NCBI GenBank assembly: GCA_020851785.1
Contig: JADZCC010000072.1
Coordinates: 1-53,749, forward strand
Direction of reading: 5' to 3'
Length of the DNA stretch: 53,749 nucleotides
Source: Anaerolineales bacterium
GTDB lineage: Bacteria > Chloroflexota > Anaerolineae > Anaerolineales > Villigracilaceae
Both the position numbers and the translations under genes were made by a program. Of the stretch, positions 1 to 53,749 are shown piece after piece. A model generated the notes under the pieces. That model ran no database searches. It saw only the letters and a program-made list of their open reading frames with translations, and was not told where the DNA came from. The stretch's first letter is position 1. Each line of letters starts with the position of its first letter.

Positions 1-125
1 GTCATACCACGCGCCAGAGCCAGCATGGGGTTGCCTGAAATTCCGGGGACGTGCTTTTCCAAAATTTCCACGGCGTGCGTGTCGTCCAAAATTTGACCAA
101 CGGTTGTATCTAATGTGTATGCCAT
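1..125 (-). CDS. Partial N-terminus of an unrecognised protein, cut by the window edge
   Basis: An open frame runs from an ATG at 125 off the left end of the window, giving 41 residues. It begins MAYTLDTTVGQILDD and continues with a helical-looking stretch (EILEKHVPG) followed by NPMLALARGM. The N-terminal Thr-Val-Gly-Gln-Ile-Leu-Asp-Asp pattern and the Pro-Gly turn resemble small helical modules that occur alone or at the ends of larger enzymes, but I cannot name the family. The reverse complement of the bases just upstream reads AAAGGAGTTAGGC before the ATG, a good Shine-Dalgarno, which supports a real start. The stop codon of the neighbouring oxidase gene lies 31 bases upstream, so the two are probably co-transcribed. 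Confidence 0.55.
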   Translation of the reverse strand, partial: MAYTLDTTVGQILDDTHAVEILEKHVPGISGNPMLALARGM

Positions 126-156
126 GCCTAACTCCTTTTCATTGGTTGAATAAAAA

Positions 157-3096
157 TCAGTTACCGCGCTGATTATAAAGCGCATCGCGCATCCAGACCA
201 GCGGATGCTTGGCCAGGCGCCCCGCCCCATCGCGAATTTGAATCCGGCAGGCCGAGCCGCTGGAGGCGACAGCGCAATTTTCATTTTTTAGCGCTCTCAC
301 TTTTGGCAGGAGTTTCAACTCGCCAACTTGCATGGATAGCTCATAATGATTCGCATCGTAGCCAAACGTGCCGGCCATACCGCAACAACCCGCATCGCTC
401 AATTCAACTTCAAAGCCGAGGCGGCGCAAAACTTCCAGCGTGGCCAATGGCCCGGTCGGCTGGCCAGCCGTCCCCACGCCAGAAGCGCGGTGGTGACAAT
501 GCGGATGAAAAAAAATCTTTTCTTTGTTTTGCGTCGCCTTATTCAATTCCAAATTATTTTCTAAATCCCCTAAAGTGGCTACGCGCAAAATAAATTCATC
601 CACCATCCACACGTTTTTTGCGATGGATTCAAGTTCGGCTTTGCGCTCTGGCAATAAAGCGCCGTATTCCTGCTTGAGGCAATAGACTTCGGGCGGCTCG
701 CACCCCACCACGCTGATTGTGGCTCCCGCGCCCAAACTTTTGAGCTCGTCCAAAATTTGATTGGCGTGGGCCTTGGCCTGCTCCACAAAGCCTTTGGCCA
801 ACAACGAAGCGCCAGAACCGACCAGCGCCAACTCTTTGACTTCATATCCAAAATAACGCAACAAATCCAACGCCGCTTCTTTGACTTCAGGCTCAATGTA
901 TTCCGAAAAAACGTCCGATAAAAATATGACTATCTTTTGGTTCTGCCGCAAATTCTGCGGCGTGCGCGGCCGCCAACTTGCAAATTTAGGCAAGGGCCTT
1001 TGATCTGTAATTCCAAGCGTTTTCGCAATCAGCTTGTTTATCCATTTCGTTTGCATGAACCAATTTGCCAGAGGCGCAATTGGACTCAAGTATCTGGCGA
1101 CGACGTGATAATAGGCAAACAAATAATCGCGCAGTGGGCGGCGATGCAACCGATAATATTGATGCATAAATTCATATTTGAGTTTCGGCATATCCACGCC
1201 GCTGGGACATTCGCTCGTACAGCCTTTACACGCCAGGCATAAATCTAACGCCCTGAAAGTTTCTGCTTCTAATTCAGCTTGCCGACCGTCCACTGAATAT
1301 CGATTACTGATCACCGCCCTTAACAGGTTCGCCCGGCCTCTTGTGCTGAGACCCTCTTCGCCACTCGCCTGAAACGACGGACACATCACGCCGGTATTTT
1401 TTCTACACACGCCCTGCCCGTTACATTGCTCAATCGCCCCGGCCAGCCCGCGCTCATGTTCAAAATGCAAAGCCGAATCCCAAACGCGAACTTGATATTT
1501 TTCGCCATATCTTAAATTTAAATCCATGGGCGGCGCGTCGAACATTTTTTTAGGGTTCAGAAGGTTATCTGGATCGGCGGCGCGCTTTAATTTTCGCATG
1601 GCGGCGGAAATCTCTGCGCCGTAAGTTGGCTCAATAAACCCGCCCGAAGCGATGCCGTCGCCATGCTCGCTACTCATCGAGCCGCCAAGGCGCATGACTA
1701 CCGCAAACACCTCTTCCGCAATGGCCCGCATGGCGCGCGCGCCCTCGCCGCGCATTAAATCCAACACGGGGCGAATGTGCAAACAGCCGCCGGAGGCGTG
1801 CGCATAAATCCCCGCGTAGGTTTGATGCGCCGTCAAAATCTTTTGTACTTCACGCACAAACTCGCCGAGGCGCTCAACGGGGATGGCGCAATCTTCGATG
1901 AAGGCAATCGGCCGGGCCGCTTGCGGGCGCGAATCCAAAATGCCCAGCCCCAACTTGCGGATGTTCCAGATGCGGTTTTGTTCTTCATCCGATTCGGCAA
2001 TCGTCAGCACAGCGCCAATTTTCCGAACCGCCGCTTTCAACGCCGACGGCTGGTCGCCGCTAAACTCCACCGCCAACACCGCTGAAGGGTTTCCCACGAT
2101 CCAACTCATTTGACTGGCGCCAGCGGGTACGCTTCTGGCTAATTCAAGAATCATGCGCGGAATCAACTCAATGGCGCTGGGGTTAAATTCCAAAAGTCGC
2201 GGCACGTCGTCGCAAGCAGATTCAACGCTTGGGTATTGTAAAACTCCCAAAATTGTATGCCGGGGTTTTGGAACAAGGTTAACTTTCAGTTTGCGCATCA
2301 CGGCCAACGTGCCTTCGCTCCCTGCCAAAAGCGGAGCCAAATTCAAAGCGTCCGGCTTCAAGCTTGGATACGCCCCTTTCCATTGCGGCGGTTTTGACGG
2401 ACTCCACGGCAAGAGATAGTTCAACCTATAGCCCGCCGAATTTCGCCAGGATTTTGGATAATTTTGTCTGATGGCTTCGGCGTAATGTTCTCGAATTTCA
2501 TTGACGGCTGAAACGATATTCGATAATCGAGTATTTGAATTACGAAGGTCCAACCTCGCATTATTAAACTTTACCAAACTCCCGTCGCTCAAAATGACTT
2601 CCGCTTCGAGCAAATGATCGGCGCTCATGCCATATAAAATTGAATGCGCGCCGGTGGCGTTGTTGCCAATGACGCCGCCCAGCGTGGCGCGCTCTGCCGA
2701 GGCCGGATCGGGACCAAACATCAAGCCGCGTTTTGCGGCCGCGCGATTTAAATCCGCAAGGACTACGCCCGGCTCAACCAGCGCATAGCGCTCTTCGGGA
2801 TTAATTTCAAGGATGGAGTTCAAGTAACGCGAGCAATCCAAAATCAGGGCCGCGCCAATCGCCTGGCCGCCCAAAGACGAGCCAGAACCGCGCGGCAAAA
2901 TCGGAATTTTATATTGCGCGGCCAACTCCAGCGCCGAATGCAAATCAGCCTGGTTTTTTGGAATAGCCACCCCCAACGGCTCAATTTGATACAGCGAAGC
3001 GTCGGTGGAATATAAAACTTTGGAAGCAGAATCAAGCCGCAGGTCGCCAGTGAAGCGTTTTTTTAGTTCGCCAATAAATTCTGTGGAAAGCGTCAT
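157..3096 (-). CDS. FAD-linked oxidase / Fe-S reductase fusion (D-lactate or glycolate dehydrogenase type, YdiJ-like)
   Basis: This 979-residue protein joins a flavin 2-hydroxyacid dehydrogenase to an Fe-S electron-transfer module. The N-terminal PCMH-type FAD domain shows PRGSGSSLGGQ at about 66-77. An FAD-oxidase C-terminal domain follows, with HASGGCLHIRP and SSEHGDG at about 474-481. The ferredoxin part has CNGQGVCRKNTGVMCP and then CLACKGCTSECPSG at about 616-630. The C-terminus has CCG-type cysteine motifs (HPHCHHRASG and GCCGMAGTFGY at about 902-912), as in heterodisulfide reductase or glycolate oxidase GlcF. The family oxidises D-2-hydroxyacids such as D-lactate, glycolate or D-2-hydroxyglutarate and passes electrons to the respiratory chain. 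The substrate cannot be read from the sequence. The length (about 1000 residues) is normal for the fused form. Confidence 0.88.
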   Translation of the reverse strand: MTLSTEFIGELKKRFTGDLRLDSASKVLYSTDASLYQIEPLGVAIPKNQADLHSALELAAQYKIPILPRGSGSSLGGQAIGAALILDCSRYLNSILEINPEERYALVEPGVVLADLNRAAAKRGLMFGPDPASAERATLGGVIGNNATGAHSILYGMSADHLLEAEVILSDGSLVKFNNARLDLRNSNTRLSNIVSAVNEIREHYAEAIRQNYPKSWRNSAGYRLNYLLPWSPSKPPQWKGAYPSLKPDALNLAPLLAGSEGTLAVMRKLKVNLVPKPRHTILGVLQYPSVESACDDVPRLLEFNPSAIELIPRMILELARSVPAGASQMSWIVGNPSAVLAVEFSGDQPSALKAAVRKIGAVLTIAESDEEQNRIWNIRKLGLGILDSRPQAARPIAFIEDCAIPVERLGEFVREVQKILTAHQTYAGIYAHASGGCLHIRPVLDLMRGEGARAMRAIAEEVFAVVMRLGGSMSSEHGDGIASGGFIEPTYGAEISAAMRKLKRAADPDNLLNPKKMFDAPPMDLNLRYGEKYQVRVWDSALHFEHERGLAGAIEQCNGQGVCRKNTGVMCPSFQASGEEGLSTRGRANLLRAVISNRYSVDGRQAELEAETFRALDLCLACKGCTSECPSGVDMPKLKYEFMHQYYRLHRRPLRDYLFAYYHVVARYLSPIAPLANWFMQTKWINKLIAKTLGITDQRPLPKFASWRPRTPQNLRQNQKIVIFLSDVFSEYIEPEVKEAALDLLRYFGYEVKELALVGSGASLLAKGFVEQAKAHANQILDELKSLGAGATISVVGCEPPEVYCLKQEYGALLPERKAELESIAKNVWMVDEFILRVATLGDLENNLELNKATQNKEKIFFHPHCHHRASGVGTAGQPTGPLATLEVLRRLGFEVELSDAGCCGMAGTFGYDANHYELSMQVGELKLLPKVRALKNENCAVASSGSACRIQIRDGAGRLAKHPLVWMRDALYNQRGN

Positions 3097-3118
3097 GCGT
3101 CAATTCTAATATAAATAA

Positions 3119-3151
3119 AAATTCCAAAAGTTCGGAAAACTTTTGGAATTT
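3119..3151 (-). terminator. Rho-independent terminator of gpmA
   Basis: Arms aaattccaaaag (3119-3130) and cttttggaattt (3140-3151) form a 12-bp stem with a 9-nt loop. Read on the minus strand it is followed by TTTTATTTATA. It lies directly after the gpmA stop codon and just before the oxidase start. Confidence 0.8.
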
Positions 3152-3155
3152 GTTT

Positions 3156-3902
3156 CTACTTGCTCTTCGCCTGATTGGCCACCGCCGCGGCCTTCTTCGC
3201 CGCCTCTTCTGCGTCGCCGAGGTAATAGTTTTTGATCGGCTTCAAGTCTTGATCCAACTCATAGACCAAAGGCAAGCCGGTCGGAATGTTCAATTCGGTA
3301 ATTTCATTTTCAGAAACGTGATCCAAATATTTCACCAGAGCGCGAATCGAATTGCCGTGGGCCACAAGCAAAACCCGCTTGCCCGATTGGATCTCAGGCG
3401 CCAGCGTGGAATTCCAATAAGGCAGGACGCGCTCCAGCGTCGTCTTCAGCGATTCGGTGGCGGGCAGTTGTCCGGGAGTTAATGAAGCGTAGCGCCGATC
3501 AAAACGCGGATGACGCTCATCACTCAACTCCAAAGGCGGCGGCGGCACGTCGTAAGAACGTCGCCAAACTTTCACCTGGGCTTCGCCAAACTTCTCCGCC
3601 ATTTCAGCTTTATTCAACCCCTGCAAATTGCCATAATGCCGTTCGTTTAATTGCCAGGCGCGCACCACGGGAATCCAATTCAAATCCATTTCGTCCTGAA
3701 TCAACCCGAGCGTTTTGATGGCGCGTTTCAAAACAGAAGTGTATGCAATGTCAAAATCATAACCGCCGTCTTTCAGCAGGTTTCCCGCCTCGGTCGCTTC
3801 CGCCCGGCCCAGTTCCGTTAAGTCCACATCCGTCCAGCCGGTAAAACGGTTTTCCAAATTCCAGGCGCTTTGCCCGTGCCGAACCAAAACAAGTTTATAC
3901 AT
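3156..3902 (-). CDS. gpmA: 2,3-bisphosphoglycerate-dependent phosphoglycerate mutase
   Basis: A 248-residue cytosolic glycolytic enzyme that interconverts 3- and 2-phosphoglycerate. It starts [15 protein letters not shown], with the catalytic histidine in LVRHG, followed by [11 protein letters not shown], the active-site ERHYGNLQG segment, and [15 protein letters not shown] near the C-terminus carrying the second histidine. The size matches the dPGM family. The ATG at 3902 is preferred over an upstream ATG at 3941 because AGGAG lies 7 nt before it and the protein then begins where family members begin. The gene is divergent from mutS. The C-terminal tail is Ala/Lys-rich. Confidence 0.95.
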
Positions 3903-3943
3903 GAATCGCTCCTGATATTTTTTCAAATTATACAGCCTCATAG

Positions 3944-3949
3944 TAAAAT
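3944..3949 (+). promoter_or_regulatory. -10 box of mutS, leaderless arrangement
   Basis: TAAAAT ends 6 nt before the mutS ATG, so transcription would begin at or next to the start codon. There is no Shine-Dalgarno in the interval (cgggct). No good -35 hexamer is visible. Confidence 0.5.
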
Positions 3950-3955
3950 CGGGCT

Positions 3956-6571
3956 ATGACCTCCGAAGACATCACCCCCGCCCGCAAACAATATTTGGAC
4001 ATCAAAAAAGATTACCCCGACTGCATCTTGTTTTTTCGGCTCGGCGATTTCTACGAAACCTTTGACGAAGACGCGGAAATTACCGCCCGCGATCTCGACA
4101 TCGTTCTAACCAGCAAGCCCATCGGCAAAGGCATGCGCGTTCCGCTGGCAGGCATTCCCTATCACGCTTCTGAAACCTATCTGGCGCGCTTAATCGAAAA
4201 AGGTCATCGCGTTGCGATTTGCGAACAAATTGGCGAACAACCAGAAAAGGGAATTTTCCCGCGCAAGGTGGTGCGGGTGGTCACGCCCGGAACTGTGACC
4301 GAACCCAGTTTATTGCCTGGGGATGCAAACAACTACCTCGCCGCTGTGATTTTGGAAACCTCCGCTTCAAACTCAGGGATGACTGCTTCAGTTGCATATA
4401 CAGACGTGACCACTGGAGAATTCGCCGTCGCCGAGCTCCCGCTCTCAGCCCTGCGCGCCGAACTGACCCGACTGCGCCCCGCTGAAATTTTATACGCCGA
4501 TCATCAGACCCTCACCCCTACCCCTCTCCCTGAGGGAGAGGGGCGCAGGGGCGAGGGAGGGTTTCAGTTAACTTCATTGCCCGCCTGGAAGTTTGAACCC
4601 GGCAAATGCACCGAACTTTTATTGGCGCAATTCAAATCCTCCACGTTGGAGGGTTTTGGAATAAAAGCCAACAGCTTAGCGGTTCGCGCGGCTGGCGCCA
4701 TTATCCAATATCTCAAAGAGACCCAACCCGACGCATTGACGCTCCTCACTTCGCTTCGTTCCTACAACCTGAACGAATTTATGACTCTGGACTCTGCCAC
4801 GCGGCGAAACCTGGAGTTGAACGAAACGTTGCGCGGCGAAAGAAAAGGTTCGTTGCTCGGCGTAGTAGACGAAACGATCACCCCCATGGGCAAGCGCGCA
4901 ATTCACCAGTGGGTTAGCCAACCTTTGTTAAATGTCGAAAAGATACAGCGCCGACAAAATAGCGTGGAGTATTTTGTTCAAAATGGAATGGCGCGAGCCG
5001 AATTGCGCGCAGCCCTCAAACCGATTGTGGATATTGAAAGAATAATCAACCGGGTATTAACAGGACAAGTACAACCGCGAGATTTGGTTGCGCTACGAAG
5101 CACGTTTGCAGAATTGCCGAAGGTGAAAGAAGTGGGCAGTGAGCAGAAGGCAGAAGGCAGTAATCAGAAGGCAGTAGGCAGTGAGCAGTGGTCGGTGTGC
5201 GCAGATGAATTGGCGCTTTTGCAAAATGCGCTTGACAACGACCCGCCAGCCACGCTCCAAAACACAGGCGTTATTCGAGCGGGATATTCGCAAGAACTGG
5301 ATTCGGTCATTGAAGCCTCCAAACATGCCAGAGAATGGATTGCGAATCTCGAAGGCGTGGAACGGGCAAAAACCGGCCTCAAGACGCTCAAAGTTGGATA
5401 CAACAAAGTCTTTGGCTATTACATTGAAATTTCGCGCGGCGCGGCGGAGAAAGCGCCGGAAAGCTACATCCGCAAACAAACCCTGGTCAACGCCGAAAGA
5501 TTCATCACGCCCGAAATGAAGGAATACGAAACGCTGGTGCTGAATGCCGAGGAGCGAATCAAAGAAATTGAAACGCGCCTGTTCAAGGAAGTTTGTGCGG
5601 AATTATCCAAAGCGGCGCAGAAAATTTTATCCACTGCGCGAGTCATCGCGGAACTCGACGCACTCTCCGCTTTGGGCGAGGTGGCGGCCTTGGGCGGCTA
5701 TACCCGGCCTGAGGTCCACGCCGGAAGCGAATTGGAAATCCACGCGGGCCGGCACCCGGTTGTGGAGCAATCTCTAAAAGGCGAGCGATACATCCCCAAC
5801 GACGTCATCTTTGAAAAAGGCGAAGTGGTGCGCGTGATTACGGGGCCGAACATGTCTGGTAAATCCACGTACCTGCGCCAAACGGCGCTGATTGTGTTGA
5901 TGGCGCAGATGGGTTCGTTTGTGCCCGCAAACTCTGCGAAGATTGGCGTGGTAGACCGAATCTTTACGCGCATCGGCGCACAGGATGAAATTCACGCGGG
6001 GCAGTCCACGTTTATGGTGGAGATGGTGGAAGCGGCGAACATCTTGCATCACGCCACGTCGCGCAGTTTGTTGATTCTGGACGAAATTGGGCGCGGCACT
6101 TCGACGTATGACGGGGTATCAATTGCCTGGGGAATCATTGAATACATTCATAATCATCCGCAGTTGCGGGCGAAGACTTTGTTTGCGACGCATTATCACG
6201 AACTGACTCAATTAGCCGATTTATTGCCCGGCGTGCGCAATTACAACGTGGCCGTCAGCGAAGCGGATCATAAAGTTGTGTTCCTGCACAAAATTATCGC
6301 GGGCGGCGCGGATCGCTCCTACGGGATACATGTCGCTCAACTGGCAGGCTTGCCCGCGCCGGTGATTCAACGCGCCAATGAAATCATGGAACAGTTGGAG
6401 AAAACCTCCGGCCGGGCCGTAAAGATTGACCCCCACGCCGCGCAACAGGCCAAATTATTTCCCGAAACCAACCCGCTATTGGATGAAATTAATGGATTGG
6501 ATGTTAATTCGCTCTCGCCGATTGAGGCGCTGAATAAGTTGTTTGAATGGCAGAAGCGGTTTGGGAAGTAA
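3956..6571 (+). CDS. mutS: DNA mismatch repair ATPase MutS
   Basis: MutS recognises mismatches as a clamp dimer and recruits MutL. The 871-residue protein has the mismatch-binding motif Phe32-Tyr33-Glu34 in LGDFYETF, the connector and core/lever domains, the clamp (GYNKVFGYYIEISRG), Walker A GPNMSGKST at about 630-638, Walker B LILDEIGRGTST, and the ATHYHEL signature. Two short stretches look unlike the family: an in-frame palindromic repeat encoding LTPTPLPEGEGRRGEGG (about residues 186-202, connector domain), and a low-complexity SEQKAEGSNQKAVGSEQ stretch (about 393-410, core region). Both coincide with DNA repeats and appear to be tolerated insertions. The gene looks leaderless. Confidence 0.97.
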   Translation: MTSEDITPARKQYLDIKKDYPDCILFFRLGDFYETFDEDAEITARDLDIVLTSKPIGKGMRVPLAGIPYHASETYLARLIEKGHRVAICEQIGEQPEKGIFPRKVVRVVTPGTVTEPSLLPGDANNYLAAVILETSASNSGMTASVAYTDVTTGEFAVAELPLSALRAELTRLRPAEILYADHQTLTPTPLPEGEGRRGEGGFQLTSLPAWKFEPGKCTELLLAQFKSSTLEGFGIKANSLAVRAAGAIIQYLKETQPDALTLLTSLRSYNLNEFMTLDSATRRNLELNETLRGERKGSLLGVVDETITPMGKRAIHQWVSQPLLNVEKIQRRQNSVEYFVQNGMARAELRAALKPIVDIERIINRVLTGQVQPRDLVALRSTFAELPKVKEVGSEQKAEGSNQKAVGSEQWSVCADELALLQNALDNDPPATLQNTGVIRAGYSQELDSVIEASKHAREWIANLEGVERAKTGLKTLKVGYNKVFGYYIEISRGAAEKAPESYIRKQTLVNAERFITPEMKEYETLVLNAEERIKEIETRLFKEVCAELSKAAQKILSTARVIAELDALSALGEVAALGGYTRPEVHAGSELEIHAGRHPVVEQSLKGERYIPNDVIFEKGEVVRVITGPNMSGKSTYLRQTALIVLMAQMGSFVPANSAKIGVVDRIFTRIGAQDEIHAGQSTFMVEMVEAANILHHATSRSLLILDEIGRGTSTYDGVSIAWGIIEYIHNHPQLRAKTLFATHYHELTQLADLLPGVRNYNVAVSEADHKVVFLHKIIAGGADRSYGIHVAQLAGLPAPVIQRANEIMEQLEKTSGRAVKIDPHAAQQAKLFPETNPLLDEINGLDVNSLSPIEALNKLFEWQKRFGK
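4511..4555 (+). repeat. 45-bp compound palindromic repeat inserted in frame within mutS
   Basis: The inner arms cccctctccc (4521-4530) and gggagagggg (4534-4543) are perfect complements around tga. The outer arms ctcacccct (4511-4519) and aggggcgag (4547-4555) pair with one mismatch. The length is a multiple of three, so the MutS frame is kept. The ctcaccccta/ccctctccctgagggagag type of sequence is a common interspersed palindrome in many bacterial genomes (general knowledge, not searched here). Confidence 0.75.
5132..5192 (+). repeat. Degenerate short-period repeat (gcagtgagcagaagg type) inside mutS
   Basis: The segment is built from variants of cagtgagcag, cagaaggcag, cagtaatcag and cagtaggcag, with a period of about 7-10 bases. 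It encodes a polar stretch rich in Gly, Ser, Glu, Gln and Lys that interrupts the normally compact MutS core. Repeats of this kind are usually intergenic, so its survival in frame is notable. Confidence 0.6.
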
Positions 6572-6651
6572 GGCCGCCATCGATAACAAGAAACCCAATC
6601 CTCAGTGCACAAAGAAACAAACGAGGGGGCAACTTCTGATACACGCCTTAA

Positions 6652-6679
6652 TTGCACTCACATAAGTATAGGTTATAAT
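6652..6679 (+). promoter_or_regulatory. Promoter of the glycan cassette, leaderless
   Basis: A perfect TATAAT (6674-6679) ends 6 nt before the ATG at 6686. A weak -35-like TTGCAC (6652-6657) lies 16 bp upstream. There is no Shine-Dalgarno in tcaaaac. Confidence 0.6.
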
Positions 6680-6685
6680 CAAAAC

Positions 6686-7843
6686 ATGAAACAAGATATT
6701 GAGCTAAGTATCGTGTTACCATGTCTAAATGAAGAACTAACTGTCGGGACTTGCGTTCAAAAGGCTATTGGCTTTTTGAAAAAAAATAAAATAAAAGGGG
6801 AAGTAATTGTTGCCGATAATGGCAGTACAGATCTGTCTGTAAAAATTGCACAAAAAGCAGGGGCAAAGGTTGCACATGTAGAGCAAAAAGGCTATGGTTC
6901 TGCATTACGAGGTGGCTTTGAAGCGGCACAGGGTAAATTTATTATTATGGCAGATGCAGACGACAGTTACGATCTTGTCAATTTAATGCCATTTGTGGAA
7001 AAACTTCGCGAAGGCTACGATTTAGTGATGGGGAATCGTTTCAAAGGTGGAATCAAGAAAGGGGCAATGCCATGGCACCATCGCTATATTGGAAATCCCG
7101 TTTTATCTTTTCTTGGAAAGTTATTTTTCAAAACGCCTGCCAACGACTTTCATTGTGGACTACGGGGTTTTACAAAATCTGCAATTGAAAAAATAGACTT
7201 ACAAACAACCGGCATGGAATTGGCCAGTGAAATCGTAATTAAGGCATCCATTTTGAAGATGAAAGTTTGCGAAGCGCCTACTACACTTTCACCCGATGGT
7301 AGAGATAGATCCCCGCACTTAAGAAGCTTTCGAGATGGCTGGAGACACCTACGGTTTTTGTTAATATACAGCCCCACCTGGCTATTCTTTTACCCTGGTA
7401 TATTTTTTGTCGTGACAGGAGGGATATGGAGCATCGCTTTGTTTTTTGGGCCAGTCAACTTAGGCTTCCGTTATATCGACTTCCACACATTCATTGCAAT
7501 TGGAACAATCTTGTATATCGGATTAAATTTGCTTTCTTTCGCAGTCATTACAAGAATTTATGCTTTCAAAATAAGTCTCTTGCCTCAGCCACCCAGATTC
7601 TATTCACTATTCAGGTATATCAATCTTGAAAAAGGACTCGTGGCTGGTTTTTTTTTAATAGGCGTTGGTTTTTATTTAATTACTAAATCCTTGCTTTTAT
7701 CTTCTAGTTTCGCTCAAATAGGGTTTGACTCAAGCGTACGATTGGTTTTCGGAGGCTCTTTAGCATTATCCAGCGGCGCCCAGATTGTTCTTACTAGCTT
7801 TGTACTCAGTATGCTAGGACTCGAGATCTCCACTGCAAAATAA
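6686..7843 (+). CDS. Family 2 glycosyltransferase, DPM1/polyprenyl-phosphate type with C-terminal membrane helices
   Basis: A 385-residue membrane-attached glycosyltransferase. The GT-A domain shows SIVLPCLNEE, the nucleotide-binding VIVADNGSTD, GYGSALRGGFE and the metal-binding MADADDSYD. Later come NDFHCGLRGF and a GMELASEIVIKA segment typical of this group. About four hydrophobic helices follow from residue 230. Relatives transfer a sugar from a nucleotide donor to polyprenyl phosphate, which supplies a membrane GT such as the one encoded at 9827. The start at 6686 is chosen over 6605 because the protein then begins just before the GT2 motif and a TATAAT sits 6 nt upstream. First gene of an A+T-rich cassette. 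Confidence 0.85.
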   Translation: MKQDIELSIVLPCLNEELTVGTCVQKAIGFLKKNKIKGEVIVADNGSTDLSVKIAQKAGAKVAHVEQKGYGSALRGGFEAAQGKFIIMADADDSYDLVNLMPFVEKLREGYDLVMGNRFKGGIKKGAMPWHHRYIGNPVLSFLGKLFFKTPANDFHCGLRGFTKSAIEKIDLQTTGMELASEIVIKASILKMKVCEAPTTLSPDGRDRSPHLRSFRDGWRHLRFLLIYSPTWLFFYPGIFFVVTGGIWSIALFFGPVNLGFRYIDFHTFIAIGTILYIGLNLLSFAVITRIYAFKISLLPQPPRFYSLFRYINLEKGLVAGFFLIGVGFYLITKSLLLSSSFAQIGFDSSVRLVFGGSLALSSGAQIVLTSFVLSMLGLEISTAK

Positions 7844-7855
7844 GTGCAGATCAAA

Positions 7856-7954
7856 CTAGCATTTCACTAACTTGATTGCTTTAGCGCGGTTAAGCATAAA
7901 TCACTATAAAACATGCGCTTACCGTATGAAAGAATCAACATAGTGAAGCGTTAG
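7856..7954. repeat. Imperfect inverted repeat in the gap between cassette genes
   Basis: ctagcatttcac (7856-7867) and gtgaagcgttag (7943-7954) are complementary at 10 of 12 positions, about 75 bp apart, and fill most of the 152-bp intergenic gap. It may be a decayed small element or chance. Confidence 0.25.
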
Positions 7955-7995
7955 ATATTTACGATCTGGTAAATTCACAAGAGAGGAAGTATCGT

Positions 7996-8718
7996 ATGCA
8001 AAACTTTGATTACGAGAGTATTTGGAAAGGGGTCTGGGGCGGAATGCAAAAATACGGGCCTGTTCACCGCCACCACCGTCGTATATTTTCAGAGCTGTTT
8101 AAATCAATACAACGAGATGAAATTAAAACTATTGCAGACATCGGATGCGGGGAGGGATCAAACCTACTCTATTTAAAAGTAAAATTTCCCGGCGCAGAGC
8201 TTTACGGTTTTGATGTTTCAAACACCGCTATACAAACAGCGAAATCAAATATTGACGCCAACTTTTCAATTCTAGATATTCAAGACGAAATCCCTTCTCA
8301 AAAATTCGATCTGGTCTTTTGTTCAGATGTAGTGGAGCACTTAGAAAATGACGAAGCTGCAATCTCAAACATGAGGCGTATCACGAATAAATATGCGCTA
8401 ATCGCAACTGTTCAAGGGACGATGCGAAGAAATGAAAAATCTATTGGACACGTTAGAAATTATGCTTACGGTGAGCTACAGCAAAAGGTTGAATTTGCAG
8501 AATTTGACATCCTCCAAGTTGTAGAGTGGGGATATCCTCTTTATTCGCCTATCTTTCGCAATATCATCAGCTTCTTTCCAAACGCGGAAGCCTACAGTTA
8601 TGGAGAATACAATATCTTAAAGAAGTTTATTTCACATATTTTGTACTATATATTTTTTCTTAACAGAAGCGACAAAGGAGACATTATTTTCATTCTTGCC
8701 AAGGCGCGAGAGCGATGA
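7996..8718 (+). CDS. Class I SAM-dependent methyltransferase
   Basis: A 240-residue protein with a clear Rossmann methyltransferase core. Motif I is IADIGCGEGSN at about residues 48-58, the acidic residue at the end of strand 2 is in LYGFDVSN, and the motif IV region is FDLVFCSDVVEHLEN. The sequence fits the UbiE/type 11-12 group acting on small molecules or sugars. A Shine-Dalgarno GAGAGGAAG precedes the ATG. The stop overlaps the next start (ATGA), so it is translationally coupled to the glycosyltransferase that follows and probably modifies a sugar or lipid in the same product. The C-terminus has a short hydrophobic patch (ILYYIFFL) that may touch the membrane. Confidence 0.8.
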   Translation: MQNFDYESIWKGVWGGMQKYGPVHRHHRRIFSELFKSIQRDEIKTIADIGCGEGSNLLYLKVKFPGAELYGFDVSNTAIQTAKSNIDANFSILDIQDEIPSQKFDLVFCSDVVEHLENDEAAISNMRRITNKYALIATVQGTMRRNEKSIGHVRNYAYGELQQKVEFAEFDILQVVEWGYPLYSPIFRNIISFFPNAEAYSYGEYNILKKFISHILYYIFFLNRSDKGDIIFILAKARER

Positions 8719-9830
8719 GAATATTGACTATCAGCAATTATTACCCAAGTCACCCTGGCGGTATCGAAATTGTAGCCCAAAACCTTGTCGCAAGGTGGAG
8801 AAAAAAAAATCAAGTCCGATGGATGGCATGCGATATTTTTTCGTTGCACAATAAACTCAACGAAGACGATATACCTTTAAAAGCCAACAATTTTACGGAA
8901 ACCCATTTTGGATTTCCGTATCCTATCCCCACACCTACAGCATTATTAAAAGTTATAAAGCAAGTACGGTGGTGCGATATAGTCCACATCCATGATTGTT
9001 TGTATCTTGCCAATTTTGTCGCCTTCCTTGCCGGGCGCTTTCTTTCAAAGTCAATTGTAGTAACGCAGCACATAAGTCCTATTCCATACAAAGAAACTTA
9101 TAAAAAAATCCTGCAAGCCATTGCCTACGCCACAATCGGAAAACTCGTACTAGAAAGAGCCAATCAAATTATTTTTGTGAACGCCAAGGTACAGGACTGG
9201 TTTTCTCAGAAAATGAAGTTGCGAAAATCTTCCGTCATACAAAACGGCGTTGATTCTGGGCTTTTCTTTGCGTCAAACAAAGATGAAAGAAACTTAACCC
9301 GCAAGAAACTTGGCTCTACGAAAGCAGATAAATTATTATTATTTATTGGCAGGCTTACTCAAAAAAAGGGATTACATCTCATTCATGAAATCGCGAAACA
9401 AAGACCAAACTACAAATGGATAGTCGTAGGCAACGGGGAAATTGACGTATCAAAATGGGGACTTGAAAACATCAAGGTCTTTCCACATCAAAATCAAGCT
9501 ACATTAAGGAGTTTTTACATAGCCGCTGACTTGTTCATACTCCCATCTCAAGGAGAGGGTTTCCCTTTGGTTGTACAAGAAGCGCTGGCATGTGGTCTAC
9601 CTGCTGTTGTATCAGAAGAAATTGCCTTATCCCTACCAAGCGCTCCCTTAATTAGTCTGGACACTTCTTCGCTTTCCAAGGTTTTAGACACAATCGACCG
9701 AATCATTAAATCTGAGGAACTCCTGAGAGAAACCAGACAACGCTCTTTAATGTATGCAAAAACATGGGATTGGAATGTCATTGCAGACCAATATCTTGTT
9801 CAATTTTCCAAAAACGCACAGCAAAAATGA
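8715..9830 (+). CDS. GT4-family glycosyltransferase (GT-B fold)
   Basis: A 371-residue retaining glycosyltransferase. The N-terminal domain opens MRILTISNYYPSHPGGIE, with the glycine-rich acceptor/donor loop. The C-terminal domain has LLLFIGRLTQKKGLHLI, a donor-binding VVGNGE, and the EX7E-type segment in SQGEGFPLVVQEALACGLP, typical of GT4 enzymes that use nucleotide sugars. It overlaps the methyltransferase upstream by 4 bases and the membrane protein downstream by 4 bases (ATGA at both junctions). The three genes therefore form a coupled unit for making a surface glycan or glycolipid. Sugar and acceptor are unknown. Confidence 0.87.
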   Translation: MRILTISNYYPSHPGGIEIVAQNLVARWRKKNQVRWMACDIFSLHNKLNEDDIPLKANNFTETHFGFPYPIPTPTALLKVIKQVRWCDIVHIHDCLYLANFVAFLAGRFLSKSIVVTQHISPIPYKETYKKILQAIAYATIGKLVLERANQIIFVNAKVQDWFSQKMKLRKSSVIQNGVDSGLFFASNKDERNLTRKKLGSTKADKLLLFIGRLTQKKGLHLIHEIAKQRPNYKWIVVGNGEIDVSKWGLENIKVFPHQNQATLRSFYIAADLFILPSQGEGFPLVVQEALACGLPAVVSEEIALSLPSAPLISLDTSSLSKVLDTIDRIIKSEELLRETRQRSLMYAKTWDWNVIADQYLVQFSKNAQQK

Positions 9831-11926
9831 ATTATATAAAAAATTTAATCGCAAACATTTCTTTAACAGCTTGGCTCGCGCTTAGCGTTATTGCTTTTGC
9901 TTTCGTCAATCGGATCAGCTATATTCATCTTTTTGCATTCCCAAACTGGGAAGTTCTCAGAACAAAAGCCTCGCAAATTTCATATTTTGCATTTACAGGA
10001 GATGCCTTGCTTGCATGCGGCGGCGCGATTACATTTGGTGTAATATGCACAGGAATCGGACTTCTCCTACTAAGGCCTATTGACACTTCAGAGACATCGC
10101 CCCTGGCACTTGGAGCAAGCGCATTCGTTCTGGGAGAAATTATTTTCTCAGTTTTATTTCTCTCAATTATTAGCCTAACATCTCTGAACCCCACCACCAC
10201 AAAAACAATATTACTAGCCAGCGCTCTGATTGGACTAATTCCGTTACAGAACTTCATAGCCATGCACAATCAGAATATCCAAAAACTCAATCTGGAAAAA
10301 GCGCAAAAAAGTATCGCCATTTTATCAATCTGTATCTTATTATCAAGTCTGCTTCTTACGTCTTCGAGGCTTGGGTACGACGCTGTTTCAGATTACTTTT
10401 CTCAAGCTAAACTCATGGCGACTACAGGCGAGGCATCTTCTTTCTTTCCTGGCAACAAAATGATTGTGAGTTCTCTGCATCTTGATATATTATTCACCAT
10501 CTTAATGCAAACATTTGGAGATCAATCTGCAAGAGCGCTTTCATGGTTAAATGGAATTATTATTTTAATTATTGGTTACGCCTTGGGAAAAGAATTTGAT
10601 CTCTCGCCACAGAGCAAGCTGTACTTCTTAATATTAATGCTTTCCTCGACAGCCTATGTTGATTTATTTGGGGACGGAAAAGTTGAGCTTATCAGTACGG
10701 CGCCTATTATGGTGGCCATTTACTGGATGACGCTTAACACAAAATCATTTAATAGGTATGTATTCGTACTAATTGGGGCGCTAATTGGATTTTCGATTAT
10801 TTCAAGACTATACAATATATTTTTAGTAAGCTTGTTTGTTGTTTCGTTTTATAGTTACGATTTATTTAACGAGACGGGCAAAGAGCAAAAAAACACATCT
10901 GCGCGAATTTGGAAAACGATTCAACCGCCGCTCTGGATACTCCCAAGCCTGATCTTGGTCGGTATTTTTCATCTGTGGCAAAACTGGCTTTGGCTTGGAT
11001 CCCCCTTGGCTCCGTTAGAATTCACCCAGAACCTTAAGGCAAGTAACTGGGAATGGCAGTTTGACCCTAAGATGTTGAACGCGCTACGAATCTTCTACCC
11101 AATAACCGTTACGTTTTTAAATTCTCCGCAAAGTCTAGGAACGATTTCTCCGGTATTTGTGGGATTCCTACCTTTCTTGTTAATCAAAGAAATACGCAAA
11201 AAATTATTGTTTTCTAAAAAAATGAGGCGTGTTTTAATGGCGGGCTTTATTACTTTGGCAATCTGGGTATCGTCTTTTTACACTGTCGTAGAAATACGAT
11301 ATGTTATGTTCATTTGGTTTTTACTATTTTTGGGAATTTCACCATTGATCGAACATTCCGTAACTTCGGGGCATAAAATAATTTCAGTAACACTGCAGCT
11401 CTTAGCGCATCTTCTTCTGATTTTCATGGTTATCCGTGGAATTTACATTTCAATCGTCACTTACTCGCCAATTCTTGAAGGTGGGCAAGCCGCCTGCTCT
11501 GACATAAAAGCTTGCGTATTCTTCAACTCTGTAAACCAGCTAGCCAAACCCGGCGACAGGGTGTTTGCCCTTAATGCTTATCGCTATTATTTTCGGAACG
11601 ACTTATTTGATTGTTCATCTCGAGCCAATGTATATTCACACCTGCAAGAATTGGCAAGTAAAGACCCACAACTCTTCTGGGTTGAGTTATATCGTCAAGG
11701 ATATCATTTCATTGTTTATGAAGAAAATTTTTCTGTTTATCACTCTAAATTTGGGACAATCCCAAGTTTAAATACGGCGCCAAAATGGCTTAAAATTACC
11801 ATCCTTTCTTCTACAGGAGATAATATTTCCTATCAAATCAAATCCATCAGTCCGCCTTTTGAGCCAGAAATATCTTGCGCCAGAAATAGCGACGGGTGGT
11901 ATTTATCATCTTCAAATCATGAATAA
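9827..11926 (+). CDS. Multi-pass membrane protein, probable GT-C type glycosyltransferase
   Basis: A 699-residue protein with about a dozen hydrophobic helices in the first 560 residues and a soluble C-terminal part of about 140 residues. Topology and size resemble the PMT/ArnT/DUF-type GT-C enzymes that use polyprenyl-phosphate sugars on the outer face of the membrane. An acidic pair after the first long loop (TSSRLGYDAVSDY) sits where such enzymes carry their catalytic Asp. The ATG at 9827 overlaps the previous stop and is preferred over the start at 9764, which would lie inside the GT4 gene. The partner GT2 at 6686 could supply the lipid-linked sugar. The exact family is not recognised. 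Confidence 0.65.
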   Translation: MNYIKNLIANISLTAWLALSVIAFAFVNRISYIHLFAFPNWEVLRTKASQISYFAFTGDALLACGGAITFGVICTGIGLLLLRPIDTSETSPLALGASAFVLGEIIFSVLFLSIISLTSLNPTTTKTILLASALIGLIPLQNFIAMHNQNIQKLNLEKAQKSIAILSICILLSSLLLTSSRLGYDAVSDYFSQAKLMATTGEASSFFPGNKMIVSSLHLDILFTILMQTFGDQSARALSWLNGIIILIIGYALGKEFDLSPQSKLYFLILMLSSTAYVDLFGDGKVELISTAPIMVAIYWMTLNTKSFNRYVFVLIGALIGFSIISRLYNIFLVSLFVVSFYSYDLFNETGKEQKNTSARIWKTIQPPLWILPSLILVGIFHLWQNWLWLGSPLAPLEFTQNLKASNWEWQFDPKMLNALRIFYPITVTFLNSPQSLGTISPVFVGFLPFLLIKEIRKKLLFSKKMRRVLMAGFITLAIWVSSFYTVVEIRYVMFIWFLLFLGISPLIEHSVTSGHKIISVTLQLLAHLLLIFMVIRGIYISIVTYSPILEGGQAACSDIKACVFFNSVNQLAKPGDRVFALNAYRYYFRNDLFDCSSRANVYSHLQELASKDPQLFWVELYRQGYHFIVYEENFSVYHSKFGTIPSLNTAPKWLKITILSSTGDNISYQIKSISPPFEPEISCARNSDGWYLSSSNHE

Positions 11927-11937
11927 AAGGACCTGTA

Positions 11938-12804
11938 ATGGGATTAGATATTAATGGAGTTCAATTTTTATTTTACGCAAGCTCTCTCGGAGTTAACTTT
12001 GAAAAAACAGCAATGATAGGCAGGCAAAATCTTGACCTAAATCATCTGGATCTGAAAAGATCGATAAAAATGTTCAAGAAACCTGTGACGAGATATCTCG
12101 TCAACTCAATCTTAAATGACGATAATGGCTACGCCGAATCGCTTCTTAGATATTTAGGCGCACAGGACATTCATTCATTTGACGCATCAGAATACGAAGG
12201 CGCAACACATATTCACGATATGAATGAGAAGATACTCTCTGAATTTAGAAATCACTACTCAGTCGTTTTGGACGGAGGCTCTCTTGAGCATATATTTAAT
12301 TTCCCCACGGCAATAAAGAATTGCATGGAAATGTTAAAAATGGGCGGTCATTATCTTGGAATTACGCCAACAAATAACTTTATGGGACATGGCTTTTACC
12401 AATTTAGCCCTGAATTGTACTTCAGTATATTCAATGCCCAAAACGGCTTTGAGATGATTGAATTAATTGCCTTTGAAGACGCGCCTGGAGCAACCTGGTT
12501 CTCTGTTAAAAATCCAAACAAGGTCAAGAGCAGGGTGACTCTAATGAACTACCAGCCTACTTACTTACTGGTCATTGCCAGAAAAGTTAATGATGCGGTT
12601 ATATTTTCATCTACACCACAGCAAAGCGATTATTTTGATGCATGGCATGAGAATAGTAAAAAACAATCTAGGAAGCAAAAATTATCAAAATGGATAAAAA
12701 GAAAACTACCCTTTTTTATAGTCCACTTACTCAAAAGCTTGGAGCAGGGCTTTGGTTTTAAATCACGCTTTTTTACTCCTTTAGATTTTCATCAAAAAAA
12801 ATAA
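11938..12804 (+). CDS. Methyltransferase-like protein with degenerate motif I
   Basis: A 288-residue protein. The middle part, VVLDGGSLEHIFNF then CMEMLKMGGHYLGITPTNNF, matches the motif IV to motif VI region of type 11 methyltransferases. The usual glycine-rich SAM loop is not recognisable: the N-terminal FEKTAMIGRQNL takes its place. The protein may therefore bind a different ligand or be catalytically altered. It ends in a basic, amphipathic tail (KKQSRKQKLSKWIKRKLP) that could attach to membrane. It starts 12 bases after the membrane protein with a Shine-Dalgarno AAGGA, and a strong terminator follows. Last gene of the A+T-rich cassette. Confidence 0.6.
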   Translation: MGLDINGVQFLFYASSLGVNFEKTAMIGRQNLDLNHLDLKRSIKMFKKPVTRYLVNSILNDDNGYAESLLRYLGAQDIHSFDASEYEGATHIHDMNEKILSEFRNHYSVVLDGGSLEHIFNFPTAIKNCMEMLKMGGHYLGITPTNNFMGHGFYQFSPELYFSIFNAQNGFEMIELIAFEDAPGATWFSVKNPNKVKSRVTLMNYQPTYLLVIARKVNDAVIFSSTPQQSDYFDAWHENSKKQSRKQKLSKWIKRKLPFFIVHLLKSLEQGFGFKSRFFTPLDFHQKK

Positions 12805-12836
12805 ACCCCATAGAGCTAAATCCTGTGGGGTTTATT
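12794..12836. terminator. Bidirectional terminator between the glycan cassette and hppA
   Basis: aataaacccca (12800-12810) pairs with tggggtttatt (12826-12836), an 11-bp perfect stem. Seven A residues before the stem give a T7 tract for minus-strand hppA transcripts. On the plus strand the 3' side is moderately T-rich. Confidence 0.8.
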
Positions 12837-12858
12837 AGGTATTATCTTGAATTTTGCC

Positions 12859-15198
12859 TTACTTCTTCGGCGCGGATTCTTCCGTCATGGATTGCGCGGG
12901 GGCTTTGGAGCGTAGCACAGCCCAGGCGAGGACTCCGATCAGGATGAGGGAAACCGCCCAAACGACGTACAGCGGCGTTCCAGTCACGCCTTGATACTGC
13001 ACCACGATCGGGGCGATGATCACCGCCACCAGGTTGACCACTTTAATCATCGGGTTGAGCGCAGGGCCAGCCGTATCTTTGAACGGATCGCCAACGGTAT
13101 CGCCCACCACGCCAGCTTTGTGACGTTCCGAACCCTTACCGAGGTTTTTGGCCGGGTCTTTGGGCTCATCTTCGATGAGTTTCTTGGCGTTATCCCATGC
13201 GCCGCCAGCGTTGTTGAGGAATACCGCCAACAATTGACCGGAGACGATGATGCCCGCTAAAAAGCCGCCTAGCGCTTCCACTTGAAGCGTCAGCCCCACA
13301 ATAATTGGGGTGATGACGCCGAGCAAAGCCAGGGTGACCAATTCTTTTTGCGCGGCCGTGGTGGAGATGTTCACCGCCTGACGATAATCCGGCTGTACTT
13401 TTCCATCCAACACGCCTAATTTGAATTGGCGGCGAACTTCAAGCACAATCAAGGAGGCGGCGCGCGTCACGGCTTGAATTGCAAAGGAGGAGAACAGCCA
13501 CGGCAGAGCCCCGCCGATTAACATACCGACGAAAACCTGAGGAATATCCACGCGGATGCCCGTCGCCGAAAGGAGTTGATCCGTCGGAACGCCCAACGTA
13601 GTTTGGGCGCGGGAAACGTCCACGAGGAACGAGCCAAACAAGGAAACAGCGGCGATTACCGCGGAGCCAATGGCCACGCCTTTGGTAATGGCCTTGGTGG
13701 TGTTGCCTACCGCGTCCAAATCCGCCATGATTTTTTGAGCTTCCTGAGTGGTCTTGTCGGTTTGGCCAGACCAGGACATTTCGCCAATGCCGTTGGCGTT
13801 GTCTGAGATGGGGCCAAACGAATCCATGGCGACGATGTTGCCGGTCAGCGTGAGCATGCCAATGCCGGTCATGGAAACGCCATATAAAACGTAGGTGGCG
13901 CCAAATTCGCCAAACAATAAGATGGAAGCGATGATTGTCACTGCGATTACGATTACGGACCAGACCGAAGATTCAAAGCCGCTGGAAATGCCGCTGAGGA
14001 TTAAGGTAGCCGGGCCGGTATCGGCGGAACGCTTGATCTCGTTTACTGGAGCGGCTTCTGAGCCGGTGAAGTAATCGGTCATGCGATCAATCACAATTGC
14101 CAGGACAACGCCCACCAACACAGCCGCGGGGATACGCCACCAACCGCCCGCGATGTTCTGCAGATACAAGTAACCAGCCGCGCCAAACAAGATTGAAGAG
14201 AAGACTGCAGAGATGAGCAAGCCGTTGAAGATGGCCTTCATGGCGTTGCCGCTCTTGCTGTCTTCGCCGCTCTTCACAAAGTACGCGCCGACAACGGTTG
14301 AAATTACGCCAATGCCGCGCACGATCAACGGGAAGATGATCCATTCAAGTTGATTACCTGTAACGTGCCACAAGGCCAGGCCTAAAATCAAACTAGAGAC
14401 GATGGTCACTTCGGACGATTCGAAAATGTCCGCCGCCATGCCTGCACAGTCGCCAACGTTATCACCGACGAGATCGGCAATCACGGCCGGGTTGCGTGGG
14501 TCATCCTCTGGGATGCCGGCTTCAACCTTACCCACCAAGTCTGCGCCAACGTCTGCGGCTTTGGTGAAGATACCGCCGCCCACGCGCATAAACAAGGCGA
14601 GCAGGGTACCGCCGAAGCCAAAGCCCAACAAGGCGTCTGGCGCGGCAATTCCCAAAGCCATAAAAATTACTGTGCCGCCCAAGAGTCCCAAGCCGCTGGT
14701 GAGCATACCGGTCACTAAACCGGCGCGATAGGCAATATCCAGCGCTTTACCAAAAGATTGGCGGGAAGCCGAAGCCACGCGGACGTTTGCTTCAACCGCG
14801 ATGCGCATGCCCAGTTGGCCAACCTGCATGGAAGCCACCGCGCCCATGATGAAGGCAATCGCGCGCGCCACACCGATAATTAAAGTAACTGTTCCAGTGT
14901 CATATTGCGAGAATTGACGCAGGGCTTCTTCAGACGGCGGGATAATGGCCACCGAGGCGAATAAAACCAGCGTTAGAACGCCAATGAGGGGCCAAATGCT
15001 CCTGGATTGGCGACCTAAATAAGCGTCGGCGCCGTCGCGAATCGCTCGCCAGACTTCCTGCATCTTCTCGGAGCCTTTATCTTCGCGCAAAATGTTGGAG
15101 CGCAGATAAAAAGCATACACAATGCTGAAGATCGCAATCGCAAAAACCACCCAAATTGCGATAATCTCAAAACCTTTCAAGCCTTCCATTCCGTACAT
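12859..15198 (-). CDS. hppA: Membrane-bound proton-translocating pyrophosphatase, K+-independent type
   Basis: A 779-residue, roughly 16-helix pump that couples PPi hydrolysis to proton export. The catalytic loop GGGIFTKAADVGADLVGKVE is followed by the acidic PEDDPRNPAVIADLVGDNVG segment and by DSFGPISDNANGI. The determinant of potassium dependence reads GNTTKAITKG (about 497-506): the Lys in place of Ala, with the Thr three residues on, is the signature of the K+-independent proton pump. The start at 15198 is chosen because AGAAGGGA lies upstream; ATG at 15189 is possible. The promoter and a 5' UTR hairpin are evident. The energy role fits a cell saving ATP during anaerobic or microaerobic growth. 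Confidence 0.94.
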   Translation of the reverse strand: MYGMEGLKGFEIIAIWVVFAIAIFSIVYAFYLRSNILREDKGSEKMQEVWRAIRDGADAYLGRQSRSIWPLIGVLTLVLFASVAIIPPSEEALRQFSQYDTGTVTLIIGVARAIAFIMGAVASMQVGQLGMRIAVEANVRVASASRQSFGKALDIAYRAGLVTGMLTSGLGLLGGTVIFMALGIAAPDALLGFGFGGTLLALFMRVGGGIFTKAADVGADLVGKVEAGIPEDDPRNPAVIADLVGDNVGDCAGMAADIFESSEVTIVSSLILGLALWHVTGNQLEWIIFPLIVRGIGVISTVVGAYFVKSGEDSKSGNAMKAIFNGLLISAVFSSILFGAAGYLYLQNIAGGWWRIPAAVLVGVVLAIVIDRMTDYFTGSEAAPVNEIKRSADTGPATLILSGISSGFESSVWSVIVIAVTIIASILLFGEFGATYVLYGVSMTGIGMLTLTGNIVAMDSFGPISDNANGIGEMSWSGQTDKTTQEAQKIMADLDAVGNTTKAITKGVAIGSAVIAAVSLFGSFLVDVSRAQTTLGVPTDQLLSATGIRVDIPQVFVGMLIGGALPWLFSSFAIQAVTRAASLIVLEVRRQFKLGVLDGKVQPDYRQAVNISTTAAQKELVTLALLGVITPIIVGLTLQVEALGGFLAGIIVSGQLLAVFLNNAGGAWDNAKKLIEDEPKDPAKNLGKGSERHKAGVVGDTVGDPFKDTAGPALNPMIKVVNLVAVIIAPIVVQYQGVTGTPLYVVWAVSLILIGVLAWAVLRSKAPAQSMTEESAPKK

Positions 15199-15228
15199 AG
15201 TAGGGTATTCCCTTCTCCGCAAAAATAG

Positions 15229-15247
15229 TTCTGGGCTGTGCCCAGAA
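15229..15247 (-). other. Stem-loop in the hppA 5' UTR
   Basis: ttctgggc (15229-15236) and gcccagaa (15240-15247) form an 8-bp perfect stem with a 3-nt loop. It lies between the promoter and the Shine-Dalgarno of hppA and may stabilise the leader or shield it. Confidence 0.45.
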
Positions 15248-15257
15248 AAGCAGAAAG

Positions 15258-15286
15258 ATTTTACAGGCGCAAATAGATTGTGTCAA
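15258..15286 (-). promoter_or_regulatory. Promoter of hppA
   Basis: On the minus strand, TTGACA (15286-15281), a 17-bp spacer and TAAAAT (15263-15258) give a near-consensus housekeeping promoter. The predicted start near 15251 leaves a leader of about 50 nt. Confidence 0.8.
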
Positions 15287-15373
15287 GAAATATTAGAAGC
15301 GCAGGCCGCGGGAGACGCTCGCTCGCTTCGCTTAACAGAATTATCAGGCGCGAAAAAGCCTGTATTTATTGAG

Positions 15374-15402
15374 TTGACAGTCGGATTCAAACCTGATAAG
15401 AT
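15374..15402 (+). promoter_or_regulatory. Promoter of the HesB-like gene
   Basis: TTGACA (15374-15379), a 17-bp spacer and TAAGAT (15397-15402), with TG two bases before the -10 box (extended -10). The predicted start near 15409 gives a 30-nt leader with a Shine-Dalgarno AGGAG at 15427-15431, 7 nt from the ATG. Confidence 0.82.
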
Positions 15403-15438
15403 TTTTCAAAACTGGAAACTTATTATAGGAGAAAAAAC

Positions 15439-15882
15439 ATGCTCCAGCAAATTGAAACGCAACTCTTTACGCTCACCCCAGCCGCCAACAAGGCTGTGAA
15501 AGATATTTTGGAAGAACGCAACCTCGAAGGCTATGCCTTGCGCGTATATGTCGCCAGCGGCGGATGCTGTGGCGTAAATTTTGGTATGGCTCTGGATAAC
15601 AACTTCCGCGATTTGGACACCGCCTTTGAAACCGACGGCGTGAAGGTCGTTGTGGATGAAGTTTCCGTTGATTACCTGCGCGACGCAACTGTGGACTTTG
15701 TCAACGACCCACAACGCGGAGCGGGGTTTGCCGTCAACAGCCCGAAAGCGAATGCGGAAAGCGCTGGCGGTTGCTCTTGTGGCGGTCACGGACATGCAGA
15801 AGAAGGTTCTTGCGCCTGTGGTAGCGGTGGCGGCGGTTGTGGATGTGGCGGCGGGGGCTGTGGCTGTGGCGGTCACGACTAA
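15439..15882 (+). CDS. HesB/IscA-type Fe-S carrier-like protein with Cys-Gly-rich metal-binding tail
   Basis: The first 100 residues of this 147-residue protein match the A-type Fe-S carrier fold: TPAANKAVKDILEE, the first conserved cysteine in VASGGCCGVNFGM (Cys43/44), DEVSVDYLRDATVDFV. Family members end in a single CGC motif about 64 residues after the first Cys. Here Cys112-Ser-Cys114 takes that place and is followed by CAC (125-127), CGC (134-136) and CGC (141-143), separated by glycine and ending GGHD, plus HGH at 117-119. The tail could hold extra metal or cluster. Family members deliver Fe-S clusters or iron to apo-proteins, so this may serve the many Fe-S enzymes of an anaerobe; a metal-storage or sensor role is equally possible. 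Confidence 0.75.
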   Translation: MLQQIETQLFTLTPAANKAVKDILEERNLEGYALRVYVASGGCCGVNFGMALDNNFRDLDTAFETDGVKVVVDEVSVDYLRDATVDFVNDPQRGAGFAVNSPKANAESAGGCSCGGHGHAEEGSCACGSGGGGCGCGGGGCGCGGHD

Positions 15883-15897
15883 CCAAGCATACGAGAT

Positions 15898-15932
15898 AAA
15901 AAAAAAGACCGAGAGTTTCTCGGTCTTTTTTT
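15898..15932. terminator. Bidirectional terminator between convergent genes
   Basis: agaccgaga (15906-15914) pairs with tctcggtct (15918-15926). The stem is flanked by A-runs on the left and T-runs on the right, so it can end transcripts in both directions (HesB-like gene and the SH3b gene). Confidence 0.9.
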
Positions 15933-15936
15933 ATTG

Positions 15937-16563
15937 TTATCGCCCACGTAAAAAGGAGAGGATCACGCCCAGGGCGCCAACAAAGCCAAGCCCAAAAATA
16001 AGCAAGCCCATCGGCACAGTTACTGGCTGGGATTGGTCTTCAAATGTGGTCACATTCAAAGGCGGCGGAGCGGTAAAAGTGGGCAAACGGCCCGGAGTAA
16101 CGGGAATAATGAAGGCCGCTTCGAGCGTGGGATTAATGGTGGGTGTGGAAGCCGGCGTGGGCGTGGAAGGCGGCGCCAAAATCGGCAGGTCGCCAATCTT
16201 CTCAAATTTCATATACGGCCCATAAACCCAGGCGACGGAATCCGGGACGCCCGGGTAGTAAATTTGAATCCAGGTTTGATCTTCCGAATAGCCCAAAGCC
16301 GGGATTTGTTGTCCAGCGATTAAAACGCCAATCGCTGGATAAGAGAACGTGCTTGGCCCGGCATACACATTGACATACGGGATGGATAAATCCACCGAAA
16401 CGATTGGACCGGATGGCGTGCCGGTTACGGTTGCGATTGAACCGGTGGGCTGTTGCGCGTGCGCGGAAGTTTCCGGCGCGACGTTCAGAGTCAGCGCGAG
16501 CAAGCAAATGCTTACCGCAAATCCACCGATCCAGATTTTGGCCTTTTTTGGGGACATGGACAT
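15937..16563 (-). CDS. Membrane-anchored SH3b-domain protein (second of a tandem pair)
   Basis: A 208-residue exported protein. A signal or anchor helix (IWIGGFAVSICLLALTL) is followed by a bacterial SH3-like domain with the usual pattern VNVYAGPSTFSYPAIG...AGQQIPALG...TWIQIYYPG...AWVYGPYMKF. A Pro/Thr-rich linker (PPSTPTPASTPTINP) leads to a C-terminal membrane helix (VPMGLLIFGLGFVGALGVI) ending RGR. SH3b domains often bind cell-wall or protein ligands outside the cell. It shares domain order and many residues with the gene directly upstream, which it overlaps by one base (TAATG), so the pair arose by tandem duplication and is translationally coupled. Confidence 0.75.
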   Translation of the reverse strand: MSMSPKKAKIWIGGFAVSICLLALTLNVAPETSAHAQQPTGSIATVTGTPSGPIVSVDLSIPYVNVYAGPSTFSYPAIGVLIAGQQIPALGYSEDQTWIQIYYPGVPDSVAWVYGPYMKFEKIGDLPILAPPSTPTPASTPTINPTLEAAFIIPVTPGRLPTFTAPPPLNVTTFEDQSQPVTVPMGLLIFGLGFVGALGVILSFLRGR

Positions 16564-17186
16564 TAAAAGCGACGCGGGAGGAGCAAGGATACGGCCAAGC
16601 CAACGACGCCAAAACTGCCCAGCGTAAAAATGATCAACCCCAAGGGGACTGAATCTTTGGCTTCAGAGTCTGGCGAAGTTGAGTAGGCGGCTTTGGTGGC
16701 CAGCGGCGCGGGCGGCGTGAACGTGGGCAGGCGCGTACTGGTCGGCACAATCGAAAATTGTGCGGCCAGGGTGGGGTCAATGGTAGAGGTTGGGGGCGGT
16801 AAGGGCGTGGGCGGCGGCTCAACAACGTGCAATGTGCCGGGAGATAACGAAACTAATGGCGAATAAATCCAACCTTTGTTGTTGATGCCGCCGGCAAATT
16901 CAATTTGAACCCAATCGCCGCCGGGAGAGCGCCCAATGGCCGGGGCGGTATCGCCGGGAAGTAATTGCCCAATCACCGGGTAGATGGAAGCGCTTGGACC
17001 CAGACGCACGTTGGCGAAAGGTTCATCGCCCAACACAGTGACAAAGATGCCGCCGGAAGAGGCCGGGGGCGTGGGCGAGGCTTGGGGTTCCTGAGCCAGC
17101 GCCACAGTCCGCGAAGAAGCGGCGAACCAAAAAATTAGACCGAGGCTGAAACCTATCAGCGCCATGTGAAACTTAAATCGAGACAT
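16563..17186 (-). CDS. Membrane-anchored SH3b-domain protein (first of a tandem pair)
   Basis: A 207-residue paralogue of the next gene: signal helix (FHMALIGFSLGLIFWFAASS), SH3b domain with ANVRLGPSASIYPVIGQLLPGDTAPAIG...WVQIEFAGG...GWIYSPLVSL, Pro/Thr-rich linker (PPPTPLPPPTSTIDPTL), and a C-terminal helix (VPLGLIIFTLGSFGVVGL) ending in a basic RRF. Both proteins have the rare arrangement of an exported SH3b domain held by helices at both ends. The gene is divergent from the zinc-ribbon gene. The bases GGATTATAATCC at 17217-17228 are self-complementary and place a TATAAT on both strands, so one dyad may serve as -10 box for both directions. Confidence 0.72.
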   Translation of the reverse strand: MSRFKFHMALIGFSLGLIFWFAASSRTVALAQEPQASPTPPASSGGIFVTVLGDEPFANVRLGPSASIYPVIGQLLPGDTAPAIGRSPGGDWVQIEFAGGINNKGWIYSPLVSLSPGTLHVVEPPPTPLPPPTSTIDPTLAAQFSIVPTSTRLPTFTPPAPLATKAAYSTSPDSEAKDSVPLGLIIFTLGSFGVVGLAVSLLLPRRF

Positions 17187-17216
17187 TGCGTAAATTTTCC
17201 AAGAAGGACTTTGAAG

Positions 17217-17228
17217 GGATTATAATCC
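17217..17228. promoter_or_regulatory. Self-complementary -10 box shared by divergent genes
   Basis: ggattataatcc is a perfect palindrome giving TATAAT on both strands. On the plus strand it ends 7 nt before the ATG at 17234 (leaderless). On the minus strand it lies 33 nt before the ATG at 17186. Confidence 0.5.
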
Positions 17229-17233
17229 ATCTC

Positions 17234-17818
17234 ATGGAACGAAAATTTTTTCACGGAGTAATTCAGGCTGTAGACCTTGCCCAGGTTCTGCAGGCGGAGT
17301 TCAATCAGGGCAACTTGCGCGCGCAAACTTTAGGCGCAGGCGACAAACTGGTCGTTCAGGTTCGCACCAGCCCAAACGCCAGTTCTGGCGGACAAACCGC
17401 GCTGACCATCACCCTTCAAAACATGGAAGACGGCGTGGTGGCGGAAGTTGGGCAACAGGCCTGGCTGGGTGTGGCCGCCAGTTTGGGGGCCAGCGCCCTT
17501 TCCGCCATTCGCAACCCGTTTAGCCTGTTTGGCAGGCTGGACGATATTGCCCAGGATATTGAGAACCTACAGTTGGCGGAAAAAGTTTGGGGAATCATCC
17601 AACAAGCTGTAAAAACTTCAGAGGCTTCAACGGAATTGTCAAAACGCCTGCGTCGCGTGACCTGCGAGTTTTGCCACGCGGCCAACCCCGTGGGCGAACC
17701 GACGTGCCTGGCTTGCGGCGCGCCGCTCGGGCTGGCGCAACCAACCACCTGCCCGCATTGCGGATTCGTAGTGAAGCAAAGCGATACCGTCTGCCCCAAC
17801 TGCAAGCAGAAGCTCTAA
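17234..17818 (+). CDS. Protein with C-terminal double zinc ribbon, function unknown
   Basis: A 194-residue protein. The N-terminal two-thirds carries an alpha/beta segment starting MERKFFHGVIQAVDLAQVL and a Gly/Ala-rich region (GVAASLGASALSAI) that may touch membrane. The C-terminus has two zinc ribbons: CEFCHAANP with CLACGAPL, then CPHCGFV with CPNCKQKL. Such double ribbons usually mediate protein or nucleic acid contacts. The start at 17234 is chosen because TATAAT ends 7 nt upstream and the upstream in-frame ATG at 17186 would lie over that promoter. It precedes two FHA genes and the RodA fusion in the same orientation, so a role in the cell-wall/phospho-signalling group is possible. Confidence 0.6.
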   Translation: MERKFFHGVIQAVDLAQVLQAEFNQGNLRAQTLGAGDKLVVQVRTSPNASSGGQTALTITLQNMEDGVVAEVGQQAWLGVAASLGASALSAIRNPFSLFGRLDDIAQDIENLQLAEKVWGIIQQAVKTSEASTELSKRLRRVTCEFCHAANPVGEPTCLACGAPLGLAQPTTCPHCGFVVKQSDTVCPNCKQKL

Positions 17819-17858
17819 ATTTTCGTTTTTTTCGCTTGCGTAATCCTGCCGGGCCTTC

Positions 17859-17864
17859 TATAAT
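17859..17864 (+). promoter_or_regulatory. -10 box of the first FHA gene
   Basis: A perfect TATAAT 18 nt before the ATG at 17883, implying a very short leader (about 12 nt) without a clear Shine-Dalgarno. Confidence 0.45.
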
Positions 17865-17882
17865 GAAGGCTACGGAAATCGT

Positions 17883-18710
17883 ATGAACTTAAAAGAAATC
17901 GAAGCTCGGTTACAGAATTTAATCGAAGTGGATTTACTCACGGCTTTGCCCGGCGTAAAAGTCGGCGATGTCATCGCGCAAAAATTGGCGTCTTCCATGC
18001 AGGCGAACACGCAAACGCTGGAGGATGGCTCGCTTCTCGCTCCAAATGTCTATACGCTTCAGGCGCACCCTGAAACCATTGCCACCCTGCAGGATAAAAA
18101 ATTACTTGCAGTATTGTTGCATTCGCTGGTCACGGTGGCCCATGAAGCCGGACTGCAGTTTATAATCAGCCCGACGATTACCCTATCTTCAGATCATAAT
18201 TTACCCTTGCAGGATGCAAATGTAATTGCATCCCACCGAACGGAGCCAATGGCCGACACGAACGCAACCTCGCCAAACCTGGAAACCACAGACGATAACG
18301 GAAAAATTCCAGCCAATGCCTTTCTGATTGTAGAAGGCGTCAAAGTCTTCCCGCTGGTTGTAGCGGTAGTGAACATTGGCCGCAGGTTGGACAATCAACT
18401 CATTATTGACGACCCGCGCGTTTCCCGCGCCCACGCCCAGTTACGCTCAATCAAAGGCCGCTATGTGGTTTTCGACTTAAATTCAACCGGCGGCACCTTT
18501 GTCAATGGTCAGCGCACCAGCCAAAGCGTGCTTTATCCTGGAGATGTGGTTTCGCTGGCCGGAGTTTCGCTCATCTTCGGGCAGGATAACCCGCCGCCCC
18601 GTCCAGACCTGAAAGAGACCGCGCCGCTCCAAAACGCCGCCGCCGACCGCCCCACCGCGCATCTTTCCAAAGACAGCCGCACCACGGCCAAATTCATCAA
18701 AAAAGAATGA
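17883..18710 (+). CDS. DUF3662/FHA-domain protein (FhaA-like)
   Basis: A 275-residue cytosolic protein in the arrangement of actinobacterial FhaA. The N-terminal domain (LKEIEARLQNLIE through the LAPNVYTLQAHPE segment) resembles the FhaA N-terminal domain. A C-terminal FHA domain spans about residues 160-240 with the core motifs NIGRRLDNQLIIDDPRVSRAHAQL and NSTGGTFVNGQR. FHA domains bind phosphothreonine, so the likely partner is a Ser/Thr kinase substrate. In mycobacteria FhaA and FhaB sit beside RodA, PbpA, PknA and PknB. Here the FHA pair and RodA are kept together, and the only kinase in the window is 30 kb away. The stop overlaps the next start (ATGA). Confidence 0.8.
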   Translation: MNLKEIEARLQNLIEVDLLTALPGVKVGDVIAQKLASSMQANTQTLEDGSLLAPNVYTLQAHPETIATLQDKKLLAVLLHSLVTVAHEAGLQFIISPTITLSSDHNLPLQDANVIASHRTEPMADTNATSPNLETTDDNGKIPANAFLIVEGVKVFPLVVAVVNIGRRLDNQLIIDDPRVSRAHAQLRSIKGRYVVFDLNSTGGTFVNGQRTSQSVLYPGDVVSLAGVSLIFGQDNPPPRPDLKETAPLQNAAADRPTAHLSKDSRTTAKFIKKE

Positions 18711-19183
18711 GTGGAATCGTCGTTTTGATCTTACGCTTCCTAATGGCTCTGGCCCTGTACTCCTTTTTGGGCTGGGCCATCTATCTATTATGGCGCGAGA
18801 TTAACAAACAAGGCCACGCGTTGACCAATCGCCGCGCGCCAAACATCGGCGTGATTGTTCAATCCGCCGGGAACGCGCAAATTGAACGGCATTTCTCCCA
18901 GCCAGAGATCATCCTCGGGCGCGACCCGGGTTGCGACATTCCACTCAAAGGCGACGACACCATCTCCACCCGGCACGCGCAAATCAGCTACCATCATGGC
19001 CAGTGGTGGGCGCAAGACTTGGCCTCCACCAACGGCACGCTTCTCAATCAACTCCCCTTAAGCACGCCCACCGTACTAACCTCCGGCGATGAAATTCGTT
19101 GCGGCGAAACGCGCCTTCTCGTTAACATCTCGGTGGATGTTTTCGTGTCGCCCACCATCAAGTTAGAAAAAGATAATAGCTAA
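18707..19183 (+). CDS. Membrane-anchored FHA-domain protein (FhaB-like)
   Basis: A 158-residue protein with one N-terminal membrane helix (VVLILRFLMALALYSFLGWA) and a cytosolic FHA domain with IILGRDPGCDIPLKGD, STRHAQISYHHGQW and DLASTNGTLLNQLP. This matches FhaB (FipA) of mycobacteria, which docks phosphorylated partners at the division or elongation site. It overlaps the upstream FHA gene by 4 bases and lies 45 bases before the RodA/PBP fusion, consistent with a role in recruiting or regulating that enzyme. Confidence 0.8.
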   Translation: MSGIVVLILRFLMALALYSFLGWAIYLLWREINKQGHALTNRRAPNIGVIVQSAGNAQIERHFSQPEIILGRDPGCDIPLKGDDTISTRHAQISYHHGQWWAQDLASTNGTLLNQLPLSTPTVLTSGDEIRCGETRLLVNISVDVFVSPTIKLEKDNS

Positions 19184-19216
19184 ACCCCGCCCAAAAGCAT
19201 AAATCAAAAATTGATG

Positions 19217-19222
19217 TAAGAT
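19217..19222 (+). promoter_or_regulatory. -10 box of the rodA fusion, leaderless
   Basis: TAAGAT ends 6 nt before the ATG at 19229 with no Shine-Dalgarno (tgtggc) between. It may provide an internal promoter within the FHA/RodA group. Confidence 0.4.
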
Positions 19223-19228
19223 TGTGGC

Positions 19229-21649
19229 ATGTCCAACGCTATTCAAACGCGCCTGCTACGCTGGATTGGCGTTTTTTTGTGCCTCTATTCCGTCATCCTC
19301 ACGCTCGCGCCCGCCGTTCGCGAAAGATCCTGGGACGTTGACTATCGCTTCGCACACTGGATCGGTTTTCTCATCTGGCTTCTCGCAATGCGCGCCATGC
19401 ATTCGGCCACCGTAAAACACCTGCAAGATCACGATCCCTATTTATTTTCAGCGGCGGCCCTCCTGGCTGGCTGGGGGCTTTTAACCGTTTGGCGGCTCAA
19501 CGGAGGCTTTGGTTTTAAACAGGCGCTTTGGCTCATCGTCAGCGCCGCGGCCTTTCTGAGTTTGATTCGTTTTCGTCAGCATTTCATGTTACTGCGGCAA
19601 TACAAGTACATCCTGCTTTTTAGCGGGCTCATCCTGACGGCGTTAACCATCCTCCTTGGCACAAACCCGCTCAACGCCGGTCCGCGCTTGTGGCTGGGAT
19701 GTTGCGGCGTATATTTTCAGCCTTCCGAGCCGCTCAAACTCTTGCTGGTCATTTATCTTTCCGCCTACCTGGCCGACCGTCCCTTCATCAAATTAAATTC
19801 CCTGCCCTTATTAATCCCAACCATCGCGCTGACTGGCTTTGTCCTGCTCCTTTTATTCTTTCAACGCGACCTCGGCACAGCTTCCATCTTCGTCTTCATC
19901 TTTACAATCATGCTGTTTATCGCCACCGGAAAAAAGCGCATCCTCGTCGCTTCCGGGCTGGTTTTAGTCGGCTCTTTGCTGGCGGGATACTTCCTGATTG
20001 ACGTGATTCACATTCGCATCAACGCCTGGCTTTATCCCTGGGCCGACCCGTCCGGGCAATCCTATCAGATTGTGCAATCCATCCTCGCAGTGGCCAGCGG
20101 GGGCGCGCTTGGCCGCGGCCCGGGGATGGGCAGTCCGACGCTTGTGCCAGTCGCCATCTCAGATTTTATCTTCGCGGCCATTGCGGAAGAAACCGGCCTG
20201 CTCGGAACTTTAGGCCTGCTAGCCACTATCTGGCTTTTTCTCGCCCGCGGCCTGCTCGCCGCGTTACACGCGCCAGATCGCTTTCGCAGATTTTTAGCGA
20301 CAGGCATTGTGACCTACCTCGGAATCCAAAGCCTGCTGATCATTGGCGGCAACATTCGCGTGGCGCCGCTCACCGGCGTCACCCTGCCGTTCGTTTCATA
20401 CGGCGGGTCGTCGCTCTTAACCGCATTTATTGCTCTGGCGCTACTGCTCATCATCAGCGCCGCCGAAGACAGCGAACCTGCTCCCCTAAAAAATTACAAG
20501 CCTTACGCGCTTCTCTCCACCATTCTGGCGGGCGGGCTGATTGCCTGCGCCTTTTCCGCTGGCTGGTGGGCGCTGGTGCGCGGCCCGGATTTGGTCAACC
20601 GCACCGACAACGCCCGCCGCACGATTGCGGATCGTTATGTTTTGCGCGGAAGCCTGCTCGACCGAAACAACACCCCGCTCAATGTGACGCAAGGCAAAAG
20701 CGGCTCATACGAGAGAATCTACCTCTACCCGCCGCTTGGGCCAACGCTTGGCTACACTCACCCCATTTTTGGGCAGGCCGGGCTGGAAGCCAGCCTGGAC
20801 GATTACCTGCGCGGCTTGCAGGGAAATCCATCCCGATTAATCTGGTGGGATCATTTAGTGTATGGCTCCCCTCCCTCCGGCCTGGACGTACGCTTGAGCC
20901 TTGATTTGAATTTACAAAAGAAAGCTGATGAACTCCTCAACGGACACATCGGCGCAATTGTCCTCATCAACGCGCAAACCGGCGAAATCCTGAGCATGGC
21001 TTCATCTCCAACCTTCGACGCGAATCAACTCAATGAAATTGGCTCCGCGCTTTCCAGCGACCCAACCGCCCCGTTATTAAATCGCGTGACGCAAGGGCTG
21101 TACCCACTTGGAGACGGACTCCTGCCGCTCATTCAAACCCAATATTCCCAAAACACCCGGCCAAGTAATGCCCAAATTCAGGCCTTATTAACCGCCATCC
21201 ATTTATTTGAACAACCCAAACTTAACCTGCCGCTCGCACAGACAGAACCTCAAATAAACGTAAAGGACGTTCGCGTCACGCCATTGCAGGTTGTCCTCGC
21301 AATTTCAGCGCTAAGCAATCACGGGGTTGTGCCTGCGCCGCGCATTTCCATGGCCGTGAACACGCCAGAGCAAGGCTGGGTGACTCTTCCAGCGCAGGGA
21401 ACTGCCCATACCGCGCTACCCGCCGCGGCGGCGGACGAAGCGGCTTTGGATTTCATCGTGCCGGGAACCGCTTATTGGAGTCATATCAACAAGGTGGAAG
21501 TGGGCGAGAAAAATTTCACCTGGTTGGTTTCCGGCTCCTTGCCCAATTGGGGCGGCTCGCCTTTGGCTTTGGCGGCTATTTTGGAAGAAGACAACGCTCC
21601 TCTGGCAAGGGCCATTCGCGATCAACTGTTGGGCGCGATTATTAAATAA
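19229..21649 (+). CDS. RodA-family glycosyltransferase fused to a PBP-like domain lacking catalytic motifs
   Basis: An 806-residue fusion. Residues 1 to about 430 form a SEDS protein (RodA/FtsW, peptidoglycan polymerase) with about ten helices. The conserved extracellular Asp lies in YPWADPSGQSYQ (Asp273), followed by GGALGRGPG, VAISDFIFA (Asp312) and PFVSYGGSSLL. After another helix, residues from about 465 read like the start of a class B PBP (RGSLLDRNNTPLN, YTHPIFGQAGLEASLDDYLRG, DVRLSLDLNLQKKADELL, GAIVLINAQTGEILSMASSPTFD). Where PbpA proteins have the SxxK nucleophile (YPPGSTFK-type) this one reads YPLGDGLLP, and no KTG is found near the C-terminus (PAQGTAHTAL). The PBP half is therefore probably an inactive partner or scaffold. 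Confidence 0.85.
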   Translation: MSNAIQTRLLRWIGVFLCLYSVILTLAPAVRERSWDVDYRFAHWIGFLIWLLAMRAMHSATVKHLQDHDPYLFSAAALLAGWGLLTVWRLNGGFGFKQALWLIVSAAAFLSLIRFRQHFMLLRQYKYILLFSGLILTALTILLGTNPLNAGPRLWLGCCGVYFQPSEPLKLLLVIYLSAYLADRPFIKLNSLPLLIPTIALTGFVLLLLFFQRDLGTASIFVFIFTIMLFIATGKKRILVASGLVLVGSLLAGYFLIDVIHIRINAWLYPWADPSGQSYQIVQSILAVASGGALGRGPGMGSPTLVPVAISDFIFAAIAEETGLLGTLGLLATIWLFLARGLLAALHAPDRFRRFLATGIVTYLGIQSLLIIGGNIRVAPLTGVTLPFVSYGGSSLLTAFIALALLLIISAAEDSEPAPLKNYKPYALLSTILAGGLIACAFSAGWWALVRGPDLVNRTDNARRTIADRYVLRGSLLDRNNTPLNVTQGKSGSYERIYLYPPLGPTLGYTHPIFGQAGLEASLDDYLRGLQGNPSRLIWWDHLVYGSPPSGLDVRLSLDLNLQKKADELLNGHIGAIVLINAQTGEILSMASSPTFDANQLNEIGSALSSDPTAPLLNRVTQGLYPLGDGLLPLIQTQYSQNTRPSNAQIQALLTAIHLFEQPKLNLPLAQTEPQINVKDVRVTPLQVVLAISALSNHGVVPAPRISMAVNTPEQGWVTLPAQGTAHTALPAAAADEAALDFIVPGTAYWSHINKVEVGEKNFTWLVSGSLPNWGGSPLALAAILEEDNAPLARAIRDQLLGAIIK

Positions 21650-21650
21650 A

Positions 21651-21679
21651 AAAGCCGCGCAAGTTTTGCGCGGCTTTTC
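21651..21679. terminator. Bidirectional terminator between rodA fusion and ferredoxin
   Basis: agccgcgcaa (21653-21662) pairs with ttgcgcggct (21666-21675) with a 3-nt loop, flanked by an A-run on the left and T-run on the right. It ends two convergent transcripts. Confidence 0.92.
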
Positions 21680-21688
21680 TTTTGATCG

Positions 21689-22102
21689 TTATCGTCCGTC
21701 GTCAACGTCTTTGGCGGAATAGCCCGGGCCGGTTTTGAAGAAGTCGTAATGCGGCTTGATATCTGGCGTGAAATCCAAAACTTCGCCAGCTTCCAACTGA
21801 CGGGTGATGTCCAAAACAATCGGGTTGCCATGATGATTGACGGCCTCAAAGTGGCCGGTTAGCCCAACCTGGGCAATGCTCTCGCCGCCTTTGGCCGTGT
21901 AAGCCGAAGGGACTTCGTCTTCCGGGAAGATCGCCGAATACGGGCATTCCGGCACGCACGCGCCACAGTCAATGCAGGTATCCGGGTCAATGTAGATCCA
22001 GGGCCATTCTTCCAGCGGCTGACCGGCAATCATACATTCCACCGGACAAACTTCGATACAGCCACGATCGCGAACGCACAAGCTTGTAATGATATGGGTC
22101 AT
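21689..22102 (-). CDS. Seven- or eight-iron ferredoxin with long C-terminal extension
   Basis: A 137-residue ferredoxin. The N-terminus has cysteines at 9, 15, 19 and 23 (SLCVRDRGCIEVCPVECM). A classical CIDCGACVPECP follows. The spacing is that of FdxA-type 3Fe-4S/4Fe-4S ferredoxins, with an extra Cys. The last 60 or so residues (YTAKGGESIAQVGLTGHFE onward, ending AKDVDDGR) are longer than in most relatives. It is a low-potential soluble electron carrier; the partner is not shown. A strong Shine-Dalgarno (AAGGAG) precedes the ATG. Confidence 0.88.
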   Translation of the reverse strand: MTHIITSLCVRDRGCIEVCPVECMIAGQPLEEWPWIYIDPDTCIDCGACVPECPYSAIFPEDEVPSAYTAKGGESIAQVGLTGHFEAVNHHGNPIVLDITRQLEAGEVLDFTPDIKPHYDFFKTGPGYSAKDVDDGR

Positions 22103-22150
22103 TCAGATTCTCCTTATCCTCAACAGGATGATTTGAAATTAAGTGCGGCT

Positions 22151-22178
22151 ATTATATCTTCGTTTACAAAAGCGGCAA
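22151..22178 (-). promoter_or_regulatory. Promoter of the ferredoxin gene
   Basis: On the minus strand, TTGCCG (22178-22173), a 16-bp spacer and a perfect TATAAT (22156-22151). The leader is about 40 nt and carries the AAGGAG site. Confidence 0.6.
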
Positions 22179-22223
22179 GGCGGGTAAAAAATCTGGGATT
22201 TTTTTATTAACTATCTAAAAATT

Positions 22224-22829
22224 CTACTTGGCCGAGAACTTCGCGGCCACCGCGTCCCAATTGACCACGTTCCAGAACGCGGTAATGTAGTCGGCGCGGC
22301 GATTCTGGTAATTCAGGTAATAGGCGTGTTCCCAAACGTCAATGCCCAAAATGGGAGTCAGCCCGTCTGAAAGCGGGTTATCTTGATTGGCGGTTGAAAC
22401 CACAGCCAAGCCACTGCCTTTTTTGACGAGCCAGGCCCAGCCGGAGCCAAAACGCGTGGAAGCGGAGGCGGCAAATTCCGTCTTGAAATTATCGAAAGAA
22501 GTAAAAGCGGAGTCAATGGCTTTAGCGAGTTCGCCTTTGGGCGCGCCGCCAGCGTTTGGCGCCAGAATTTCCCAAAACAAATTGTGGTTATATGTGCCGC
22601 CGCCATGATTGCGGACAACGCCGCGCACGCCTTCCGGCACGGCATTTAAATTCCCGAGCAAATCTTCCAACGATTTTCCAGCCAGTTCGGGGGTTTTCTC
22701 CACCGCGCCGTTCAAATTGGTGATGTAGGCCTGGTGGTGCTTGGTGTGATGAATTTCCATCGTCCGCGCATCAATGTGCGGTTCGAGGGCATCATAAGCG
22801 TAAGCCAGTTTGGGTAATTGAAAAGTCAT
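22224..22829 (-). CDS. sodA: Superoxide dismutase, Mn-type signature
   Basis: A 201-residue enzyme that dismutates superoxide. The metal ligands are His in [13 protein letters not shown], His in GTYNHNLFW, and Asp and His in [17 protein letters not shown]. Glycine precedes the second His motif (HGGGTYNH), and the active-site Gln lies in the C-terminal half (NQDNPLSDG), which is the Mn-type arrangement rather than Fe-type. GSGWAWL and the NVVNWDAV ending are typical. The protein has no signal peptide, so it acts in the cytosol. A strong promoter and AAGGAG support high expression. Its presence shows exposure to oxygen. Confidence 0.95.
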
Positions 22830-22867
22830 GCGAGCGCTCCTTGGTATATTGATAAATTAACAAAATC

Positions 22868-22896
22868 ATTGTATTCCCCCGCTGGAGTCATGTCAA
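22868..22896 (-). promoter_or_regulatory. Promoter of sodA
   Basis: On the minus strand, TTGACA (22896-22891), a 17-bp spacer and TACAAT (22873-22868). AAGGAG lies 8 nt before the start codon. Confidence 0.85.
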
Positions 22897-22922
22897 GACA
22901 AAAATCAACTTTCAGCATCCGT

Positions 22923-22928
22923 TATACT
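22923..22928 (+). promoter_or_regulatory. -10 box of the EamA transporter, leaderless
   Basis: TATACT ends 6 nt before the ATG at 22935, with no Shine-Dalgarno (tgccca). It lies 27 bp from the divergent sodA -35 box. Confidence 0.5.
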
Positions 22929-22934
22929 TGCCCA

Positions 22935-23864
22935 ATGCAAACCTCCCACAAACCAGCGGCCCTGCCGTTCATCATTTTGATCGCCATCCTCGCCATTTCG
23001 ACCTCCAGCATCTTTATTCGACTCGCGCAAGCGCATCATGTGCCTTCGCTGGTCATTGCGACTCTGCGCGTGACGTTTGCGACGCTCCTGCTCGCGCCGC
23101 TTGCGCTGACGAAATATCTGGAGCAAATCAAACGCCTCACGCGGACCGAAATTTTGCTCGGCGGACTTGCGGGTTTTTTCCTCGCGATTCATTTCGCCAC
23201 CTGGATCACCTCGCTGGAATACACCAGCGTGGCCAGTTCGGCGGTCTTCGTCACCACCGGCCCGCTGTGGGTCGCTTTGCTTTCGCCGGTTTTGCTCAAT
23301 GAAAAGTTGAGCCGCTGGGCGCTCCTCGGGCTGGGGCTGTCTCTCGTCGGCGGAATCATCGTCGGCTTGGCCGATGCGTGCGCCTGGGATGGCGGATTCA
23401 ATTGTACGGGCGCAGAATCTATTTTTAAGGGCAAAGTCATGTGGGGCAATTTTTTGGCCTTGTGCGGCGCCTGGGCCGTGACGGGCTACTTAATCATCGG
23501 CAGAAAAATTCGCGCGGGGTTAACGCTCATCCCCTACATTTTTCTGGTGTACGGCATGGCTTCCGTTACGCTGATTATTTTCACGCTGGTTTCGGGCAAC
23601 ACCGTATTCGGGTATGAACCCAAAGCCTATTTTTGGATTTTTCTACTGGCGTTAATTCCGCAACTCATCGGTCATTCCACTTATAATTGGTCGCTAAAAT
23701 ATTTATCCGCTTCGCTGGTTTCAATCACCACGCTGGGCGAGCCAATTGGTTCGGCCGTGTTGGCGTTCTTTATCCTCAGCGAAGCGCCGCCCCTGCTCAC
23801 CTATTGCGGCGGCGCGTTAATCTTGGCGGGCATTTATTTATCCAGCCGCAGCGCTTCTACATAA
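22935..23864 (+). CDS. EamA/DMT-superfamily permease
   Basis: A 309-residue inner-membrane protein of about ten helices in two EamA repeats. The first repeat has the IFIRLAQAHHVPSLVIATLRV segment and STEP near EYTSVASSAVFVTTGPLWVAL. The second repeat ends with TLGEPIGSAVLAFFILSEAPP and a GGALILAGIYLSSR tail, all typical of drug/metabolite exporters. The substrate cannot be read. The ATG at 22935 is chosen over one at 22818 because the longer version would run through the sodA promoter and adds no family sequence, and a -10 box sits directly before 22935. Confidence 0.85.
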   Translation: MQTSHKPAALPFIILIAILAISTSSIFIRLAQAHHVPSLVIATLRVTFATLLLAPLALTKYLEQIKRLTRTEILLGGLAGFFLAIHFATWITSLEYTSVASSAVFVTTGPLWVALLSPVLLNEKLSRWALLGLGLSLVGGIIVGLADACAWDGGFNCTGAESIFKGKVMWGNFLALCGAWAVTGYLIIGRKIRAGLTLIPYIFLVYGMASVTLIIFTLVSGNTVFGYEPKAYFWIFLLALIPQLIGHSTYNWSLKYLSASLVSITTLGEPIGSAVLAFFILSEAPPLLTYCGGALILAGIYLSSRSAST

Positions 23865-23873
23865 AGAGGATTG

Positions 23874-24383
23874 ATGAAACTTCCCGCACACCTTTATTTG
23901 GAACAACAACAAATTCCCTACGAAGCAAAAAGTTTTTCGCCTGAAACAGAAAAGGGCGCGGCCAATGTGGCGAAAGCGCTGGGTTTTGCCGAAAGACAAG
24001 CCGTGAAAACTTTGATCTTTCAATTAGATACCGGCGAATGCGCGCTGGTGATGCTGGGCGGCGATCAGAACGCGATCTCTGGAAATTTGAAGAAAGCCTT
24101 GGGATCGCGTAACATTAAGATGGCGGAGCCGGAAACGGTGAAAGCCGCCACGGGATATGTGATCGGTTCGATCCCCGCCTTTGGCTGGCAGAGCGTTAAT
24201 TTCAGGTCCTTCCTCGAAGCGACTCTGCTCAACGAGCCAATCCTCGGCACGGGAGCCGGTCAGTGGGGCGAAGAGATTATGATCACGCCGCAGAATCTCA
24301 TCCGCGCCAGTCATGCGCTTGTGGTAAATTTGACGGATAGAGACAAGCCCGTCCCTGTAATTTACGAAGGAGCGACCGAATGA
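23874..24383 (+). CDS. YbaK/EbsC-type aminoacyl-tRNA deacylase
   Basis: A 169-residue protein of the INS-domain family that hydrolyses mischarged aminoacyl-tRNA, classically Cys-tRNA(Pro). It shows the N-terminal YLEQQQIPYEAKSF, the conserved lysine in RQAVKTLIFQ, the ALVMLGGDQ strand, and YVIGSIPAFGW with the Gly-Ser-x-x-Pro-x-Gly core. The end (NLIRASHALVVNLTD) is normal. AGAGGA precedes the ATG at 23874 (a TTG codon directly before is an unlikely start). The stop overlaps the PilZ start (ATGA), so they are coupled. Confidence 0.85.
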   Translation: MKLPAHLYLEQQQIPYEAKSFSPETEKGAANVAKALGFAERQAVKTLIFQLDTGECALVMLGGDQNAISGNLKKALGSRNIKMAEPETVKAATGYVIGSIPAFGWQSVNFRSFLEATLLNEPILGTGAGQWGEEIMITPQNLIRASHALVVNLTDRDKPVPVIYEGATE

Positions 24384-24736
24384 ACGACCAACGCAAAGAA
24401 ACTCGTAAAAAACTCATGGCGTTTACGCCCGTGTATGACGCGCGCGAACGCTCCCTTTTGGGCTACATTGGCAATTTGAATTTACGCGGCGTCATGCTAG
24501 TTGGCGAACACGCCCTGGAAATTAGCAAAGCCTACAGCCTGCACGTTGAACTGCCTTCCAGCCTTGCCGAACAGGAAGTTGACAAGCTAACGCTTTCAGC
24601 GCGGGTGGCTTGGTGCAAAGCCGAAGATGCCGTCAAGAGTTTCACCGTTGGCTTTGAATTTACCGAACTCAAACCGGAACAGGAAGCGATTATTCAAGCC
24701 ATTTTAGAACGCTATCATTTTCGATACAACGAATAA
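24380..24736 (+). CDS. PilZ-domain protein (putative c-di-GMP receptor)
   Basis: A 118-residue single-domain PilZ protein. The c-di-GMP-binding RxxxR lies at Arg5-Arg9 (RKETR), followed by the beta-barrel with GNLNLRGVML in the place of the D/NxSxxG motif; the usual Ser is Asn here (NLNLRG), so ligand binding may be altered. VAWCKAED and the FTVGFEFTEL ending fit the fold. It would respond to cyclic di-GMP to control motility or surface functions. No diguanylate cyclase is in the window. Confidence 0.75.
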   Translation: MNDQRKETRKKLMAFTPVYDARERSLLGYIGNLNLRGVMLVGEHALEISKAYSLHVELPSSLAEQEVDKLTLSARVAWCKAEDAVKSFTVGFEFTELKPEQEAIIQAILERYHFRYNE

Positions 24737-24915
24737 TTTTTCTAGCGACTTGACAGTTTCAAAATTTGGACGCGAAAAAAACTACCTCTTTAATCAAAAC
24801 GCTGAAAGTATCCGCGTTTTCCGCGTAAACCCGCATCCCAAAAGAAAAATGTCAGGTGGCTAGTAATTTTTCAATTTTCCGCCGCTCATTTCACTCTCAA
24901 CCAATAGGACGCTCC

Positions 24916-25923
24916 ATGCCCCATTCTGTCAATTCGCCTGCCCACCAAACTCCCCCACAAAAAAACATCATCATTGATACCGACCTCTCCTTCGACGATT
25001 ATGTCGCCATCGTTTATCTGCTCGAACACCCAGATGTTAACGTCCGCGCAATTACAGTAGCGGATGGCGTAGCGCACATTCAACCCGGGCTGGAAAATTG
25101 CGCGCGGCTTTTAGCGCTGGCTGGGCAGGCAAATGTTCCAATTGGCAAAGGCGCGAGTCTCCTCTCCAATCAAAATGACTTCCCGCCCTTTTGGCGCTTT
25201 CTAATGGATTACGCCATTCGGATTTTACTCCCCAAGCGTAGAACGCCCGCACATTATCAAGATGCGCCGAATCTGATTCGCGAGCAAATTCTAGCCAGCC
25301 CCACGCCGGTGACGCTCGTGGCCCTCGCTCCCCTAACCAACCTGGCCCTCGCGCTTCAAAGCGACCCAACGCTGGTTAATCAGATTGAGGCCATCTACAT
25401 CAGCGGCGGGGCGTTTACGGTTCCGGGCGTGATTCATACGGACATTCCCTCCAACCCCAACACCGTTTCAGAATGGAATTTTTACACCGACCCGCTGGCG
25501 GCCAAGGTCGTGATTGAATCTGGCGCGCAAATTTTTCTGGTTCCGCTGGACGCAACCCACCTGCAAGGCTCGTCGCCGTTGGCCTTCAGCCACTCTGCAA
25601 TCCAAACGCTGACGAAAGCGCCAGCGCCCAGCCACGTTTGGCGCGTCCTGACGCGCCTGCTCCGTTCGTGGCAATCCAAGATGAAACGCGCTTCCGTTGT
25701 GCCGGTTTGGGATGCGGCAGTGGCCGCGTTGGTCACGAATCCGAACTTGGGGAGTTGGCGGGAGTTAAAAGTATCCGTGGCGTTGGAGCCGCAAGCCAAA
25801 GCCGGGCAAACTTACGAAGACCCAAACGCGCCACATTCCATCCGAGTATGTTTCGGCGGAGATCGGGCGGCGTTTGAAGCGGCCTTCCTAGAGTTGGCGA
25901 AAAACAATCAGCGAGCAAATTGA
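24916..25923 (+). CDS. Inosine-uridine preferring nucleoside hydrolase family protein
   Basis: A 335-residue enzyme that cleaves the N-glycosidic bond of ribonucleosides for purine or pyrimidine salvage. The Ca-binding N-terminus reads IIIDTDLSFDDYVAI (canonical DTDxGxDDxxA, here with Leu-Ser-Phe in the middle). Family strands follow: VTLVALAPLTNLALAL, AIYISGGAF, and the late metal ligand in VPVWDAAVAALV (usually HD, here WD). The replaced His and the altered first loop suggest a divergent substrate. The ATG at 24916 is chosen because AGGA precedes it by 7 nt; a GTG at 24856 would be too far upstream. Confidence 0.82.
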   Translation: MPHSVNSPAHQTPPQKNIIIDTDLSFDDYVAIVYLLEHPDVNVRAITVADGVAHIQPGLENCARLLALAGQANVPIGKGASLLSNQNDFPPFWRFLMDYAIRILLPKRRTPAHYQDAPNLIREQILASPTPVTLVALAPLTNLALALQSDPTLVNQIEAIYISGGAFTVPGVIHTDIPSNPNTVSEWNFYTDPLAAKVVIESGAQIFLVPLDATHLQGSSPLAFSHSAIQTLTKAPAPSHVWRVLTRLLRSWQSKMKRASVVPVWDAAVAALVTNPNLGSWRELKVSVALEPQAKAGQTYEDPNAPHSIRVCFGGDRAAFEAAFLELAKNNQRAN

Positions 25924-25998
25924 GGCTTTTTGTTACTCTTTGAGAGCGGCGCGCGGCTATCCTTGTGAAGAATAAAATTTCAAAAGGAGTATTCAGCT

Positions 25999-26172
25999 AT
26001 GACTTTCACAATTTTGTATTTCGGATTTGCTCTACTCGTCTTGGCGCTCGTCTTCGGAGTCACGTTCAAACTTAAAGGCTGGAAAATTGCGCTCGCGGCA
26101 ACGGGCGGAACTTTCGTCCTCTTTGCGCTGGGGCTGGTTGCGGCGATTTACGCCATCACGAGCGCCATGTAA
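25999..26172 (+). CDS. Small two-helix membrane protein (57 residues)
   Basis: A short frame starting MTFTILYFGFALLVLALVFG, with a basic loop (KLKGWK) and a second helix (LAATGGTFVLFALGLVAAIYA), ending TSAM. AAGGAG lies 10 nt before the ATG, and a -10-like TAAAAT is at 25973-25978. Two hydrophobic segments with a Lys-rich turn predict a hairpin in the membrane with the loop inside. The good Shine-Dalgarno, the promoter-like site and the terminator downstream support a real gene. No family recognised. Confidence 0.6.
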   Translation: MTFTILYFGFALLVLALVFGVTFKLKGWKIALAATGGTFVLFALGLVAAIYAITSAM

Positions 26173-26241
26173 AACAAACAGAGGGGCGAATGTTCAGGGT
26201 GGCGAAGCAAACCTCAGCGCGGGATGAAGCGGGTTTAAATC

Positions 26242-26280
26242 AAAAGGGATAGTCGTTTCAAGACTATCCCTTTTATCTTT
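26242..26280. terminator. Bidirectional terminator between the small membrane protein and mgtE
   Basis: aaaagggatagtc (26242-26254) and gactatccctttt (26262-26274) form a 13-bp perfect stem with a 7-nt loop. T-rich sequence follows on the plus strand and the A-run arm supplies T residues on the minus strand. Confidence 0.9.
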
Positions 26281-27659
26281 TAGAGGAGCGTTCCTTTAAG
26301 GATCGCCGCCGCCACGCTAAAGTAGATGATCAGCCCGGAAACATCCACCAGCGTTGCCACGAACGGCGCGGAGGATGTGGCTGGGTCGAGCCCGGCGCGC
26401 CGCAAAATAAACGGAAGCATGGAACCGGAAAGCGACCCCCACAAAACGATGCCCACCAGCGCGAAGCCGACGGTGAGAGCCAGCAGGAACCAATGCTCGC
26501 CATAAGAGCCAAAGAGTTTGGCCCAGACGCTGATGCGGACAAAACCGATGACGCCCAAAATTGCGCCCAGCGAAAGGCCGGATAAAAACTCACGCCGCAT
26601 GACGCGCCACCAATCTTTGAGAGTCACTTCGCCCAGCGCCATGGCGCGAATGATTAACGTGGAGGCTTGTGAACCGGAGTTACCGCCGCTGGAGATGACC
26701 AGCGGCACAAAGATGGACAAAACCACGGCTTTGGCAATTTCATGTTCAAACTGACCCATTGCGGTGGCGGTTAACATTTCGCTGATGAATAAAATCACCA
26801 GCCAGGTGGCGCGCTTTTGCACCATTTTGGGAATGCCAATTTTCATGTAGGGTTCGTCCAGCGCTTCGGAACCGCCGATTTTGTGGATGTCTTCCGTGGC
26901 TTCTTCTTCGGCCACATCGAGGATGTCGTCCACGGTAACAATGCCAATCAAGGTATCTTCAGCGTCGGTCACGGGCAGGGCGTTTAAGTCTGAGAGCTTG
27001 AATTCTTCAACGGCTTTTTCGCGGTTATCGGTGGCTTTCAGGGCCACAAAGCGAAAGTCCATCAAGTCGGAGATCAAGTCGGTGGGCTGGGCTAAGAGCA
27101 GTTGGCGAATCCGCAGGTCGTCCACCAGTTTATTGCTTTCGTCAATCACATAAATCGAACTCATCGTCTCGCTATCTTTGCCGTAGCGGCGAATATGATC
27201 GAGGGCATAGGCAATCGTCCATTCAGTGCGGACGCGCACAAAATCCGGCGTCATCAAACGTCCAACGGAATCTTCTGCGTAGCCCAGCAGTTGCGAAGCG
27301 ACGGCGCGCTCTTCGGTTGAGAGCAGGCTCAGCAATTGCTGAATCACAGTGGCGGGCAATTCCTCCAGGATGGAAGTACGATCGTCCGGGGACATGGCGT
27401 TGAAGATATTGGCCACATCCTCGCGGGCCATCGCTTTCAATAATTCTTTTTGGCGCTCTTCAGAAAGATAACTAAAGACTCCCGCCGCCTGATCGCGCGG
27501 AAGCAGGCGGAAAATCACCGCTTCCATCTCCGCCGATAATGGCTCCATCAATTCGGCCAAATCCACGGGCGGCCAATTTTTGGTCTCTTCGCGAATGGTA
27601 TTAAAATCGCGGGCTGACACCAACGCCTTGAGGTCAATAATTTTCAATGTTGGATTCAT
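26280..27659 (-). CDS. mgtE: Magnesium transporter MgtE
   Basis: A 459-residue Mg2+ channel. The N-terminal helical superhelix domain (LAELMEPLSAEMEAVIFRLL, then the SPDDRTSILEELP segment) is followed by two CBS domains (about 130-255, including LVDDLRIRQLLLA and LPVTDAEDTLIGIVTVDD), a plug helix and five membrane helices with FVPLVISSGGNSGSQASTL, the conserved pore and Mg-binding stretch. Cytosolic Mg2+ bound to the N/CBS domains closes the pore. ATG at 27659 is preferred over 27665 because AAAGGA then lies 8 nt upstream. A long leader with an M-box riboswitch precedes the gene, so synthesis is also controlled by Mg2+. Confidence 0.95.
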   Translation of the reverse strand: MNPTLKIIDLKALVSARDFNTIREETKNWPPVDLAELMEPLSAEMEAVIFRLLPRDQAAGVFSYLSEERQKELLKAMAREDVANIFNAMSPDDRTSILEELPATVIQQLLSLLSTEERAVASQLLGYAEDSVGRLMTPDFVRVRTEWTIAYALDHIRRYGKDSETMSSIYVIDESNKLVDDLRIRQLLLAQPTDLISDLMDFRFVALKATDNREKAVEEFKLSDLNALPVTDAEDTLIGIVTVDDILDVAEEEATEDIHKIGGSEALDEPYMKIGIPKMVQKRATWLVILFISEMLTATAMGQFEHEIAKAVVLSIFVPLVISSGGNSGSQASTLIIRAMALGEVTLKDWWRVMRREFLSGLSLGAILGVIGFVRISVWAKLFGSYGEHWFLLALTVGFALVGIVLWGSLSGSMLPFILRRAGLDPATSSAPFVATLVDVSGLIIYFSVAAAILKGTLL

Positions 27660-27725
27660 ATCCATTTTCCTTTAAATCAGATGAGATTGCCGCGAGTCCT
27701 ATTTTGGATTGGGACTTAAAACAAA

Positions 27726-27758
27726 AGACTCGCCTGCGTTGGACGAAAAGGCGAATCT
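27726..27758 (-). terminator. Second terminator-like hairpin in the mgtE leader
   Basis: On the minus strand, AGATTCGCC (27758-27750) and GGCGAGTCT (27734-27726) pair with one G-U, and TTTTGTTTT follows. It lies between the small leader frame and mgtE, so it would act as an attenuator. Confidence 0.6.
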
Positions 27759-27810
27759 TTCCACGCTCGGGGTTGCGCGTCATTCCCCCACAGTTTACAA
27801 GCCCGCCAGA

Positions 27811-27918
27811 TCAGCGCGACGCGAAAGGAGGAAACGCAGACAACCAACCGGCGTAAGGGAACGCCCGGCTTTTCGCCTGAGAAAGAAGCAACTGTTTATC
27901 GCCGTTCGCACTACTCAT
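27811..27918 (-). CDS. 35-residue leader peptide candidate in the mgtE leader
   Basis: The minus strand has AAGGAGGTGG, an almost ideal Shine-Dalgarno, placed 8 nt before an ATG at 27918. The frame runs MSSANGDKQLLLSQ, then AKSRAFPYAGW, then LSAFPPFASR and a TGA. It lies downstream of the M-box and its hairpin and upstream of a second terminator-like hairpin, with mgtE starting about 150 nt further on. The position resembles mgtL in the enterobacterial mgtA leader, where translation of a short peptide sets the fate of the transcript. The sequence is unrelated to MgtL. The four aromatic residues and three prolines near the end could matter for ribosome stalling. Function inferred from position only. 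Confidence 0.5.
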   Translation of the reverse strand: MSSANGDKQLLLSQAKSRAFPYAGWLSAFPPFASR

Positions 27919-27982
27919 GCGAACCACCTCCTTGCGTTATGCGTCTGGATTTGCAACTGCATCGCATACCGGCAAAAGGAAA

Positions 27983-28007
27983 GCCTCCCGTTAAAAATCA
28001 GGGAGGC
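27983..28007 (-). terminator. First terminator-like hairpin after the M-box
   Basis: On the minus strand, GCCTCCC (28007-28001) and GGGAGGC (27989-27983) form a 7-bp G+C-rich stem with an 11-nt loop, followed by TTTCCTTTT. It is directly downstream of the M-box aptamer and is the likely expression platform. Confidence 0.65.
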
Positions 28008-28033
28008 GCAAAGGCAGACCTAAAGAACGCACG

Positions 28034-28191
28034 CCTCTCTGGTTGAGCTTTAGCACTGTGTATCGTAGGGAATTGCTCCCAGCCACTTTGAGTGAAGCCT
28101 TAAGCCGACCTCACCTGGTATACCCTTTGGCGTCTTTCGACGTTTCAGGACAATGGCTTGTGTATGCAACAGACGCCTGGCCTAACGAGGA
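28034..28191 (-). ncRNA. M-box (ykoK) magnesium riboswitch upstream of mgtE
   Basis: On the minus strand the region carries the hallmark M-box segments in order: CTCGTTAGG near the 5' end (28191-28182), AAAGACGCCAAAGGG in the middle (28138-28124), AGGTGAGG (about 28116-28109), and ACAGTGCTAAAGCTC (28059-28045) near the 3' end. These match conserved blocks of the B. subtilis mgtE (ykoK) leader, where Mg2+ binding compacts the aptamer and favours termination. A promoter lies just upstream and a terminator-like hairpin 26 nt downstream. The identification is by eye against the known consensus. Confidence 0.9.
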
Positions 28192-28211
28192 CCATTCAAT
28201 TTGCGCTGGGA

Positions 28212-28240
28212 GTTATACACCCGTAAAAAAGCCCTGTCAA
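28212..28240 (-). promoter_or_regulatory. Promoter of the mgtE leader
   Basis: On the minus strand, TTGACA (28240-28235), a 17-bp spacer and TATAAC (28217-28212). The predicted start near 28205 is about 14 nt before the first conserved M-box segment and about 545 nt before mgtE. Confidence 0.85.
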
Positions 28241-28269
28241 GAAAAGCGCGGGGGAATTTTATGCGACGC

Positions 28270-29130
28270 TCAACGCCAAAAAGTCAGGCACAACAACCCA
28301 ACCGTTGCGGCGAAAACGATAAAAGCAGTTGAAGTTAACACACGCCAGTTCGGCTTGCCCCCCAAACGGATGGCATGAAGTTGGAAGGCTTGAAAAACTG
28401 TCAGCGGAAGGATCAAGAAGGCTGTTCCAACCAGCCTCAAAGAAAAGCCAAATAATGGCGCAGAGACAAAAGCCAGATAGGCAAAGGCCAGCAATCCATT
28501 TAGCAAGGGGATGGCTCGTTCCCAGGTTAGCAAGCGAAGGAGCGTGCCACGCTGATACTTTTCATCTTCCGTAAAAGTGGGAAAATTCAACGTGAGGAAG
28601 TACGTCAGCGCCAAAGCCGTTAGCGGCACAATCACGAAGCGCAACAGGCGCGGATCATCTTCGGTTTGGAGCGCAAATCCCAGCGCAGGAGCCAGATAGG
28701 CGATCAGCGCCGCCAAAGTCAGCTCGCCAAAACCATGCCCATTCAGGCGAAAAGGCGGAAGCGCATAAAGGATGGCCAAGCCGATAAACAGAGCCAGGAA
28801 ATAAAAAACAAGGGTCGAAACGGCGTAATTCGTCAGCAAAAGGTAGGAAAAGGTTAAACTGCCCGTTAAAAATATCAGCGCAACATACAGCAGATTGTTT
28901 CGCAGAACTTCTTTTTGTCTGGGAGTTTCTCCAACGACTAGCGGTTCGTTATGCGGACGAAAAACCCCGGCCAGTAAATTCATGCTCATTTGAGCGAAGA
29001 TCAAAACGGATAGGCCCAGCGTAAAAACTGAAAGTCGCAAAGGGTTGTTCAAATAAACGGAAATGCCGCCCCCCAGCGCATAGGTCAGGACGGTTAAGCA
29101 CAACTCCGACGGGCGGATAAATTTAAGCAT
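28270..29130 (-). CDS. UbiA-superfamily prenyltransferase-like membrane protein
   Basis: A 286-residue protein of about eight to nine helices. It begins LKFIRPSELCLTVLTYALGG, the pattern of MenA/UbiA-type prenyltransferases. The second Asp-rich region is recognisable (LNFPTFTEDEKYQRGTLLRL), but the first NDxxD motif is degenerate: MNLLAGVFRPHNEP stands where Mg-prenyl diphosphate is normally bound. The enzyme may use another substrate or be inactive. Active relatives attach prenyl chains to quinone, chlorophyll or lipid precursors. It is the last gene of an SDR-DinB-UbiA run on the minus strand, with gaps of 11 and 22 bases. Confidence 0.7.
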   Translation of the reverse strand: MLKFIRPSELCLTVLTYALGGGISVYLNNPLRLSVFTLGLSVLIFAQMSMNLLAGVFRPHNEPLVVGETPRQKEVLRNNLLYVALIFLTGSLTFSYLLLTNYAVSTLVFYFLALFIGLAILYALPPFRLNGHGFGELTLAALIAYLAPALGFALQTEDDPRLLRFVIVPLTALALTYFLTLNFPTFTEDEKYQRGTLLRLLTWERAIPLLNGLLAFAYLAFVSAPLFGFSLRLVGTAFLILPLTVFQAFQLHAIRLGGKPNWRVLTSTAFIVFAATVGLLCLTFWR

Positions 29131-29152
29131 GTCGCGCCATTGAAAGGGCGTT

Positions 29153-29623
29153 TTAGTTCAGCGCTTTTTTGATGTCGCGGCAATGCGTCTGGTTGTGCAC
29201 GTAGAGCAATTTAATCATTTCGCGCAATGTGGTCACGCCCAAAAAAGGATGACGGCCCGTAAACTCAAGTTCTTCATCTTTCAATCCAGAAGTCCATTGA
29301 ATTGAATCGGCGCGCACCGCCTGATATTGGGTCAGCAATTCGGCGGGCGTCAAGGCTTTCACTTTTTGCTGTTGCGCGGCGTTATAACGATCAATCGAGA
29401 AATCTTCAGCCGCGCCCGCCCCGCCCGTGCGAATCTGCTCAAAGAGTTTGACCAACCCGCGCTCCGCAGTGACGAAATGCGCCAACACATCGCGCAACGT
29501 CCAAAGCTCGCCTTCGGTATAGATTTGCAAGCCCCACTGTTCGGCTGGCAACTCAGAGAAAAAGCGAACCGTCTTTTCGCCTTCGCTTTTTAATTTTTCG
29601 GCAAGGTCGTTAATTTCAGACAA
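29153..29623 (-). CDS. DinB/YfiT-family putative metal-dependent hydrolase or thiol transferase
   Basis: A 156-residue four-helix-bundle protein. The metal-binding His residues are in LRDVLAHFVTAERGL and in the C-terminal LLYVHNQTHCRDIKKAL, the typical triad of the DinB superfamily. Family members act as thiol-dependent S-transferases or hydrolases (bacillithiol or mycothiol linked in some phyla). The substrate is unknown here. It lies between the SDR and UbiA-like genes in an apparent operon. Confidence 0.75.
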   Translation of the reverse strand: MSEINDLAEKLKSEGEKTVRFFSELPAEQWGLQIYTEGELWTLRDVLAHFVTAERGLVKLFEQIRTGGAGAAEDFSIDRYNAAQQQKVKALTPAELLTQYQAVRADSIQWTSGLKDEELEFTGRHPFLGVTTLREMIKLLYVHNQTHCRDIKKALN

Positions 29624-29634
29624 GGGAGAGCCTC

Positions 29635-30354
29635 CTAAATTAAAGAATAGCCGCCATCCACCGCGATGGTTTGCCCGGTGATGTATTCATTCTTGACTAA
29701 AAATTCAAGCGCGGACGCAAGTTCTTCGGCTTTGGCGGCGCGTTTCAGCGGAAGTTTGGTCAGCAACCGATTCCATTCCTCCGCGGTAACGACTTCGGAA
29801 GGGAGCGCCAGGCCGGGGGCAATGGCGTTGACGCGAATCGTCGGCGCAAGCGCGCGCGCCAGGACTTTCGTCAACGATTCCAGCCCGGCCTTGCTGACGG
29901 TGTACGCCGGGTAGCGACTCCAGGCTTTTTGCGCGCCCACATCCGTAATGTTGACGATCAGCCCACCCGTGGTCATTCGTTCGGCGGCTCTTTGGGCCAG
30001 CAAAAATGGGGCGCGTAAATTTAGATCCAAAGCCAAATCCCATTCTGCAGTTTCCATCTCTGTGGGGTTGGCGGCCGTCATCACCGCCGCCGAGTTGACC
30101 AGGACCTTTAACGGCGCTTTGAATTCATCCACCAGCGAAAAAAGAAAATCTATTTTTTCAGGGAGGGTTAAATCTGCGCGAATGGGGAGACACTCCACGC
30201 CGAACGCGCGGATTTCCTTCACGGTATGGTCGGCTTCGTCCGCAGAGCCGCGATAGTGCAAAGCAACGGAATATCCCAAACGGGCAAGTTCCAAAGCAAA
30301 GACTTTTCCCAGCCGATGAGCGGAGCCGGTGACGAGGGCTAAAGCGTTCATCAT
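29635..30354 (-). CDS. Short-chain dehydrogenase, pteridine reductase-like
   Basis: A 239-residue NAD(P)-dependent oxidoreductase. The nucleotide motif reads TGSAHRLGK (about residues 9-17), the TGxxxRxG form found in pteridine reductases and FolM rather than the TGxxxGxG form of FabG. NSAAVMTAANP, the catalytic YPAYTVSK and the C-terminal GQTIAVDGGYSL are present. The arginine in the first motif suggests NADPH. Reduction of dihydropterins is the nearest guess. Two adjacent ATG codons start the frame. TACAAT ends 7 nt before the first, so the transcript may be leaderless. Confidence 0.82.
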   Translation of the reverse strand: MMNALALVTGSAHRLGKVFALELARLGYSVALHYRGSADEADHTVKEIRAFGVECLPIRADLTLPEKIDFLFSLVDEFKAPLKVLVNSAAVMTAANPTEMETAEWDLALDLNLRAPFLLAQRAAERMTTGGLIVNITDVGAQKAWSRYPAYTVSKAGLESLTKVLARALAPTIRVNAIAPGLALPSEVVTAEEWNRLLTKLPLKRAAKAEELASALEFLVKNEYITGQTIAVDGGYSLI

Positions 30355-30361
30355 AATGAGA

Positions 30362-30367
30362 ATTGTA
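30362..30367 (-). promoter_or_regulatory. -10 box of the SDR gene, leaderless
   Basis: On the minus strand TACAAT (30367-30362) ends 7 nt before the ATG at 30354; no Shine-Dalgarno is seen. Confidence 0.45.
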
Positions 30368-30399
30368 CTCGATGGAGCGGAGCGTTATATCATGCCCAC

Positions 30400-30446
30400 G
30401 GTCACAAGTTGCGCTTCCTCACTTCAAAAAGGCGCAATTTGTGACC
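30400..30446. promoter_or_regulatory. Long dyad between divergent genes
   Basis: ggtcacaagttgcgc (30400-30414) and gcgcaatttgtgacc (30432-30446) are complementary at 14 of 15 positions with a 17-base spacer. The right arm ends 8 bases before the TATAAT of the gene at 30467. Symmetry, position between divergent promoters and arm size fit a two-site operator or a cruciform. Confidence 0.5.
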
Positions 30447-30454
30447 GCGCTGGG

Positions 30455-30460
30455 TATAAT
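30455..30460 (+). promoter_or_regulatory. -10 box of the gene at 30467, leaderless
   Basis: A perfect TATAAT ends 6 nt before the ATG at 30467 (taagcc between), with no Shine-Dalgarno. Confidence 0.55.
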
Positions 30461-30466
30461 TAAGCC

Positions 30467-30775
30467 ATGAAAAACATTTGGTATTCCCTCTCGCTTGGCG
30501 ACGGCATGACCGCCGACGAGCCGGCTGAAGAAATTCGCGCGGCATTTCAGGAGTTATACCCAGCCAACGAAGCGAAAGATATTGCCGTTTTTACGCGCAA
30601 CGAATCCGAAGGGCGCCTGCACTGCGCGGTGATTGCGTATTTCTCGCCTGCGGCTGAGGCGTTGGCTTTGCTCTTCGACGCAGAACCCTGCTCCAGTCCG
30701 GTGCGAAGCGGGCTGGGCCTGTTGGCCGGGGATTCTGGAAGTTGGGCCCGGTTGTTTCCAGAATCGGAAGCGTAA
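30467..30775 (+). CDS. Conserved-looking small protein of unknown function (102 residues)
   Basis: The protein begins [20 protein letters not shown] and is an alpha/beta sequence without membrane helices, with a Pro-Cys-Ser-Ser-Pro turn ([14 protein letters not shown]) and an acidic C-terminus (ARLFPESEA). I do not recognise the family. A perfect TATAAT upstream, normal codon use and a gap of only 23 bases to the CDF transporter gene support a real gene that may be co-transcribed with the transporter. Confidence 0.55.
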
Positions 30776-30798
30776 CCTTCAAATCCAAAATTAAGTTT

Positions 30799-31728
30799 AT
30801 GAAAACTTCAAACGGTAGCCGTAATTCGCTGACCCGCTTTGCGTGGCTTTCGATTGGCGCGGCGGTCGCAACGATTTTATTAAAGTCCTACGCATATTGG
30901 ATTACCGGCTCGATTGGCCTGTTTTCAGACGCGCTCGAATCGTTTGTAAATTTGGCGGGCGCCATCATGGCGCTGGCGATGTTGAAAATTGCCGCCCGCC
31001 CTGCCGATGAAGATCATCTGTACGGGCACACCAAGGCTGAATATTTTTCAAGCACGCTGGAAGGGACGTTAATTTTACTTGCCGCGTTGAGCATTGGCTT
31101 TACGGCCGCGCAAAGGCTGATGACGCCCAAGCCGCTCGAAGCCATTGGGCTGGGGGTTGCCGTTTCGTTCCTGGCCGCGCTGATTAATTTCAGCGTCGCG
31201 CAAATTTTATTGCGCGCCAGCCGACGGGAAAATTCAATTACGCTGGAGGCAAATTCACATCATTTGATGACGGACGTGTGGACTTCGCTGGGCGTTATTT
31301 TTAGCATTGGCATCGTAGCGCTGACAGGCTGGGAAATTTTAGACCCCCTTGTGGCTTTGCTGGTGGCGATGAATATCATTTGGTCCGGGTTTCTGATCCT
31401 CCGCAAATCGGTCCTGGGGTTAATGGACGCCGCCCTGCCGCCGGAGGAACAGGCGCTCGTCCATAAAATCCTTGCGAAGCACATGCAAAAGAACGTGCAA
31501 TATCATGCTTTACGCACCAGACAATCCGGCGCGCGCCGGTTTGTTTCTGTGCACGTGCTGGTGCCGGGCTATTGGACGGTGCAACGCGGTCATCAACTTC
31601 TGGAACGCATCGAAGCGGACATGCGCGAGGCTTTGCCATTTGTCACAATCCTGACACATCTGGAGCCATTGAACGACCCGACTTCATGGGAGGATGTAAA
31701 CTTGGATCGTGAAGGACGAAAAAAATAA
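30799..31728 (+). CDS. Cation diffusion facilitator (CzcD/FieF type)
   Basis: A 309-residue divalent metal exporter. Six helices occupy the first 220 residues, with the metal site in [15 protein letters not shown] (helix 2; DxxxS variant of the usual HxxxD/DxxxD) and [13 protein letters not shown] (helix 5). The linker [13 protein letters not shown] between helices 2 and 3 is characteristic. The cytosolic C-terminal domain ([29 protein letters not shown]) binds further ions. It exports Zn, Fe, Mn or Cd; the ion is not resolved. The start at 30799 is preferred over 30742, which lies inside the preceding gene. Confidence 0.9.
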
Positions 31729-31760
31729 AAAGACTTCGTGGAGTTCCACGAAGTCTTTTT
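31726..31760 (+). terminator. Terminator of the CDF gene
   Basis: agacttcgtgg (31731-31741) pairs with ccacgaagtct (31746-31756) around a 4-nt loop, followed by TTTTTAT. An A-run on the left also makes it usable in reverse for any transcript of the minus strand. Confidence 0.92.
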
Positions 31761-31765
31761 ATCAT

Positions 31766-31879
31766 GACTTACGCAAATCAAAATCTTTTGCCGCGAATTA
31801 GGCGAATTTCGCTAATTTCTAAAAACGATTCGCGTGAATTAGCGAAATTCGCGGCTTGGTCTTGGGTTTTGCGTAAGTC
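31766..31879. mobile_element. MITE-like palindromic element of about 114 bp
   Basis: Terminal inverted repeats gacttacgcaaa (31766-31777) and tttgcgtaagtc (31868-31879) are perfect over 12 bp. Inside, gcgaatttcgctaatt (31802-31817) and aattagcgaaattcgc (31837-31852) are perfect over 16 bp. The whole element could fold as one long hairpin. It has no coding capacity. GACTTACGCA ends are known from several IS families and their MITEs (general knowledge). No clear target duplication is visible. It lies in the gap between the convergent CDF and proline dehydrogenase genes. Confidence 0.7.
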
Positions 31880-31893
31880 CTATTTATAAGAAA

Positions 31894-32853
31894 TTAGCCT
31901 TTGAAGAAGTTGGAAATAAAGAACCAGAGGTTGGCTGGTTTCTCGGCCAGCCGCCGCACAAAGTAAGGATACCACTGCGCCCCAAATGGGACATACACAC
32001 GGACGGCATAGCCTTCTTTAGCTAATTGTTCCTGCAAATCGCGGCGAATCCCATAAAGCATTTGAAATTCAAACCCATTTTTGGGAAGCCCGATCTTTTC
32101 GGCGTACTGCTTCACGAAGGCAATGCGCTTTTCGTCGTGCGAAGCGATGGCCGGAAGTGGCGGAAAACGTCCATCTTGCGAGGCGGCGGATTGATTGGCC
32201 AGCGAAGCGTCCAGTAGAATTTTGGCCAGCAAGTCATAATTTGCATCCACGTCTGCCTTTTTCGGGAAGGCTTTTTCCGGCGGTTCGTTATACGCGCCCT
32301 TGACAATGCGAATGCGGGTTTTGTCCTGCAACATGCGGCGGATGTCGGCTTCGGCGCGATATAAATAGGCCTGCACCGCCATGCCAATATTGTCGTAACC
32401 TTTTTCGCGCATGGCGTAATACAAGTTAATCGTCTTGTCGGTATAAGGCGTATCTTCAATATCCAGACGAACAAAGGTTTTACACTGTCTGGCGCGGGCT
32501 AAAATTCGCTCCAGGCTTTCAGCGCAGATGCGCTCATCCAACCCCATGCCAATTTGCGTCAGTTTGATGGAGACGTTACCGCGCGCAGTCGCATCCGCTC
32601 CGAGCGCGTCCAGCGTCGCAAAGATGTCGTCGGTGGCTTGTTGCGCTTCATCGGGCGTGTTGATGTGTTCGCCCAAATGATCGAGCGTGACGTTAATGCC
32701 CTTCGCGTTCAACTCATGGACGATGATCATGGCTTCTGAAAGTTTTGTCCCGGCTACAAAGCGGGAGGCGACCTTCCAGGCCAGCCCCCAACTGGTCGCT
32801 ATTTTTTGGGCCCAAGCGGCTTTAGAAAGATAAATCAAAAAAGATCTGAGCAT
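31894..32853 (-). CDS. Proline dehydrogenase (monofunctional)
   Basis: A 319-residue FAD enzyme that oxidises proline to pyrroline-5-carboxylate, feeding electrons to quinone. Typical segments are VTLDHLGEHI, IRIVKGAYNEP with the flavin-contacting lysine, FEFQMLYGIRRDLQ, and the substrate-binding VYVPFGAQWYPYFVRRLAEKPAN near the C-terminus. It matches the single-domain PRODH of Gram-positive bacteria, Deinococcus-Thermus and Chloroflexota rather than PutA. No P5C dehydrogenase gene is in the window. The ATG at 32853 has AAGGA 7 nt upstream, so the extra 10 residues from 32883 are not included. Confidence 0.92.
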   Translation of the reverse strand: MLRSFLIYLSKAAWAQKIATSWGLAWKVASRFVAGTKLSEAMIIVHELNAKGINVTLDHLGEHINTPDEAQQATDDIFATLDALGADATARGNVSIKLTQIGMGLDERICAESLERILARARQCKTFVRLDIEDTPYTDKTINLYYAMREKGYDNIGMAVQAYLYRAEADIRRMLQDKTRIRIVKGAYNEPPEKAFPKKADVDANYDLLAKILLDASLANQSAASQDGRFPPLPAIASHDEKRIAFVKQYAEKIGLPKNGFEFQMLYGIRRDLQEQLAKEGYAVRVYVPFGAQWYPYFVRRLAEKPANLWFFISNFFKG

Positions 32854-32941
32854 TGCAATCCTTCCACCTAAGAGGATAGCCAAAAAAAGATTGGCTTTGA
32901 AAATTACGCCCGTATTCTAGCACAAGCGCTTTATTTTGGTA

Positions 32942-32976
32942 TGTTATACTTTTTAAGCTACGTTATTTTGTGGAGG
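32942..32976 (+). promoter_or_regulatory. Extended -10 promoter and Shine-Dalgarno of the serine hydrolase gene
   Basis: TGTTATACT (32942-32950) is an extended -10 box. GGAGG at 32972-32976 lies 4 nt before the TTG start codon and decides that start. Confidence 0.6.
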
Positions 32977-32980
32977 CGCA

Positions 32981-34471
32981 TTGAGGAACCGAAATACAAA
33001 TACCATCCTGCGGGGTGTTTCTCTTTTATTCTTGATTGCGGCGGTGATTATTGGCATCATCTCGCTGATTGGGTACAGCCGTCAAAGAAATAATTATCCC
33101 GCCAGCATGACGATTGCCGGAGTGCCGGTTGGCGGACTCACCCCTGCCGAAGCCTCGCAACGCCTGCTGGAAGTTTACACCTCGCCGATTGAAGTTACCT
33201 ACGGCGACGGCTTAATTCAAATTGACCCAAACCTGATTGGCTTCGAACCAGACGTGGAAACGATGCTCGCCGCGGCAGACTTAAACCGCACCGGCGGCTC
33301 CTTTTGGGGCGGGTTTTGGGATTACCTTTGGAATCAAAGTCGGGCCGGCGCGCAAATTCCATTAAGTTTTTCGCTTTCAGAAGAACGCTTGCGCGGATAT
33401 TTGCAAAACGAAATCGCGGCGCGCTACGACGAACCGCCCACGCCTGCCCAACCCATTCCAGGCGGCACCTCTTTCCTACCTGGCGCGCCCGGTCAAACGC
33501 TGGACATTAACCGCGCAGTTCTGTTGATCACCGACGCGCTCAAATCTCCCGCCAACCGCTCCGTCACGCTTACTTTTTCGCGCACCACTGCAGACCGGCC
33601 AACCATTGACAACCTTGAAATCCTGCTTAAACAGATCGTGACGGTTTCAAAGTTTGATGGGTTGATTGGGCTGTACATGGTGGATTTACAAACCGGGCAG
33701 GAAATTCACTTTCTGATTAATAACAAGCAGGAACTTCCCGTAGAGCCAGACGTGGCCTTTACCGCTTCCAGCACCATCAAAGTGCCCATCGTCGCTTCTT
33801 ATCTAATCAATCGCGGCAGTACTTTGGACGCTGGAACAACCGCAACCATCTCGCGCGTGCTCGGCAAGTCGGACAACTCTGCGACTGACATCGTTCTCGG
33901 CGGCATTGATCCCAACATCGGCCCGCTGATTGTGACCGAGAATATGAAAACGCTTGGGTTAACCAGCACGTTCATCAACGGGTTCTTTTATTTAGGCGCT
34001 CCCCCGCTTTCCGTTCAGCCGGTTACGCCGGGCAATTCGCGCTCCGATATTTTCACAGACCCCGATCCATATTCACAAACCACGCCTTCCGAAATGGGTT
34101 CGTTGCTCACGGATATTTATCAGTGCGCGCAAACCGGCGGCGGCGCTTTGGTGGCGGCCTTTCCAGATAAGATCAACGGCAAAGCCTGCCAGATGTTAAT
34201 TGACTTTATGGCGCAGGATAAACTCGGCGCGTTGATCCAAGGCGGCGTGCCAGACGGGACGCTCGTCCCACATAAACACGGCTACGTCCCCGCTTCAGAC
34301 GGGACCGTTCACGACATCAGCGACGCCGGGATCGTGTACACCTCCGGCGGGAATTTCGTCCTCTCCGTGTACACCTATCACCCCGCCAATAACGTTTGGG
34401 ATATTACCAATCCGTTAATCGCCGACCTGGCCAAGGCCATTTACAATTACTTCAACGTTTCAGTGCAGTAA
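32981..34471 (+). CDS. Membrane-anchored class A beta-lactamase-like serine hydrolase with N-terminal peptidoglycan-binding-like domains
   Basis: A 496-residue protein read from a TTG start. One N-terminal membrane helix (GVSLLFLIAAVIIGIISLIG) is followed by about 170 residues of the PG-binding type 4/VanW-linked kind (IAGVPVGGLTPAEASQRLLE repeated pattern). The C-terminal domain is a serine beta-lactamase fold: Ser264-Thr-Ile-Lys267 (SxxK), Ser297-Asp-Asn299 (SxN) and Lys432-His-Gly434 (KTG counterpart). All three catalytic elements are present, so it should be an active acyl-serine hydrolase at the outer face of the membrane. The target could be peptidoglycan or an ester; penicillin hydrolysis cannot be assumed. 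Confidence 0.82.
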   Translation: MRNRNTNTILRGVSLLFLIAAVIIGIISLIGYSRQRNNYPASMTIAGVPVGGLTPAEASQRLLEVYTSPIEVTYGDGLIQIDPNLIGFEPDVETMLAAADLNRTGGSFWGGFWDYLWNQSRAGAQIPLSFSLSEERLRGYLQNEIAARYDEPPTPAQPIPGGTSFLPGAPGQTLDINRAVLLITDALKSPANRSVTLTFSRTTADRPTIDNLEILLKQIVTVSKFDGLIGLYMVDLQTGQEIHFLINNKQELPVEPDVAFTASSTIKVPIVASYLINRGSTLDAGTTATISRVLGKSDNSATDIVLGGIDPNIGPLIVTENMKTLGLTSTFINGFFYLGAPPLSVQPVTPGNSRSDIFTDPDPYSQTTPSEMGSLLTDIYQCAQTGGGALVAAFPDKINGKACQMLIDFMAQDKLGALIQGGVPDGTLVPHKHGYVPASDGTVHDISDAGIVYTSGGNFVLSVYTYHPANNVWDITNPLIADLAKAIYNYFNVSVQ

Positions 34472-34500
34472 AAAAAATCGCCATTTGCAAGCCTGAAGGG

Positions 34501-34506
34501 TATAAT
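34501..34506 (+). promoter_or_regulatory. -10 box of the coiled-coil zinc-ribbon gene, leaderless
   Basis: A perfect TATAAT ends 7 nt before the ATG at 34514 (tcaaaac between) without a Shine-Dalgarno. Confidence 0.55.
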
Positions 34507-34513
34507 TCAAAAC

Positions 34514-35215
34514 ATGAGCGCTTCTCTGGGACTTTTTCGCCTGCAACAAGTGGACAGTCAGATAGACCGGACCAATTTGCAATTGGAGAAAATTCGCAAG
34601 ACGCTTGAAAACGATGCGGAGCTTAAGCGGGCGTTGACTCTGGTTGAAACCGCACAGAAAGAAGCGCGGACTGCTGGTTTGAATCTCAAACAGGCTGAAG
34701 CCGAAGTACAGGCGCAAAAAATAAAAATTGAACAAACCGAAGCCAGCTTATACAGCGGCAAGGTTCACAACCCTAAAGAACTGCAGGATTTGCAAAAAGA
34801 ATCCGCTTCGTTGAAGAAACATCTCGCCGCGTTGGAAGAGCGGGAACTTGGAGCGTTGGTCAAAGTTGAAGAGGCTGAATCCGGCTTGAGCCTGGCGCGA
34901 AGCGGGCTTGACCTCATTCAATCCAAATTAAATGACGATCATAAAACCCTGTTCGCCGAACGTTCCAAATTGTCCACCGAATTGGAACGACTCGGACAGG
35001 AACGCGCGGCCTCTGAACAACCCATTGAACCTAGCCTCCTGACCATTTACAACGACTTACGCAAACAGAAACGCGGCGTGGCGGTCACCGAATTTTCGGA
35101 TAACTCATGCGCTTCGTGCGGCGCCGCCCTCACGGCCGCATTGCAACAAAATGCGAAATCCGCCAAACAACTGGCGCAATGCCCATCGTGCGGTAGAATT
35201 TTATACGCGAGTTGA
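34514..35215 (+). CDS. Coiled-coil protein with C4-type zinc ribbon (DUF164/CdsZ-like)
   Basis: A 233-residue protein. Residues 8 to about 180 form a long coiled coil (FRLQQVDSQIDRTNLQLEKI, GKVHNPKELQDLQKESASLK is the conserved turn). The C-terminus is a four-cysteine ribbon, SCASCGAALTA then LAQCPSCGRILY. This is the widespread zf-RING_7/DUF164 family, whose members bind nucleic acid or act as assembly factors. The biological job is not settled. The NACHT-HEAT gene starts 3 bases after the stop, so they are probably expressed together. Confidence 0.87.
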   Translation: MSASLGLFRLQQVDSQIDRTNLQLEKIRKTLENDAELKRALTLVETAQKEARTAGLNLKQAEAEVQAQKIKIEQTEASLYSGKVHNPKELQDLQKESASLKKHLAALEERELGALVKVEEAESGLSLARSGLDLIQSKLNDDHKTLFAERSKLSTELERLGQERAASEQPIEPSLLTIYNDLRKQKRGVAVTEFSDNSCASCGAALTAALQQNAKSAKQLAQCPSCGRILYAS

Positions 35216-35218
35216 CGC

Positions 35219-37777
35219 ATGTTCTTATCTGGATTTGATCCCTTTTCATTCTTCGCTGGTTTTATCGCCGCTTCGGTTTTTTGGTGGCTGATCGCGCGCG
35301 CCCGCCCGCTCTGGAATGAGATACGAAGCGGAGCAAAGGAAAAGCGCGAAGCCGCGCAAACGCGCAAGTCCTCCACCGTTGAAGAAAACCATCGGCGCAA
35401 CACCCTGCGCCGCGCGCAGGGAATGCACTTGGCCGCGCCGCTCTTCGCGTTGGATGAAATTTTACAAACGCCGCTTGTGCTGGCCCCAAAACCAATTGTG
35501 GAGCCGGGCGCGCCGCCTGTCTTTGAAGACGTAATTTCTCAAACCGTGCCTTACCTGCCAGGCTGGCCAGAAATTGGCGCTGCGTTTGGCGTGCAAACGC
35601 TCACCCTGCCGCAGGCGTTGGCGGGCAATTCCAACCTGGTGATTATCGGCCAGCCGGGCATTGGCAAAAGCGTAGCCCTGGCGCACATTGCCTCTTTGCT
35701 GGCCAACCGCAGTTCGGAGATGGGCGCGTTTCAAGAAGTCGTCCCCTTCCTTTTACATGTTGCGGATTTAAAACTCCCCGCGGTTGATGAAAAGAATGCG
35801 CTAACGCCGATTACTGATGCGTTTTCAGAAAACGCCGCCATGCTGGACTTGGGACGCCTGCCGGCTTTTATTCAAAGCGCTTTCAAAAGCGGTCAGGCCT
35901 TTTTGTTGGTGGATGGCTACGATGAAATTACACCTGCCGAACAACAGGTCGTCAGCGACTATTTTAAACTGCTGATCAAACTCTTTCCGCAAAATCGAAT
36001 CATCGCCACAGGCTCGCCGGAATATTTGGACGGGCTGATTGCGCTGGGCTTCGCTCCGCTGGCGTTGGCGGCCTGGTCGGCCAAACAGCACGAGACCTTC
36101 ATTCGACAATGGGGCCAACTTTGGACGCAAACGGTCAGCCTCGAAAGTTGGGCGCAAACTGGCGGCCAACAAGTGGACCCGCTCCTCCTTAACATTTGGC
36201 TGGGTTCTGACAATTCAAATTTAACGCCGCTCGAACTGACTCTCAAAGCCTGGGGCGCGTATGCAGGCGAGAGTTTAGGCCCGCACGTGCTGGAAGGTAT
36301 CGCCAGCCACATTCGGCGGATTGCCCCACCCAACACGCCGCTGGCCGCATTGGAGACGTTGGCCATGCAGGCCACCTTAAGCGCGCAAGCCGTATTCGAT
36401 CCCCGCAAGGCGCGGGATTGGGTGCGCTCATTTGAACCGTCTGAAGAGCGCGTCCCCGGTCAAACCGGCGAGTTGAAAATGAAGACCGGCGAACTGAAGA
36501 TGAAGACGGACGCTCCGCCCGCTGAAGAAAAACCAGCCGCCGACAAGAAAACCGAAAAAGTTGCCACGCCCACGTATGGCCTGCTCAGCAAAATGGTCGC
36601 CAGCGGATTATTGGTCAGTTACGCCAACCATCGGATGAGATTCGTCCACCCGATCTTTGCCGGTTATTTGGCCGGGCGCGCCATGACAAACTACAATGCG
36701 GAAGAGCCAATCCTTAATCAAACTGACTGGGCGGGGAAATATCTCGCCCTGCGTTATTTTGCCGCATTCGGCGACGCCAGCAGTCTCGTTCAATCTCTGC
36801 TGGAATTTTCGCGCCTGCCCATGCACCGCCCGCTCATGGCGGCGGCGCGCTTCCTGAGAGACGCGCCTAAAAACGCTCCCTGGCGCGGAAAAATATTTGG
36901 TTCGCTCGCGGCAATTTTACAAACTGAAGGGATTCCCCTGGGCGTACGCGGACAAGCCATGGCGGCCTTCGTACACAGCAATGACTCAAACGCCGCCCCG
37001 CTCTTCCGTCAATTTGCCACCGCAACCTCTTTTGAATTGGTGCATTTGGTTGTGCTTGGGCTGGGCGCCATCAAAGACGCGAAAGCCGCGCAAGTCCTCG
37101 CGCAAACGCTCAACGCTCCCAGCATTTCCGTCCGCCGCGCCGCTTGTCTGGCGTTGGTTTCCATTGGAACGAATGAAGCGCTGGAATTGGTGGCCCATAC
37201 TCTGCTCAGCGGCGATGAAGACGTGCGCCGCGCCGCCGCCGAAGCCCTGGCCAGCGACCCGCTTGAAGGTCACGCCGTGCTCAAAGAAGGGCTGGAGCAT
37301 TCCGACATCCTCCTGCGCCGCGCCATCGCTTACGGGTTGGGCCGCCTGGATAACGCCTGGGCTATCGAGGCCCTGCAAAAGGTGCAAATTTCAGACGAAC
37401 AATGGGTGGTACGCAACGCCGCCACCGAAGTATTGGACGCCAAGACGAACATCGCTTCGCGCGCGCCGCACAAACTGAAAGCCCCGTCGGACTCTCCATG
37501 GCTGGTGGAATTTGCCAGCAAACAAGGCGTGGGCATTTCCCCCGGAACGCCCGCTACGGACATCCTCCTGCAGGCGCTCAAAAGCGATAACCCGGAAACG
37601 CGCCTGGCCGCCCTACCCTATTTGAAATTCGCGCCCTCGGAAGGCGTTGTCACGCAGATTTATCATGCCATGTACAAAGACGACCCCGAATTGCGCGAAG
37701 CCGCCTTCAACATTCTTTGGGAACTGGGAGCCTCCGGCATTAAACTGCCCGACCCAACCCAACTCGGATTAAATTAA
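35219..37777 (+). CDS. Membrane-anchored NACHT NTPase with C-terminal HEAT repeats
   Basis: An 852-residue STAND-type protein. One N-terminal helix (FFAGFIAASVFWWLIARA) anchors it. The NACHT domain has Walker A QPGIGKSVAL (about 144-153) and Walker B AFLLVDGYDEIT (about 226-237), then the NRIIATGSPEYL sensor region. A polar hinge holds a short tandem repeat (GELKMKT twice). The last 250 residues are HEAT/PBS-lyase-like repeats (RRAACLALVSIGTNEALELV, RRAAAEALASDP, RRAIAYGLGRLDNAWAIEAL). STAND proteins bind a ligand through the repeats and oligomerise. No toxic effector domain is visible, so a scaffold or sensor role is as likely as defence. It lies among housekeeping genes. Confidence 0.82.
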   Translation: MFLSGFDPFSFFAGFIAASVFWWLIARARPLWNEIRSGAKEKREAAQTRKSSTVEENHRRNTLRRAQGMHLAAPLFALDEILQTPLVLAPKPIVEPGAPPVFEDVISQTVPYLPGWPEIGAAFGVQTLTLPQALAGNSNLVIIGQPGIGKSVALAHIASLLANRSSEMGAFQEVVPFLLHVADLKLPAVDEKNALTPITDAFSENAAMLDLGRLPAFIQSAFKSGQAFLLVDGYDEITPAEQQVVSDYFKLLIKLFPQNRIIATGSPEYLDGLIALGFAPLALAAWSAKQHETFIRQWGQLWTQTVSLESWAQTGGQQVDPLLLNIWLGSDNSNLTPLELTLKAWGAYAGESLGPHVLEGIASHIRRIAPPNTPLAALETLAMQATLSAQAVFDPRKARDWVRSFEPSEERVPGQTGELKMKTGELKMKTDAPPAEEKPAADKKTEKVATPTYGLLSKMVASGLLVSYANHRMRFVHPIFAGYLAGRAMTNYNAEEPILNQTDWAGKYLALRYFAAFGDASSLVQSLLEFSRLPMHRPLMAAARFLRDAPKNAPWRGKIFGSLAAILQTEGIPLGVRGQAMAAFVHSNDSNAAPLFRQFATATSFELVHLVVLGLGAIKDAKAAQVLAQTLNAPSISVRRAACLALVSIGTNEALELVAHTLLSGDEDVRRAAAEALASDPLEGHAVLKEGLEHSDILLRRAIAYGLGRLDNAWAIEALQKVQISDEQWVVRNAATEVLDAKTNIASRAPHKLKAPSDSPWLVEFASKQGVGISPGTPATDILLQALKSDNPETRLAALPYLKFAPSEGVVTQIYHAMYKDDPELREAAFNILWELGASGIKLPDPTQLGLN

Positions 37778-37779
37778 AT

Positions 37780-39132
37780 ATGCTGATTACCAACGCCAAT
37801 CTGATTACCTGGGAAACTCCAAATCGAATTTTGGAAAACCATGCCATTTACATCGTCGGAGATCGCATCAAAGAGATTGGACCAACCAAAGCGCTCGTCG
37901 CCAAACACCCAAAGACCAAACCTACCGACGCCAACGGCCAATACATTCTGCCGGGCGGCATTTGCGCACACACCCATTTTTACAGCGCTTTTTCACGCGG
38001 CTTGGCCATCCCCGGCGACGCGCCCAAAGACTTCCCTGAGATTCTGCAAAAGTTATGGTGGCCGCTCGACCGTGCGCTGGATGCGGAAGCCGTGCGCTAC
38101 TCCGCATTAATCAGCCTGGTGGACGCGATCAAACACGGCACAACCACGCTGATTGATCATCATGCCTCGCCCAACGCCATTGACGGCTCGCTCGACCAGA
38201 TTGCCGACGCGGTGGATAAAAGCGGACTGCGCGGCGTTTTATGTTATGAAGTGACCGACCGCGACGGATTGGAAAAAGCCAACGATGGCATCAACGAAAA
38301 TGCGCGCTTCCTCAAACGCCTGCGCGCCAACCCGCATCCGCGCCTCGCGGCGACCTTTGGCCTGCACGCCAGTCTGACGCTTTCTGGCATCACCCTGCAA
38401 GCCTGCCGCGCCAACGTTCCAGACGAGGTTGGGTTTCATATCCACGTAGCCGAGCATGAAGCGGATCAATACGACAGCTTGAAAAAAAGCAATTTACGCG
38501 TCGTGGAGCGCCTGCAAAAACACGGCATCCTCGGCCCGCAAACCATTGCGGCGCACGGCATTTACCTGGATGCGCGTGAAATGGAAATCCTCCGCGAAAC
38601 CGAAACCTGGCTAACGCATCAACCCCGCTCGAACATGAACAACGCCGTTGGCGCCGCGCAAGTCGAATCCATGTTGCGGCTTGGGGTTAAAGTGGCGCTG
38701 GGTAATGATGGTTTTTCCAATTCCATGTGGGACGAATGGAAGGCCGCCTATCTCCTACAAAAAATCGAGACCCGCGATCCGCGCCGCATGAACGGCTCGC
38801 TCGTGGAGCAAATGGCGGCTTACAACAACGCCCAATTAGCCAACCTCTTCTTCCCCGCCGCCCCGCTGGGACAGTTAACGCCGGGCGCATTTGCCGACAT
38901 CGTTTTTGTGGACTATAAACCTCACACCCCGCTCACGGTCGAAAACCTGCCCTGGCACATGATCTTTGGTTTTCAATCCAGCCTGGTGACGACCACCATT
39001 GTCGGCGGAAAAGTTTTGATGAAAGATCGCAAACTCCAAACTTTGGACGAAGACGAAATCGCCGAACGCGCCCGCGAAATTGCCCCGCGCATTTGGAAGA
39101 AGTATCAGGAAGAAGCGGCAAAAGCCTCATAA
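37780..39132 (+). CDS. ssnA: Metal-dependent aminohydrolase, SsnA-like
   Basis: A 450-residue amidohydrolase. The metal-binding HxH is in GGICAHTHFYSAFSRG, the next ligand in FHIHVAEHEAD, further His in TIAAHGIYL and Asp in VALGNDGFSNSMW. The length and the sequence LPGGICAHTHFYSAFSRGL fit the SsnA group, relatives of atrazine chlorohydrolase and guanine deaminase, usually linked to purine or selenium-dependent hydroxylase genes. No such partner is near; the neighbours are F420 genes. The true substrate is unknown. It starts 2 bases after the NACHT stop. Confidence 0.8.
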   Translation: MLITNANLITWETPNRILENHAIYIVGDRIKEIGPTKALVAKHPKTKPTDANGQYILPGGICAHTHFYSAFSRGLAIPGDAPKDFPEILQKLWWPLDRALDAEAVRYSALISLVDAIKHGTTTLIDHHASPNAIDGSLDQIADAVDKSGLRGVLCYEVTDRDGLEKANDGINENARFLKRLRANPHPRLAATFGLHASLTLSGITLQACRANVPDEVGFHIHVAEHEADQYDSLKKSNLRVVERLQKHGILGPQTIAAHGIYLDAREMEILRETETWLTHQPRSNMNNAVGAAQVESMLRLGVKVALGNDGFSNSMWDEWKAAYLLQKIETRDPRRMNGSLVEQMAAYNNAQLANLFFPAAPLGQLTPGAFADIVFVDYKPHTPLTVENLPWHMIFGFQSSLVTTTIVGGKVLMKDRKLQTLDEDEIAERAREIAPRIWKKYQEEAAKAS

Positions 39133-39142
39133 CGGAGATTTA

Positions 39143-39820
39143 ATGGAAAACGCGCAACTCTTATTAAGTATCGCCGTCCTCGGCGGCACAGGCAAGGAAG
39201 GCAAGGGCTTGGCCTATCGCTGGGCGAAGGCTGGGTACAAAGTCATCATCGGTTCGCGGGATGCGGCCCGGGCGGAATCTACCGCTCAAGAATTGCTGAC
39301 CCGGCTCGAAGGTCAGGCCAGCGTCGTTGGTTTATCCAATTTGGAAGCCGCAAAAAAAGCGAACATCGCCGTGTTAACCGTCCCCTATTCTGCCCATGCC
39401 GAAACGCTCGCCAACGTTAAGGACGAACTCAAAGGCAAACTGCTGGTGGATGTCACCGTGCCTTTGGTTCCGCCAAAAGTTGCCACGGTGCAAATGCCCA
39501 AAGCTGGCTCTGCCGCGCAGGAAGCGAAAGAAATTCTCGGCGCTGAAACGCAAGTCTGCGCCGCGTTTCAAAACATCTCGCATGAACACCTGCTGGATGA
39601 CGCCGCCGTGGAATGCGACGTGCTGGTGACTGGTTCTTCAAAGGAAGCGCGAAGCGAAACGCTCAAACTGGTGGAAGCCGCCGGACTGACCGGCTGGGAC
39701 GCTGGGCCGCTTGAAAACTCGGTCGTCGTGGAAGGCCTCACCAGCGTCTTGATTGGCATTAACAAAAAATATGGCTCCACGCACGCCGGAATCAAACTCA
39801 CCGGAATTTCAAAAGTATAA
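39143..39820 (+). CDS. npdG: F420H2:NADP oxidoreductase (NADPH-dependent F420 reductase)
   Basis: A 225-residue cytosolic enzyme that moves hydride between NADP(H) and coenzyme F420. The dinucleotide motif is IAVLGGTGKEGKGLAYRWA, followed by VIIGSRDAARAE (phosphate-binding Ser-Arg for NADP), the conserved VLTVPYSAHAETL, VDVTVPLVPP and VCAAFQNISHEHL segments of NpdG/Fno. The ATG at 39143 with GGAGA upstream is preferred over 39080 inside the previous gene. It opens the F420 gene group. Confidence 0.9.
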   Translation: MENAQLLLSIAVLGGTGKEGKGLAYRWAKAGYKVIIGSRDAARAESTAQELLTRLEGQASVVGLSNLEAAKKANIAVLTVPYSAHAETLANVKDELKGKLLVDVTVPLVPPKVATVQMPKAGSAAQEAKEILGAETQVCAAFQNISHEHLLDDAAVECDVLVTGSSKEARSETLKLVEAAGLTGWDAGPLENSVVVEGLTSVLIGINKKYGSTHAGIKLTGISKV

Positions 39821-39829
39821 ATCAATCGT

Positions 39830-39869
39830 AATGCGCGATTTGTAATCTCCGCATTACAAATCGCGCATT
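39830..39869. repeat. 17-bp perfect hairpin between npdG and cofE
   Basis: aatgcgcgatttgtaat (39830-39846) and attacaaatcgcgcatt (39853-39869) are perfect complements around ctccgc. No T-run follows on either strand, so it is not a standard terminator. It may be an interspersed palindrome or an mRNA-stabilising structure within the operon. Confidence 0.65.
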
Positions 39870-39875
39870 ATCCTC

Positions 39876-40643
39876 ATGGCCCTCACCCTCACTCCCCTCA
39901 TCAACATCCCGCTCATTCAATCAGGCGACTCGCTGGCCGGGATCGTCCTCGCGTCTCTATCAAAAACAGAAATTGAAATTCAAGACGACGACATCCTGAT
40001 CTTTGCTCAAAAAGTGATCAGCAAAGCCGAAGGGCGTCTGGTCAATTTAGCCGCCGTTACGCCTTCGCCGCCAGCGCTGGAACTGGCTCAAGCCACCGAA
40101 AAAGACCCGCGCCTTGTCGAATTAATTTTGCAGGAAAGTAAAGAAATTGTGCGCGTACGCCCGGGCGCAATCATCGTGGAACACAACCTCGGATTCATCT
40201 GCGCCAACGCCGGCATTGATCATTCCAACGTAGCGGGCGCAGGAAAGCAAAACGAAGAATACGTTTTGCTCCTGCCCCAAGACCCAGACGCCTCCGCCAA
40301 ACAACTTCGCGAGTTCATCTTTCAACGCACAGGCAAACGCATCGGCGTGATGATCATCGATTCGCATGGGCGAGCCTGGCGCAACGGAACCGTCGGCATG
40401 TGCATTGGGTTGAGCGGCCTTCCCGCGCTGATTGACGAACGCGGCTGGAAAGACCTCTTCGATTACACGCTCAAAATCACCGTAGTCGGCGTGGCCGACG
40501 AACTCGCCGCCGCCGCATCCCTGATGATGGGACAAGCCGCCGAAGGCACGCCCATCGTCCATGTGCGCGGTTTTCCCTATCCATTAACCGAAGGCTCGCT
40601 CGCCGAATTAATCCGCCCAAAACATCAGGATATGTTTCGCTAA
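39876..40643 (+). CDS. cofE: Coenzyme F420-0:L-glutamate ligase
   Basis: A 255-residue GTP-dependent ligase that adds the gamma-glutamyl tail to F420-0. Recognisable segments are IPLIQSGDSLAGIV, DDDILIFAQKVISKAEGRLV with the metal and nucleotide residues, FICANAGIDHSNV, RIGVMIIDSHGRAWRNGTVG and the VADELAAAASLMMGQAAEG motif. It is a stand-alone CofE; in mycobacteria the same domain is fused to a nitroreductase domain as FbiB, and here that partner is a separate gene at 41097. Start by ATG shortly after the hairpin; Shine-Dalgarno weak. Confidence 0.95.
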   Translation: MALTLTPLINIPLIQSGDSLAGIVLASLSKTEIEIQDDDILIFAQKVISKAEGRLVNLAAVTPSPPALELAQATEKDPRLVELILQESKEIVRVRPGAIIVEHNLGFICANAGIDHSNVAGAGKQNEEYVLLLPQDPDASAKQLREFIFQRTGKRIGVMIIDSHGRAWRNGTVGMCIGLSGLPALIDERGWKDLFDYTLKITVVGVADELAAAASLMMGQAAEGTPIVHVRGFPYPLTEGSLAELIRPKHQDMFR

Positions 40644-40720
40644 CAAGAATCTAACGCCCGCCTGATACACTTCGCCAGCGGGAATATTCTCAAACAAAAA
40701 ATATATTTAGGAGCCGCATT

Positions 40721-41113
40721 ATGAACTTTCCAGGAACCATGCTCGACCTCGTCCAGAAAGACTCCAAAGCCTTTCTCTATCTCGCCACCCTCATGCCCAA
40801 CGGCGCGCCGCAAGTGACGCCCGTCTGGTTCGACGTGGACGGTGAATACATCCTCATCAACACCGCGCAAGGCCGCATCAAAGACAAAAACATGCGCGCG
40901 CGTCCGCAGGTGGCCATGACCATCTCCGACCCCAAGAATCCCTATCGCTATCTCGGAATGCGCGGCGAAGTTGTCAGCCAAACCACCGAAGGCGCCGCCG
41001 AACACATCAACCAGCTTTCTTTGAAGTACAGCGGCGAACCCTGGACTCTTGCCGAAGGGCAGACTCGCGTGATCTTCAAAATTAAGCCGACTCATTTTGA
41101 CGCGCACAACTGA
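40721..41113 (+). CDS. F420-dependent PPOX-class oxidoreductase (FDOR-B-like)
   Basis: A 130-residue split-barrel flavin/deazaflavin-binding protein. DSKAFLYLATLMPNGAPQVTPVWF, ILINTAQGRIKDKNMRARPQVAM and YRYLGMRGEVV are typical of the Rv1155-type group that binds F420. The substrate is unknown; family members reduce biliverdin, F420-linked quinones or xenobiotics. AGGAG lies 8 nt before the ATG. It sits inside the F420 biosynthesis run and overlaps the next gene by 17 bases, so it is expressed with it. Confidence 0.85.
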   Translation: MNFPGTMLDLVQKDSKAFLYLATLMPNGAPQVTPVWFDVDGEYILINTAQGRIKDKNMRARPQVAMTISDPKNPYRYLGMRGEVVSQTTEGAAEHINQLSLKYSGEPWTLAEGQTRVIFKIKPTHFDAHN

Positions 41114-41708
41114 CCTGCACGCCTTTCTGCGGACGCGCCGCTCCGTCCGCCGCTTCAAACCGGACCCGGTGCCGGATTCGGTTTTAAAGGACATGCTCCA
41201 CACTGCCACATTTGCGCCGTCCGCGCACCATCGCCAACCCTGGCGCTTCGTGGCGCTGACAGATTCAACCGCCAAAGAGCGACTGGCGCAAACCATGGGC
41301 GCTGAATTTCAACGCGACCTTGAAAAAGACGGCCTCGCGCAAGCCAATGTTGAAAAGCGCGTGAAAAAATCACAAGAGCGAATTACCTCCGCCCCACTCG
41401 TCGTCATCCTCTGCGTTGAAATGAACGAAATGGACGCATACCCCGACGCGCGCCGAAAAAAAGCCGAATACCTCATCGCCACGCAATCCGTCGCCAATGC
41501 GGGTTTGCAATTACTGCTCGCCGCACATGCCGAAGGGCTGGGCGGCGTTTGGGTGTGTAGCCCGATCTTCGCGCAAGCCAGCGTGCAAAACGCATTGAAC
41601 ATCCAACCTAGTTGGGAGCCGCAAGCCATGTTCCTAATTGGCTATCCCATTGAAACGCCAGAAGCTAGAATTAGAAAACCCATTGAGGAAGTTGTTAAAA
41701 TTTTATAA
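41097..41708 (+). CDS. Nitroreductase-family protein, candidate dehydro-F420-0 reductase
   Basis: A 203-residue FMN-dependent protein from a TTG start inside the previous gene. It shows FLRTRRSVRRFKPDPVPD, the FMN-binding TATFAPSAHHRQPWRFV, and GLQLLLAAHAEGLGGVWVCSPIF, which is the pattern of the C-terminal half of mycobacterial FbiB. That domain reduces dehydro-F420-0 made from phosphoenolpyruvate. Its position between cofE and cofD makes the same job likely here. It could instead be an unrelated nitroreductase, but the context argues against that. The start codon is uncertain because no ATG or GTG fits. Confidence 0.78.
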   Translation: MTRTTDLHAFLRTRRSVRRFKPDPVPDSVLKDMLHTATFAPSAHHRQPWRFVALTDSTAKERLAQTMGAEFQRDLEKDGLAQANVEKRVKKSQERITSAPLVVILCVEMNEMDAYPDARRKKAEYLIATQSVANAGLQLLLAAHAEGLGGVWVCSPIFAQASVQNALNIQPSWEPQAMFLIGYPIETPEARIRKPIEEVVKIL

Positions 41709-41712
41709 CGCT

Positions 41713-42630
41713 ATGAAAATCACAGCCTTAGCCGGAGGAGTTGGCGGAGCCAAAATGGTTCACGGACTCGCCGCACACCTCGCGCCAGAAGAATTAACCG
41801 TCATCGTCAACACCGGCGATGATTTTGAACATTTGGGGCTGGCCATCTGCCCAGACCTGGACACTGTTTGTTACACGCTGGCGGGGCTCGCCAATTTTGA
41901 AACCGGTTGGGGACGCGCCAACGAAACCTGGAACGTGATTGCCAACGTGGAAAAACTGGGCGGCGCGGGCTGGTTTCGGCTGGGCGATCAGGACATCGCC
42001 ACGCATTTGGAGCGCACGCGCAGGCTCAAAGCGGGCCAAACGCTTTCACAAATCACCAGAGACTTTTGCCAAGCCTGGGGAATTGGGCCGACGGTTTTGC
42101 CCATGTCTGATTCGCCGGTCAGAACCATCGTCCAGACGGACGCGGGCGAACTGGCCTTTCAGGAATATTTTGTTCACCAAAGGTGTGAGCCGAGGGTCAA
42201 AAGCTTTCGGTTTGACGGAGTCGCTTCCGCTGAACCAGCCGTCGGCGTGGTTGAAGCGCTTCATCAAGCCGACGCGCTTGTGATTTGCCCATCCAACCCC
42301 TGGGTGAGCATAGACCCCATCCTCAACGTCGTCAAAACCTTGCCAGCCAAGCCGATTGTGGCCATTTCGCCGATCATTGGCGGGCAGGCGGTCAAAGGCC
42401 CCGCCGCAAAAATGTACGCGGAATTGGGCATTGAACCTTCCGCGCTGGCAGTTGCCAAACACTATCAAAACTTCCTGGCGGGCTATGTGTTAGACAGCGT
42501 GGATGCAGAATTGGAAAAATCCGTTAATCAATTGGGCCTCAAAACTCTGACGACGAATACGCTTATGAATCACCTTACAGATCGTGCGCGCCTAGCCGCG
42601 GATGTGCTACACTTCGTACGGAGCTTATAA
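41713..42630 (+). CDS. cofD: 2-phospho-L-lactate (or enolpyruvyl) transferase
   Basis: A 305-residue enzyme that joins the activated lactyl or enolpyruvyl phosphate to Fo, giving F420-0 or dehydro-F420-0. MKITALAGGVGGAKMVHGLA, VIVNTGDDFEHLGLAICPDLDT, MSDSPVRTIVQTDAG, ICPSNPWVSIDPIL and SPIIGGQAVKGPAAKM are the CofD signatures. The ATG lies 4 bases after the nitroreductase stop; a start at 41638 would lie inside that gene. The cofC gene follows after 2 bases. Confidence 0.96.
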   Translation: MKITALAGGVGGAKMVHGLAAHLAPEELTVIVNTGDDFEHLGLAICPDLDTVCYTLAGLANFETGWGRANETWNVIANVEKLGGAGWFRLGDQDIATHLERTRRLKAGQTLSQITRDFCQAWGIGPTVLPMSDSPVRTIVQTDAGELAFQEYFVHQRCEPRVKSFRFDGVASAEPAVGVVEALHQADALVICPSNPWVSIDPILNVVKTLPAKPIVAISPIIGGQAVKGPAAKMYAELGIEPSALAVAKHYQNFLAGYVLDSVDAELEKSVNQLGLKTLTTNTLMNHLTDRARLAADVLHFVRSL

Positions 42631-42632
42631 CC

Positions 42633-43241
42633 ATGTCAATTTGGGCGATCGTGCCTGTCAAACCCCTCAAACGCGGAAAGTCCCGTCTGGCTGGGACGTT
42701 ATCGGAAGAAGAACGCACGCAATTAAATCAGAATCTTTTGGAAAAGACGCTGGGGACTCTGACCCAACTCAAAGAACTGGATAAGATTCTAGTCGTCAGC
42801 CGCGACCCACATGCGCTGACGATTGCCAGAAATTACGGCGCAAAAACTGTGCAGGAAGATGGCCAACCACACCTGAACACAGCGCTCACCCGCGCAACCG
42901 TTGTCGCTCAGATTCACAACACGCAGGGGGTTTTAGTCATTCCCGCCGACCTGCCTTTGCTCACCGCGCAAGACGTGCAAACTTTATTAGATCGAAGCGG
43001 CAAGCCGCCCGTGGTAGTGATTGCTCCAGACCGGCATCACTCCGGCACCAACGCCTTGCTGATGTTTCCCGCCGGCCTGATTGACTATGATTTCGGGGAA
43101 GGCTCTTTTCAACGTCACTGCGACCGGGCTAAACAAGCCGGAGCTAACCTGGAAATTGTGGATTTACCATCGCTGGCGCTCGACCTGGACTTGCCCGAAG
43201 ATTTGGAAATTGTCCGCAAACTAGAAGCCGCAAAACACTAA
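42633..43241 (+). CDS. cofC: Phosphoenolpyruvate/2-phospho-L-lactate guanylyltransferase
   Basis: A 202-residue GT-A-like nucleotidyltransferase that makes the GDP-activated intermediate used by Cof[56 protein letters not shown] and [14 protein letters not shown] are family hallmarks. Whether PEP or 2-phospholactate is used cannot be decided by eye, but the neighbouring FbiB-type nitroreductase points to PEP. It lies 2 bases after cofD. Confidence 0.94.
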
Positions 43242-43285
43242 ACGCTTTTCTACGCGATCCATTCTGCACCACAAGGAGTATTTCC

Positions 43286-44290
43286 ATGAACAAAGAACGA
43301 GTGGCGCTTTACCTGCAAGATTCGCACGACCTGCGCGACGGACTGGAATACGCAAAGTATGCTGAAGCCAAAGGCTTTGAAGCGGTCTGGCAGGCCGAGA
43401 GTCGCCTCGTGCGCGACGCCATCGTCCCCATGGCTGGGTATGCCGCCGTCACGAATCGCATCAAAGTTGGTTCGGGGGTGATTAATAACTGGACGCGCAA
43501 TATTGGATTACTAGCCGCCACTTTCTTGACCCTGGATGATTTGGCCCCGAATCGCATTATCTGCGGCCTCGGCGCCTGGTGGGACCCACTGGCCAAAAAC
43601 GTAGGCATAGACAGAAGGAAGCCGCTCACCGCCATGCGCGAGACCGTCCAAGTGATGAAACGCCTGCTCAACATGGAGCGCGTAACCTTTGAAGGCGAAT
43701 TCATCCGCGTCAATGGCATTGAGTTGGATGTGGTGCATGGTCGGCGCGAACCGCGCAACATCCCAATTATGATCGGCGCGACCGGCGACCAAATGATGGA
43801 ATTAACCGGCGAAATTGCCGATGGCGCAGTCTTGAATTATTGCGTCGCGCCCGACTATAACGATAAAGCGCTGGAACTGCTGAACAAAGGGCTGAAAAAG
43901 TCCGGCCGCACGCTGGAAGATTTTGACCGCCCGCAGTTAATCGTCTGCTCAGTGGATGAAGATCACGACAAGGCGATTGACTACACCAAAATGCTGTTGT
44001 GCCAGTACCTGGCGCAACAGCCGCACATCGCCAAAGCCTCCAACGTTTCAGACGAAGTCATTCAAAAGATTCAATCCATTTTAGGCTGGCCCGCCACCAA
44101 AGAGCAGATTATGAAAGCAAAAGACCTGGTGCCAGACGAACTCGTTCATAAAATCACCGCCTCCGGCACGCCCGCCGAAGCCAAAGCCAAAGTGGCGGAA
44201 TACAAAAAACGCGGATGCACCTGCCCGATTTTGTACCCGGTTGGCGGAAATTTCAAATTGCTGATTGATACGTTTGGGGTGGAGGGGTAA
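43286..44290 (+). CDS. LLM-class F420-dependent oxidoreductase
   Basis: A 334-residue TIM-barrel enzyme of the luciferase-like monooxygenase family. It contains [71 protein letters not shown], the usual F420 group sequence pattern of Mer and related reductases. The best-known relatives reduce methylene-tetrahydromethanopterin, but many act on other substrates. The substrate is unknown. AGGAG precedes the ATG. It ends the F420 group. Confidence 0.86.
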
Positions 44291-44389
44291 GACAAGTTAT
44301 TGGTACAACTACGACAGCGAAGCCTATAAAAGCCATAAAGACAATGCCAATCGGTTGAGCGGCAATCCACCCTAATTTTCAGGAGAAAA

Positions 44390-45253
44390 ATGAAACCAAG
44401 TCAATTAACGCTTGCTTTAGTTGGCGCTTCCCTGTTGTTTTTTGCATGTTCCAGTTTACAGCCAGGGCGGGGAGTCCCAGCCGCGCCTCCAACAGAAACT
44501 CCCATCTCCATCCAGGAGCCTACATCAACGCCCAACATCAAAATAAAAGAAGAAGAAATCTTCTGTTCCAGCGATAGCGCGGAGGCGCGAACCCTATATA
44601 CTGACGCCTATACTTCGCAAATGAATGGAAATCTTACAGAAGCAGAACTGCTTTATCGGCAGGCGCTTGAACTTGACCCTGAATATTGCGACGCGATGGA
44701 TAACCTGGGACAAACGCTTCGGCAACAAGGCAAAATTGACGAGGCAATCCTCTGGTATAAAAAATCTCTGGAAGTAAAGCCCGACAACCCCGTGGCGCTC
44801 CAAAATTTGGCGCTTGCGTACAATCTCCAGGGCGAAACTTCAAAGTCCATCGAAATGTACGAAGCCTTAGTCGAGACCGCGCCTGAAAACCCGGAAGGTT
44901 ATTTTGGGCTGGGAAGCATCTATTATCGGTTGAGCCAGCCTGAAAAAGCCATCTCCTACCTGACGACTGCAGAGAAACTATACATTCAAGAATCATCGTC
45001 CTATGTGTCAGACGCTCAATACTACCTGGGCTTCTCATATTTTGAGATTCAAGACTGTGCAAACACCAAAAAATATTTTGAAGCAATCTACAATCTATTT
45101 TCAAGCGACGGCAACGTAAATTACGCGTTAGGCGTTTGCTATTTACAGTCCGAGCCAAAGGAGATTGATACGGCGCGAAACTATATCTTGAAAGCTCAGG
45201 AAGCGGGCGTGCAGATCCCCGCCGATGTATTAAAGATCATCGCTGAGCAATAA
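44390..45253 (+). CDS. TPR-repeat lipoprotein
   Basis: A 287-residue exported lipoprotein. The signal peptide ends with the lipobox LFFACSS (Cys20). A Pro/Thr-rich spacer follows, then about four to five tetratricopeptide repeats (ADLYRQALELDPEY-like YRQALELDPEYCDAMDNLGQ, ILWYKKSLEVKPDNPVALQN, AYNLQGETSKSIEMYEAL, YFGLGSIYYRLSQPEKAI). TPR arrays mediate protein assembly at the membrane surface. AGGAG is found before the ATG. Confidence 0.8.
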   Translation: MKPSQLTLALVGASLLFFACSSLQPGRGVPAAPPTETPISIQEPTSTPNIKIKEEEIFCSSDSAEARTLYTDAYTSQMNGNLTEAELLYRQALELDPEYCDAMDNLGQTLRQQGKIDEAILWYKKSLEVKPDNPVALQNLALAYNLQGETSKSIEMYEALVETAPENPEGYFGLGSIYYRLSQPEKAISYLTTAEKLYIQESSSYVSDAQYYLGFSYFEIQDCANTKKYFEAIYNLFSSDGNVNYALGVCYLQSEPKEIDTARNYILKAQEAGVQIPADVLKIIAEQ

Positions 45254-45280
45254 AATTTTTGCTTATAGGAAAGCCCCTGT

Positions 45281-45883
45281 ATGGATCATAATCTAGGCGC
45301 AATTACTGTGTCTCGGAAAACCGGCGAAGAAAATTTCAGAGCAAAAGGGATCCTGCTGGGGAATAAGTTGTTCGATTTTTGGCAATGGGCTAACTCGGAT
45401 TTATCGAGCAACGCCATACGCGGCATTCTGGCTGAATACATTGTAGCTTCTGAATTAGGGCTGTCAGCCAACTTGCGGCGCGAATGGGACACATACGATT
45501 TACTTACAAAAGACGGCGTCAAACTCGAAATAAAATCCGCCGCATATCTTCAGACTTGGGCGCAAGTCAAATTCTCGAAAATTTCATTCGCCATTGGCCC
45601 AAAAAAGGACCAGGACGCCAACGCCAAAGAATACAGCCGTGAAGCCAAACGCCATGCGGATATTTATATCTTCTGCCTGTTACGACATCAGGAAAAATCC
45701 ACGCTTGACCCGCTAGATTTAGATCAATGGACGTTTTACATTTTACCTACATCCATCCTCGACGCTAAAAATGAAAAGCAAAAGAAGATAACCCTATCTG
45801 CCCTATTAAAGTTAAACCCTATTCAAGTTTCATTTGGTGAAATCAGTTCTGCAATTAAAAAAATTCGTCCCGCTTCTCAATAA
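45281..45883 (+). CDS. PD-(D/E)XK nuclease-like protein, unknown function
   Basis: A 200-residue protein I cannot name. The order Glu52 (IRGILAEYIVASELG), Asp70/Asp73 (REWDTYDLL) and Glu83-x-Lys85 (VKLEIKSAAYLQTWAQ) with the expected hydrophobic strands matches the PD-(D/E)XK restriction-endonuclease-like core. A YSREAKRHADIYIFCLL strand follows. It has no DNA-binding or methyltransferase partner next to it. It may be a solitary nuclease of a defence or repair system, or an inactive relative. Unrelated neighbours (TPR lipoprotein and Rex). Confidence 0.5.
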   Translation: MDHNLGAITVSRKTGEENFRAKGILLGNKLFDFWQWANSDLSSNAIRGILAEYIVASELGLSANLRREWDTYDLLTKDGVKLEIKSAAYLQTWAQVKFSKISFAIGPKKDQDANAKEYSREAKRHADIYIFCLLRHQEKSTLDPLDLDQWTFYILPTSILDAKNEKQKKITLSALLKLNPIQVSFGEISSAIKKIRPASQ

Positions 45884-45915
45884 AAACCACAACTATTTTT
45901 CTGTTTGTACCTGAC

Positions 45916-45933
45916 TTGTGTATAATGGCACAA
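45916..45933. promoter_or_regulatory. Rex operator overlapping the rex -10 box
   Basis: TTGTG (45916-45920), eight bases, CACAA (45929-45933) is a perfect match to the Rex consensus TTGTG-N8-CACAA. The eight bases contain the -10 TATAAT (45921-45926). Rex bound here would block its own promoter. Confidence 0.75.
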
Positions 45934-45947
45934 AATGTCATTTTGTG
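45929..45947. promoter_or_regulatory. Perfect inverted repeat next to the Rex operator
   Basis: cacaaaatg (45929-45937) and cattttgtg (45939-45947) are perfect complements with one base between them. It shares CACAA with the operator and lies where transcription would start. It may extend the control site. Confidence 0.55.
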
Positions 45948-45987
45948 GTAAATTTTTTCCTTATTCTCAGAAGCTGAGGTGCAAAGG

Positions 45988-46605
45988 ATGAAAGCTGAAA
46001 AAATACCAGACATTATCGTAGGACGACTACCCATTTATTTACGCGCCTTACAGCGCATGGCAGACAACGGACTCAAGACTACCTCTTCTCAAGAATTGGG
46101 CGAGCGCGTGGGGATTTCTGCCGCGCAAATTCGCAAGGACATTTCACAATTCGGCGATTTCGGTAAGCAAGGCACGGGGTATTCCATTGAATATCTGCTG
46201 AATAAACTGCGTGAAATCCTCAAAGTGGATCGCGTCTGGGATGTGGTTTTGGTTGGCGCAGGCGATATGGGCCACGCGCTGGTGAATTATCAGGGATTCA
46301 AGAATCGCGGGTTTCGCATTGCCGCCATCTTTGACGCGGACAAAAACAAAGTAGGCCGCAAAGTGGGCGAATTTGTCATTGAGGATGCGGAAAATCTGGT
46401 TGAAAAAGTTAAAGCCCTGGACGTGAAAGTGGCCATGCTCACCATTCCGGCCACGGCGGCGCAGGCCGTCGCCGAGAAGTTGGTGCAGGCTGGCGTAAAA
46501 GCGATCTTGAACTACGCGCCAATCAGCTTAAACGTGCCAGATCATGTCAAAGTCCAATACATTGATCCATCCACCCATCTGCAACGGATGACCTACTATT
46601 TATAA
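45988..46605 (+). CDS. rex: Redox-sensing transcriptional repressor Rex
   Basis: A 205-residue repressor that senses the NADH/NAD+ ratio. The N-terminal winged helix has PIYLRALQRMADNGLKTTSS and VGISAAQIRKDISQFGDFGKQGTGY, the latter being the DNA-recognition part. A Rossmann NADH domain follows with VVLVGAGDMGHALVNYQGF, IAAIFDADKNKVG and the C-terminal swapped helix ending STHLQRMTYYL. Rex normally controls fermentative and respiratory genes. The ATG at 45988 has GAGGTG 6 nt upstream and is preferred over GTG at 45979. The promoter carries its own operator. Confidence 0.97.
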   Translation: MKAEKIPDIIVGRLPIYLRALQRMADNGLKTTSSQELGERVGISAAQIRKDISQFGDFGKQGTGYSIEYLLNKLREILKVDRVWDVVLVGAGDMGHALVNYQGFKNRGFRIAAIFDADKNKVGRKVGEFVIEDAENLVEKVKALDVKVAMLTIPATAAQAVAEKLVQAGVKAILNYAPISLNVPDHVKVQYIDPSTHLQRMTYYL

Positions 46606-46621
46606 CCGTTTGAACGCAAAC

Positions 46622-46652
46622 AAAAAGGTTTCCAAAACTGGAAACCTTTTTT
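46622..46652. terminator. Bidirectional terminator between rex and mreB
   Basis: aaaaaggtttcca (46622-46634) and tggaaaccttttt (46639-46651) form a 13-bp perfect stem with a 4-nt loop. T-runs follow on both strands. Confidence 0.93.
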
Positions 46653-46655
46653 CTC

Positions 46656-47657
46656 TTAAACTTGCGGCAAATTCCGCCGGATTACGTTCAACATGCCAAA
46701 ACTTTTCCCGGCGCCTTCCACTACACAAGTCAGCGGATTATCCACCAGATATGCGGGAATACCCAGAGATTTAGTCAACAGTTTATCAATGCCGCGGAGT
46801 AACGCGCCGCCGCCGCACAAGGCCACGCCGCGATCAATAATATCCGAAACCAGTTCCGGCGGCGTTTTCTCCAAAACTTTACGCCCCGTCTCAACGATCT
46901 GTTTGAGCGAATCTTGCAGGGCTTCCACAATTTCACCAGTGGTCAGCGTTACCGGGCGGGGCAAGCCCGTGACCTGATCCTGTCCCTGCACTTCCATACT
47001 GTTTTCAATATCCTGCGGAATGGCGGCGCCAATGCGAATCTTCAATTGTTCCGCCGTCACCTGGCCAATAATCACGCCATACTTTCGGCGCACATAGCTC
47101 ACGATCGCTTCATCTAAATCCATGCCGCCGGAGCGCAATGTATCCGCGGCCACTATCCCATACATCGCCATCACCGCCGCCTCGGTACAACCGCCGCCCA
47201 GGCAAATGATCATATTTCCAGAAGGGGAATTAATCGGCAGGTCAATGCCGATGGCCGCGGCCAGGGGTTGTTGAATCAAAAACGTCTCGCGGCTTCCCGC
47301 TTCCATCACCGCTTCGTACACCGCGCGCCGTTCCACGCTGGTAACGCCATACGGCACAGAAATCATCGTGCGCGGGCGAAAGATACGCATCGAACCGCTC
47401 ACGCGCTGAAGCAAATAAGCCAGCAAAGTTTCCGTAATTTCATAATCCGCAATCACGCCGTTACGCAATGGACGCGCCACTTCAATACTTTCCGGCACGC
47501 GCCCATACATATCCCGCGCTTCCAGCCCGGCCGCCACCATTTTTTGATCGTTAACGTCAATGGCGACAATCGTCGGCTCTTCCAACAGCGTCTGCGCGCC
47601 ATCGGCAATTCGAGTAAACATGGTGCCCAGGTCTACGCCCAGGTCTTTGGAAAACAT
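46656..47657 (-). CDS. mreB: Rod shape-determining protein MreB/Mbl
   Basis: A 333-residue bacterial actin that forms membrane-bound filaments guiding the elongasome. DLGVDLGTMFTRIA (phosphate 1), ISVPYGVTSVERRAV, LLIQQPLAAAIGIDLP (phosphate 2 region near IICLGGGCTEAAV), VALCGGGALLRGIDKLL and NPLTCVVEGAGKSFG (adenosine/hinge) are present. Unusually for MreB, phosphate 1 ends in Thr-Met-Phe-Thr and GGGCTEAAV carries a Cys. ATG at 47657 is used; GTG at 47663 is the alternative. Divergent from a D-Ala-D-Ala ligase-like gene. Confidence 0.92.
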   Translation of the reverse strand: MFSKDLGVDLGTMFTRIADGAQTLLEEPTIVAIDVNDQKMVAAGLEARDMYGRVPESIEVARPLRNGVIADYEITETLLAYLLQRVSGSMRIFRPRTMISVPYGVTSVERRAVYEAVMEAGSRETFLIQQPLAAAIGIDLPINSPSGNMIICLGGGCTEAAVMAMYGIVAADTLRSGGMDLDEAIVSYVRRKYGVIIGQVTAEQLKIRIGAAIPQDIENSMEVQGQDQVTGLPRPVTLTTGEIVEALQDSLKQIVETGRKVLEKTPPELVSDIIDRGVALCGGGALLRGIDKLLTKSLGIPAYLVDNPLTCVVEGAGKSFGMLNVIRRNLPQV

Positions 47658-47712
47658 GGCCACGAGTGTCTTTCTTCCTCTACGCAATCTGCAAATCGTT
47701 CGCAGTCCGTTT

Positions 47713-47747
47713 AAAAAATGCGCTTATTGAGCAAATCAATAAGCGCA
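47713..47747 (-). other. 5'-terminal hairpin followed by a U-tract in the mreB leader
   Basis: tgcgcttattga (47719-47730) and tcaataagcgca (47736-47747) form a 12-bp perfect stem with a 5-nt loop. On the minus strand it is followed by TTTTTT (47718-47713). It lies about 55 nt upstream of mreB and starts where the promoter would start transcription, so it could be an attenuator or a 5' stabilising stem. Confidence 0.6.
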
Positions 47748-47750
47748 CAA

Positions 47751-47779
47751 ATGATACCTGAAAGACTATGGCTTGTCTA
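47751..47779 (-). promoter_or_regulatory. Promoter of mreB
   Basis: On the minus strand, TAGACA (47779-47774), a 17-bp spacer and TATCAT (47756-47751). The predicted start near 47744 is at the base of the 5' hairpin. Confidence 0.6.
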
Positions 47780-47817
47780 GCATTGAGATTTTTCACCTTA
47801 ACAAACTGCCTGCCCCC

Positions 47818-47845
47818 TTGTAATCTAGACGGCTTAAGCTATGAT
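47818..47845 (+). promoter_or_regulatory. Promoter of the D-Ala-D-Ala ligase-like gene
   Basis: TTGTAA (47818-47823), a 16-bp spacer and TATGAT (47840-47845). AGAGGA lies 6 nt before the ATG at 47884. Confidence 0.55.
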
Positions 47846-47883
47846 TGCCTCATTACAAACTGAAAATTTTCAGAGGAAAACCA

Positions 47884-49041
47884 ATGTCCGAGTCGCCTGT
47901 TCATGAAGCAGAAAAACTGCATCCGCACCCCAAGCGGCGCTGGAAGATCGCCGTCCTTGCCAATATCAAAGACGAATCACAGCCCAAGCCAGAGGGCGTC
48001 CCGCCAGACGCCTTCGCCGACTTTGATCACATTGAAACGATAGACGCGCTTCGGGCCGCGCTCGAAACGGACGGCCATACAACGGCATTTATCCAAGCCG
48101 ATAGAGACCTGCCTTACGCGCTTCGCGCCGAAAAACCAGACATCTGCTTCAACATTGCCGAAGGACTGGGCGGCGACGCGCGCGAAGCCCAAACCCCAGC
48201 CCTGCTTGAAATGCTCAAAATCCCATACACCGGTTCGCGCGTGTTGACCAACGCCATCTCGCTGGACAAGACGCTCACCAAAAGGATTTGGCGTGACCGC
48301 CGTCTACCCGTGGCGCCGTTTCAAGAATTCGTCACCGGCGAAGAGACCCTTCGCGCCGAATTAAAATTCCCCTTATTCGTCAAACCGGCGCGCGAAGGCA
48401 CCGGCATGGGCGTGGATCTCAAAGCGATCTGCGCCAACGAACGGGAGGTTCGTGAGCGCGTCCAATACATCGTTTCCACTTATCAGCAACCCGCTTTGGT
48501 GGAAACCTTCTTACCCGGGCGCGAATTCACCATTGGCCTGTTAGGGCGCGCCGACGCAAAGCTCTACTCGCGCCACCCGGAATGGTATGAAAAAGACGGC
48601 TTTCATCGTTTTCCAATCCTTGAATTGGATACAAAAAACTCAACCTCAACCTGGGTTTATACCAACGAGGCGAAATCCAAAGAAGTCGGCGCAGACGGTA
48701 CGCCCGGCTATTTTTGCCCGGCAGAAGTTGAACCTGAGTTGGAAAAAAAACTCAAATATCTCGCCCTGCGGGCCCATCAACTGCTTAACACGCTGGACGT
48801 TTCGCGCACCGACATTCGCCTGGACGAAGAAGGCAACCCGCGCGTCATGGAAATTAACACCCTGCCCGGACTCACGCCTGATTACAGCGACCTTTGCCTA
48901 CAAGCCAAGGCGGAAGGCATAAAATACGAAGACCTCGTGCTGGACATCCTCTATCTGGGAGCCAGCCGCTGGGGCCTGCTGGAGCCGCGCGCACATAACG
49001 CAGATGCAAGGAAAAAAGCGCCCGCTTTAGCTTATAATTAA
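47884..49041 (+). CDS. D-alanine-D-alanine ligase-like ATP-grasp enzyme
   Basis: A 385-residue ATP-grasp protein. After the N-terminal RWKIAVLANIKDE domain come DICFNIAEGLGGDAREAQTPALLEML (typical Ddl ending with the acidic pocket), LTKRIWRDRRLPVAP, LKFPLFVKPAREGTGMGVDL (ATP loop), and NPRVMEINTLPGLTP (metal ligands Glu/Asn). Ddl ligates two D-Ala for peptidoglycan precursors. The size is a little above the family norm because of an N-terminal extension. The neighbours MreB and a kinase suggest a wall-related operon or group. Related D-Ala-D-X ligases cannot be excluded. AGAGGA supports the start. Confidence 0.82.
   Translation: MSESPVHEAEKLHPHPKRRWKIAVLANIKDESQPKPEGVPPDAFADFDHIETIDALRAALETDGHTTAFIQADRDLPYALRAEKPDICFNIAEGLGGDAREAQTPALLEMLKIPYTGSRVLTNAISLDKTLTKRIWRDRRLPVAPFQEFVTGEETLRAELKFPLFVKPAREGTGMGVDLKAICANEREVRERVQYIVSTYQQPALVETFLPGREFTIGLLGRADAKLYSRHPEWYEKDGFHRFPILELDTKNSTSTWVYTNEAKSKEVGADGTPGYFCPAEVEPELEKKLKYLALRAHQLLNTLDVSRTDIRLDEEGNPRVMEINTLPGLTPDYSDLCLQAKAEGIKYEDLVLDILYLGASRWGLLEPRAHNADARKKAPALAYN
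49033..49038 (+). promoter_or_regulatory. -10 box of the kinase gene
   Basis: A perfect TATAAT overlaps the end of the preceding coding region and lies 38 nt before the ATG at 49077, leaving a leader of about 32 nt with a weak Shine-Dalgarno (TAGGTA). Confidence 0.45.
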
Positions 49042-49076
49042 AACATCAAATTAATCGCATGTTTTAATAGGTAACC

Positions 49077-50963
49077 ATGGCAGAAATCATCGGTCAGACT
49101 TTTGAACGCTACAAAATCCTCGAACGCCTCGGCGAAGGCGGCATGGCAACGGTTTACAAGGCCTACGACGAACGCCTCGACCGCGAAGTGGCGATCAAGG
49201 TCATTCGCCGCGACGCCTTTCCGCCCGACCAAATGGAAATGCTCCTCAAGCGTTTTGAGCGCGAATCCAAATCGCTGGCCAAACTTTCGCACCCCAACAT
49301 CGTCGGCGTGTTAGATTACGGCGAGCACGAAGGCTCGCCGTATTTGGTCATGGAATATCTCTCAGGCGGCACGCTGAAAGAGAAACTCGGCTCCCCCCTC
49401 CCATGGCGCGAAGCGGTGCAATTGGTTTTGCCAATTTCACAGGCGCTGGAATATGTTCACAGCCGCAACATCATCAACCGCGACGTCAAGCCTTCAAATA
49501 TTTTGATGACGGAAAAAGGTCAGCCCATGCTGACCGATTTTGGGCTGGTGAAAATCTTTGGGGAAGAAACCAAAGAAAATACGCATCTGACCAGTTCCGG
49601 CTCCGGGTTGGGCACGCCCGACTACATGGCTCCCGAACAATGGACGGGCGAAACCACGACCCAATCCGATTTGTATTCGCTGGGCGTCGTGCTCTACGAA
49701 ATGATTACAGGCCGCAGGCCTTATACCGCAGATACTCCGGCGGGCATCTTGCTGAAGCAGGCTACAGAATCCCTGCCTTTACCTAAAAATTACATTCCCG
49801 ACTTACCAAAAAACGTAGAGGCGGTTCTCCTCAAAGCGCTCGCCAAAGAACCGGCCAATCGCTACCCGGATATGCGTACTTTTAGCAGTGAGTTACAAAA
49901 CCTGCTGGCCGGTAAAGAAGTTTTGGCCTCGCTAACTAAAACGGAGACTCTGCGCGACCAAATGACCGGGCGCATCTCCAAAAAAGAAGTGGCTGAAAAA
50001 GTTTTACAACCGGCGCAAAAGAAGCGCTTAATCCCAATTCTCGGCGGGTTGGGGGCGCTATGCGTCGTTGTGGCATTGGGCGGATATTTGTATCTATCCA
50101 CTTTTTATACCCCGACAGCCACGCCAAAGGCGCCCACTGCAATCACAACCGCCGCCCAAGCCTCCGCCACGCCGGAAGTGGTAATCGTGGAAGTGACCAG
50201 CGCGCCAACGAAAACCATCATCCCCACGGAAACGTCCATTCCGAATGAAATCAAAGATCAAAGGAACGTGACGATGGTGTACATTCCCGCAGGCGACTTC
50301 ACGATGGGCGCCAACGACAGCGGCGACGTATCTTCCAAACCGGAGAACGTGGTTTACGTGGACGGCTTTTACATTGACAAATATGAAACCACAAACAAAG
50401 AATATGACGCTTGCGTGTACGCCGTGGAATGTCGCAAGCCGCTCAAAACCGGCTCGGTAACGCACAACACCTATTTCGGCAACCCGGTTTTTGCCAATTA
50501 TCCAGTCCTATATGTGGATTGGAAAATGGCAAAAATGTATTGTGAATGGCGCGGCGCACGACTCCCCACCGAAGCAGAATGGGAAAAAGCCGCGCGCGGT
50601 TCAGACGATACGCGTATTTACCCGTGGGGCAACCTCACCCTGGATTGTAGCTATGCCAACCTGCACGGGTGCATCGGAGACACCGCGCCTGTGGATCAAT
50701 ACTTAAAAGGCGTCAGCGTGTACGGCGTACTTGGTCTCTCAGGCAACGTCCTTGAATGGACCAGTTCGCTCGCGCTACCCTATCCCTATAGCGCAGGCGA
50801 CGGGCGCGAAGACCCGGACAAACGCGGCAACCGCATTGCGCGCGGCGGTTCGTGGCATGCCTTCGGCGGGAACGGCGAAAACGTCCGCTTGGATTCCCGT
50901 CTGGCGCTGGACCCGGCTTACGCTGGCGCGTACGTAGGCATCCGTTGCGCGGTTTCTCAATAA
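49077..50963 (+). CDS. Ser/Thr protein kinase with extracellular SUMF1/FGE-like domain
   Basis: A 628-residue receptor-like kinase. The cytosolic kinase has LGEGGMATVYKAYD, VAIKVI (the ATP lysine), the catalytic loop IINRDVKPSN in which the usual His of HRD is Asn134 (Arg135 and Asp136 kept), and DFGLVK at 154-159. One membrane helix lies at about 320-340. A Thr-rich spacer leads to a C-type-lectin-like SUMF1 domain (MVYIPAGDFTMGA, RLPTEAEWEKAARG, GLSGNVLEWTSS, RGGSWHAFGGN, GIRCAVSQ). The paired active-site cysteines of true formylglycine-generating enzymes are not seen, so the domain is likely a ligand-binding sensor. Confidence 0.88.
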   Translation: MAEIIGQTFERYKILERLGEGGMATVYKAYDERLDREVAIKVIRRDAFPPDQMEMLLKRFERESKSLAKLSHPNIVGVLDYGEHEGSPYLVMEYLSGGTLKEKLGSPLPWREAVQLVLPISQALEYVHSRNIINRDVKPSNILMTEKGQPMLTDFGLVKIFGEETKENTHLTSSGSGLGTPDYMAPEQWTGETTTQSDLYSLGVVLYEMITGRRPYTADTPAGILLKQATESLPLPKNYIPDLPKNVEAVLLKALAKEPANRYPDMRTFSSELQNLLAGKEVLASLTKTETLRDQMTGRISKKEVAEKVLQPAQKKRLIPILGGLGALCVVVALGGYLYLSTFYTPTATPKAPTAITTAAQASATPEVVIVEVTSAPTKTIIPTETSIPNEIKDQRNVTMVYIPAGDFTMGANDSGDVSSKPENVVYVDGFYIDKYETTNKEYDACVYAVECRKPLKTGSVTHNTYFGNPVFANYPVLYVDWKMAKMYCEWRGARLPTEAEWEKAARGSDDTRIYPWGNLTLDCSYANLHGCIGDTAPVDQYLKGVSVYGVLGLSGNVLEWTSSLALPYPYSAGDGREDPDKRGNRIARGGSWHAFGGNGENVRLDSRLALDPAYAGAYVGIRCAVSQ

Positions 50964-50985
50964 GGCGCGAACATTCTTACAGCTT

Positions 50986-51978
50986 ATGAAAATACATCGG
51001 TCAAAGTTTCCTTTCAGTATTCTTTTCATCGTCAGTTTGTTAGCCTGTTCATTTCCGGGGATTCCGCAAAGTTCCCCCACAGAACTCCCAACAGAATCTC
51101 CCGCCGTAACTGCTCCAAGCGCCACCGAAACACAAGTTGTTACAGAACCCACCGTCACCCCGTTCCCAACGCTGGCGCTACCAACCGCCACCATTACAGT
51201 CCCCCATTCTTTGATTCCATCCACCATCGTTGGCAAAGCCAAAGTCACGATTAACGACGTAACCTCCGTGGATACCGCCGCCGAAAACCGCGCCCCATAC
51301 GGCGATTCCTATAACATCAGTTTGTTTGAACGCCCCTTTACGCAAGATATGACGTACCTGCCGGATGTGGATATCGTCAGCTACAGCCTGGCCTATGACG
51401 AAAAGTTTTTCTACGTTTCAATCGAATTGATTGGAACCAACCCAAACAACGCCATCGGCATTGACTACGCCGTTGAACTGGATATCAACGCAGACGGGTT
51501 TGGCGACTATCTCATCCTTGGGCGCGCGCCGCACGAAGTGAATTGGGCCACTCATAACGTCCAAATCCTCAAAGATACCGATCACGATACTGGCGGGCTT
51601 TCGCCGGAACGGTCCGACGCGCCGCTCCCCGGCAATGGCTACGACACGGTCGTCTTTGACGGGAACGATCCAGATGCCGAAGATACCGACCTGGCCTGGA
51701 TGAGAATCAACGCGGGTAGCAAAGCCACCGTACAATTCGCCTTCAAACGCACCTTCGCAGGCGAGAATTTTATGTTCGGCGTCATGGCCGACGCGGGCAT
51801 AAGAAATGCGGAAGATTATGATTACGTGGATCGCTTTACTGAAGAAGAAGCCGGTTCGCCTGAAAGGGGCGAAAAGGAATATCCTCTTAAGGCGCTCTAC
51901 GCAGTGGACAACGTCTGCCGGGCGGTTTACGGATTCAAAGGCACAGGCGATGAGCCGCGCCGTTGCCTGGATAAATAA
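50986..51978 (+). CDS. Lipoprotein of unknown function
   Basis: A 330-residue exported lipoprotein with lipobox SLLACSF (Cys21), a Pro/Thr-rich spacer, and a beta-rich domain (DIVSYSLAYDEKFFYVSIEL, YAVELDINADGFGDYLI, Asp-rich turns that look like calcium sites). The pattern resembles the carbohydrate-binding or DOMON-like modules that describe partial secreted enzymes, but the family is not recognised. The C-terminus has paired Cys residues (Cys318 and Cys328 approximately, DNVCRAVYG and PRRCLDK), possibly a disulfide. It starts 22 bases after the kinase and may be its partner. Confidence 0.65.
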   Translation: MKIHRSKFPFSILFIVSLLACSFPGIPQSSPTELPTESPAVTAPSATETQVVTEPTVTPFPTLALPTATITVPHSLIPSTIVGKAKVTINDVTSVDTAAENRAPYGDSYNISLFERPFTQDMTYLPDVDIVSYSLAYDEKFFYVSIELIGTNPNNAIGIDYAVELDINADGFGDYLILGRAPHEVNWATHNVQILKDTDHDTGGLSPERSDAPLPGNGYDTVVFDGNDPDAEDTDLAWMRINAGSKATVQFAFKRTFAGENFMFGVMADAGIRNAEDYDYVDRFTEEEAGSPERGEKEYPLKALYAVDNVCRAVYGFKGTGDEPRRCLDK

Positions 51979-51979
51979 A

Positions 51980-52013
51980 AAAAAACGGGAGTTGTCTCAC
52001 GACAATTCCCGTT
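51980..52013. terminator. Bidirectional terminator between the lipoprotein and csp genes
   Basis: aacgggagttgtc (51984-51996) pairs with gacaattcccgtt (52001-52013) with one G-U. A long A-run on the left supplies T residues on the minus strand and T-rich sequence follows on the right. Confidence 0.85.
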
Positions 52014-52045
52014 CGTTTCGCAAAAACTTAGCCGTCCGGCCAGTC

Positions 52046-52258
52046 TTACGCGAGTGGCACCACGTTGGCGGCCTGCAAGCCTTTCGGCCCGTCCTCTACT
52101 GAGAACTCAACTTTTTGCTCGGCTTCCAACTTGCGATAGCCATCCGATTGAATGGCGGAGAAATGCACAAACACATCCTCGCCGCCATCGCGCCCAATAA
52201 AGCCGTAGCCCTTGGTCGCATTGAACCACTTGACGGTTCCAACAAAACGCTCAGACAT
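52046..52258 (-). CDS. csp: Cold shock domain protein
   Basis: A 70-residue single-stranded nucleic acid-binding protein of the CspA family. RNP1 is KGYGFIGRD and RNP2 is DVFVHFSAI, with the start [15 protein letters not shown] and the end [12 protein letters not shown]. It acts as an RNA chaperone. The length is standard. A strong promoter lies about 75-105 nt upstream, leaving a leader of about 70 nt, in line with csp mRNAs that are controlled by leader folding. Confidence 0.96.
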
Positions 52259-52334
52259 CTTTCACTACTCCTGAGAAAAAATTGAAGCCCGCTCGCCTTC
52301 CGCTTTCAAAGGGCGATTCGGGCCTACTGTCCCA

Positions 52335-52363
52335 AGATTATCATAGCTAAATAGCCATGTCAA
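52335..52363 (-). promoter_or_regulatory. Promoter of the csp gene
   Basis: On the minus strand, TTGACA (52363-52358), a 17-bp spacer and TAATCT (52340-52335) with TG upstream of the -10 box. AGGAG lies 10 nt before the ATG. Confidence 0.8.
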
Positions 52364-52600
52364 GTTTTATTGGCTTTTTTTCAACGCAACGTAGAGATAC
52401 GCCTCCGCTTTGCCGGGCCCGGCGCTCTCGTACGGCCTGTTCAGCTCCTTTCTGGACTTGACGCTTTGCGGCATTAGCCGTTTGCTGATCCGCTGAGAAA
52501 AGAAAGATTCTAATTATCTCTCATTGCCTTACTTCACATTTGCGCTACTATCTGCTAACGCAAATGTGAAGTTTAGAGATAGGCTTTAATTTATGAGGCG
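52364..52600. other. Intergenic stretch without a gene
   Basis: About 240 bases between the csp promoter and the right-end genes. It holds no open frame with a Shine-Dalgarno, no tRNA-like fold and no repeat except the hairpin at 52515-52581. It marks the change from the moderate G+C backbone to the A+T-richer right end. Confidence 0.5.
52515..52581. repeat. Large two-part hairpin at the composition boundary
   Basis: acttcacatttgcg (52531-52544) and cgcaaatgtgaagt (52559-52572) are perfect complements over 14 bp. Outside them tatctct (52515-52521) and agagata (52575-52581) pair over 7 bp. No T-run follows. It could be a small mobile element end, an integration relic or a structured RNA. Confidence 0.5.
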
Positions 52601-53071
52601 CTAGTAAGTATATGCGTCTAGTTCCTTTTTTTCGCTATCTGTCCAAATATGTCCGTCAATTTTATCTATGTTAACAAAAAGCGCGCCTGGAATAAGGCCT
52701 GCCGCCAACCACTCTTTTGACGCAGAAAAAAAGGTGTAATACATGAGTGAGCTGTATGCGCTTACATACTTCGCCTCAAAAAAAAACACGCCCGGATATT
52801 TCATTTTTTCTGTCGCAAAGAAAGAATTAGCTACGACGAAGGCTTCATCAAAATCAAAAAGCAAAGTGGCGTCTCGATATTTTGTAGGGACAATCGTTCC
52901 TGTTGCTTTCATATTTTTTAAGGAGACTAGCATACGCTTGGCTTCTAGTAACGAAATATTTAATCCCAAATATTCAGGTACACTCCGCATTGTCTTCTGC
53001 GTTATCTTTTCGCCAAGAAGGATGCTCTCAGGCGACTGAATGCATCCTTTAAACAAGTATATATCAAACAT
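52601..53071 (-). CDS. Hypothetical protein (156 residues), possible immunity-type partner
   Basis: A globular, mostly alpha/beta protein without signal peptide or membrane helix, beginning MFDIYLFKGCIQSPESILL and ending KKELDAYTY. It is rich in Phe, Tyr and Lys (FFATEKMKYPGVFFFEAKYV). I do not recognise the family. It is 25 bases downstream of, and in the same direction as, the gene for the cysteine-peptidase-like protein. Size, A+T-rich sequence and location directly after a possible toxin C-terminus resemble immunity genes, but this is an inference from context only. Confidence 0.45.
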   Translation of the reverse strand: MFDIYLFKGCIQSPESILLGEKITQKTMRSVPEYLGLNISLLEAKRMLVSLKNMKATGTIVPTKYRDATLLFDFDEAFVVANSFFATEKMKYPGVFFFEAKYVSAYSSLMYYTFFSASKEWLAAGLIPGALFVNIDKIDGHIWTDSEKKELDAYTY

Positions 53072-53096
53072 TCAATAAATTCTCCTTACATAACAT

Positions 53097-53749
53097 TTAC
53101 GGACTTATAACAGCGCCTCTCTCTCTTCTCCAGTAATTCCAAATATCAGCTCCTTGAATTTTATAAGAAGATCCTGATCCTACTGGCAGTGGGTCTCTTA
53201 TCAGGAAGTATCCATCAGAAGTAATATTGTCCACCACAACAGCATGATTTAGTCCAGAGGTGTTTATTGAGATAATAGCAGGTCCGTTCTCCAAATATTT
53301 TTTCAAATCCGTAAGATTTATTGTATCAACATAGATGTATTTTTTATTAGTGTATTGATTTAATGCCGTTACAGCATTCTGGATACCGACGCCGCTAGCA
53401 CTATCAGTCCCCACTATCTCAATTATACCCTCTTGCAAAGAAGGGTCATTTAATATTGTGGCGCAAGATGCGGCTACGCATGAATAATCGAATAATTGTC
53501 CAACAATATCTCCATCTGGTAGATAAGGTTGGAGAGTTATTTCTGGAATATCGTTAAAGGCACCACGCGGAATTGGGTTATTAGCCAACTTCCCTATTTG
53601 CTCTCCCATCTCATTTATCATGGTATTGCCTGGCGCGCCCCCATCTGTGAGTTCCATTTGCCATTCGATGGTAGCCAGTTCCAGATTTTCTTGATCATTG
53701 ATCAAACCGTAATAGGCCATCTGGGTAGCGATGATGGCCTGCTCGCCGA
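53097..53749 (-). CDS. C-terminal part of a larger protein with a papain/C39-like cysteine peptidase domain
   Basis: The frame is open to the right edge, so the protein is cut; 217 residues are visible. A first stretch (AIIATQMAYYGLINDQENLE) has a Met at 53720 but no stop before the edge, so this Met need not be the start. The C-terminal domain shows Gln then Cys five residues on (GQLFDYSCVAAS), His in SGLNHAVVVDN and Asp in FLIRDPLP, the Gln-Cys-His-Asp order of papain-fold enzymes such as C39 or C70. It could be a peptidase or a peptidase-fold toxin at the end of a polymorphic secreted protein. A+T-rich region. Confidence 0.55.
   Translation of the reverse strand, partial: GEQAIIATQMAYYGLINDQENLELATIEWQMELTDGGAPGNTMINEMGEQIGKLANNPIPRGAFNDIPEITLQPYLPDGDIVGQLFDYSCVAASCATILNDPSLQEGIIEIVGTDSASGVGIQNAVTALNQYTNKKYIYVDTINLTDLKKYLENGPAIISINTSGLNHAVVVDNITSDGYFLIRDPLPVGSGSSYKIQGADIWNYWRRERGAVISP

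Follow-up and report, generated by a model that had tools for sequence, protein, structure and literature searches.

The M-box leader of mgtE

The window, i.e. the whole 53,749-nt stretch of Anaerolineales DNA that was analysed, carries on its minus strand the Mg2+ transporter gene mgtE behind a long leader. In the order of transcription, the leader consists of a promoter-like element, an M-box, terminator 1, hairpin P, a Shine-Dalgarno sequence, a 35-codon ORF and terminator 2, followed by mgtE. The individual features are:

28212..28240, minus strand: promoter-like TTGACA-17-TATAAC (direct reading)
28028..28196, minus strand: M-box riboswitch aptamer, RF00380 (cmscan, 125.3 bits, model positions 1-169)
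28028..28057, minus strand: last 30 nt of the aptamer, predicted to pair against terminator 1 as an antiterminator strand (RNAduplex, −17.7 kcal/mol with the 5′ arm of terminator 1)
27973..28007, minus strand: terminator 1, GCCTCCC/GGGAGGC stem and TTTCCTTTTG tail (from the sequence; 35 of 36 M-box leaders have one)
27938..27968, minus strand: hairpin P, 6-bp outer and 3-bp inner stem with a conserved AAATCCA-type internal loop (hand alignment)
27927..27933, minus strand: Shine-Dalgarno sequence AAGGAGG (direct reading)
27811..27918, minus strand: leader ORF of 35 codons, MSSANGDKQLLLSQAKSRAFPYAGWLSAFPPFASR (start and Shine-Dalgarno sequence conserved, peptide not)
27742..27877, minus strand: giant hairpin predicted to act as antiterminator, its apex holding the stop codon of the ORF, 27813-27811 (folding prediction)
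27858..27877, minus strand: 5′ antiterminator strand inside the ORF, from codon 14 (pairing prediction)
27742..27762, minus strand: 3′ antiterminator strand, which shares sequence with terminator 2 in its 5′ arm and loop (pairing prediction)
27718..27758, minus strand: terminator 2, AGATTCGCC.../GGCGAGTCT stem and TTTTGTTTT tail (from the sequence; counterpart in 29 of 36 M-box leaders)
26280..27665, minus strand: mgtE (Pfam MgtE, MgtE_N and CBS domains)

An earlier, sequence-only reading had named the downstream gene mgtE, and Pfam bore this out (PF01769, E = 1.4e-37, together with PF03448 and CBS); the gene is the sole PF01769 match in the 3.2 Mb genome. Comparison with relatives places its start codon likely at 27659; the MgtE proteins of L004 and L007 start with MNPTL. 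Between mgtE and a convergent small ORF (25999-26172) lies a strong hairpin with T and A tracts (26242-26274), likely a two-way terminator. The promoter proposed by the same reading at 28212-28240 was found as the promoter-like TTGACA-17-TATAAC. It is absent from a simple promoter scan because of the final C of its second hexamer. Six other leaders inspected also showed TTGACA and a TATAA-type box 5′ of the M-box.

The M-box, which had been placed at 28191-28034, proved slightly wider in the Rfam search (28196-28028; 125.3 bits against a gathering cut-off of 44, E = 9.8e-28). RF00380 was the sole Rfam family at gathering scores across the whole window. A second known riboswitch between the terminators was also considered, and a cmscan of 27600-28300 with E values up to 10 returned only the M-box and a chance snoRNA match. 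The G+C-rich hairpin with T-rich tail described at 28007-27983 is present, followed by TTTCCTTTT; the simple terminator scan missed it because its loop is too long for the rule of the scan.

For comparison, 36 M-box leaders were collected from the order. RF00380 was found in 6 of 61 relatives, in 19 of 301 genomes of the order and in 31 of 152 genomes of the family (30 of these over the cut-off), with stricter filters at which some weak matches were lost. Downstream of the aptamer, 35 of the 36 leaders (all except L021) have a T-tailed hairpin more stable than −8 kcal/mol, the tail being T-rich, and in M-box leaders the last 30 nt of the aptamer can pair with the 5′ arm of terminator 1. The values predicted for the window, without a shuffled control, are −12.6 kcal/mol for the terminator 1 hairpin and −17.7 kcal/mol for the competing aptamer duplex. 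The first layer is an ordinary M-box OFF platform, in which a predicted terminator competes with the 3′ strand of the aptamer. As established for Bacillus subtilis ykoK, according to the available part of PMC12810186, Mg2+ holds the closing stem of the aptamer, a hairpin of the terminator 1 type forms and transcription stops.

Conservation and pairing of the second module

A short ORF led by a Shine-Dalgarno sequence was present in 32 of the 36 M-box leaders, 28 of them detected automatically and four by eye (L009, L010, L013, and L050). Both the ORF and terminator 2 were found in 29 of the 36, distributed over 11 genera (nine in the window's own family, two in a second one within the order), so that the small ORF and the second hairpin are largely conserved where the riboswitch is kept. 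Three leaders have the ORF but no clear terminator 2 (L009, L010, and L013). In four others (L001, L011, L020, and L037) no such leader ORF was found, and these were left out of the search for terminator 2. Named records with identical leader ORFs belong to Chloroflexota/Anaerolineae. On a further Anaerolineae contig (L053), the second module lies ahead of a gene whose product looked mgtE-like by eye, and the 1177 nt before the ORF yielded no M-box.

Two observations concern the downstream genes. By eye, an M-box with a leader ORF also lies before genes whose products resemble Nramp transporters (L008), CorA (L013), and P-type ATPases (L016 and L018). L037 has an M-box and terminator 1, no leader ORF was found in it, and its downstream gene was not recognised by eye as a Mg2+ transporter.

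In the window, the 35-codon frame with an ideal Shine-Dalgarno sequence was recovered as first read, with ATG at 27918, a stop codon ending at 27811 and AAGGAGG at 27933-27927. Start codons of the leader ORFs were ATG in 15 and GTG in 18 of 33 cases, and no run of regulatory codons for one amino acid was noticed by eye in these 33 ORFs. Hairpin P ends 4 nt before the Shine-Dalgarno sequence in the window and a few nt before it in relatives. It was aligned by hand in 17 of the 33 leaders, leaving out unclear placements and repeats; a MAFFT version was not used for the counts. The alignment contains 151 standard pairs out of 153 and double changes at all 9 positions, compared with a maximum of 125 in 5,000 shuffles. 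With its AAAUYYAAA-like internal loop, hairpin P is a strongly covarying element adjoining the Shine-Dalgarno sequence, and it matches no known family. The simplest guess for its role is presentation of the ribosome-binding site.

Hairpin 2 proper spans 27758-27726, as described before, and carries the tail TTTTGTTTT; the simple terminator scan lists only its top part. The sequence-only reading had further noted that CGAAAAG in the ORF can pair with CTTTTCG of this hairpin. These heptamers turned out to be the core of a longer pairing (27877-27858 with 27762-27742) that is kept through sequence change. For the pairing test, ORF nucleotides 16-90 were taken from each leader and paired with terminator 2 (5′ arm plus loop) from every leader. 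The set comprised 29 leaders, i.e. 28 with an M-box plus L053; L039 was dropped as a duplicate of L038, and L009, L010, and L013 were dropped for want of a clear hairpin. As the automatic finder had misplaced or overextended some hairpins, all 29 were set by eye: its choice was replaced in L007, L008, and L015, and others were trimmed (the T-run of L008 is weak).

Own-partner pairing had a mean of −19.2 kcal/mol, compared with −14.7 (sd 0.6) under permutation and an average of −14.5 with the partners of other leaders. None of 20,000 permutations was as good, either with all 29 leaders or with the 25 left after removal of four near-duplicates. In 25 of the 29 the duplex begins about 30-42 nt after the start codon, usually at about codon 11-14. 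Compensated changes include (i) GAGCGAAA with TTTCGCTC in L002; (ii) ACGAAAG with CTTTCGT in L006; (iii) TGGCGAA with TTCGCCA in L048; (iv) TGGCAA..ACGGCAT with ATGCCGT..TTGCCA in L045; and (v) GCGAAAG..CGATTC with GAATCG..CTTTCGC in L047.

Taken singly, the leaders are not all equally strong. In 7 of 29 (L003, L004, L014, L042, L043, L049, and L051), over 5% of the shuffled ORF segments do as well as the real one. Among the 29, the window's own pairing comes 7th when ranked by ORF and 3rd when ranked by terminator, and 3.5% of shuffles of its ORF segment pair as well with hairpin 2. Its leader fold energy is unexceptional (z −1.2, with 22 of 200 shuffles as good, and −1.6 in a second calculation); over the 29 leaders the mean z is −2.6, with 19 below −2. 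The window alone is unexceptional with respect to chance; the strong evidence is comparative.

When the RNA was folded up to the loop of terminator 2, the 5′ arm paired with ORF nucleotides 25-72 with a mean probability above 0.5 in all 29 leaders. The overall mean was 0.71, versus 0.27 with the ORF stretch shuffled and 0.38 with it swapped between leaders (8 each per leader). The stretch between the pairing strands likewise fits its own partner best, with none of 20,000 permutations equalling it, and in 20 of the 29 leaders the whole is predicted to form one giant hairpin with a single loop. The stop codon lies at most 6 nt from the apex in 15 of these 20 (2 nt in the window), which 0 of 20,000 permutations of stop positions matched. 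In these leaders, a ribosome reading the ORF would travel along the 5′ arm of the giant hairpin and finish at the tip, which in the window leaves about 50 nt to terminator 2. Five leaders (L038-L042) deviate in that the ORF ends close to terminator 2, that of L040 running into it.

By calculation, terminator 2 exceeds the antiterminator in stability in 27 of the 29 leaders (−64.1 versus −57.8 in the window). The antiterminator must therefore win by forming first, and the order of formation decides. Terminator and antiterminator are predicted, with comparative support, to be mutually exclusive, and the latter overlaps the ORF, as is characteristic of a ribosome-mediated intrinsic attenuator.

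The start of the leader peptide within and beyond Chloroflexota

In a non-redundant set of 28 leaders (33 minus five near-duplicates), 22 have at least two acidic residues among the first six, typically as Met-Asp-x-Asp-Ser. Residue 2 is Asp in 21, residue 4 is Asp in 24 and residue 5 is Ser in 18 of the 28, while residue 3 is Ala, Ser, Pro, Thr or Asp. These five amino acids are encoded by 13 different codons at position 3, and the constraint there thus looks peptide-level. Examples are MDPDS in L007 and L018 and MDPDH in L008. Further along the peptide conservation is lower, and the RNA pairing accounts for part of the sequence there.

The window's peptide, MSSANGDKQ, has one acidic residue (Asp7) in its first eight, and the acidic pair at about positions 2 and 4 is absent. 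Only L003 and L007 among the eight leaders of its genus have two acidic residues in the first six. The peptide of L004 likewise has one acidic residue and no acidic start, and L006, L015, and L046 have a single acidic residue in the first six.

A codon preference accompanies the acidic start. Ser following Asp at residue 5 or 6 is encoded by AGT in 20 of 21 cases in the non-redundant leaders, compared with 10 of 88 later Ser codons in the same ORFs. AGT also occurs in L105, L107, L108, and L111 (Coriobacteriaceae) and in L135 and L136 (family of L064), of which L107, L108, L111, and L136 were not selected for it. Slow decoding at this serine could tune the decision of the ribosome. Given the size of its footprint, a ribosome on codon 4 would end just short of the pairing region. 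Aborted translation would therefore leave the antiterminator free, and continued translation would cover it.

An exact-pattern scan of a species-genome collection for the MDADS start returned 16 stretches. Seven were Chloroflexota leaders, six of them with an M-box (the M-box scan took 11 of the 16). One lies before mgtE in a member of Eubacteriales (L064, gene read by eye), with no M-box found, and one before an MgtA-type ATPase gene in Coriobacteriaceae (L057, by eye, outside the M-box scan). The remaining seven looked like chance by eye. MgtA was also sought in 61 genomes of the family of the Coriobacteriaceae seed, and a Met-Asp-x-Asp/Glu start with a Shine-Dalgarno sequence was seen in 4 of 29 upstream regions read out of 30 (L105, L107, L108, and L111); two further acidic-start matches upstream of MgtA in this family were judged to be chance. 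In the family of L064, mgtE was present in 41 of 60 genomes, with an acidic Asp start in L135 and L136 (28 of 30 upstream regions read). The leaders L107, L108, and L111 (MgtA) and L136 (mgtE) also begin Met-Asp-x-Asp/Glu-Ser.

Several MgtA-type genes of the Coriobacteriaceae family carry short leader ORFs (L105-L111), and that of L106 reads MDANADK, close to the window's form. In the family of L064, mgtE also occurs behind a different acidic leader ORF, MEGRS(R/Q)KMEAD... (L147, L148, and L149), two of these with HPEPEAI.

A looser scan for acidic starts matched 60 of 400 phylum genomes (73 places) versus about 80 matches in the reversed control, counted by eye, and is thus mostly noise. Among 30 phylum loci read from it, three were known leaders (L074, L075, and L077), and in the other 27 none was recognised by eye before a Mg2+ transporter. 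The loose scan matched 3 of 120 genomes of the family of the L064 genome, of which only the seed was a leader. In the two phyla of the seeds outside Chloroflexota, it matched 7 of 388 and 1 of 386 genomes, respectively, and by eye only the seeds lay before Mg2+-transporter genes, so that the exact form is rare outside Chloroflexota. The distribution of the acidic leader is patchy.

A two-stage reading, its rivals and known systems

The window's leader is real, conserved and goes beyond an ordinary M-box: it places a riboswitch and a predicted translation-controlled attenuator in series. The sequence-only reading had suggested a second layer, with termination depending on whether the small ORF is translated. 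As a prediction, this is supported by the conserved ORF and hairpin 2 and by the maintained antiterminator pairing. Terminator 2 is probably translation-sensitive. Without a ribosome beyond about codon 10, the giant hairpin would form, hide the 5′ arm of terminator 2 and let RNA polymerase read into mgtE. Ribosomes moving through the ORF would open the 5′ arm of the giant hairpin, upon which terminator 2 would form and transcription would stop. Once a ribosome stands at the stop codon, it has left the pairing region uncovered, and another ribosome behind it may be required for complete termination.

On balance, we favour the reading that the second module lets transcription through only when the ORF is poorly translated, as is likely at low Mg2+. 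In many relatives, the Met-Asp-x-Asp-Ser start would make ribosomes fall off or pause at low Mg2+, before the pairing region. Both layers would then be OFF at high Mg2+, and mgtE would be read only with both relieved. The full scheme, with Mg2+ sensed by the ribosome, seems somewhat probable at the level of the family and less so for the window's own copy. Drop-off at the acidic start is suggested for the wider family by analogy with MgtL and MgtQ; for the window's own peptide the suggestion is weak. Translation control itself is well supported in the window, as the pairing, the stop at the apex and the Shine-Dalgarno sequence are kept. Mg2+ sensing by ribosome destabilisation would be carried over from its relatives, and may there be weakened or replaced.

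The exceptional peptides bear on what the attenuator reports. Pairing, Shine-Dalgarno sequence and mostly the stop at the apex are kept in the window and L004, which have no acidic start, and also where only one of the first six residues is acidic (L006, L015, and L046). This is what would be expected if a real translation-controlled attenuator reported translation capacity, ribosome supply or initiation rate instead of Mg2+ through acidic drop-off, such that any fall in leader translation opened mgtE; that no single-amino-acid codon run was seen by eye agrees with this as well. We regard such a general sensor as unlikely, however, with Met-Asp-x-Asp-Ser being common in other genera though the rest of the peptide is not conserved, and with acidic leader ORFs lying before Mg2+-transporter-like genes in some unrelated bacteria.

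Translation might also play no part. The 230 nt after terminator 1 could be a second ligand-sensing RNA, made of hairpin P and the giant hairpin, that switches terminator 2 with the ORF being incidental. The strong covariation and conserved internal loop of hairpin P and the predicted structure of much of the module would suit such an RNA. Yet the start codon switches between ATG and GTG with the Shine-Dalgarno sequence kept, codon 3 changes synonymously, the frame is often open just to the hairpin apex, and no Rfam family except the M-box matches the window leader convincingly; we hold this account to be quite improbable. Least credible, and very improbable in our view, is an ordinary M-box leader in which the ORF and terminator 2 are leftovers without effect on mgtE. 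It would accommodate the M-box leaders in which no such ORF was found (L001, L011, L020, and L037), but not readily the conservation of the module across 11 genera and two families, the pairing that no permutation in 20,000 equalled, or L053, where the module stands with no M-box found upstream.

The mgtL leader of enterobacteria is not known to be an M-box. Ribosomes on MgtL drop off at an acidic EPDP motif (Glu2, Asp4) at low Mg2+; full translation leads to termination, and aborted translation to mgtA expression (available part of PMC11282234). Like the leader ORF here, mgtL of enterobacterial mgtA is a short leader ORF whose translation is linked to termination before a Mg2+ transporter, and many relatives of the window share its acidic residues 2 and 4; MgtL differs in acting via a Rho-dependent terminator, and the window's peptide lacks the acidic pair. 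In Salmonella mgtQ, Asp2/Glu5 reduce leader translation and raise MgtB, drop-off itself not being demonstrated in the part of the source available (PMC8092293). As here, the Asp2/Glu5 leader ORF before mgtB overlaps one strand of competing stem-loops, but according to the same part it sets mgtB translation and not transcription termination. The tandem attenuators of Salmonella mgtCBR likewise put two regulatory layers before a Mg2+ transporter operon; both are ORFs (responding to ATP and proline) in the available part of PMC3641672, whereas here one is an RNA aptamer.

The B. subtilis ykoK-type M-box (RF00380, MgtE-type) likewise combines an aptamer with a terminator against which one aptamer strand competes, and an MgtE gene follows; the leader here adds a second, ORF-containing terminator module before the gene. 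As far as the available part of PMC12810186 goes, the Mbox-uORF leader of Mycobacterium tuberculosis pe20 is the closest published case, with a different mechanism. It also has an M-box followed by a conserved small upstream ORF and a Mg2+-linked gene. In that 2026 report, the aptamer works as a translational platform controlling the Shine-Dalgarno sequence of the uORF, termination is Rho-dependent, the uORF is treated as the regulated product, and no canonical intrinsic terminator is associated with the ends, again in the part available (PMC12810186). Here, by contrast, the two terminators appear to be intrinsic, and one strand of an antiterminator shares sequence with the ORF; a predicted terminator follows the aptamer in 35 of 36 leaders, including the window. 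Among the matches listed in literature searches, whose coverage left out most subscription journals and preprints, no title or abstract described an M-box with an ORF-controlled intrinsic terminator, and no study of such a leader in Anaerolineae/Chloroflexi was among them.

The broadest form of our proposal combines two statements and is tentative, falling slightly short of an even chance: that one transcript would read Mg2+ twice with physically unrelated sensors, by an RNA aptamer and then by ribosome stability on a Met-Asp-x-Asp-Ser(AGU) start, each with its own intrinsic terminator; and that the acidic start would be a portable Mg2+-sensing leader peptide that has arisen or spread in Chloroflexota, Coriobacteriaceae, and Eubacteriales, as MgtL/MgtQ in enterobacteria. 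A specific clue to the possible tuning of the ribosome step is the AGU codon, nearly fixed for the serine that follows the second aspartate. If confirmed, the leader would offer a clean in vitro system, since its terminators both appear intrinsic and Rho should not be required. The arrangement would then represent a natural circuit in series, with a Mg2+ importer made only when direct ion binding and the behaviour of the ribosome agree, and would extend ribosome-destabilising Mg2+ sensing beyond the enterobacterial cases compared.
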